Positions 1-35,448 of a stretch of DNA of 35,448 bases are shown here, piece by piece (position 1 is the first letter of the stretch; each line of letters opens with the position of its first letter). The position numbers and the translations under genes are program-made. The notes beneath the pieces are model-generated. The model saw only the letters and a list, made by a program, of their open reading frames with translations. It did no database searches and was not told the DNA's origin. Source of the DNA: Betaproteobacteria bacterium (GTDB taxonomy: Bacteria > Pseudomonadota > Gammaproteobacteria > Burkholderiales > SG8-39); contig JAOUFA010000003.1 of the NCBI GenBank assembly GCA_029858545.1, forward strand, positions 1 through 35,448, written 5' to 3'.

Positions 1-729
1 CGCGGTGACGCCTGCGAGCAGCACGCTGCGATCGTGGCCGAGCGCGCCCGGGTCGAGTCGCGACGCCGCGATCAGCGACTCGACCGCCCGCCGCGCCGAG
101 ATGCACGGCTGGCGCGTGCGCGCGGCGACCGGGCAGACGTAGTCGCGCCCGGCGAGCGGCTCGCGGATCAGCGCGCTGGTCCATCCGGACACGGCGCTGT
201 TGGGTCCGCCGCCGCGCACCAGCACCGCCGGCAGGCGCAGCGTCGCGCCGACCAGGAAGCCGCGCCGCGTGTAGTCGTTGATCAGGATCTCGCAGGCGAG
301 CTTTTGCGCGCCGTAGGAAAGGCGCGGCAGCGCCGGCGTGTCGTCGGTCACGGGATCGGGCAGCGTGCCGCCGTATACCGCGATCGAGGAAGTGAACACG
401 AAGCGCGGCGCGTGGCCGGCGATCCGGCAGGCCTCGAGCAGCTCGCGCGTCGCATCGAGGTTGACCCGGGTGCCGAGCTCGAAGTCCTGCTCCGCGCCGC
501 CCGAAACGAGCGAGGCGAGATGGAACACCGTCGCGGTGCCGCGGTCCACCAGGCCGCGCGCGAATCCGGGCGCGGTGAGATCGCCGGTGAGCACGCGCAG
601 CTTGGGACTGTCCGTCGCCAGCGGGTGTTGGTCGACGGCGACGATCTCGGTCGTGTCGGTGCGTGACGCGAGGGCGCGCAGCAGAGCGGAACCGAGTTGG
701 CCCGCGGCGCCGGTAACGAGGATTTTCAT
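1..729 (-). CDS. denD: SDR-family sugar-acid dehydrogenase, D-erythronate dehydrogenase-like (partial, 3' end beyond window)
   Basis: The reverse strand reads open from an ATG at 729 to the window edge, about 243 codons, with the C-terminus missing; the supplied ORF track omits it. Residues 7-13 (GAAGQLG) form the Rossmann NAD(P) motif and YGAQK is the YxxxK catalytic pair, with the preceding TSSIAVYGG as the usual Ser-containing strand. The segment RLPAVLVRGGGPNSAVSGW followed by IREPLAG resembles DenD, which oxidises D-erythronate to the 2-oxo acid in tetronate catabolism. It diverges from the GMC gene across a 205-base gap; a TAGAAT -10-like hexamer lies at 753-758 on this strand. SDR membership is certain. 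The DenD assignment is by recollection of family sequences; another extended-SDR epimerase or dehydrogenase is possible. Confidence 0.8.
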   Translation of the reverse strand, partial: MKILVTGAAGQLGSALLRALASRTDTTEIVAVDQHPLATDSPKLRVLTGDLTAPGFARGLVDRGTATVFHLASLVSGGAEQDFELGTRVNLDATRELLEACRIAGHAPRFVFTSSIAVYGGTLPDPVTDDTPALPRLSYGAQKLACEILINDYTRRGFLVGATLRLPAVLVRGGGPNSAVSGWTSALIREPLAGRDYVCPVAARTRQPCISARRAVESLIAASRLDPGALGHDRSVLLAGVTA

Positions 730-816
730 GGTGTGATCGCCTGAGTGCGCGCATTCTAAGCCAGCCGGCGGCATGGCTCGCGGCAGTTCGGGCGTGCGTG
801 TCGCGCGCGCCGTCGC

Positions 817-845
817 TTGTCGCCGCCGGTCGGCTCGCCTATGAT
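817..845 (+). promoter_or_regulatory. Candidate sigma70 promoter for the GMC-molybdoenzyme operon
   Basis: TTGTCG at 817-822 and TATGAT at 840-845 are separated by exactly 17 bases. Transcription would begin near 852, giving a leader of about 80 bases before the GMC start. The match is by eye, but spacing and the 5/6 -10 are good. Confidence 0.5.
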
Positions 846-934
846 GTCGCGAACCTGGAAGCCGTCGTCAACGTTCGTGTTCGACCGCGCGCCGTATCGC
901 GGCCGGGGGGCAAGGAGCGGGGGGGCATGGAGAT

Positions 935-2569
935 ATGGGCGAAGCCCACCCGGTCGAGAGCTGGGATTTCATCGTCGTCGGTGCCGGCTCCGCGGGCTGC
1001 GCGCTCGCGGCGCGGCTGAGCGAGTCCGGCGCGCATCGCGTGCTGCTCGTCGAAGCCGGCGAGGACGATCGCTGGATCTGGTTGCGCATCCCGACCGGCG
1101 TCGCGCGCGTGCTGGTCGGAGAGCGTGCGGTCTGGCGCTTCCAGACCGAGCCCGAACCGGGGCTCGGCGGCAGAACGATCTTCTGTCCGCGCGGGCGCGT
1201 GCTCGGCGGAACCGCGGGCGTCAACGGCATGTTCTGGGTCTGGGGCTATCCTGCGGTGTTCGACGCCTGGCGCGCGGCCGGCAACACGGGCTGGGGCTAT
1301 GACGAGGTGGTGCCCCTGCTGCGGCGCATGGAAGCCTACGCGCGCGGGGATCCCGCGCGCCGCGGCCGGTCCGGGCCGCTCGCCGTCACCGCCTACGCGC
1401 CGCGCGACCCGCTCACCGACGCGTTTCTCGCGGCCTGCACGCAGGCCGGCATTCCCGAGAGCACCGACTACAACGCCGACGGTTGCGAAGGCGCCGGCGT
1501 GATGCAGTTCTCGACGAAGCGGGGGCTGCGCTGGGGCGTGCGCGAGGGTTACCTGCGGCCGGCGATGAAGCGCGGCAACCTGCGGGTGCTGACCGGCGCG
1601 CGCGCGACGCGCGTGCTCCTCGAGGGGGGCCGCGCGACGGGGGTCGAGATCCGGCACGGCGAGCGCCTGATCGCGCTGCGCGCGGCACGCGAAGTCGCGC
1701 TGTGCGCGGGCGCGTTCCAGTCGCCGCAGCTGCTCGAACTCTCGGGGATCGGCGATGCGCGCGTGCTGCAACGCCACGGCATCGAGGTGAAGCAGCCCCT
1801 CCCCTCGGTCGGCGAGAACCTGCGCGATCACTTGCAGGCGCGCGTCATGTTCGAAGCGCGCGGACTGGCGACGCTCAACGACATCCTGCCCAGCTTCTGG
1901 AAGAAGGCGAGGATGGCGCTGCGCTACGCGCTCTTTCGCGACGGCCTGATGAGCGTGCCGGGCGCGACCGCGCACGCCTACGCGCGGCTCGACCCGGCGA
2001 GCGCCCAGCCCGACGTCAAGCTGCAGTTGCACCATCTGACGAGCCCCGACGAGCGCAATCCGAAGCGCGTGCTGCTCGATGATTTCCCCGGCTTTTCGAT
2101 CGGCGTCGTCCAGCAGCAACCGGCATCGCGCGGCAGCGTCCACCTGCGCTCGGCCGATCCGTTCGATGCGCCGGAGATCCGCGCGAACTTCCTGTCGGCC
2201 GAAGAGGACCTGCGCGCCGTGATCGAAGGCGTGCGCCTCGCGCGGCGCGTGGCCGCGCAACCCGCGCTCGCGCGCTTCGTGGTACGCGAGGTGAGGCCCG
2301 GTCCGGGCTCCGCGTCCGACACGGAACTCGCCGACTACCTTCGAAGCACCATCTTCGGCTCCTACCACCAGGTGGGCACCTGCCGCATGGGCGCCGATGC
2401 CGACGCCGTGGTCGATCCGCGCCTGCGCGTGCGCGGCGTGGCGGGGCTGCGCGTCGCCGACGCGTCGGTGCTGCCGTCGATTCCGGCGTCGAACACCAAT
2501 GCCGCGGCGGTCCTGGTCGGCGAAAAGGCCGCCGAGCTGATGCTCGCGGACGCGAGGTCGGTCGCGTGA
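935..2569 (+). CDS. GMC-family FAD-dependent oxidoreductase (choline/alcohol dehydrogenase type)
   Basis: This 544-residue protein is a normal-length GMC flavoprotein. The N-terminal GAGSAGCALAARLSE is the FAD-binding Rossmann motif followed by the glutamate-containing VEAGEDD strand. PRGRVLGGTAGVNGM is the first GMC signature, and the end carries the GTCRMG and SIPASNTNAAAVLVGEKAAE motifs around the catalytic His/Asn region. It should oxidise a primary or secondary alcohol or hydroxy group and pass electrons to oxygen, a quinone or a cytochrome; the substrate cannot be read from sequence. No signal peptide is visible, so it is probably cytoplasmic. ATG 935 is chosen because the conserved N-terminus begins soon after; its ribosome site is weak. 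The stop overlaps the next gene's GTG by four bases, implying translational coupling. Confidence 0.9.
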   Translation: MGEAHPVESWDFIVVGAGSAGCALAARLSESGAHRVLLVEAGEDDRWIWLRIPTGVARVLVGERAVWRFQTEPEPGLGGRTIFCPRGRVLGGTAGVNGMFWVWGYPAVFDAWRAAGNTGWGYDEVVPLLRRMEAYARGDPARRGRSGPLAVTAYAPRDPLTDAFLAACTQAGIPESTDYNADGCEGAGVMQFSTKRGLRWGVREGYLRPAMKRGNLRVLTGARATRVLLEGGRATGVEIRHGERLIALRAAREVALCAGAFQSPQLLELSGIGDARVLQRHGIEVKQPLPSVGENLRDHLQARVMFEARGLATLNDILPSFWKKARMALRYALFRDGLMSVPGATAHAYARLDPASAQPDVKLQLHHLTSPDERNPKRVLLDDFPGFSIGVVQQQPASRGSVHLRSADPFDAPEIRANFLSAEEDLRAVIEGVRLARRVAAQPALARFVVREVRPGPGSASDTELADYLRSTIFGSYHQVGTCRMGADADAVVDPRLRVRGVAGLRVADASVLPSIPASNTNAAAVLVGEKAAELMLADARSVA

Positions 2570-4878
2570 GCCCGGCGCAGCCGCGCGGCAGGCTCGAGGA
2601 CGAACGGCTCCTGACCGGTGCCGGGCGCTACGTCGCCGACCGCTCCCTGGAAGGCCAGGCGTGGGCGCACTTCCTGCGCTCGGACCGCGCGCATGCGCGC
2701 ATCGTGTCGATCGACGCGGCGCGCGCGCGCGCGTTCCCGGGCGTGCTCGCGATCCTGACCGGAGAGGATGTCGTCGCCGCGGGGTTTCGTTCCCTGCCCA
2801 CGCTCATGCCGGTCAAGGGGCGGGGCGGGATGGCGCTCGCCGCCGCGCACCGCCCGGTGCTCGCGCTCGAGCGCGTGCGTTTCGTCGGCGAGCCGGTGGC
2901 GATCGTCGTCGCCGAGACGCGCGAGGCCGCGCAGGACGCGGCCGAGCTGATCGAGCTCGAGTGGGAGGAACTGCCCGCGGTCGTGCGCGGCGCGCAGGCG
3001 CTCGAGCCGGGCGCGCCGCTCGTGCACGCGGACATCGCCGGCAATCTCGCCTTCGACTTCGAGGCCGGCGACGCGGCCTCGGTCGAGGCCGGGTTCGCGC
3101 GCGCGGCGCGCCGCGTGCGCAGGGAAATCGATATCACGCGCGTGGTGGGCAATCCGATGGAGCCGCGCGGCGCGATCGGCGTGTACCGGGAGGACCGGGA
3201 CGGCACGGGGAGCGAGTGGACGCTCTACGCCTGCACCCAGGGCCCGTACCACATGCGCCAGCAGCTCTCGCAGGTGCTCGGCGCCCCGCTCGATCGCATC
3301 CGCCTCGTCGCCGAAGACGTGGGCGGCAGCTTCGGCGTGCACAGCAACATCTACCCGGAGGATTGCGCGGTCCTGCTCGCCGCGGCGCGCGTCGGCCGCC
3401 CGGTGAAGTGGGTGGCGAGCCGCTCCGAGACCTTTGTTTCCGACGAGCAGGGGCGCGACGTGCTCGCGACCGGCGAGCTCGCGCTCGACGCGAGCGGGCG
3501 CATGCTCGGCATGCGCTTTGCATGGGTGTCGAACCTCGGCGCGTACCCGACGCTGATCGGGCCGCTCGCCAACACGCTGGGCGCGAGCGCCTGTCTGTCC
3601 GGCGTGTACGACGTTCCGGCCTGCGTCCGCGCGCGGCTCGCCTACTCTCACACCGTTCCGACCGCCTCGTACCGCGGCGCGGGCCGGCCGGTGATGTCGT
3701 ACCTGATCGAGCGCCTGGTCGACGAGGCGGCCGCCGAGACCGGACTCGATCCGGCCGAGCTGCGCGCGAAGAACCTCGTTGCCGCGAACGCCTTTCCCTA
3801 CCGCGCGTCGAACGGCACCACCTACGATTGCGGGGACTTCCAGGCAGTGCTGCGCGGGGCGATGCAGGCCGCCGACTGGGCCGGCTTCGAGGCGCGCCGA
3901 CGCGCCTCCGAGTCCGCGGGACGGCTGCGCGGGCGCGGCATGGCGTGCTTCATCGAAGCCTCGGGCGCGGGCTTCATTCCTTCGGACCAGGTGCAGCTGC
4001 GCTTCGGCGCGAACGGCACGGTGACCCTGCGCACCGCGACGCATTCGCACGGCCAGGGGCACGAGACGAGCTTCGCGCAGATCGTCGCGTCGGCGCTGGG
4101 CGTGCCGATCGATCGGGTGCGGCTCGCGACCCCGGATGCCGAAGGTCCGCAGCTCACCGGCAACCTCACGAGCGGATCGCGCTCGCTCGCCGGGGTCGGA
4201 AGCGTGCTCCTGCTCGCGGCGCGCGCGGTCGTCGACAAGGCGCGGCCGCTCGCGGCGGCGGCGCTCGATGCGCCGGCCGGCGAGCTGGAATTCGCGGACG
4301 GCGCGTTCCGCGCCGGCGGCCGCGCGATCGGCATCGCCGAGCTCGCCGAGCGTCATGCGCGCGAAGCTCCCCACCCGCTCGACCTGGATTTCGAAGGCAA
4401 ATTCGGCGCGACCTTTCCCAATGGCTGCCACGTCGCCGAAGTCGAGATCGATCCGCACACCGGGGAGGCGCGCGTCGTCGCCTATACCGCCTGCGACGAT
4501 ATGGGCAGGATCGTCAACGAGGCGATCGTCGAGGGGCAGGTGCACGGCGGCATCGCGCAGGGCGCGGGCCAGGTGTTCGGCGAGCAGGCGGCATACGACA
4601 CGCATACCGGCCAGCTCGTCACCGGCAGCTTCATGGACTATGCGATGCCGCGCGCCGATCTGGTTTGCCGGCCGCGGCTCGTCGCGAGACCGGTGCCGAC
4701 GAGCGCCAATCCGCTCGGCGTGAAGGGCGCGGGCGAGGCCGGTACCACGGGCTCGCTGCCGGCGCTGATGAACGCGGTGTGCGACGCGCTGCGCGCGCGC
4801 GGGGCGGAGCGTTTCGACATGCCGGCATCGCCGGCACGGCTGTGGCGCGCGCTGCGGGACGCAACTCCGCGCGATTGA
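2566..4878 (+). CDS. Xanthine dehydrogenase-family molybdopterin-binding (large, CoxL-type) subunit, orphan
   Basis: This 770-residue protein has the full length of a CoxL/XdhB-type subunit. The N-terminal GRLEDERLLTGAGRYVAD opening, the a/b hammerhead domain, VGGSFGVH in the molybdopterin-binding half, ASYRGAGRP near the substrate pocket and the C-terminal GVKGAGEAGTTG (around residue 722) with the catalytic-type glutamate are all present. Family members hydroxylate purines, aldehydes, N-heterocycles or CO, normally as a complex with a 2Fe-2S subunit and often an FAD subunit. Neither partner is encoded in this window. The GTG start overlaps the GMC stop (GTGA), so the two are one operon. The partner may be encoded elsewhere, or the GMC protein may be the electron partner; the latter is speculation. 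A GC hairpin follows the stop. Confidence 0.92.
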   Translation: MSPAQPRGRLEDERLLTGAGRYVADRSLEGQAWAHFLRSDRAHARIVSIDAARARAFPGVLAILTGEDVVAAGFRSLPTLMPVKGRGGMALAAAHRPVLALERVRFVGEPVAIVVAETREAAQDAAELIELEWEELPAVVRGAQALEPGAPLVHADIAGNLAFDFEAGDAASVEAGFARAARRVRREIDITRVVGNPMEPRGAIGVYREDRDGTGSEWTLYACTQGPYHMRQQLSQVLGAPLDRIRLVAEDVGGSFGVHSNIYPEDCAVLLAAARVGRPVKWVASRSETFVSDEQGRDVLATGELALDASGRMLGMRFAWVSNLGAYPTLIGPLANTLGASACLSGVYDVPACVRARLAYSHTVPTASYRGAGRPVMSYLIERLVDEAAAETGLDPAELRAKNLVAANAFPYRASNGTTYDCGDFQAVLRGAMQAADWAGFEARRRASESAGRLRGRGMACFIEASGAGFIPSDQVQLRFGANGTVTLRTATHSHGQGHETSFAQIVASALGVPIDRVRLATPDAEGPQLTGNLTSGSRSLAGVGSVLLLAARAVVDKARPLAAAALDAPAGELEFADGAFRAGGRAIGIAELAERHAREAPHPLDLDFEGKFGATFPNGCHVAEVEIDPHTGEARVVAYTACDDMGRIVNEAIVEGQVHGGIAQGAGQVFGEQAAYDTHTGQLVTGSFMDYAMPRADLVCRPRLVARPVPTSANPLGVKGAGEAGTTGSLPALMNAVCDALRARGAERFDMPASPARLWRALRDATPRD

Positions 4879-4888
4879 CCCGGGGCGC

Positions 4889-4915
4889 GTGAGGCACGCG
4901 CTGCGCGCGCCTCAC
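4889..4915 (+). terminator. GC-rich hairpin after the GMC-molybdoenzyme operon
   Basis: GTGAGGC (4889-4895) pairs with GCCTCAC (4909-4915), with further GC pairing possible in between. It lies 11 bases after the stop. There is no T-tract, so it may be a Rho-assisted end or an mRNA 3' stabiliser rather than a classic intrinsic terminator. Confidence 0.4.
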
Positions 4916-4934
4916 CCGGCGAACGCGAACAACG

Positions 4935-5087
4935 GATAGGGAAATCAATGCGCCTCGAAAGTCTGAACAGCTTGCCTGCGCACGACAATCCCGCGCTGGA
5001 ACGCGCCCTGAGCGGTCTGCAATGCGCATTCTGTCAATCTCGCTCCATGACACCCGCCCGAAGAGGGCGATTGGAGCAGAGTCTAGT
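4935..5087 (+). repeat. Repeat R1 (copy 1 of 3, 153 bases, direct orientation)
   Basis: This block begins GATAGGGAAATCAAT and ends GGAGCAGAGTCTAGT. It recurs at 8466-8618 (R2) and 12514-12666 (R3), with exactly the same length and orientation. Over its last 123 bases R1 differs from R2 at one position. Its first 41 bases, and at least one base before them, are identical to R3. Possible stems are TGCGCA 4977-4982 with 5023-5028, GCGC 4993-4996 with 5003-5006, and GCTCCA 5042-5047 with TGGAGC 5072-5077; the last encloses CGCCC/GGGCG. R1 sits between the molybdoenzyme gene and the binding-protein gene. Bases 4879-5293 hold no convincing gene. Confidence 0.95.
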
Positions 5088-5208
5088 GGTAAGGAAGCGC
5101 GGCGTCTGAGGATGTCGTCCGGCGGCGACCATGGAATGCGAATCGCCACGAATACGGAGTGTAACGATGCGCAGTCCATCAGCAGCGCTGTCAAAGATTG
5201 TCATCGCT

Positions 5209-5228
5209 CCTGAGTACCCGCGCTCAGG
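5209..5228 (+). other. Stem-loop upstream of the PstS-like binding protein gene
   Basis: CCTGAG (5209-5214) and CTCAGG (5223-5228) are a perfect six-base inverted repeat around an eight-base loop, 65 bases before the next start codon. It could be an operator or leader hairpin. No clear promoter was found next to it. Confidence 0.35.
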
Positions 5229-5293
5229 TTCGTCTTGCGTGCTATTTATCCCAGCTCAATTTTTTCCCCCGCTGGATCGAACGGAGAACGCAA

Positions 5294-6076
5294 ATGAGCA
5301 TGGCAAGGCGAGCAATGATCGTGGTGGGAGCGGCCTGGGCGCTGCTCCCCGCGGCGCAGGCGCAAACCCTCGAAGTGTCGGGCGCGACCACGGTGCAGAA
5401 ACGCATTCTCGAACCCGGTGCGGAAGGCTTCAAGGCCGCGACCGGGATCGAGCTGAAGATCTACGGGCCCGGCACGGGCAAGGGCATGCTCGCGCTGCTC
5501 GAGGGCAAGGTTCCGGTGGCGGCGGCCGGCGAGGCGCTCGTGGACGCGATCGGCTCGGCGAAGAAAGCCGCCGCCGACGCCGGCAAGACGGTGAGCATTC
5601 CGTCCAACCTCATGTATCACACGGTCGCCTCAGACGACATCGTGGTGGTGGTGCACACGGGCAACCGTGTGAAGTCGCTCACCAGGGCGCAGGCCAAGGC
5701 GATCATGACCGGCAAGATCAAGAACTGGAAGGAAGTGCACGGCGCCGACCTGCCGATCAAGGTGGTCGCCGCGGCGCCCGGCCAGGCGGTGCGCAATGCG
5801 GTGCAGAAGGGACTGATGGATGGCGAGGAGTTCGGTCCCGGCACGGCCGACATCCGTACCGCGCTCGAGCAGTTGCGCGTGGTCGGCTCCAACCCGGGTG
5901 CGATCGGCGCGATGAGCGAGCCGGTGGTCAAGGAAAGCAACGAGAAGGTGAAAGCCGTCGCGGGCGTGCGCGTCGGCCGGCCGCTCGGCTTCGTGACCGT
6001 CGGCGCGCCCAACGCGAGCGCGCAGAAGCTCATCGATTTCTTCCATTCGCCGGCCGGCAAGAAGCTGATCAAGTAG
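5294..6076 (+). CDS. Periplasmic PstS-like (phosphate-family) substrate-binding protein
   Basis: The product is 260 residues. It starts with a signal peptide (MSMARRAMIVVGAAWALLPAAQA, likely cut before QTLEV). The mature start LEVSGATTVQ, then YGPGTGKGMLALLEG and the later GQAVRNAVQKGLM and PGAIGAMSE segments, resemble the PBP_like_2/PstS group that binds oxyanions such as phosphate. GGAG seven bases before ATG 5294 decides the start. No ABC permease or ATPase gene is nearby; a chemoreceptor gene follows after 29 bases, so the protein may deliver ligand to the receptor rather than to a transporter (inference). Ligand identity is uncertain; tungstate, molybdate or another oxyanion is possible given two molybdoenzyme genes in the window. 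Confidence 0.85.
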   Translation: MSMARRAMIVVGAAWALLPAAQAQTLEVSGATTVQKRILEPGAEGFKAATGIELKIYGPGTGKGMLALLEGKVPVAAAGEALVDAIGSAKKAAADAGKTVSIPSNLMYHTVASDDIVVVVHTGNRVKSLTRAQAKAIMTGKIKNWKEVHGADLPIKVVAAAPGQAVRNAVQKGLMDGEEFGPGTADIRTALEQLRVVGSNPGAIGAMSEPVVKESNEKVKAVAGVRVGRPLGFVTVGAPNASAQKLIDFFHSPAGKKLIK

Positions 6077-6105
6077 CGCCACGCCTCGGCCAACGGAATC
6101 GCGTG

Positions 6106-7767
6106 ATGCTCACAAACCTGCGCGTAGGTGTGCGCCTCGGGCTGGCGTTCGGAACGCTGCTCGCGATGATGCTCGCCATCGCACTCATCGCCTGGTTCGC
6201 CCTCGGTCAATCCACGCTGCGCATTGACAATCTCGCCAACCGCGACCTGGGACGGCTCAGCGCGGCCGCCAGCATGGAAGTGGCACAGCTCACCCAGTCG
6301 GTCGCGATCCGCGACTTCGTGAGCGACGCCGACGTCGCGGCGCAAAAGCGCGCGCGCGAGCGCCTGACGCGCGGCCAGCAGACCTACGCAGACTCGGCGC
6401 AGTGGCTTGGCGAGCTCGCCAAGCAGACTTCCAACGCCGAGCTCACTGCGCTCGCCGACAAGCTGCGAGCCACGCAGGACAAGGTGGCGCAGCAGATCGG
6501 TATCGCGATCGACATGGTCGACAATGCCCAGTACGAGGAAGCGCGGCAGCACGTATTCCGGACCGTCGGCCCGCTGCAGACGCAGATCACCGAGGAGCTG
6601 CGCGCTCTCGCGGCGGCGAGCCACGCGCAGGCCGAGCGCACCGCGAACAACGCGCGCGACGCCTCGCGCGGCGCGGCCGCCTACATGATCAGCGCCATCC
6701 TTGCCGCCCTGTTGCTCGGCGCCGCGGCAACCTGGTGGCTGACGCACAGTATCACCCGACCGCTCAACGCGGCGGTCGCTGCCACCGAGCGGATCGCCGC
6801 GGGCGACCTGACCGGCGATATCCCGCCCGGCTCGGGGGACGAGACCGGGCGCGTGCTGGCGGCGCTCGCGCACATGAAGGCGAATCTCCACGAAGTCGCG
6901 GCGCGCATCCGCTCGGGCGCCGAATCGATCTCCCGCGCCTCGAACGAGATTGCGAGCGGCAATGACGACCTGTCGCACCGCACGGAGGAGCAGACTTCGT
7001 CGCTCGAGGAAACCGTTGCCAACGTCGAGGAGCTGACCGCGACGGTGCGGCAGAACAGCGACAACTCCAAGCGCGCGAGCGAGCTGGCGCTGCGCGCCGC
7101 CGGCGCCGCGGAGCAAGGCGGCAAGATCGTCGGCCAGGTGGTCGAGGCAATGAACGGCATGCACGCCACCTCGGGGCGCATGGCGGATATCGTCGGCGTC
7201 ATCGACGGCATCGCCTTCCAGACCAACCTGCTCGCGCTCAATGCCGCGGTCGAGGCCGCGCGCGCGGGCGAGCAGGGCAAGGGCTTCGCGGTGGTCGCCA
7301 CCGAGGTGCGTGCGCTCGCGCAACGCAGCGCCGAGGCGGCCAAGGAAATCCGCGGCCTGATCGGCGGCAGCATCGACCGGGTGCGCGCGGGCGCGCAGCT
7401 CGCCGACCAGGCGGGCACGGCGATCGGCGAGATCGTCCTCACGGCGACCGAGGTCTCGAACGTGGTGGCCGAAATCTCGAGCGCGAGCGCCGAGCAGCGC
7501 ACGGGCATCGAGCAAATCGGCCAGGCGATCACCCACATGGATGACATCACGCAGCGCAACGCCGCGATGGTCGAGGAGACGGCCGCCGCGACCGGCGCGC
7601 TGCGCGATCAGGCCGCGGGACTGCTTGAAACGGTCGGGTCGTTCAGGCTCGACCAGGCGGCCCAGGCGCCCGCAGCGCCCGAGCGTGTCCCCGCACCCGC
7701 CCCGCAGAGGCAGCCCGCCCGACTCGCGCCGCGCGCGGGCGACCTGCTGCCCCTCGCGGCGCGCTGA
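6106..7767 (+). CDS. Methyl-accepting chemotaxis protein
   Basis: This 553-residue receptor has one transmembrane segment near residues 10-32, a periplasmic four-helix-bundle-like domain to about 190, a second membrane segment (MISAILAALLLGAAATWWL), a HAMP domain starting SITRPLNAAVAATERIAAGDLTG, and a long cytoplasmic coiled coil. The signalling hairpin tip is canonical: DGIAFQTNLLALNAAVEAARAGEQGKGFAVVA. The C-terminus is Pro/Ala-rich and has no CheR-docking pentapeptide. ATG 6106 is used because the membrane helix follows at once; the longer track ORF is an upstream extension. It follows the binding-protein gene by 29 bases, suggesting co-transcription and a shared sensing role. Its 3' end is convergent with the COG4091 remnant. 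Confidence 0.95.
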   Translation: MLTNLRVGVRLGLAFGTLLAMMLAIALIAWFALGQSTLRIDNLANRDLGRLSAAASMEVAQLTQSVAIRDFVSDADVAAQKRARERLTRGQQTYADSAQWLGELAKQTSNAELTALADKLRATQDKVAQQIGIAIDMVDNAQYEEARQHVFRTVGPLQTQITEELRALAAASHAQAERTANNARDASRGAAAYMISAILAALLLGAAATWWLTHSITRPLNAAVAATERIAAGDLTGDIPPGSGDETGRVLAALAHMKANLHEVAARIRSGAESISRASNEIASGNDDLSHRTEEQTSSLEETVANVEELTATVRQNSDNSKRASELALRAAGAAEQGGKIVGQVVEAMNGMHATSGRMADIVGVIDGIAFQTNLLALNAAVEAARAGEQGKGFAVVATEVRALAQRSAEAAKEIRGLIGGSIDRVRAGAQLADQAGTAIGEIVLTATEVSNVVAEISSASAEQRTGIEQIGQAITHMDDITQRNAAMVEETAAATGALRDQAAGLLETVGSFRLDQAAQAPAAPERVPAPAPQRQPARLAPRAGDLLPLAAR

Positions 7768-7780
7768 GCAGGTTCAGCCC

Positions 7781-8465
7781 GTCGCGCCGCGCGCGCGCTT
7801 CCATTTCGCGCCGCAGGGCGACCGCACTGCTTGTGCCGTCGAGCGCGACATCGCCCCAGCCGATCGGCTCGCCTGCCGCCACCGCGCACAGCAGCTTACA
7901 GCCCTGCGCGAGACCGAGCGGCAGGCAGCCTCGCGCGAGCGAGTCGGCCGCCGGCATCAGGCGGCCCACGACCGTGTAGCCGCCCTCGCCATCGAGCAGT
8001 TCACCCGCATTGAGATCGCGCTTGGCGGTCGCGACCGCATCGGCGCCGAATCGGGTCGCGCAGCCGGTCGGCTCGCCGCGCAGGCCCACCGACGCCACCG
8101 ATATGCCGACCTCGAGCCCGATCAGGTGCCAGCGCTTGTAGAGGCACGCGTAGCGCCCGCTCGGGTCGGTCTTCACGCCGTACTCGGCGAAGCAGCGCCG
8201 GATGTACTCGGTCTCGCCCTCGAACACCACCCACACACCGAAGCGGATATCGTGGGGAATGGCGCGTCCGTCGCGCTCCAGCGAGGAGATCACCTCGACC
8301 TGCCCCTTGTGGTGCAACTGCCCGCCCTCCTCGCGCGGCCGCATGACGCACGGAATGTCGTCCACCGTCGCCGGCCGATAGGCGAGTCCCCACGGCGCGG
8401 GCGTGAGGCCGGTGGCATTGCACACCGCGGCGCTCTCGATCGCCGGCTTCGAGCCGTCGAGGAGA
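7781..8465 (-). pseudogene. C-terminal remnant of COG4091-type homoserine-dehydrogenase-like/SAF-domain oxidoreductase
   Basis: The reverse strand encodes about 228 residues starting DGSKPAIESAAVCNATG and running through MRPREEGGQ, GRYACLYKRWHLIGLEV and a SAF-like stretch (AKRDLNAGELLDGEGG) to ALRREMEAR. This matches the second half of COG4091 proteins of about 430 residues. The Rossmann half (an N-terminal GxGxxG domain) is absent. The homology stops exactly where the R2 terminal repeat begins at 8466, and nothing beyond R2 encodes the missing part. The frame also reads past the natural C-terminus into the opposite-strand MCP 3' end (to 7643), so the original stop appears lost or shifted. 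It is most likely a broken gene. Expression of a free SAF domain is possible but there is no clear start. Confidence 0.8.
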
Positions 8466-8618
8466 GATAGGCAAATCAATCCTACCCTGAAGTTTGAACA
8501 GCTTGCCTGCGCACGACAATCCCGCGCTGGAACGCGCCCTGAGCGGTCTGCGATGCGCATTCTGTCAATCTCGCTCCATGACACCCGCCCGAAGAGGGCG
8601 ATTGGAGCAGAGTCTAGT
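8466..8618 (+). repeat. Repeat R2 (copy 2 of 3, 153 bases, direct orientation)
   Basis: This is the same repeat as R1 and R3. Bases 8496-8618 match R1 with one mismatch in 123, while the first 30 bases diverge (GATAGGCAAATCAATCC and on). The ATG present near the left end of R1 and R3 is ATC here, which argues against the repeat being a small gene. Confidence 0.95.
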
Positions 8619-8684
8619 TTGTTGAGCCCGGGCAGGCAGTGGCGGCGAAGGACCTGCTCGCCGAGCCGGATTGATTTTCCTATC
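8466..8684 (+). mobile_element. MITE-like element bounded by 17-base terminal inverted repeats, containing R2
   Basis: The left end GATAGGCAAATCAATCC (8466-8482) is matched at 16 of 17 positions by the reverse complement of 8668-8684. The 219-base interval has no transposase-sized ORF, so it would be a non-autonomous element. Its left end abuts the truncated COG4091 gene. No clear target-site duplication is visible, and R1 and R3 lack an obvious right-hand inverted copy. Bases 8685-8792 hold only a short GGTCC/GGACC hairpin and the ridA ribosome site. Confidence 0.55.
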
Positions 8685-8792
8685 CCTGGATGGCATGATC
8701 GCCATGACCCACGCATGAACGTCCGACCTGTCCGATCCGCCGCGGTCCTGCGGACCATGCAGCGCTGGGCCTGAAACCGGAGAACCCCAGCC

Positions 8793-9254
8793 ATGACCAA
8801 CCGCAGCAAGGCATTTCACGTGTCGCCGACAAATCCGGCAGTCGGCGAGATCCAGACCGAACCCGAGCGTTATCAGGACATGCCCTATGCGCCGGCCATC
8901 CGCGTCGAGGGCGGCGATCTGCTCTTCATCTCCGGGGCGACGCCTTCGCCGCTATACCACAAGCATCCGCACGTGATCTCCGAGCATGAGCATCCCAACG
9001 GCATCAAGGAACAGGTACGCCGGGCAATGAATACGGTACAGAACATCCTGAAGCATGAGGGTCTGGCGTGGACCGACGTCGTCAAGATGACAAAGTACCT
9101 GACCGACATGCGCGACATGGACGGCATGAACGAGGTGCTGCCCGAATATCTCAAGAACTGGCGGCCCGCCAGCACCACGATCTGCGTCAATCAACTTTCG
9201 ACACCCGGTGCCCGGGTCGAGATCGACGTCATCGCCGCCTTTCCGAAGTCCTGA
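8793..9254 (+). CDS. Rid-family (YjgF/YER057c/UK114) protein
   Basis: This 153-residue protein carries the Rid fold signature: a strand-rich start with LLFISGATPSPL, the helix VRRAMNTVQNILKHEGLAWTDVVKMTKYLTDM, and the terminal PGARVEIDVIAAFPKS. Rid proteins hydrolyse reactive enamine/imine intermediates or act on related small molecules. Aligned by eye, the arginine essential for RidA imine deaminase activity (PARSC context) is replaced here (PASTT), pointing to a non-canonical Rid subfamily with another role. GGAGA upstream of ATG 8793 supports the start. It is convergent with the TRAP permease gene and shares its lower GC, so its substrate may relate to what the TRAP system imports (inference). 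Confidence 0.92.
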   Translation: MTNRSKAFHVSPTNPAVGEIQTEPERYQDMPYAPAIRVEGGDLLFISGATPSPLYHKHPHVISEHEHPNGIKEQVRRAMNTVQNILKHEGLAWTDVVKMTKYLTDMRDMDGMNEVLPEYLKNWRPASTTICVNQLSTPGARVEIDVIAAFPKS

Positions 9255-9330
9255 CCCGGCAGGATCCCCGCGTTCGTTGCCGCGCCGTACCGCCGGTCGT
9301 TCCGGGACCGCGCGATAGTGCGCGCAGACG

Positions 9331-11244
9331 CTACCGGACGAGTACCGTCGAGAGAATCGGAAGCGCAGCGACCAGGATGGTTACGGCCATCATCGTGAGC
9401 ACAAAGGGTATCGTGCCCTCGAATATCTCGCGCAGATTCGTGAAGTTCTTGGGCAACGTGCTGTTGACGACGTAGACCGAGATTCCGAATGGCGGGGTCA
9501 GTAGCCCGATCTCGACGCTGATCGTGGTGAGTATCCCGAACCATACGAGATTTCCGCCCAAGGCGGTCACGATCGGCAGCATGACCGGCAGCACCATCAG
9601 CATGATCGACACCGAGTCGAGAATCGTGCCCAGCAGCACGACGATCAGCAGGTAGATCGCCAGGAAGGCCGGCAGGCCCAGCCCCGCTTGCGACACCAAG
9701 TTGGCCGCATAAGTCGGGATGCCCGAGAGCGCCAGCATTCGGCTGTAGAGCGCCGCAGCGATGATCAGGAACAGTATGGCCCCCGTGACGAGTCCCGCCT
9801 CGACCAGGACCTTGGTGAACTCGGAGCGAGGCAGTTTGCGCCGCGCAATCGCGATGACCAGCGCGCCGGCGGCTCCCACGGCACCCGATTCAGTCGGCGT
9901 CATCACCCCTCCGTAGATTCCCCCGATTACGACAACGATCAGCACTAGCATCGGCAGCAGGGCAATCAGCGACGCACGCACCGGCATGTTCGGGATTTCC
10001 GCGATCGCCTTGGGATTGCCGACAAAGCGCGGCCATGTCTTCGCAACGAAGGAAATCATGCCCATGAAGGCGGCTGCGAGGAGCAATCCTGGGATGATCG
10101 CGGCAATGAACAGCTTGCCGATCGAGACCTCAGAGACGAGACCGTAGATGATCAGCAGCAGGCTCGGCGGTATCAGCATGCCCAGCACGGAACTGCCGGC
10201 GACGGTTCCGACCGAAAACCGCCTCGAGTAGCCGTGATCGACCATTTCCGGCACTGCAACGCGGGCGAATACCGTCGCCGAGGCGATCGACGACCCGGTG
10301 ATCGAGGCGAACAATGCGTTGGCCAGGACCGTCGCCATTCCCAAGCCGCCGCGAACGCGCCGCAGCAGCGACGCGGCGACGGCGAACGCGTCGCGCCCGA
10401 CTTCCGCCTTCTCGACCAGCAGCCCCATCAGCACGTAGAGCGGAATCACGGCGAAATCATAGGAGCTGATCGCATTCGAGGCCGCAAGCCCGACCGCGTT
10501 GACCGCGATCGTCTCACTGCCGCGGACCAGCCAGATGCCGATGAACGACAGCACGAAGAGTGCGGTGCCGATCGGCATGCCTGCCAGGAGCAGAACAAGC
10601 ATTCCCAGGACGGAAATCGCGCCTATCTCGGTCGGCCGAAGGTGGCCGAGGAAATTCACGCCGATATAGGCAAGAATCAGGATGGCGAGCGCCGCGAGCG
10701 CGATCCAGCCCAGGCGGTTGCTTGATTCCGGCCGGCGATCGGCTGCGCGTCGTGCGGCGATGCCTTTCACGTGCGCGGCTGCCATGGCAACGAAGCTGAG
10801 TGCGGCAAACGCCGCGCCGATTACGACCGCAAGCTTGAACGGCCAGACAATGACCGCATACGCGCCCTCGACCCCGGCAAACTCAGCAGTACGGATTGCG
10901 CCCAGAAGATCGGGGACCGTCCACAGCAGGACGACCCCGAATACGGTGATACCGGCGAGGGCGAACAGCAGGCCGTAGAGGTGGCCGGCGAACGCAGCCC
11001 GCTGCTCGATGACGCGCAGGATCAGGTCGGCATGAATCATGCGGCCGGCGCGTATGACCTGCGGCAACTGCAGAAAAACGAGGCACGGCACGCTCAACGC
11101 GACGAGTTCCGGCGTCCTCTGGATCGGCGTGTTGAACAGCGCACGGCCCGCGATGTCGCCGCAGATCAGCAGCATGATTGCGAAGATCCACAGCGAACCG
11201 AGCGCAGACAGCGCGGCGGTCAGCGCGGAGAAGGCGCGCGTCAC
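9331..11244 (-). CDS. Fused TRAP transporter permease DctQM
   Basis: This 637-residue membrane protein joins the two TRAP permease subunits. Residues 1 to about 165 form a four-helix DctQ-like part (GDIAGRALFNTPIQRTPELVALS), then a charged linker (IAARRAADRRPESSN), then a DctM-like part of about a dozen helices with GMPIGTALFVLSFIGIWL, VPLYVLMG-like and PPSLLLIIYGLVSEVSIGKLF motifs. TRAP systems import organic acids using ion gradients together with a DctP protein, here encoded just upstream. The start is GTG with a weak ribosome site, and a strong hairpin separates it from dctP, so less permease than binding protein is expected. The gene has lower GC than its flanks. Confidence 0.95.
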   Translation of the reverse strand: MTRAFSALTAALSALGSLWIFAIMLLICGDIAGRALFNTPIQRTPELVALSVPCLVFLQLPQVIRAGRMIHADLILRVIEQRAAFAGHLYGLLFALAGITVFGVVLLWTVPDLLGAIRTAEFAGVEGAYAVIVWPFKLAVVIGAAFAALSFVAMAAAHVKGIAARRAADRRPESSNRLGWIALAALAILILAYIGVNFLGHLRPTEIGAISVLGMLVLLLAGMPIGTALFVLSFIGIWLVRGSETIAVNAVGLAASNAISSYDFAVIPLYVLMGLLVEKAEVGRDAFAVAASLLRRVRGGLGMATVLANALFASITGSSIASATVFARVAVPEMVDHGYSRRFSVGTVAGSSVLGMLIPPSLLLIIYGLVSEVSIGKLFIAAIIPGLLLAAAFMGMISFVAKTWPRFVGNPKAIAEIPNMPVRASLIALLPMLVLIVVVIGGIYGGVMTPTESGAVGAAGALVIAIARRKLPRSEFTKVLVEAGLVTGAILFLIIAAALYSRMLALSGIPTYAANLVSQAGLGLPAFLAIYLLIVVLLGTILDSVSIMLMVLPVMLPIVTALGGNLVWFGILTTISVEIGLLTPPFGISVYVVNSTLPKNFTNLREIFEGTIPFVLTMMAVTILVAALPILSTVLVR

Positions 11245-11262
11245 GATGCCGGCAGGTCAGAG

Positions 11263-11291
11263 AGCCAGCCGCGCGAGGGGCGCGACTGGCT
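11263..11291 (-). promoter_or_regulatory. Intercistronic hairpin between dctP and dctQM
   Basis: AGCCAG (11263-11268) pairs with CTGGCT (11286-11291), and inside it CGCGC pairs with GCGCG around a GAGGG loop, with one mismatch between the two parts. There is no T-tract. It likely stabilises or partly terminates the dctP transcript, a common arrangement between binding-protein and permease genes. Confidence 0.5.
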
Positions 11292-11300
11292 GCAAGAAGA

Positions 11301-12386
11301 TCAGAGTCCCTCGTCCCAGTTACGCAGCGGCTTGGCGCCGCGCGCGCGCATTTCCGTCATGAACGACTTCATGATGTCGGCAGCGGGTATTCCCTTCGCC
11401 GAGTTGGACGCGACGAATTCCTTGCTGACGTTGCCCATGGCGTCTATCCAGCGCTTGCGGTCTGCTTCCGAGAGTGAGCTGATCTTGGATCCGGCAGCCA
11501 CCATGGCATCGATCGACCCCTTGACCCGCGCTTTGACTTCCTTGGCGTGGACGGTCGAATACTCGCGGCCCAGTTTGCCAAGGACCGCCTTGACGTCAGG
11601 GGGAAGTTTCTTCCAGGTGTTGCCGTTGGCGGCAAGGCCGCCGATCGTCGTCACGCCCAGGTCGACGAGCGTGATGTACGGGGCGACTTCAAAGAGCTTG
11701 AAGGAGTAGGCGCCCGTGGAGATGATAAGCGTCCCGTCGGCCACCCCGGTCTGGAGCATCTGGTAATAGGCAGGCAGACCGGCTGCCACCGGGGTCGCAC
11801 CGATCGCCTTTAGCCACGTCGCATGGGCTGTTCCGGCCACGATCTTCTTGCCCTTCAAATCGTCCAGCGACTTGATCGGGAATTTGGTAAACAGATGGTA
11901 GGTATCGGATACCGTCGCGCCAAGAAATACGAGATTGTGCCTGGTCCACTCGGCCTGCATTGCCGGTACCGTATCATTCAGCTTGTTCATCACGTCGATG
12001 GCGATTTCCTCGTCGCTGGTGACGAACGGCGTGGCGAACATGATGTTCTGCAGCGGCAGCTTTGCCGGCTCCCACAGCGCACCGACCCAGCCCATGTCGG
12101 ACACGCCTTGTGCCAGGGGTTCGAGCGTGTTGTTGAAGTTGTACAGCACGCCGCCGAAGGCCTCGTTCCATTCAATTCGATAGTTGCTCTTCGCCGCCTC
12201 GAGCCGCTTGTTGCTCTCGGCAATGACGTGAGTCTTGAGGGCGCCCACCCAGGGTATGCTGGTCGGATGGCTCGAGGACATCGTCAGGCGGATGGTTTCC
12301 ACCCCGGCCGCTGCGGTAGCAAGCCCGAGCATGGCAGCGCCCGCCATTGCAGCGGTAAATCGGAGGTGTTTCCGTGAAGCGATCAT
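11301..12386 (-). CDS. dctP: TRAP transporter solute-binding protein DctP
   Basis: The 361-residue product begins with a signal peptide (MIASRKHLRFTAAMAGAAMLGLATAAAG, cut near AAG-VET) and continues as a DctP family protein: TIRLTMSSSHP, GALWEPAKLPLQNIMF, LDDLKGKKIVAG and QTGVADGTLIISTGAY. It captures a substrate, usually a carboxylate, in the periplasm for DctQM. The ligand cannot be named; glycolate/glyoxylate-type acids would suit the neighbouring hyi-glc genes (inference). ATG 12386 is chosen because the longer track ORF runs through repeat R3, and an AAAGGGG ribosome site precedes this ATG. A good promoter lies about 40 bases upstream. Its low GC matches ridA. Confidence 0.93.
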   Translation of the reverse strand: MIASRKHLRFTAAMAGAAMLGLATAAAGVETIRLTMSSSHPTSIPWVGALKTHVIAESNKRLEAAKSNYRIEWNEAFGGVLYNFNNTLEPLAQGVSDMGWVGALWEPAKLPLQNIMFATPFVTSDEEIAIDVMNKLNDTVPAMQAEWTRHNLVFLGATVSDTYHLFTKFPIKSLDDLKGKKIVAGTAHATWLKAIGATPVAAGLPAYYQMLQTGVADGTLIISTGAYSFKLFEVAPYITLVDLGVTTIGGLAANGNTWKKLPPDVKAVLGKLGREYSTVHAKEVKARVKGSIDAMVAAGSKISSLSEADRKRWIDAMGNVSKEFVASNSAKGIPAADIMKSFMTEMRARGAKPLRNWDEGL

Positions 12387-12422
12387 AGGGTACCCCTTTG
12401 CGTATGTGATACGGACCACTGC

Positions 12423-12451
12423 ATTATGTGCGGCCAGCCGCAAAATCACAA
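12423..12451 (-). promoter_or_regulatory. Candidate sigma70 promoter of dctP-dctQM
   Basis: On the minus strand TTGTGA (12451-12446) and CATAAT (12428-12423) are separated by 17 bases, giving a start near 12416 and a leader of about 30 bases. It lies between dctP and repeat R3, so the operon carries its own promoter next to the repeat. Confidence 0.55.
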
Positions 12452-12513
12452 CGGCGCTGGCGGCTACCGAGTACGCAGCTATCGGGCGCGACGCGATTGC
12501 CCGGGATGTCACG

Positions 12514-12666
12514 GATAGGGAAATCAATGCGCCTCGAAAGTCTGAACAGCTTGCGTGCGCGCGACAATCCCGTGCTGGAACGCGCCCTGAGCGGTCTGCG
12601 ATGCGCATTATGTCAATCTCGTTCCGCTACGCCCCCCCGAGTGCCGCCATCGGAGCAGAGTCTAGT
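12514..12666 (+). repeat. Repeat R3 (copy 3 of 3, 153 bases, direct orientation)
   Basis: This is the most diverged copy. The left 41 bases equal R1; the rest carries scattered substitutions and a rewritten hairpin interior, with no insertion or deletion. Stem ends remain pairable on the plus strand: TGCGCG with TGCGCA and GTGC with GCGC through G-T wobble, and GTTCCG with CGGAGC through one wobble and one compensatory change. The inner CGCCC/GGGCG stem of R1 and R2 is lost. It lies upstream of dctP and downstream of the deacetylase gene. Bases 12667-12731 show nothing else. Confidence 0.93.
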
Positions 12667-12731
12667 AGCAAGTCGGATCGCGCTTGTCTGCGTACCCGGC
12701 GCAACACCCGGCAGCAAATCAACGCCCCGAA

Positions 12732-13679
12732 TCAGGCCTCGATCAGCGCCTCCAGCACCGCGCACCACGCCACCGAAAGATTCTCCAGACTGTAGCCCCC
12801 GCCGCCGAACGCCATCAGGCGCCCGCGCGCATGACGCTCGGCCAGCGCGAGCGCGCGATGCGTGACCTGCGCGTGCGCGGTGGCGCTCAGGCGCAGGTCG
12901 GCAAGCGGATCGCCCGCGAGCCCGTCGGCTCCGCATTGCAGGATGAAGAACTCGGGCGCGTGCGCGTCTAGAAAGCGTTCGGCTTCTTCCCAGGCACGAA
13001 AGAATTGCGCGTCGTCCGCACCGGGCCGCAGCGGCAGGTTGAGCTTCGTGCCCTCGGCCGCGCCGCGCCCGGTCTCGTGCGCGTGACCGGTGCCGGGATA
13101 GAGAAAACGCCCGTCCTGGTGGATGTCGGCGACGATCAGCTCGGCATCGTCCTCGTACTCGTAGAACACGCCGTCGCCGTGGTGCACGTCGATGTCGATG
13201 TAGGCGATGCGCCGGATGCCGTATTCCGATCGTAACGTCTCGATCAGCACGCCCAGGTCGTTGAATACGCAGAATCCCGCCGCCGCGCCGCGCCGTGCGT
13301 GGTGCAGGCCGCCGACCGGCTGGAAGCTGCGGCGCGCCTCGCCCGCCATCACGCGGCGCGCACCGTCGAGCGCGGCGCCGACCACCTGCGCCGCCGCTTC
13401 ATAACAACCTGGAAAAGCAGGCGTGTCGCCGCCGTCGAGATAGCCCTCGCCGCGCCGCGAGGCCTCGATCACCTCGTCAATGTAGTCGGCGTGGTGAAAG
13501 CGCTCGATCTGTGCGCGCGTCCCCTGAGGCGCCTCGACCACCAACGCGCGCTCGATCAGGCCACGCGCTCGCGCCGCATCAACGAAAGCGCCCTGGCGAT
13601 CGACCGACAGCGGATGCCCCGCGGGAAAGCCGTAGCCGCCGAGTTGCTCGCCGACGAAGAGATGGGTCGCGCGATTCAT
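12732..13679 (-). CDS. Histone deacetylase-family (AcuC-like) deacetylase
   Basis: The 315-residue protein is a full-length arginase-fold zinc amidohydrolase of the HDAC/AcuC class. HH at 126-127 with ARRGAAAGFCVFND is the catalytic histidine pair, and IDIDVHHGDG at 161-170 supplies the zinc-binding Asp and His; QCGADGLAGDPL and GGGGYSLENLS complete the pocket. Bacterial members remove acetyl or acyl groups from proteins (acetyl-CoA synthetase in acetoin users) or from small amines. ATG 13679 overlaps the stop of the upstream molybdopterin oxidoreductase (ATGA), so they are translationally coupled. That pairing with a molybdoenzyme is unusual; a role in adjusting acetylation of central-metabolism enzymes, or deacetylating a metabolite, is only inference. 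Confidence 0.93.
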   Translation of the reverse strand: MNRATHLFVGEQLGGYGFPAGHPLSVDRQGAFVDAARARGLIERALVVEAPQGTRAQIERFHHADYIDEVIEASRRGEGYLDGGDTPAFPGCYEAAAQVVGAALDGARRVMAGEARRSFQPVGGLHHARRGAAAGFCVFNDLGVLIETLRSEYGIRRIAYIDIDVHHGDGVFYEYEDDAELIVADIHQDGRFLYPGTGHAHETGRGAAEGTKLNLPLRPGADDAQFFRAWEEAERFLDAHAPEFFILQCGADGLAGDPLADLRLSATAHAQVTHRALALAERHARGRLMAFGGGGYSLENLSVAWCAVLEALIEA

Positions 13680-15787
13680 GCGCCGCCGGCGCGCTCCACC
13701 TCGACGAGACAATCGTAGAAGGTCGCGCCCCCGCCCAGGTCGGCGACGCGCTGCGAGGTGACGTCGTTCGCATTGCGCCCGTCGGGCGAGAACTTCTTCC
13801 ACCACACCGAGGGCGCGACCACCACGCCGCGGCGCGGCTTGCCGTCGACCTGCGCGCGCAGCGTGTAGCTGCCGCGATCGTTGAACACGCGCACCGCGTC
13901 ACCGTCGGCGATGCCGCGCGCGGCGGCATCCTCCGGGTGCATCTCCAGGCGCGGTTCCTTCTCGAAATCGCGAAAGCGCTTCAGGTTCGCGAAGGTCGAA
14001 TTGAGGAAGTGGCGCGCGGGCGGCGAAATGAAGGAAAGCGGATACCTGCGCGCGAGCGCCGTGTTGCTCGCGACCGATTCGGCGGGCGGATTGAAGAAGG
14101 GCAGCGGATCGATGCCCTGCTGCGCGAGCCAGTCGCTGCGGAATTCGCACTTGCCCGAGGGGCTGGGAAAGCCGCCCTGCGCGAAGGGCGCCGAGCGCTC
14201 CGGGACCGGCAGGCGCTGCCAGCCCGCCTGCTTCGCCTCGTCCCAGGAGATGCCGCGCATGCGCGGACTCGTCGAGACGAGCGCCTGGCGGCACAGGTCC
14301 TCGTCCGTATCGCGAAAGCAGGGTTCGTCGAACCCCATGCGCGCGGCGAGGCGCCGGAACACCTCCGTATTGGGCAGCGACTCGCCCACCGGCGCGATTG
14401 CAGGGTTGTTGGCGAGCACGTAGAGATGCCCGTAGGACTTGTGCACGTCGAAATGTTCCAGCTGCGTGGTCGCCGGCAGCACGATGTCGGCGTAGTCCGC
14501 CGTGTCGGTGAGGAACGAATCCATCACCACGCAGAACAGATCCTCGCGCGAGAAGCCGGCGATCACCTTGTTCGAGTCGGGACAGACCGCGACCGGATTG
14601 TTGTTGTAGACGATCACCGCGCGGATGGGCGGCGTCGACGAGGTAAGCGCATCGCCGATCGCCGACTGGTTGACGATGCGCGGCACCCTGCCACCGAGCA
14701 GGTCGGGCCGCTCGAGCGTTGCGTGGTCGAAGGCGTAGAAGTCGCCGGTCGAGAGCAGCACGCCGCCCGCCGCCTCGCGCCAGGCGCCCACCAGCGCCGG
14801 CAGACAGGCGATGGTGCGCGCGGCGATGCCCCCGCCCGCGTGGCGCTGCATGCCGTAGTTGAGCCGGATCGCCGCCGGACGGATCGTGCCGTAGTCGCGC
14901 GCGAGCTGCACGATCTCGGCGACCGGAAGCGCGCAGATCTTCGCCGCCCACTCGGGCGTGTACTGCTTGACCCGCTCGGCGAGTTCGTCGAAGCCGAGCG
15001 TGTGGCGCGCGATGTAGTCGCGGTCGATCAGGTTCTCGGCGACGAGCACGTGCATCATGCCGAGCGCGAGCGCGCCGTCGGTGCCCGGCAGCGGCGCGAT
15101 GTGCTGCGTGCACTTCTCCGCCGAGAGGCTCCGATAAGGATCAATGGCGATGACCTTCGCGCCGCGGCGCTTCGCCTCCTGCACGCGCGACCACAGGTGC
15201 AGGTTGGAGACGATCGGGTTGGTGCCCCACAGGAGGATCAGTTTCGAATCCTCGAAACACTCGGGGTCCATGCCGACCGAGGCACCGAGCGTCGCCTTGA
15301 TGCCGGCCTTGCCCGCCGAGGAGCAGAGCGTGCGATCGAGCAGCGTCGCGCCCAGGCGGTGAAAGAAGCGCCGGTCCATCGAGCTGTACTGCGCCATGCC
15401 CATGGTGCCGGCATAGCTCATCGGCAGGATCGTCTGCGGCCCTTCGTCGGAGGCGGCGAGCGCCTTCAGGCGCGCGGCGATCTCGCCGAGCGCCTCGTCC
15501 CAGGAAATGCGCTTGAATTCGCTCCTGCCCTTCGCGCCGACGCGCTTGAGCGGATGCAGCAGCCGGTCGGGCGCATAAGTACGTTCGAGGTAATGCGACA
15601 CCTTGGTGCACAGCGTGCCGTCGGTGAAGGGCATCGCCGGATCGCCCTTGATCTCGATCGCGCGGCCGTCCTTCACCGTGACCAGCATCGCACAGGTGTC
15701 GGGACAGTCGTGCGGGCAGGCGGCGTGCACCACCTTTCTGTCAGTGTCCTGCGGTTTCAGTGCGCTGGCGGTGTGCGGTGCGTTCAT
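13676..15787 (-). CDS. Molybdopterin oxidoreductase of the DMSO-reductase superfamily with an N-terminal 4Fe-4S site
   Basis: This 703-residue enzyme has the N-terminal iron-sulfur motif CPHDCPDTC plus a later cysteine (C24, C28, C32, C60), followed by the molybdopterin domains (TLCSSAGKAGIKATLG, LLWGTNPIVSNLHLW, DPYRSLSAEKCTQH) and a C-terminal molydopterin dinucleotide-binding barrel (MHPEDAAARGIADGDAVRVFNDRG). The Cys in LCSS may be the metal ligand. It resembles BisC/formate-dehydrogenase-like catalytic subunits, but the substrate is unknown. There is no Tat signal, so it should be cytoplasmic. It lies 48 bases after glcF and overlaps the deacetylase gene, implying one transcript. No dedicated electron-transfer subunit is adjacent; GlcF could in principle serve (speculation). 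Confidence 0.93.
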   Translation of the reverse strand: MNAPHTASALKPQDTDRKVVHAACPHDCPDTCAMLVTVKDGRAIEIKGDPAMPFTDGTLCTKVSHYLERTYAPDRLLHPLKRVGAKGRSEFKRISWDEALGEIAARLKALAASDEGPQTILPMSYAGTMGMAQYSSMDRRFFHRLGATLLDRTLCSSAGKAGIKATLGASVGMDPECFEDSKLILLWGTNPIVSNLHLWSRVQEAKRRGAKVIAIDPYRSLSAEKCTQHIAPLPGTDGALALGMMHVLVAENLIDRDYIARHTLGFDELAERVKQYTPEWAAKICALPVAEIVQLARDYGTIRPAAIRLNYGMQRHAGGGIAARTIACLPALVGAWREAAGGVLLSTGDFYAFDHATLERPDLLGGRVPRIVNQSAIGDALTSSTPPIRAVIVYNNNPVAVCPDSNKVIAGFSREDLFCVVMDSFLTDTADYADIVLPATTQLEHFDVHKSYGHLYVLANNPAIAPVGESLPNTEVFRRLAARMGFDEPCFRDTDEDLCRQALVSTSPRMRGISWDEAKQAGWQRLPVPERSAPFAQGGFPSPSGKCEFRSDWLAQQGIDPLPFFNPPAESVASNTALARRYPLSFISPPARHFLNSTFANLKRFRDFEKEPRLEMHPEDAAARGIADGDAVRVFNDRGSYTLRAQVDGKPRRGVVVAPSVWWKKFSPDGRNANDVTSQRVADLGGGATFYDCLVEVERAGGA

Positions 15788-15835
15788 CGCGTCCTCAAGC
15801 CGGATTCTCCATGGTATCGACCGATCCCGCCATCT

Positions 15836-17092
15836 TCATTCGAGCGCTTCGTCGAGCAATTCGATCCAGTGTCGGACCGGCGTATCCGTCGCCGCCTGCA
15901 GGTGCGCCAGGCAGCCTATATTCGCCGTGGCGATCTGGGCAGGCTCTCCGAAGCGCAGCGCGGCGAGTTTCCGCGTGCGCAGCAGGCCCGACAATTCGGG
16001 CTGAAGAATGGAATAGGTCCCCGCCGAGCCGCAGCACAGATGCCCCTCCGACACCGGCGTCAGTTCGTATCCCGCACCGGCAAGCAATCCCTCCACCACG
16101 CCGCGTATCTTCTGGCCGTGCTGCAGCGAACACGGCGACTGAAAGGCGAGTTTGCCGCGCCGCGCGCCCTTGACGAGCAGCGGCTCAAGCGCCGCCGCGT
16201 GGTCGGCGACGATCTCCGACAAATCGCGCGCCAGCGCCGCGACGCGCGCCGCCTTGTCGCGGTAGGCGGGGTCGTGCGCGAGATAGCTGCCGAATTCCTT
16301 CACCGTCGAGCCGCAACCGCTCGCGGTCATCACGATCGCCTCGAGCACGCCGTGTGCGGCGGCCTTTTCAGCGTCTCGCTCAACCATCGGCCACCAGCTG
16401 TCGATCAGCGCACGCATGTCGGCCAGGCCTCCGTCCTGATCGTTGAGGTGGTAGCGCACGGCGCCGCAGCACCCCGCCCCGGAGACTTCGACGAGCGAAA
16501 TCCCGACGCGATCGAGCACGCGCGCCGCGGCCGCATTGATGTTGGGCGCGAGCACCGGCTGCACGCAACCGGCGAGCGCGATCACCTTGCGCGCGTGGCG
16601 CGCCGCGGGCCGCGCACCCGCGGCCGCGCCGCGCGGCGGCACCTTCTCCTTCAACGCACGCGGCAGCAGCGGACGCAGTGCCTGCCCAAGCTTCAGCGCG
16701 GCGCCGAAAACGGCCGTGTTGGGCAGCGCCCAGGCAAGCAGCGCACGCCGCGCGCGCTCCCACGCAGAGCGCGGCGCGCGTTCTTCGACCACCCCGCGTC
16801 CGATATCGGCGAGGCGCGCATACTGCACGCCCGAAGGACAGGTGGTCTCACAGGCGCGGCAGGTCAGACAGCGATCGAGGTGCAGGCGCGTCCTCGCGGT
16901 GACGGGCTTGCCTTCGAGCACCTCCTTGATCAGGTAGATGCGCCCGCGCGGTCCATCGAGTTCGTCGCCGAGCAACTGATAGGTCGGGCAGGTCGCGGTA
17001 CAAAAGCCGCAGTGCACGCACTTGCGCAGGATCGCCTCGGCCTCCGCCCCTGCGGGCGTGCCGCGCATGAAATCAGCGAGGTCAGTCTGCAT
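15836..17092 (-). CDS. glcF: Glycolate oxidase iron-sulfur subunit GlcF
   Basis: The 418-residue protein has two 4Fe-4S ferredoxin motifs, C25-x2-C28-x2-C31-x3-C35P and C75-x2-C78-x2-C81-x3-C85P. Two CCG domains follow (GAGCCGAVRYHLND and HLCCGSAGTYSI), the layout of GlcF and the related LldE/HdrB proteins. With GlcD and GlcE it forms the membrane-associated glycolate dehydrogenase that oxidises glycolate to glyoxylate and feeds quinones. Unusually, it is separated from glcE by an opposite-strand gene of 813 bases, so it needs its own promoter. It begins 58 bases from that gene's start and is followed by the molybdopterin oxidoreductase gene. Confidence 0.95.
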   Translation of the reverse strand: MQTDLADFMRGTPAGAEAEAILRKCVHCGFCTATCPTYQLLGDELDGPRGRIYLIKEVLEGKPVTARTRLHLDRCLTCRACETTCPSGVQYARLADIGRGVVEERAPRSAWERARRALLAWALPNTAVFGAALKLGQALRPLLPRALKEKVPPRGAAAGARPAARHARKVIALAGCVQPVLAPNINAAAARVLDRVGISLVEVSGAGCCGAVRYHLNDQDGGLADMRALIDSWWPMVERDAEKAAAHGVLEAIVMTASGCGSTVKEFGSYLAHDPAYRDKAARVAALARDLSEIVADHAAALEPLLVKGARRGKLAFQSPCSLQHGQKIRGVVEGLLAGAGYELTPVSEGHLCCGSAGTYSILQPELSGLLRTRKLAALRFGEPAQIATANIGCLAHLQAATDTPVRHWIELLDEALE

Positions 17093-17121
17093 TGTTCAAA
17101 CCCCGTGCCGGACACTATAGT
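17092..17121 (+). promoter_or_regulatory. Candidate promoter of the TPR-like gene with palindromic -10
   Basis: TTGTTC (17092-17097) and TATAGT (17116-17121) are separated by 18 bases. The -10 sits in the palindrome CACTATAGTG (17113-17122), which offers TATAGT on both strands and could also serve glcF, although no good -35 is seen on that side. Confidence 0.4.
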
Positions 17122-17150
17122 GGCGGGCATCGACCCTATCGCACGCGACC

Positions 17151-17963
17151 ATGTTCCGATCGAAGTGGCTCAATCTGATTCCCCCGACGCTCGGCTCGAG
17201 CGCAGGGTATTTCGCGTTCGGCTTCACCGGCATGCTGCTCGGACCGATCGTTGTCGCGGCGGGCATGTTCTGGTGGCAACAGCGACGCAATGCCGCGGAG
17301 ATGGGAAGCGAGGAAGCGCGCTTCCAGGCGTTCATGACCGAAGCGGCCAAAGCGCCGCCTGTGCCCGCCGCGGCACCCGGCGCAGCCGCCGCCGCGGCCC
17401 GCAAACCGGGTCTCGACGAGATCAGGCAGCGCGTTGCCGCGCTCGAAGGCGGCGCGCTCGCCGATGCCTGGGACGCGGCGCGCAAACAGCAGGCACCGCT
17501 CGATGCATATGCCGCGGTCGAGGCGGCGCTGCTCGCGAAACGCGCGGCACGCGGCAAGGAGCAACTCGCCGCGCGCATGGGAGCCGCCGCGCAGGCGATC
17601 AAGCTATGCCTCGCGCAGGGACTCGCGCCGATGGCGACGGCAGTATTCATGGAGTTCATCGACGAGCGCAACACCTTGCAGCTGGAAGCTGCGCAATGGA
17701 ATACGCTCGGCCAGGTGCTGCTCGCGCGCAGCGCGTACCTGGAAGCCGCCTGGACATTGCACGCCGGCGCCCTGCTCGCCGGCGATGCGGCGATGGCGCA
17801 AAAGCGTCTGGTGGAGGTCGCCGGCAAAGCTGCCGAGGCGATGCAGCCGGCGCTCGCCTGCAAGCTGTACGAGACACTGCTCGCCAAATATCCCGCCTCG
17901 CAGTACGCCGAGTTCGCGCGCGCCAGCCTGCGCACGGAAGAGAAGAAACTCACCAAGGGCTGA
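17151..17963 (+). CDS. Membrane-anchored TPR-like protein of unknown function
   Basis: The 270-residue product has one N-terminal membrane segment (about residues 15-42, ending GMFWWQQRR), an Ala/Pro-rich linker (PPVPAAAPGAAAAAA), and an all-helical C-terminal half with tandem TPR-like helix pairs (WNTLGQVLLARSAYLEAAWTLHAGALLA, CKLYETLLAKYPASQYAEFARASL). This suggests a bitopic protein with a protein-binding cytoplasmic domain. It lies alone on the plus strand between glcF and glcE, convergent with glcE (12-base gap) and divergent from glcF. The position hints at a role with the glycolate dehydrogenase complex, or simply an insertion into the operon. No specific family was recognised. Confidence 0.85.
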   Translation: MFRSKWLNLIPPTLGSSAGYFAFGFTGMLLGPIVVAAGMFWWQQRRNAAEMGSEEARFQAFMTEAAKAPPVPAAAPGAAAAAARKPGLDEIRQRVAALEGGALADAWDAARKQQAPLDAYAAVEAALLAKRAARGKEQLAARMGAAAQAIKLCLAQGLAPMATAVFMEFIDERNTLQLEAAQWNTLGQVLLARSAYLEAAWTLHAGALLAGDAAMAQKRLVEVAGKAAEAMQPALACKLYETLLAKYPASQYAEFARASLRTEEKKLTKG

Positions 17964-17975
17964 CGCGCCACGCGC

Positions 17976-19040
17976 TCAAAGCTCCGCATACAGGCGCCCC
18001 GGATTGAAGATCCCCTGCGGGTCGAAGCTCGTCTTGAGGCCGCGATGCAGGCGCCTCTGCACCTCCGGCAGCGGCGCGAAGGCGCCGGCCGATTTTTCCG
18101 CCGCGCGAAACAGCGTCGCGTGACCGCCTGCGCGGTGCGCGGCCTCGCGCACCGCGCCTGCCGCAGCACTCGTGCGCAGCCAGCGCAGGGCCCCGCCCCA
18201 CTCGATCAGCTGCTCGCCCTCGACCTCGATCGAAGCTGCCTTCGAAGGCAGCGACAGGCGCCACAGCGGCGTGTCGCCCGAGAAGTAGGGATCGGTCTGC
18301 TCGCGCAGCCCTTCCCACAGCTTGCGCGCCTCCGCGTCCGGCAGCGGGTCGCCGCCCAGCCGCTCGATCGCCGCGCGCACCGCCGCTTCGGCGCCCGAGA
18401 GCCGCAGCAGCAGTTGTCCCTGGCGCCACGCGCTCGCGCTGATCGGCAGCGGCGTCGCGGCCCACTGGTTCAGGGTCAGGATCGCGCGCGCCTGCGGCAA
18501 TTCGAAACGCAAAGTCGATTCGCTGGTCGGTCGCGGCAGCACCTTGACCGACACCTCCAGGATCACGCCGAGAATGCCGAGCGATCCGGCAAGCAGGCGC
18601 GACACGTCGTAGCCGGCGACATTCTTCATCACCTGGCCGCCGAAAGAGAGCACATCGCCCTTGCCGTCGAGCAGCTTCACGCCGAGCACGTAATCGCGCA
18701 GCGCCCCTGCGCTCGCGCGCCGCGGCCCGGAAAGACCCGCCGCGATGCAACCGCCGACGGTCGCCTGTGCGCCGAAATGCGGCGGCTCGAAGGCAAGCAT
18801 CTGCCCTTGCGCCGCGAGCGCCGCCTCGAGTTCGGCGAGCGGCGTGCCGCAGCGCGCGGTCACGACCAGTTCGGTCGGTTCGTAGTTCACGATCCCCGCA
18901 TGGGCGCGCGTGTCGAGCAGTTCACCGCGCGGCTCGCCGCCGTAGAAGTCCTTCGTCCCTCCGCCGCGCAGGCGCAGCGCGCTGCGCGCCGCGCCCGCGG
19001 CGCGCACGCGCTCGACCCAGCCGGCAACGAGATCGCTCAT
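17976..19040 (-). CDS. glcE: Glycolate oxidase FAD-binding subunit GlcE
   Basis: The 354-residue protein has a FAD_binding_4 (PCMH) domain from about residue 15 to 185: LRLRGGGTKDFYGG, QMLAFEPPHFG, ATVGGCIAAGLSGPRRASAGALRDYVLG and KNVAGYDVSRLLAGSLGILG are typical GlcE motifs. The C-terminal LKTSFDPQGIFNPGRLY closes the fold. It partners GlcD and GlcF. The start ATG 19040 is four bases after the glcD stop, implying tight coupling; the longer track ORF extends into glcD in another frame and is rejected. Confidence 0.95.
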   Translation of the reverse strand: MSDLVAGWVERVRAAGAARSALRLRGGGTKDFYGGEPRGELLDTRAHAGIVNYEPTELVVTARCGTPLAELEAALAAQGQMLAFEPPHFGAQATVGGCIAAGLSGPRRASAGALRDYVLGVKLLDGKGDVLSFGGQVMKNVAGYDVSRLLAGSLGILGVILEVSVKVLPRPTSESTLRFELPQARAILTLNQWAATPLPISASAWRQGQLLLRLSGAEAAVRAAIERLGGDPLPDAEARKLWEGLREQTDPYFSGDTPLWRLSLPSKAASIEVEGEQLIEWGGALRWLRTSAAAGAVREAAHRAGGHATLFRAAEKSAGAFAPLPEVQRRLHRGLKTSFDPQGIFNPGRLYAEL

Positions 19041-19044
19041 GCGC

Positions 19045-20529
19045 CTAGAACCTCGGCAGCTCGGCGTGCGGCAGCACGCCGCCGCGCACGTGCATGCCGC
19101 GGTATTCGGCGCAGCGCGCGAGGGTCGGCACCGCCTTGCCGGGGTTGAGCAGCTCATGCGGATCGAACACACGCTTCAGCGCCCGAAAGGCAGCGAGTTC
19201 GGCCGCGCTGAACTGCGCGCACATCTGGTTGATCTTTTCCACGCCGACGCCATGCTCGCCGGTGATCGTACCGCCGACCTCGACGCATTTCTCGAGCACT
19301 TCGGCGGCGAAGGCCTCGGTGCGGCGCAGTTGATCGGGATCGTTGGCATCGTAGAGGATCAGCGGATGCAGGTTGCCGTCTCCGGCATGGAACACGTTGG
19401 GACAGGCAAGCCCGTACTTCTTCTCCATCTCGGCGATGAAGCGCAGGATCTCGCCCAGCCGCTTTCGCGGGATCGTGCCGTCCATGCAGTAGTAATCGGG
19501 CGAGATGCGCCCGACCGCCGGAAATGCCGCCTTGCGCCCCGACCAGAACTTGAGCCGTTCGGCCTCGTTCTGCGACACGCGCAGCTGGGTCGCGCCGGCG
19601 CGCGCGAGCACCTCCTTCATGCGCGCAATTTCCTCCTCGACCTCCTCGGGCGTGCCGTCGGCCTCGCACAGGAGGATCGCCGCGGCATCGAGGTCGTAAC
19701 CCGCACCGACATACTGCTCGACCGCGCGGGTCGCCGGCCGGTCCATCATTTCGAGGCCCGCCGGGATGATGCCCGCGGCGATCACCGCGGCGACCGCGTC
19801 CCCCGCGGTCTCGACATCGGCGAAGGAGGCCATCACCACGCGCGCGAGCTGCGGGCGGGGCAACAGCTTCACCGTCACTTCGACCGCCACCGCGAGCATG
19901 CCCTCCGAGCCGATCATCAGCGCGAGCAGGTCGAGCCCCGGAGAATCGAGCGCCTCGGAACCGAACTGAATCGGCTCGCCCTCGACGGTGTAGCCGCGCA
20001 GCGCGAGGACGTTGTGCACGGTGAGACCGTACTTCAGGCAATGCACTCCGCCCGAGTTCTCGCCGACGTTGCCGCCGATGGTGCAGGCGATCTGGCTCGA
20101 GGGATCGGGCGCGTAGTAGAGACCGAAGGGCGCGACCACGTCCGAGATCGCGAGATTCCTCACGCCCGGCTGCACCACCGCGACGCGCGCCACCGGATCG
20201 ATGCGCGTGACGCGCATGAACTTCGCCATCGACAGCAGCACGCCGCTGGAGGAGGGCATCGCCCCGCCCGAAAGACCGGTGCCCGCGCCACGCGCCACCA
20301 CCGGCACGCCCATCGCGTGACAGGTCTTGAGCAATTTCTGCACCTGCTCTTCAGTTTCGGGCAGCGCGACCACCATCGGCAGGGCGCGATAGGCGGTCAG
20401 TCCATCGCATTCGTAGGGACGCGTGTCCTCGGCCTCGAAGAGCACCGCGCGCGCGGGCAGGAATCCACGCAGCGCCGCGGCCACCGCGCGCTGACGCTCG
20501 GGATCGATGCAACCCGGTTTCGCGTCCAT
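19045..20529 (-). CDS. glcD: Glycolate oxidase catalytic FAD subunit GlcD
   Basis: The 494-residue protein is close to E. coli GlcD in length. It has the FAD_binding_4 domain (PVVARGAGTGLSGGAMP, IGGNVGENSGGVHCLKYGLT, GSEGMLAVAVEVTVKLLP) and the FAD-oxidase C-terminal domain with FHAGDGNLHPLILYD and TGEHGVGVEKI. It oxidises glycolate, and in some relatives D-lactate, to the 2-oxo acid. ATG 20529 is chosen because the upstream part of the track ORF overlaps hyi in the wrong frame. It lies 28 bases after hyi and four bases before glcE. Confidence 0.96.
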   Translation of the reverse strand: MDAKPGCIDPERQRAVAAALRGFLPARAVLFEAEDTRPYECDGLTAYRALPMVVALPETEEQVQKLLKTCHAMGVPVVARGAGTGLSGGAMPSSSGVLLSMAKFMRVTRIDPVARVAVVQPGVRNLAISDVVAPFGLYYAPDPSSQIACTIGGNVGENSGGVHCLKYGLTVHNVLALRGYTVEGEPIQFGSEALDSPGLDLLALMIGSEGMLAVAVEVTVKLLPRPQLARVVMASFADVETAGDAVAAVIAAGIIPAGLEMMDRPATRAVEQYVGAGYDLDAAAILLCEADGTPEEVEEEIARMKEVLARAGATQLRVSQNEAERLKFWSGRKAAFPAVGRISPDYYCMDGTIPRKRLGEILRFIAEMEKKYGLACPNVFHAGDGNLHPLILYDANDPDQLRRTEAFAAEVLEKCVEVGGTITGEHGVGVEKINQMCAQFSAAELAAFRALKRVFDPHELLNPGKAVPTLARCAEYRGMHVRGGVLPHAELPRF

Positions 20530-20557
20530 GTCGGTATCGAGAGATCCGATCGAAAGT

Positions 20558-21334
20558 TCAAAGATACGGCTTGGCCCAGGCGAGACCCGCGACCGTGTCA
20601 CCCCGGGGATTGTATTCGCAGCCGATCGCTCCGGTATAGCCAAGGCGGTCGATCTGCGCGAGCAACCAGGGAAAATTGATCTCGCCGGTGCCCGGCTCGT
20701 GCCGATCGGGCACATCCGCGAGCTGCATGTGCCCGATGCGCGGCAGCAGCCGCTCGATGGTCTTCGCCAAATCGCCCTCCATGATCTGCATGTGAAACAG
20801 GTCGTACTGGAGAAAGGCGTTGTCCGACCCGGCGGCGTCGAGCACCGCGATCGCCTCGGCGCTGGTGGCGACGAAAAACCCGGGCACACTGCGCCGGTTG
20901 CAGGGTTCGAGCATCAGGCGGATTCCGGCCGCCTTGAGTCGGTCGGCGGCGTAGTGGACGTTGCCCGCCAGGGAATCGAACAGCCGCTCGCGCGAAACGC
21001 CCGCCGGGGCGATTCCCGGCAGGCAATTGAGCCGCGTGCAGCCGACGGCCTGTGCATAATCAATCGCGCGCTCGACCCCGGAACGGAAATCCACGACGCG
21101 ATCGGGCAGGCAGGCGATGCCGCGTTCGCCGCGCGCGAAGTCACCCGCAGGAATATTGTGCAGCACCACCTCGACTCCCGCCGCACGTGCCCGTGTAGCG
21201 ACCACCCGGTGATCGCGGCCGTAGGGAAACTGGTACTCCACATAGCGAAATCCGGCCCGCGCCGCCGCATCAAAGCGATCGAGAAAATCGAGTTCCGGAA
21301 AAAGCGTGGACAGGTTGGCGGCAAGTCGTGGCAT
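20558..21334 (-). CDS. hyi: Hydroxypyruvate isomerase
   Basis: This 258-residue TIM-barrel protein closely tracks E. coli Hyi: ANLSTLFPELDFLDRFDAAARAGF at the start, HNIPAGDFARGERGIACLP, MLEPCNRRSVPGF, QYDLFHMQIMEGDL and HEPGTGEINFPWLL near the metal and substrate site. The Glu, Asp and His ligands sit in these motifs. It interconverts hydroxypyruvate and tartronate semialdehyde, linking glyoxylate to glycerate. It is the first gene of the minus-strand hyi-glcD-glcE run. The related OtnI (2-oxo-tetronate isomerase) is an alternative worth weighing because a denD-like gene lies in the same window. Confidence 0.93.
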   Translation of the reverse strand: MPRLAANLSTLFPELDFLDRFDAAARAGFRYVEYQFPYGRDHRVVATRARAAGVEVVLHNIPAGDFARGERGIACLPDRVVDFRSGVERAIDYAQAVGCTRLNCLPGIAPAGVSRERLFDSLAGNVHYAADRLKAAGIRLMLEPCNRRSVPGFFVATSAEAIAVLDAAGSDNAFLQYDLFHMQIMEGDLAKTIERLLPRIGHMQLADVPDRHEPGTGEINFPWLLAQIDRLGYTGAIGCEYNPRGDTVAGLAWAKPYL

Positions 21335-21578
21335 TTGGATAGCTTATCTGTGGCGAAGCAGAATTGAGCGGGCGCGTCGCCGCCGACTGTATGATTATGA
21401 CTCCTTGCTTCAACCTGCCCCCGGGGATCGACACGCCGGATCCCATTCATCCCCACCGGAGCGAGATTCGTGATATCCGATTTCTTCCGCTTGGCGCTGA
21501 ATCCTTGCTCTGTACCGCCAGCCGCCAAGCGGACCGCATTGGGCGCCGCGGCGCGCCACTGACACAGGACTCCATTCA

Positions 21579-23366
21579 GTGTCTCCATCCGTTTTGTCGC
21601 CCCGCGCCCTCGCGCTAGCGATTCTGGCACTCTTCCCCTGGCATCGCCAGGTTACACGCGCAAGTCTGCGCGCCGATCTCATCGCAGGCGCGATCGGCGC
21701 GATCGTCGTTCTGCCACAGGGGGTCGCTTTCGCAACGCTTGCGGGAATGCCTCCCGAATACGGACTGTACTGCGCGATGGTACCGGCGGTGGTCGCGGCA
21801 TTCGTGGGTTCATCCTGGCATGCAGTATCCGGTCCCACCAACGCAATCTCTCTGTTTGTGTTCGCGACCGTATCGCCGCTGGCCCTGCCGGGCTCGGAAA
21901 GATACATCAGTCTGGTGCTCACGCTGTCATTCCTTGCCGGCGCGATGATGCTCGCGATGGGCGCGTTTCGCCTCGGGCGCCTTGTCAATTTCATCTCGCA
22001 CAGCGTGGTAGTGGGATTTACCGCCGGCGCGGGAACCCTGATCGTCGCCAGTCAGTTGCACAACTTCCTGGGTCTCAAGATTGCTCCGGGTGGCTCGTTT
22101 CTGGCGACCGTCTATTCGGTTGCCACCGGTATTTCGCACACCAACCCCTATGTCCTGCTGGTCGGCGCGATTACGCTGGCCGCGGGCATCGCGGCAAGGC
22201 GGTGGTTCAAGAAACTACCGTACATGATCGCGGCACTGGTGCTGGGCAGTCTGGTCGGGTTCGCACTCAACCTGTGGCTCGGCGCGGAGACGACGGGCAT
22301 ACGCGTCATCGGGGCGCTGCCAAGCGCCCTGCCGCCGCTTTCGCATCCGGACTTTTCTCCGGATACGCTCAAGTCACTGATGGGCATCGCGATCGGAGTC
22401 ACGATGCTGTCGCTTACCGAGGCGATTTCGATTTCGCGTGCCATCGCCCTCAAGTCGGGGCAGCGTATAGATGCCAGCCGTGAATTCGTCGGACAGGGGC
22501 TCGCGAACATCGCTGCGAGTTTCTTCTCGGGCTACCCGACATCGGCGTCGTTCAACCGATCGGGAATCAATTACGACGCCGGAGCGAGAACGCCGCTCGC
22601 TGCGGCGTTCTCCGCCCCGTTCCTTGTGGTCGCGCTGCTATTGATCGCGCCGCTGGTGGGGCACATTCCGATCGCCTCGATGGCCGCGATTCTGTTCATG
22701 GTCGCGGCGGGGTTGTTCGACCTGCACGCCATGCGCACCATCGCGCGCGCGGGTCGCGGCGAAGCGCTGGTGCTCGTCTTTACCTTCGCCTCGACCCTGC
22801 TCATGAACCTCGAGTTTGCGGTGCTGATCGGCGTGACCTTGTCGTTGCTGGTGTATCTCAATCGCACCTCTCGCCCCCAGATGCGCTCGCTCGTGCCGGA
22901 CCCGCGTCATGCGACGCGCCGGCTGGCGCCGGTCGCCGAAGGGTTGCGTGAATGCCCGCAGATCAAAATCATGAGCGTCGAGGGTTCGATCTATTTCGGC
23001 GCGGTCGATCATGTCCAGTCGCACCTCGAGGTCCTGCGCGAGGTGGCACGCGACCAGCATCACCTGCTGCTGGTCGCCCCGAACGTCAATTTCATCGACG
23101 TAGCGGGTGCCGAGGCGCTCGCCCACGAAGCACGAACTCGGCGCGCTGAAGGCGGCAGACTATGCCTCTACGGCCTGCGCCAGCCGGTGGTCGGTGTCCT
23201 GCGTCGCAGCGGACTGCTTCCCGAAATCGGTGAGGAGAATGTCTTCGCGTCCATGAAAGACGCGATCGCGAGCTTTTTCGCGCGTCGCGACCACTCGATT
23301 TGCACGAACTGTCGGGCGAGAATCTTCCGGGAATGTGCGGCATTGCCTCCGCCCGCCGATTCCTGA
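21579..23366 (+). CDS. SulP-family anion transporter with STAS domain
   Basis: The 595-residue protein is a SulP permease: LRADLIAGAIGAIVVLPQGVAFATLAGMPPEYGLY is the family opening, followed by about 12 membrane segments with AVSGPTNAISLFVF and FFSGYPTSASFNRSGIN. A C-terminal STAS domain runs from about residue 455 (MSVEGSIYFGAVDHV to NVNFIDVAGAEALA); the Ser/Thr often found after the STAS aspartate is absent. The last 25 residues carry CTNCRARIFREC, a possible metal-binding or redox tail. Substrates in the family are sulfate, bicarbonate and dicarboxylates. The GTG start is supported by AGGA ten bases upstream. It diverges from hyi. Confidence 0.95.
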   Translation: MSPSVLSPRALALAILALFPWHRQVTRASLRADLIAGAIGAIVVLPQGVAFATLAGMPPEYGLYCAMVPAVVAAFVGSSWHAVSGPTNAISLFVFATVSPLALPGSERYISLVLTLSFLAGAMMLAMGAFRLGRLVNFISHSVVVGFTAGAGTLIVASQLHNFLGLKIAPGGSFLATVYSVATGISHTNPYVLLVGAITLAAGIAARRWFKKLPYMIAALVLGSLVGFALNLWLGAETTGIRVIGALPSALPPLSHPDFSPDTLKSLMGIAIGVTMLSLTEAISISRAIALKSGQRIDASREFVGQGLANIAASFFSGYPTSASFNRSGINYDAGARTPLAAAFSAPFLVVALLLIAPLVGHIPIASMAAILFMVAAGLFDLHAMRTIARAGRGEALVLVFTFASTLLMNLEFAVLIGVTLSLLVYLNRTSRPQMRSLVPDPRHATRRLAPVAEGLRECPQIKIMSVEGSIYFGAVDHVQSHLEVLREVARDQHHLLLVAPNVNFIDVAGAEALAHEARTRRAEGGRLCLYGLRQPVVGVLRRSGLLPEIGEENVFASMKDAIASFFARRDHSICTNCRARIFRECAALPPPADS

Positions 23367-23510
23367 AGCCCCGCGCCCGCCGCGTCGTGCTCCGGCCGGC
23401 AGGCCAAATCCCCAATCACTGAGCGGATAACAAGTCCAATTCCGCTGTGTTAGACTTTTTGCCCTTCGGCGGGTTCAAGTCGCCAACATAATCAAAAAAG
23501 GAGGCCTTCA

Positions 23511-24095
23511 ATGGGCGCAATCTTGCAGTCTCTAGGGCGCACGGTAATCGCGGGCGTGGTCATTTTGCTGGTCATCATGGGCATCGCAGGCACCTTCGGC
23601 GCGATGGCGACCCATGGGTGGTCAGCTTTCTTCATGCGCTGGCTGCACGTACTCTCCGGGGTAATGTGGATCGGTCTGCTGTGGTATTTCAATTTCGTTC
23701 AAATGCCGTCGATGCCCAAGATCCCCGACGAACAGAAGCCGGCGATCGGCAAGGTCATCGCACCCGAGGCACTATTCTGGTTCCGCTGGGCCGCGCTCTC
23801 GACGATGGTTACCGGACTGTTGCTCGCGTGGATGAGCGGCTATCTGGTCAGCGCGCTGTCGATTGCACGACCGCATCATGCGATAGGCATTGGCATGTGG
23901 CTGGGCTTGGTGATGGCATTCAACGTCTGGTTCATCATCTGGCCGAATCAGAAGAAGGCGCTGGGCATGGTTCAGGTCGATGCCGACGCCAAGGCCAAGG
24001 CTGCGCGCCTCGCAATGCTGACGTCGCGCCTCAACACCATGCTGTCGATCCCCATGCTGTATTGCATGGTCGCGCAGCAAAACGGCGGTCTCTGA
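23511..24095 (+). CDS. Membrane protein of the urate oxidase N-terminal (PuuD-N) domain family, stand-alone
   Basis: The 194-residue protein has about five membrane segments. The motif RWLHVLSGVMWIGLLWYFNFVQMP is characteristic of the N-terminal membrane domain of the urate hydroxylase PuuD (Urate_ox_N), and FRWAALSTMVTGLLLAW and MAFNVWFIIWPNQKKALGMV also fit. Full PuuD has a C-terminal cytochrome c domain, which is missing here, so urate oxidation is doubtful. Conserved histidines (RWLHV, RPHHAIG) may bind heme. An AAAGGAGG ribosome site precedes ATG 23511, and a strong terminator follows at 24115. It appears monocistronic. Confidence 0.85.
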   Translation: MGAILQSLGRTVIAGVVILLVIMGIAGTFGAMATHGWSAFFMRWLHVLSGVMWIGLLWYFNFVQMPSMPKIPDEQKPAIGKVIAPEALFWFRWAALSTMVTGLLLAWMSGYLVSALSIARPHHAIGIGMWLGLVMAFNVWFIIWPNQKKALGMVQVDADAKAKAARLAMLTSRLNTMLSIPMLYCMVAQQNGGL

Positions 24096-24114
24096 CCGAC
24101 GTATAGGAAGCGTT

Positions 24115-24141
24115 GAAACCGGGGCTATGTGCCCCGGTTTC
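24115..24141. terminator. Strong hairpin terminator between convergent genes
   Basis: GAAACCGGGGC (24115-24125) and GCCCCGGTTTC (24131-24141) form a perfect 11-base stem with a TATGT loop. It can end transcription of the PuuD-N-like gene and also serve the convergent DUF192 gene. Confidence 0.8.
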
Positions 24142-24176
24142 ACCTATCAGGGGCGCCCGCCCCCTTGGGACTCCTG

Positions 24177-24626
24177 TCAACGCGCGAGACTCTCGAGTCC
24201 CCGGATGGTGTGGCCCGCGCGGATACCGCGTTGCGCGAACCAACCCCGGTTCATCTCGAGCGCGAAGCGAACAGGACGCACCGCGCAATGGGCCTGCTCG
24301 CTGTGCGGCTGCATATCGGCAATGTTGACGATTTCTCCGCGCTCACCGATGAACGCGACGGAAAGCGGTATCAGGGTGTTCTTCATCCACATGCAGTGGA
24401 TATCCGCCTGTTCGAAATCGAAAACCATGCCCGCGTTTTGCGCGAGCGAAGTCCGACGCATCAGCCCCTGCATGCGCGCCAAGTCGGTATTGGCGAGTTC
24501 GGCACGGATGAGATGCATCCCCGCTGACAGTTCTGTGATCGGCAACGCGGGTTGCTGCGCAAGGGCACTGGCCCAATTCAGCAGAACGCATAGGACGACA
24601 CAAGAGCGAACGAAACTATGGCGCAT
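24177..24626 (-). CDS. DUF192 family secreted protein
   Basis: The 149-residue protein begins with a signal peptide (MRHSFVRSCVVLCVLLNWASALA, cut before QQPALP). The DUF192 core follows: AELANTDLARMQGLMRR, GMVFDFEQADIHCMWMKNTLIPLSVAFIGERGEIV and CAVRPVRFALEMNRGWFAQRGIRAGHTI. The family has no firmly established function; the domain is small, beta-rich and usually extracytoplasmic. It is convergent with the PuuD-N-like gene across the terminator. No partner gene is evident. Confidence 0.92.
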   Translation of the reverse strand: MRHSFVRSCVVLCVLLNWASALAQQPALPITELSAGMHLIRAELANTDLARMQGLMRRTSLAQNAGMVFDFEQADIHCMWMKNTLIPLSVAFIGERGEIVNIADMQPHSEQAHCAVRPVRFALEMNRGWFAQRGIRAGHTIRGLESLAR

Positions 24627-24757
24627 CAGAATTCACATGGTACCGGACCCCCGGCGTTACGCCCACTCTAGGCCCGCGCATTGCAAAGCCCTCACTGCGG
24701 GGCCGTTCGCTGGACGCCCGTAGGAAGGGCCACGCACGCTGCGTGATTCCCCAAGGC

Positions 24758-24790
24758 AAAAAAAAAGGCAGGGGCATCGCCCTGCCTTTT
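24758..24790 (-). terminator. Intrinsic terminator of the small Lys/Ala-rich gene
   Basis: On the minus strand AAAAGGCAGGG and CCCTGCCTTTT form an 11-base stem with a six-base loop, followed by a run of nine T. It lies 20 bases past the stop of the small gene. It is a textbook intrinsic terminator. Confidence 0.88.
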
Positions 24791-24809
24791 CACTTGCTTC
24801 CGCGTAGAT

Positions 24810-24983
24810 TTACTGCTTTTTGTCTTCGGCCTTCTTGGCTTTGGCTTTGGCTTTGGCTTTCTTCTCGCCCTTTGCCTTTTTCTCGGCTTTCGGGGTATCG
24901 GTAGCGGCCGCGCCCTGGGCAATGGCGCCGAAGCTGGTGGCCGCGAACATTGCCGCGATGAGGATCGTCAAAAGTTTCTTCAT
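24810..24983 (-). CDS. Small secreted Lys/Ala-rich protein (57 aa)
   Basis: This gene is too short for the ORF track. It reads MKKLLTILIAAMFAATSFGAIAQ as a clear signal peptide, then about 34 residues rich in Lys, Ala and Glu with tandem AK units (KKAKAKAKAKKAEDKKQ). AAGGAAAG lies just before the ATG, and a perfect intrinsic terminator follows the stop, so it has the marks of a real, separately transcribed gene. The mature part would be a strongly basic, disordered periplasmic peptide. No specific family is recognised; binding to nucleic acid, cell-wall polymers or another polyanion is only a guess. Confidence 0.75.
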   Translation of the reverse strand: MKKLLTILIAAMFAATSFGAIAQGAAATDTPKAEKKAKGEKKAKAKAKAKKAEDKKQ

Positions 24984-25394
24984 TTACTTTCCTTCTCTAG
25001 AGTAAGTTTAAAAATCAGACCGGCAATTTGACCAGTCAGAAAACACTAACGCGCACGCGGGCGTGCGGTTGACAGTCCGGTTGCCCCAAGATCCCCTGGA
25101 GCCTGCCTGCGATCCCTCCTCACCTTTCGCCTCGTACCGCCAGGTCACCCGCGCAGACTGCCGCCTGCCCGCAAAGTCTCTAACAATCAATTTGTTAGAA
25201 GACACTCGGCAGATGGGGGCGAAGACTGCCGGGGTTCGCTACTGCGCTGCAGCATTCCTGCCGGAAGATTTCGCGCCGCCAGCCAAGCGCGCCGGCCCAC
25301 TCCCCCGTACCGCCAAGGACTCAAGCCTCGCGACAAACCTCGAGCGGCGCAGTCGGTCGCATGCGGTTTTTAGGGGGGCCAAGGCTAAGACTTA
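24984..25394. other. Gene-poor interval between the small basic protein gene and icd
   Basis: About 480 bases separate the two genes. ORFs of 65 and 121 codons cross it (25008-25205 minus, 25063-25428 plus), but neither has a ribosome site, a recognisable domain or a natural boundary. The left edge carries the 5' leader of the small gene; the right end holds the AT-rich icd promoter region. Nothing else was recognised. Confidence 0.5.
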
Positions 25395-25400
25395 TATAAT
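25395..25400 (+). promoter_or_regulatory. Consensus -10 box upstream of icd
   Basis: A perfect TATAAT lies in an AT-rich patch (cttatataatatat) 67 bases before icd. No good -35 sits at 16-18 bases, so an activator or another element may be needed. Confidence 0.45.
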
Positions 25401-25467
25401 ATATCTTTTAGCATTGCAGTCGAATTGAGTTGCGATTTCACCTATTCACCTCCGCCTAGGAGCAGTC

Positions 25468-26718
25468 ATGGCATACAAGCACATCAAGGTTCCCACCACC
25501 GGGGACAAGATCAAGGTCAACAAGGATTTCTCGCTTTCGGTCCCCGACCAGCCGATCATTCCGTACATCGAAGGCGACGGCATCGGTGCCGATATCACTC
25601 CGGTAATGATCAAGGTGGTCGATGCGGCCGTACAAAAAGCGTACGGTGGCAAGAAGAAGATCGTCTGGATGGAAATGTACGCCGGCGAAAAATCTTGCCG
25701 CATCTACGGCGAGAATGTTTGGTTGCCCGAGGAGACGCTTGAGGCCTCGAAAGAATATGCCGTTTCGATCAAGGGACCGCTCACGACGCCGGTAGGCGGG
25801 GGCATCCGTTCGATCAACGTCGCATTGCGCCAGGAACTCGACCTCTATGTGTGCCTGCGACCGGTGCGCTACTTCAAAGGCGTGCCGTCGCCGGTCAAGG
25901 AGCCCGAGAAGGTCGATATGACGATCTTCCGCGAGAATTCGGAGGATATCTACGTCGGCATCGAGTGGGCGGCAAAGTCGCCCGAAGTGAAGAAGGTCAT
26001 CGACTTTCTGATCAAGGAAATGGGCGTCAAGAAGATCCGCTTTCCGGAATCCTCCGCGATCGGGGTCAAGCCGGTTTCGATCGAGGGTTCCGAACGCCTG
26101 ATTCGCCGCGCGATCCAGTACGCCATCCAGAACAAACGCAAATCGGTGACTTTCGTGCACAAGGGGAACATCCAGAAATTCACTGAAGGCGGCTTTATGA
26201 AGTGGGGCTACGAACTCGCCAAACGCGAGTTCGGCGCGGAACTCGTCGACGGCGGCCCGTGGATGAAGATCAAGGCACCGCACGGAGAAATCCTCTTCAA
26301 GGACGTGATCACCGACGCGTTCCTGCAGCAGATCCTGCTTCGCCCGGCCGAGTACGACGTCATCGCCACCCTGAACCTGAACGGCGATTACCTCTCCGAT
26401 GCGCTCGCCGCCCAAGTCGGCGGAATCGGCATCGCGCCGGGAGCGAACATGTCGGATACCGTCGCAATGTTCGAGGCGACGCACGGCACCGCCCCGAAGT
26501 ACGCCGGCAAGGACTACGTCAATCCGGGTTCGGAGATTCTTTCCGCCGAGATGATGTTGCGCCACATGGGCTGGGTCGATGCCGCCGACCTGATTATCCG
26601 CTCGGTTGAAAAGGCGATCGGCGACAAGGTCGTGACCTACGATTTCGCACGCCTCATGCAGGGCGCCAAGCAGGTCTCCTGCTCGGGATTTGGTCAGGCG
26701 ATGATCGAGCGAATGTAG
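25468..26718 (+). CDS. icd: NADP-dependent isocitrate dehydrogenase
   Basis: The 416-residue protein matches the E. coli Icd type in length and sequence. [15 protein letters not shown] opens the fold; [23 protein letters not shown] carries the substrate-binding serine (S115), the residue phosphorylated by AceK in E. coli; [14 protein letters not shown] and [17 protein letters not shown] form the metal and isocitrate site. [16 protein letters not shown] has the Lys-Tyr pair that selects NADP. It converts isocitrate to 2-oxoglutarate in the TCA cycle. AGGAG precedes the ATG. A perfect palindromic terminator separates it from convergent cspA. Confidence 0.98.
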
Positions 26719-26742
26719 CGCGGCAGCAGCCCAACGGAAAAG

Positions 26743-26770
26743 AAAAAGGCCGCCCCGGGGCGGCCTTTTT
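26743..26770. terminator. Bidirectional terminator between icd and cspA
   Basis: AAAAAGGCCGCCCC followed directly by GGGGCGGCCTTTTT is a perfect 28-base palindrome with T-tracts on both strands. It serves both convergent genes. Confidence 0.92.
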
Positions 26771-26787
26771 CCTGGGGCAACCTCCCC

Positions 26788-26991
26788 TCACGCTTTCTGG
26801 ATATTGGACGCCTGCTTTCCTTTTGGGCCTTGTACCACGTCGAAGCTGACTTTCTGGCCTTCCTTCAGACTCTTGAAGCCGGCCATGTTGATCGCGGAAA
26901 AATGCGCGAACAAATCCTCGCTGCCATCGTCGGGGGTGATGAAACCGAAACCCTTCGCGTCGTTGAACCACTTTACGGTGCCTGTCGCCAT
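26788..26991 (-). CDS. cspA: Cold-shock domain protein (CspA family)
   Basis: The 67-residue protein is a single cold-shock domain. [15 protein letters not shown] contains RNP1 and LFAHFSAI is the RNP2 equivalent, with [21 protein letters not shown] at the end. It binds single-stranded RNA or DNA and acts as an RNA chaperone. A GGAAGAGGA ribosome site precedes ATG 26991. The candidate promoter at 27113-27141 implies a leader of about 115 bases, as in regulated cold-shock mRNAs; whether this member is cold-induced or constitutive cannot be told. Confidence 0.96.
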
Positions 26992-27112
26992 TCCTCTTCC
27001 TTTTCCTCTGATTGAACCACCGGGCGGTCACCCGATCCATGCCTGGAACTCCACGACCCCGCCGCCCTCTGTGGCGAAACAGACAGCCCGAATCCCAATA
27101 CAGCAGGACGGA

Positions 27113-27141
27113 TTTTTACGCGCGCCCGGAAGCGCCGTCAA
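27113..27141 (-). promoter_or_regulatory. Candidate sigma70 promoter of cspA
   Basis: On the minus strand TTGACG (27141-27136) and TAAAAA (27118-27113) are separated by 17 bases. Transcription would begin near 27106, leaving a leader of about 115 bases. Confidence 0.45.
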
Positions 27142-27233
27142 GAGTCCGGCCTTCCCCGGGGTAACCAGAACTAGCCTTCGCAAGCAGGCGTGAAAAGACC
27201 CACGTTTCACACCATTCTTTGCCCTTATTTGCG

Positions 27234-27262
27234 TTGCGTGCCGGGTGTACATTGATTACGAT
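27234..27262 (+). promoter_or_regulatory. Candidate promoter upstream of clpS-clpA
   Basis: TTGCGT (27234-27239) and TACGAT (27257-27262) are separated by 17 bases. They would give a leader of about 155 bases. Bases 27263-27425 contain an open frame (27245-27577) that shows no known domain and overlaps clpS, so no gene is called there. Confidence 0.35.
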
Positions 27263-27425
27263 AGCTCTCGTGAACTGGCGCTTGAAGCATTTCAACGCGA
27301 TTCAGGTGCCGTTCGGCTGTCGAACGGGCGTAAACTGATCGAACGGACAGCGGCACTAAAGGAGCGTGAACGGCGGGCGATCGAGCGTGCAAGCACGTTG
27401 AGAGCGGCGGCGCCAAACGGGCGGT

Positions 27426-27731
27426 ATGGGGCAGTTCAAGGACAACACCGTACTGGAGGCTCAGAAGAGCAGGCTGAAACCTCCTCCCATGTTCAAGGTG
27501 ATGCTGTTGAACGACGACTTTACGCCGATGGAGTTCGTGGTGGTGGTTTTACAGAAATTTTTCGCAATGACGCGTGAGAAGGCGACCCAAGTAATGCTGG
27601 CGGTACATCGAGACGGAGTCGGAGTGTGTGGAGTGTTTCCGCGCGACATCGCGACCACCAAGGTTCAGAAGGTCGCTGCGTACGCGCGCAGGCACCAGCA
27701 CCCGTTGCAGTGCGTGATGGAGGAAACGTAG
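27426..27731 (+). CDS. clpS: ATP-dependent Clp protease adaptor ClpS
   Basis: The 101-residue protein is full-length. [27 protein letters not shown] is the ClpS core with the Asn-Asp-Asp that binds the N-degron amino group, followed by [31 protein letters not shown], which includes the conserved histidine. ClpS delivers N-end rule substrates (N-terminal Leu, Phe, Trp, Tyr) to ClpA. Its stop is one base before the clpA start, so the two are coupled. Confidence 0.97.
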
Positions 27732-27732
27732 C

Positions 27733-29994
27733 ATGATCGCCCAGGAACTCGAAGTCAGCCTTCATATGGCGTTCGTCGAGGCGCGCCAGAAGCGCCACGA
27801 ATTCATCACCGTCGAGCACCTGTTGCTCGCCCTGCTGGACAATCCCACCGCCGCCGAGGTGTTGCGCGCCTGCGGTGCCAACCTCGATGAACTTCGCAAG
27901 AATCTCACACAGCACATCGCCGAGCAGACCCCGCGCATCGCCGCCGACCGCGAGGTCGACACCCAACCCACGCTCGGTTTTCAACGCGTGATCCAGCGCG
28001 CGATCCTGCACGTGCAATCCTCCGGCAAGAAGGAGGTCACCGGCGCCAACGTTCTGGTCGCGATTTTCGGCGAAAAGGACTCGCACGCCGTTTATTTCCT
28101 CCAGCAGCAGGGCATCACTCGGCTCGATGTCGTGAATTTCATTTCTCACGGCATCACCAAGACGCCGCAGCCGGCATCCGGGAAGTCCGAGCAGGACCAC
28201 GAGCAGGAAGGCCAGACCGACGCCTCGAACAGTCCGCTCGACAATTTCACCCAGAACCTCAACACGCTCGCGCTCGCCGGAAAAATCGATCCGCTCATCG
28301 GGCGCGACAGAGAACTCGAACGCGTGATTCAGACGCTGTGCCGCCGGCGCAAGAACAATCCACTGCTCGTCGGCGAGGCGGGGGTTGGGAAGACCGCGAT
28401 CGCGGAAGGACTCGCACGGCGTATCGTCGAGGCAAATGTTCCTGAATTACTCGGCAAGAGCACGGTATACGCGCTCGACATGGGCGCGCTGCTTGCCGGG
28501 ACGAAGTACCGCGGCGATTTCGAGCAGCGACTCAAGGCGGTGCTCAAGCAGCTTGCCGACAATCCCAATGCGATCCTGTTCATCGATGAGATCCATACGG
28601 TGATCGGCGCGGGCGCGGCTTCGGGCGGTACGCTCGACGCGTCCAACCTGCTCAAGCCCGTGCTATCCACCGGCCAGCTGAAATGTATCGGCGCGACAAC
28701 CTATAACGAATACCGCGGCGTGTTCGAGAAAGACCACGCCCTGTCGCGGCGGTTCCAGAAGATCGATGTGACCGAACCGTCGGTCGAGGAGACGGTCCAG
28801 ATCCTCAAGGGATTGAAGACGCGTTTCGAGGCTCATCACAGCGTAAAGTACACCGCCAACGCGCTCACCACCGCCGCCGAGCTCTCGGCGCGCTACATCA
28901 ATGATCGCCATCTTCCGGACAAGGCAATCGACGTGATCGACGAGGCGGGCGCCGCGCAGCGCATCGCTCCCAAGGGCAAGCAAAAGAAAGTGATCGGCAA
29001 GACGGAGATCGAGGAGATCATCGCCAAGATCGCGCGCATCCCGCCGCGCACCGTATCGACCGACGACCGCAGCGCGCTCGCCAACCTCGACCGCGATCTC
29101 AGGGCGGTCGTGTTCGGGCAGGACAAGGCGATCGAGGCGCTCGCCAGCGCGATCAAGATGGCGCGCAGCGGCCTGGGCAACCCGCAGAAACCCATCGGCT
29201 CGTTCCTGTTCAGCGGACCGACCGGGGTCGGCAAGACCGAGGTGGCCCGTCAACTTGCCTATTGCATGGGTATCGAGCTGATTCGCTTCGACATGTCGGA
29301 GTACATGGAACGGCACGCCGTAAGCCGGCTGATCGGCGCACCACCGGGATACGTGGGCTTCGATCAGGGCGGATTGCTCACCGAGGCGATCACCAAGAAG
29401 CCTTACGCAGTGCTGTTGCTCGACGAAATCGAGAAGGCCCACCCGGACATCTTCAACATCCTGCTCCAGGTCATGGACCATGGCACGCTCACCGACAACA
29501 ACGGCCGCAAGGCCGATTTCCGCAACGTGGTGATCGTGATGACCACCAACGCGGGGGCCGAGTCGCTGTCGAAGAACTCGATGGGGTTCACCGCGACGCG
29601 CCAGGTCGGCGACGAAATGGAGTCGATCAAACGCATGTTTACGCCGGAATTCCGAAACCGGCTGGATGCGATCATTTCCTTCGGCTCGCTCGACCACGAC
29701 ATCATTCTGCGCGTGGTGGACAAGTTCCTGATGCAGCTCGAGGAGCAGCTCCAGGAGAAGAAGGTCGAGGCACACTTCACCGCGCTTCTCAAGGAACACC
29801 TCGCGAAGAAGGGTTTCGACCCGCTGATGGGCGCTCGCCCGATGGCGAGACTCATCCAGGACACGATACGCCGCGCGCTCGCCGACGAACTGCTGTTCGG
29901 CAAGCTGCAGCATGGCGGCAAGGTCACCATTGATCTGGGCGACGACGAGAAGATCATTCTCAGGTACGAAAAGGAAGCTGAGCCCGTCGCCTGA
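27733..29994 (+). CDS. clpA: ATP-dependent Clp protease ATP-binding subunit ClpA
   Basis: The 753-residue AAA+ unfoldase has the Clp N-domain (residues 1 to about 145), a first ATPase domain with GEAGVGKTAIAE and LFIDEIHTVIGAG, and a second with GPTGVGKTEVARQ and VLLLDEIEKAHPDI. The ClpP-binding loop reads MGF in place of the E. coli IGL, a conservative variant of the same tripeptide. There is no ClpB middle coiled coil. It unfolds substrates into ClpP, which is not encoded here. A GGGAC/GTCCC hairpin at 30037-30051 after the stop may close the operon, although it lacks a T-tract. Confidence 0.98.
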   Translation: MIAQELEVSLHMAFVEARQKRHEFITVEHLLLALLDNPTAAEVLRACGANLDELRKNLTQHIAEQTPRIAADREVDTQPTLGFQRVIQRAILHVQSSGKKEVTGANVLVAIFGEKDSHAVYFLQQQGITRLDVVNFISHGITKTPQPASGKSEQDHEQEGQTDASNSPLDNFTQNLNTLALAGKIDPLIGRDRELERVIQTLCRRRKNNPLLVGEAGVGKTAIAEGLARRIVEANVPELLGKSTVYALDMGALLAGTKYRGDFEQRLKAVLKQLADNPNAILFIDEIHTVIGAGAASGGTLDASNLLKPVLSTGQLKCIGATTYNEYRGVFEKDHALSRRFQKIDVTEPSVEETVQILKGLKTRFEAHHSVKYTANALTTAAELSARYINDRHLPDKAIDVIDEAGAAQRIAPKGKQKKVIGKTEIEEIIAKIARIPPRTVSTDDRSALANLDRDLRAVVFGQDKAIEALASAIKMARSGLGNPQKPIGSFLFSGPTGVGKTEVARQLAYCMGIELIRFDMSEYMERHAVSRLIGAPPGYVGFDQGGLLTEAITKKPYAVLLLDEIEKAHPDIFNILLQVMDHGTLTDNNGRKADFRNVVIVMTTNAGAESLSKNSMGFTATRQVGDEMESIKRMFTPEFRNRLDAIISFGSLDHDIILRVVDKFLMQLEEQLQEKKVEAHFTALLKEHLAKKGFDPLMGARPMARLIQDTIRRALADELLFGKLQHGGKVTIDLGDDEKIILRYEKEAEPVA

Positions 29995-30071
29995 CGGGTG
30001 GTCGTCGGGCCGGTCGACACGGCACGCCCGGCTTGAGGGACTTCGCGTCCCAGGCGTCACATTCCTCCTCC

Positions 30072-30100
30072 TTGACGCCACCTATGCGCGGCGGCAGAAT
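30072..30100 (+). promoter_or_regulatory. Candidate sigma70 promoter of the fcc pair
   Basis: TTGACG (30072-30077) and CAGAAT (30095-30100) have 17-base spacing. A strong GGGAGGAGG ribosome site follows before ATG 30153. Confidence 0.5.
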
Positions 30101-30152
30101 CCCGCGCAGTTGCGCGAGCTTTCGTTTGTCAACTCTCTGGGAGGAGGTTTTC

Positions 30153-30452
30153 ATGCGTACGCCTATTTTGTTCGCCGCCTGCTGGCTGGCTTTGCCGTTG
30201 AGCGCTTTCGGTCAAGATGCCTTCCAGGGTCGCAATCTCGGCGCTGCCTGCGCCATGTGTCACGGTACGGAAGGTCGCAGCGCCGGCGGCAATGAACCCC
30301 TCGCCGGCATGCCCAAGGAAGACCTCGTTAGGAAGGTCAACGAATTCCGCAGCGGCGCGAAGCCCGCGACGGTGATGCACCAGATCTCGAAGGGCTACAG
30401 TGATACCGAGATCGAAGCTATCGCGGCGTATTTCGCCGCGCAGAAGAGATAG
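30153..30452 (+). CDS. fccA: Monoheme c-type cytochrome, FccA-like subunit
   Basis: The 99-residue protein has a signal peptide (MRTPILFAACWLALPLSAFG, then QDAF) and one heme site CAMCH at 33-37, with methionines downstream (LAGMPKED, TVMHQI) as axial-ligand candidates. Its fold and the next gene identify it as the cytochrome subunit of flavocytochrome c sulfide dehydrogenase, which passes electrons from FccB to the respiratory chain. Several known FccA proteins carry two hemes; this one has one. GGGAGGAGG six bases before ATG 30153 sets the start, rejecting the longer track ORF. Confidence 0.9.
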   Translation: MRTPILFAACWLALPLSAFGQDAFQGRNLGAACAMCHGTEGRSAGGNEPLAGMPKEDLVRKVNEFRSGAKPATVMHQISKGYSDTEIEAIAAYFAAQKR

Positions 30453-30461
30453 GGGGACGCC

Positions 30462-31730
30462 ATGGATACATTTGACCGACGCGAATTCCTCCGACTGACC
30501 GGCGCAACGGCCGTACTGTCGCTCGCGGGCTGTGCGACCACCGCAGGCGGCAAGGCGCGCGTAGTGGTCATTGGCGGCGGCTTTGGCGGTGCGACTGCGG
30601 CGAAATATATCCGCATATGGGATCCGAGCATCGAGGTCGTCATGATCGAGCGTGCCGGCCTCTTCACGTCTTGTCCGATATCGAACCTTGTCATCGGCGG
30701 GTTCAAATCGATGCAGGATATCGAGCGCCGTTACGACCGACTGGGCAATTACGGGGTAAAGGTCGTGCACGACGAAGCGCTCGCAGTGGACAGTGCCAAG
30801 AAGATTGTCAAACTGCAACGGGGCGGCGACCTCCGCTACGACCGGCTCATCGTATCTCCCGGCATAGACTTCAATTTCAGCGAGATCGCCGGTTTTGAGG
30901 GGGCCATGAATTCAGGCGAGGTATTGCACGCATGGAAGGCCGGTCCGCAGACCGTGGCGCTGCGCAAACAACTCGAAGCGATGCGTGACGGCGGGGTGTA
31001 TGTACTGTCCGTGCCGCTCGCCCCCTACCGTTGCCCGCCAGGACCCTACGAGCGCGCGAGCATGGTCGCCGCCTACTTCAAGCAGGCTAAGCCGCGCTCA
31101 AAGATAATGATTCTCGATGCCAATCCCGATGTCACGTCAAAAGGGCCGCTATTCAAGAAAGCCTGGGCCGAGCTCTATCCCGGCATGATCGAGTATCGCG
31201 GCAATTCCAAGGCGATCGGCGTCGACGCGAAGACCGGCACGGTAAAACTGGAGGTCGAAGACGTAAAGGGCGATGTGCTCAACATCGTACCGCCACAGCG
31301 CGCGGGCGACATCGCGGTCAAGGCGGGCCTGGTCACGACCAACAACCGCTGGTGCGCGGTCGACTGGATAACGCTGGAATCGAAGGCGGTAAAGGACGTC
31401 CATGTGCTGGGCGACGCCACGCTCTCCGCGCCAGGCATGCCCAAGTCCGGCAGCATGGCCAACAACCAGGCCAAGCTCTGCGCTGCTGCGATCGTCGACT
31501 TGATCAACGGACGGAGCACCGATCCGAATCACAAGATCATCAACACTTGCTACAGCTTCGTGTCGCGCGATGAGGTGGTGCATGTCGCATCGGTGCACCA
31601 GTGGGACGCCGGGCAGCAGGCCCTGATCCCGGTCAAGGGTGCGGGCGGAGTATCGAGCGCGCGCAATGAACTTGAATCCAAGTATGCGCTCGCGTGGGCG
31701 CAAAACATCTGGACGGACGTACTCGGATAG
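30462..31730 (+). CDS. fccB: Flavocytochrome c sulfide dehydrogenase, FAD subunit
   Basis: The 422-residue protein has a twin-arginine signal (DRREFLRLTG) that ends in a lipobox-like LAGC (C24), then the FAD Rossmann motif VVVIGGGFGGATAAKYI. C191 (APYRCPPGPYER) and C363 (NTCYSF) occupy the positions of the redox-active cysteine pair of FccB, and HVLGDATLSAPGMPKSG is the second FAD contact. It oxidises sulfide to sulfur or polysulfide in the periplasm and passes electrons to FccA. It starts nine bases after fccA. A strong terminator follows. SoxF is a close relative; no sox genes are seen here. Confidence 0.94.
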   Translation: MDTFDRREFLRLTGATAVLSLAGCATTAGGKARVVVIGGGFGGATAAKYIRIWDPSIEVVMIERAGLFTSCPISNLVIGGFKSMQDIERRYDRLGNYGVKVVHDEALAVDSAKKIVKLQRGGDLRYDRLIVSPGIDFNFSEIAGFEGAMNSGEVLHAWKAGPQTVALRKQLEAMRDGGVYVLSVPLAPYRCPPGPYERASMVAAYFKQAKPRSKIMILDANPDVTSKGPLFKKAWAELYPGMIEYRGNSKAIGVDAKTGTVKLEVEDVKGDVLNIVPPQRAGDIAVKAGLVTTNNRWCAVDWITLESKAVKDVHVLGDATLSAPGMPKSGSMANNQAKLCAAAIVDLINGRSTDPNHKIINTCYSFVSRDEVVHVASVHQWDAGQQALIPVKGAGGVSSARNELESKYALAWAQNIWTDVLG

Positions 31731-31754
31731 ACCGTCCGAAATCCGCCGGATGCC

Positions 31755-31782
31755 TGCCCCGCCTCGCGCGGGGCATTTTTTT
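31755..31782 (+). terminator. Intrinsic terminator of the fcc operon
   Basis: TGCCCCGC (31755-31762) and GCGGGGCA (31768-31775) form a perfect eight-base stem with a five-base loop, followed by seven T. It lies 24 bases past the fccB stop. Confidence 0.9.
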
Positions 31783-31792
31783 CGCCATTTCC

Positions 31793-32482
31793 CTAGTCGA
31801 GCGTACTGAGATACTCCGCCACAGCGCGAATCTCCTGCTCGACCATCTTCGCGGCGATGTCGTGCATCGCGGCATCCCCTTCGAGCTGCCGCCGTGCACC
31901 GAAGTTCTTCAGCCGCGCCACAATATAGGCGGCCACCTGCCCCGCCAGGCGGGGGAGCGTTTCCGAGCCGTGCGCATTCGCGCCGTGACACCCGGCGCAG
32001 GCGATCACCTGCGCCGCCGCGCTGCCGCGCGCGTAGATCGCCGCGCCACGGGCAATCAGTTGCGCGTCCGCCGACACATGCCCGCGCACCTCCTGCATGC
32101 TGAAGTACAGACCGAGCGCACGCATATCCTCGAACGTCAGATCGCCCACCATCGGTCGCATCGCACTCGATTCCCGCTCACCGCTCTGTATCTTGGCAAG
32201 CTGCTTGGCGATGTACTGTGCGTTCTGCCCGGCAAGCCGCGGCGACAGTTCGCTCGCCGCCTCGCCCAGCATGCCATGACAGAGAAAGCAGCGCCCCGCG
32301 ACGATCTTCTTCGCGCGCGCAAGGGCAGCCGCCCCTTCGGCCTGCGCTTCCGCGGGCAGCCACGCGACGCTGAGCAGCAGCGCGAGGATATTGAGGATGC
32401 GCCCGACCGCGGCTCGGCAAATCTTCAAAACGTCTGCCGAAGGTCGCGCAACCAATGCCGTCACGGCGGATGTCGAAGACAT
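31793..32482 (-). CDS. Diheme cytochrome c, c4-like
   Basis: The protein has two class I heme domains, CFLCH and CAGCH, each followed by PRLAGQNAQYI or PRLAGQVAAYI, the mark of cytochrome c4 type duplicated domains. The signal peptide is RILNILALLLSVAWLPAEAQA. The ATG at 32482 puts about 28 residues ahead of the hydrophobic core, longer than usual; an internal TTG start within DVLKICR is an alternative. It is the last gene of the coaBC-dut run, three bases after dut, and convergent with fccB, so it may accept electrons from the sulfide dehydrogenase (inference). Confidence 0.92.
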   Translation of the reverse strand: MSSTSAVTALVARPSADVLKICRAAVGRILNILALLLSVAWLPAEAQAEGAAALARAKKIVAGRCFLCHGMLGEAASELSPRLAGQNAQYIAKQLAKIQSGERESSAMRPMVGDLTFEDMRALGLYFSMQEVRGHVSADAQLIARGAAIYARGSAAAQVIACAGCHGANAHGSETLPRLAGQVAAYIVARLKNFGARRQLEGDAAMHDIAAKMVEQEIRAVAEYLSTLD

Positions 32483-32485
32483 CGA

Positions 32486-32932
32486 TCAGCGTCCCGTACT
32501 CCCGAAGCCGGCCTCGCCCCGATGAGATGTGGTGAACTCGTCGACCACCTGGAATTCGACCTGCACCACCGGCAGCACGACAAGTTGCGCGATGCGCTCC
32601 ATGGGCTGGATGGTAAACGCCGCGCGCCCCCGGTTCCAGACCGAAATCAGCAACTGCCCCTGGTAGTCGGAATCGATCAGCCCAACGAGGTTTCCGAGCA
32701 CGATGCCGTGCTTGGCGCCCAGCCCCGAGCGGGGCAGCACTACTGCGGCATAGCGCGGATCTCCGATGTGGATCGCGATCCCCGATGGCACGAGTTGACT
32801 GTCGCCGGGCTCCAGCACGAGCGGCACGTCGACACAGGCCCGCAGATCGAGTCCCGCCGCGCCGCGCGTCGCGTAATGGGGCATGTCATGGCGCACCCTC
32901 GGATCGAGAATCTTGATCTGGAGCTTGTGCAT
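32486..32932 (-). CDS. dut: Deoxyuridine 5'-triphosphate nucleotidohydrolase
   Basis: The 148-residue protein has the trimeric dUTPase motifs: [34 protein letters not shown] (with the catalytic Asp), NRG, RIAQLVV and the C-terminal Gly-rich [10 protein letters not shown] that closes over the nucleotide. It hydrolyses dUTP to dUMP, supplying dTMP synthesis and keeping uracil out of DNA. It follows coaBC by 52 bases, the usual proteobacterial pair. Confidence 0.98.
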
Positions 32933-32984
32933 GGGAGATGTGCCTTTCGGTACGCGCGGCGAACCGAAGGCTCGCCGCGCAGGG

Positions 32985-34178
32985 TTATTTCACGTCCAGC
33001 ATTGCCGCGATGTGCTCGACCAGCCGCCTCGCAAGCTCGCCCTTCGCCCCCCTGCCGAGCGGATGGGCACCGCGATCGTCGAACAGCGTAATGCTGTTGT
33101 CATCCGCGCCAAGCGCTTCGTGGACGAGATTCGCGGCAAGCAGGGGAATCCTCTTCTTCGCACGTTTTTCCATCGCATGCTCGGCGAGATTCTCGCTCTC
33201 CGCGGCAAACCCGACGCAAAATGGCGGACGCGGCCGTGCGGCGACCCAGGCGAGAATATCCGGGTTCTCCTCCAGATCGAGGGTCAACGCGCGTTGATTG
33301 CCCTTCTTGATCTTTTGCGTCGCGGGCCTCTTCACGCGGTAGTCCGCCACCGCCGCGACCGAGATGAAGATGTCGCAATCGGGGACCGCGTTCTGCACCG
33401 CCGCAAACATCTCCTCCGCGGTGCGCACATTGATGCGGATCACGCCCGCCGGGCCATCCAGCGAGACGGGACCGGCGACAAGCGTCACTCGTGCACCGGC
33501 GTCGCGCGCGGCGCGCGCCACCGCAAATCCCATCTTTCCCGAACTGGAATTGGTGATCACTCGTACCGGATCGATCGGCTCCTCGGTCGGTCCGGCGGTG
33601 ATCAACACACGCCTGCCTTGCAGCAACCGGGGAGCGAAGAATCCTTGTATCAGGTCGAAAATTTCGCCTGCCTCCAGCATGCGTCCCATGCCGGTCTCGC
33701 CGCAGGCCTGGTCACCGTCGGCCGGACCCGCGAAGATCACTCCATCGTCCCGTAACGCCGCGACATTTCTCTGCGTCGCCGGATTGCGCCACATCTCGAC
33801 GTTCATCGCGGGCGCGAGCATCAGCGCGCAGCGCCGCGCGCTGCACAGCGTGCTGAGCAAGTCGCCGGCCAACCCCCCCGCGAGCTTGCCGATGAAATCC
33901 GCCGACGCCGGCGCGATCACGATCAACTCGCGATCGCGCGAGAGTTCGATATGAGCCATATTGTCGGGGATGCGCGGGTCCCAGAGATCGGTATACACCG
34001 GCTGACCGGAGAGCGCCTGCATGGTCACCGGCGTCACAAAACGCGTACCCGCCTCGGTCATCGCGACCCGCAGGTCAACGCCCGATTTGACCAGCAGGCG
34101 GGCGAGGTCGGCCGCTTTATAGGCCGCCACGCCGCCGGTAATTCCCAGCAGTACCCGCCTGCCTCCGACCCCTGTCAT
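32985..34178 (-). CDS. coaBC: Bifunctional phosphopantothenoylcysteine decarboxylase / phosphopantothenate-cysteine ligase
   Basis: The 397-residue protein has the FMN-binding CoaC half ([38 protein letters not shown], and [10 protein letters not shown] with the substrate-lid cysteine) and the CoaB half ([27 protein letters not shown] and [11 protein letters not shown]). Together they make 4'-phosphopantetheine from phosphopantothenate and cysteine in CoA synthesis. It diverges from radC over 143 bases. Confidence 0.98.
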
Positions 34179-34321
34179 CCCGTTGCCCGCCCAGCGCGTT
34201 GGAAACCAAGTCTGATTCTAGCAGTGCCCGCGCAATGAGCACGGCGGCCTCGTGGGTATGGGACGATTCAAGAAGACGTCGCCCCGCTCCGCTGGCCGCT
34301 TTACCCCGGGGTGCCTGGACC

Positions 34322-34996
34322 ATGCCGATAACGAGTTGGCCGCTTGCCGAAAGGCCACGCGAGCGCCTGCTTGCGCAGGGGCCCGCGGGCCTCACCGACG
34401 CGGAACTGATCGCCGTTTGCCTGCGCACCGGGATCCAGGGCAAAAGCGCGGTCGATCTGGCGCGCGACCTGATTACCCGCTTCGGGGGATTGTCGGGCCT
34501 GCTTGCCGCCGACCGCACGGCCTTCCGCGGCATGAGAGGTCTGGGCAACGCCAAGGCCGCCCAGCTGATAGCGATCATCGAACTCGCGCGTCGCAGCCTT
34601 GGCGAGCGCCTGCGCGAATCCGATGCGCTCACCTCGCCTGGCGCAGTGCGCGACTACCTGCGCCTCACCCTCGCCGCACGAGAACATGAGGTATTCCTCG
34701 TGCTTTTCATGGACGCTCAACACCGCGTAACGGGCGCCGAAGAACTGTTTCGCGGAACGCTGACGCAAACCAGCGTCTATCCGCGCGAGATCGTCAAGGC
34801 TGCGCTGAAGGCCAATGCCGCGGCGGTAATCTTCGCGCACAACCATCCCTCGGGCGTGGCCCAGCCGAGCCAGGCCGACGAGTTGTTGACCCGCAACCTC
34901 AAGCAGGCGCTCGCCCTGGTGGACGTCAAGGTGCTCGACCATTTCATCGTCGCGGGCAACCAGGCCCTGTCGTTCGCCGAGCGCGGCCTGCTGTGA
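34322..34996 (+). CDS. radC: RadC family (JAB/MPN domain) protein
   Basis: The 224-residue protein has an N-terminal helix-hairpin-helix-like part ([37 protein letters not shown]) and a C-terminal JAMM metalloprotease-like domain with H173, H175 (HNHPSG) and D186. Despite its name the DNA-repair role is not supported in E. coli and the function remains unclear. ATG 34322 is preferred to the ORF start at 34199 because the family N-terminus begins there and the length matches E. coli RadC. Confidence 0.95.
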
Positions 34997-35028
34997 CGCC
35001 CCGGGGAGACCGCCTGCCCCAAACGCTC

Positions 35029-35058
35029 TTGGAAATACCCGCGATTCAAGCGTATAAT
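35029..35058 (+). promoter_or_regulatory. Sigma70 promoter of rpmB-rpmG
   Basis: TTGGAA (35029-35034) and a perfect TATAAT (35053-35058) are separated by 18 bases. Transcription would begin near 35065, about 18 bases before rpmB. Confidence 0.75.
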
Positions 35059-35082
35059 CCAGCCCTTTTCCGCGGAGCGCCT

Positions 35083-35325
35083 ATGCCCCGAGTCTGTGAA
35101 GTCACCGACAAGAAACCGATGAAGGGTCACCTGGTTTCGCACGCCAACAACAAGACCCGCCGCACCTTCCTACCCAACCTGCACTATCGCCGGTTCTGGG
35201 TGGAAAGCGAGAATCGCTGGATTCGCCTGCGCGTTTCCGCAGCCGGTCTGCGCAAGATCGACAAGGTCGGCATCGACATTGTGCTGGCCGAAATTCGTGC
35301 CAAGCGCAAGACCGCCGCAAAGTAA
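35083..35325 (+). CDS. rpmB: 50S ribosomal protein L28
   Basis: The 80-residue protein matches L28 throughout: [61 protein letters not shown]. It joins the large ribosomal subunit. The start is ATG 35083, not the longer track ORF from 34993. rpmG follows after 12 bases. Confidence 0.98.
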
Positions 35326-35337
35326 GGAGAGCCGACC

Positions 35338-35448
35338 ATGCGCGAAAAGATCAAGCTCGAATCGTCCGCCGGGACTGGCCACTTCTACACCACGACCAAG
35401 AATAAGCGCACCACGCCGGACAAGCTCGAGATCAAGAAATTCGATCCG
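35338..35448 (+). CDS. rpmG: 50S ribosomal protein L33 (partial, cut by window end)
   Basis: The first 37 of about 51 codons are present: [44 protein letters not shown] lies before the ATG. The window ends inside the gene. The zinc-binding cysteines found in some L33 proteins are absent from this part, indicating the zinc-free form. Confidence 0.96.

Follow-up and report, generated by a model that had tools for sequence, protein, structure and literature searches.

Antibiotic-resistance genes, among others, are mobilised by IS91 and ISCR elements, whose rolling-circle transfer is one-ended, and to our knowledge what stops this transfer in bacteria is poorly defined. The intermediate of IS91-type transfer is single-stranded DNA (PMC5714925). 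Within the family, IS801 uses the targets GAAC, GGAC, CAAG and CGAC, and its one-ended transposition yields right-end fragments of 229, 360 and 679 nt (PMC3189936), with one-ended events ending at GAAC or CAAG (PMC6354349). In Helraiser the terminator is a hairpin located 11 nt upstream of the 3' end, the deletion of which raises read-through (PMC4778049).

The window described here, which is the whole 35,448-nt stretch of DNA that was analysed, contains three + strand copies of a repeat, termed R1, R2 and R3 (Table 1), with R2 and R3 aligning to R1 over 153 nt at 94% and 88% identity. The original prediction concerned positions 4977-5077, which form an interior part of the longer unit R1. From an alignment of 88 non-redundant copies, both full and partial, the unit is about 160 nt long and runs from GGATAGGCAAATCAATCCGGCC... 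to ...GAGTTTAGTGGTAAA. These repeats are very probably non-autonomous elements of the rolling-circle type that stem from the ori end of an insertion sequence of the IS91 family, comprising the ori and a putative terminator hairpin and moved in trans as single-stranded DNA. The object is of an ordinary kind, a mobile element, but of an unusual form, being gene-less, only about 160 nt in length, multi-copy and furnished with a fixed end and a hairpin. Its assignment as a mobile element rests on well-defined ends, a target motif, the lack of a target duplication, the link to an IS91 transposase and the cutting of a gene by R2.

The ends of R1 were set by the flank statistics of 64 copies together with 21 two-ended copies. 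In the 64 aligned copies the left end adjoins a CAAG/CGAG/GAAC-type tetramer, with C at -4 in 26/64, A or G at -3 in 50/64, A at -2 in 57/64 and G at -1 in 40/64; information in these flanks is below 0.1 bit from -4 outward, with no signal beyond the tetramer. An exact GAAC precedes two divergent copies that lie near transposase fragments in genome G127 (L126, L130). The right boundary is sharp, with random flanks beyond it, and is common to 21 copies at unrelated sites. It reads TTTAGTGGTAAA or CTAGTGGTAAG up to the junction, the second being the form found in the host genome, and the last tetramers of the 21 copies are TAAA (13), TAAG (5) and CAAG, CAAC and CAAA (1 each). The right tetramer in other genomes is mostly TAAA, which resembles CAAG less closely. 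These 21 copies show no target-site duplication, their abutting direct repeats coming to 1.76 nt against 1.75 nt for shuffled pairs, nor do they have terminal inverted repeats, the ends GGATAGG and GTGGTAAR showing no complementarity.

Table 1. Positions within the window of the repeat copies, the parts of R1 and the features around R2.
Feature	Position	Strand	Details
R1, full copy of mini-element	4934..5093	+	GGATAGG ... GTCTAGTGGTAAG; left flank tetramer CAAC; profile match 1.6e-39
Subterminal hairpin of R1	5039..5081	+	z = -3.40 on + strand; stem c paired in 90% of cells, 49 copies
Pairs of R1 hairpin	5039-5041/5079-5081; 5042-5047/5072-5077; 5055-5059/5065-5069		CTC/GAG; GCTCCA/TGGAGC; CGCCC/GGGCG; bulged A at 5078
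Right (ter-side) tail of R1, 12 nt	5082..5093	+	TCTAGTGGTAAG; ends in CAAG-like tetramer TAAG; right-end alignment
Truncated DRL/SAF oxidoreductase gene, N-terminal half missing	7643..8464	-	DRL_cat 2.1e-29 from profile position 59; SAF 4.2e-07
R2, left end intact, right end cut at CTAGT	8465..8618	+	profile match 5.7e-39
Inverted fragment of element's left end, just right of R2	8663..8685	-	GGATAGGAAAATCAATCCGGCTC; profile match E = 0.0025
R3, full copy, right end AGCAAG, inner hairpin stem lost	12513..12672	+	profile match 2.6e-37

On the + strand the unit is composed of two modules, a left module A of about 100 nt (GGATAGGCAAATCAATCCGG...) and a right module B of about 60 nt that carries the hairpin. 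A large number of other copies have the left end but break off on the right side at various points. At five loci (L052, L060, L068, L088 and L098) the left module runs into another shared right module (GGATTACGCATCC...CGCGCCGACCGGGTGATCGAATAG) that replaces the hairpin module; this alternative module, 'C', hints that there are sister families of elements sharing an ori. The 60-nt hairpin module is tandemly duplicated at the right end of one copy (L036:279-499), and two left-end fragments abut in inverted orientation on a contig of the host genome (G000:C315, locus L109:17096-17177).

The connection to a transposase comes from loci in which the two lie side by side. At L036, L078 and G000:C11 a conserved segment, D, separates the right end of the unit from the C-terminus of a transposase encoded on the opposite strand, and since the unit lies beyond that C-terminus it is on the downstream, ori side of tnpA. 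On contig G126:C235 the unit directly adjoins a transposase truncated at residue 202. The best transposase copy (L026, 359 aa of open frame) contains Zn_Tnp_IS91 (2.3e-17) and Y2_Tnp (8.6e-13) domains, and against the NCBIfam model transpos_IS91 the transposase gives 2.8e-35 at 122 bits, slightly below the 125-bit cut-off. The unit therefore shares with the IS91 family both an adjoining HUH transposase of this type and an ori side downstream of tnpA at a GAAC/CAAG-like target. At the transposase-side end, relatives read TTAACGAACTTCG and the end of the unit on that strand reads (T/C)TTACCAC, the last tetramer alone being similar. In the host genome only two transposase fragments were found, and no autonomous element that combines both ends with an intact transposase; if the copies there were mobile as units, they would have moved in trans, or earlier.

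An insertion can be followed within the window at R2. The oxidoreductase gene on its left begins in the middle of the DRL_cat domain, exactly at the left end of R2. About 60 genomes of the host family match the gene up to about window position 8461-8467, where homology stops, and in the ten relatives that were read in detail the gene continues intact where the window has R2, with homology ending at 8461-8463. The left end of R2 is consequently a true insertion boundary. The missing N-terminal half of the gene does not resume to the right of R2, nor was it found elsewhere in the host genome (a MAG that is 88% complete), except for a 38% paralogue, and the other side of R2 is rearranged or lost. 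No clean empty site emerged from 13 loci and 14 genomes of one genus, in that no relative joins both flanks; the conserved flanks of the 13 loci map instead to different loci in relatives. This lack of contiguity may represent true rearrangement or may be due in part to assembly error at repeats.

By analogy with the described systems, module A would be the ori side, positioned immediately after a CAAG/GAAC-like target tetramer. An IS91-type HUH transposase acting in trans would nick the left end after its tetramer, one strand would be peeled off by replication and then cut after the hairpin near the right end, and the freed single strand would be joined to another CAAG-like target. The + strand would then be the transferred strand and the hairpin the putative terminator of transfer. 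Such units probably go back to one-ended transposition, as in IS801, in which transfer out of an autonomous element stopped close to its ori.

Certain observations sit less easily with a mobile unit. The many right-truncated copies mean that some are possibly decay products rather than transposed units; the lack of an autonomous element in the host genome and of a clean empty site, the absence of covariation in the hairpin, the loss of the inner stem in R3 and the prevalence of TAAA over CAAG at right ends in other genomes also count against it. It could be that full IS91-type elements were reduced to their ori ends through deletions and recombination, leaving inert remnants that never moved as 160-nt units. 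The truncated copies are of many lengths, most genomic IS801 fragments have been ascribed to reorganisation rather than to one-ended transposition (PMC3189936), and R2 and the flanks in relatives are found in rearranged neighbourhoods, all of which would suit decay. We nevertheless consider it unlikely, given that the 21 copies at unrelated sites have both ends in common, that copies outnumber transposase fragments by roughly 17 to 2 in the host genome, and that the same right end is not expected to result repeatedly from decay.

The repeat had initially drawn attention as a possible plus-strand structured RNA, or a sequence acting as a single strand, on the basis of three candidate stems that appeared to keep pairing through base changes between R1 and R3. 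The window does contain all three copies as well as the base changes described, and the stems were followed through 49 hairpin-bearing copies from the host and related genomes in a hand-anchored alignment. Stem c (GCTCCA/TGGAGC), which forms the outer stem of the hairpin, is widely paired, with 90% of cells over the 49 copies against at most 51% when its partner is slid by 1-3 columns. Stems a and b are private to the host genome: stem a (TGCGCA/TGCGCA) is complete in 9/12 host copies but in 0/29 elsewhere, and stem b (GCGC/GCGC) in 11/12 host copies but in 4/32 elsewhere. Good pairing of these two stems only among the host copies indicates shared ancestry and not conserved structure. Between the foot of the hairpin and the right terminus of the unit there are 12 nt. 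Its inner CGCCC/GGGCG stem is indeed lost in R3, as had been pointed out, where the folding z-score is -0.84 in comparison with -3.4 in R1 (median -2.06 over the 49 copies), yet R3 keeps both ends.

Covariation above phylogenetic background was sought across all column pairs of the 49 copies, with a null in which substitutions were reshuffled along the tree, and no helix pair was significant (best E = 0.4, helix pairs alone counted), the test being of low power on a stem that varies little. RNAalifold found no consensus among 52 aligned hairpins, the gapped alignment being unsuitable for it. The further argument that wobble pairs point to one strand is weak, as it amounts to 20 G-T against 11 A-C cells, with the outermost pair excluded and shared ancestry uncorrected. 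A search of Rfam gave no match at the gathering threshold or at E up to 1 apart from a chance hit to an unrelated miRNA model at E 0.82, and no promoter-like site was found for the repeat. A small open reading frame within R1 (53 aa, 4948-5109) has no Pfam match, and R2 has no start codon for it and does not preserve its frame.

That the repeat encodes or regulates a + strand structured RNA, dispersed with an element or independently, is accordingly very improbable. The folding of the R1 hairpin, the negative median z-score and the widespread pairing of stem c would favour such a role, but it is opposed by the results from Rfam, the promoter search and the covariation test, by the absence of stems a and b from relatives, and by the sharp CAAG-like boundaries and transposase link, which are traits of mobile elements. 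The structured-RNA part of the original prediction is thus not supported, whilst its single-strand part is plausible in another sense, as transfer DNA, in keeping with the IS91-type anatomy and the one hairpin that is widely kept. As for palindromes of the REP-like or IS200/IS605 type mobilised by a Y1 (TnpA-REP) transposase, which would likewise be short, dispersed and hairpin-bearing without target duplication, the IS91 zinc-binding and Y2_Tnp domains of the linked transposase, the CAAG/GAAC-like target and the 100-nt ori-side module conserved outside the hairpin leave this with hardly any likelihood.

The host genome (G000), a 3.9-Mb MAG split into 589 contigs with 88% completeness and 6.8% contamination, holds about 17 matches to the repeat. 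A degenerate hairpin pattern matches the window 3 times against 0.00 expected, and elsewhere it recovered about 17 true copies from betaproteobacterial groundwater and sediment MAGs; apart from L037, which lies on a contig of a Solibacter MAG, its other matches are unrelated sequences. When the R1 sequence served as query, only one clear relative was seen in 98 genomes of the host's GTDB family. The consensus of the pattern-found copies, when used as query, gave 3-18 matches in each of eight other MAGs, so that relatives of the repeat occur in at least eight further MAGs, nearly all of them betaproteobacterial. Several of these are the same assemblies, with identical contig coordinates, as the family members G036, G065, G070 and G087, which means that several genera of the host family contain the repeat and that it had earlier escaped notice through divergence. 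No match to the element was found in the plasmid and viral collections searched.

Contigs often begin or stop within a copy, as is seen with the SCTX contigs (L025, L027, L032, L040) and with C11 and C154 of the host, and the repeat therefore breaks the assemblies of these MAGs. Two host copies, G000:C431:124 and C520:5936 (L013 and L014), share a left flank, but their sequences separate within the loop of the hairpin, at points that differ between the two; variation between strains, deletion or chimeric assembly may account for the pair. The mini-element explains the assembly-breaking repeat of these groundwater genomes, which could otherwise be misannotated as RNA or as small ORFs.

Of the 22 pairs of neighbouring copies on a shared contig, 21 have both members in the same orientation, across several genomes (binomial p = 1.1e-5), the co-oriented pairs coming from window 4934-12672, G000:C315 and C154, G065:C198, G070:C78 and C104, and G128:C458. 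Gene direction does not account for this co-orientation, and replication strand is a weak explanation at best (contig GC skew p = 0.15, AT skew p = 0.045). Repeated insertion of an element beside its own ori together with captured DNA, as in ISCR, would give both the co-orientation and the non-contiguous flanks, which we offer as a lead and not as a result; alternatively, a replication-strand preference combined with assembly errors at repeats might give both. More broadly, and quite tentatively, the repeats could be a bacterial counterpart of non-autonomous Helitrons: self-contained mini-elements, consisting solely of an IS91-type ori and a terminator hairpin, that repeatedly reinsert at a regenerated CAAG-like site next to their own ori, take neighbouring DNA with them and so line up captured segments in head-to-tail, co-oriented arrays in environmental betaproteobacteria. 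A natural family of units of about 160 nt, in which the end is fixed and the subterminal hairpin conserved, would also offer a small substrate for testing whether a hairpin stops transfer, as in Helitrons.

In comparison with known systems, the repeats resemble REP/BIME palindromes as short dispersed hairpin sequences in bacterial genomes, but differ from them in transposase family and target and in having a larger conserved unit. Unlike non-autonomous Helitrons such as HelibatN (PMC4778049), they are bacterial and associated with an IS91-type transposase, and their hairpin is a putative terminator by analogy. With IS91 and ISCR they have in common a HUH transposase with the IS91 zinc-binding domain, an ori downstream of tnpA and a CAAG/GAAC-like target beside the ori, although they carry no gene and the linked transposase is only about 30-34% similar to its plasmid-borne relatives. 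The repeats also resemble the IS801 fragments of Pseudomonas syringae (PMC3189936), which likewise contain the ori end of an IS91-family element, are bounded by GAAC/CAAG-like tetramers and lack a target duplication. IS801 fragments can be moved by a transposase in trans, and the same is proposed for the ~160-nt units. In contrast to the IS801 fragments, which have no recognisable palindrome at their ends, these units carry a hairpin 12 nt inside their right terminus; in addition, the short form, with its fixed right end, is the common form and is found in several genera.
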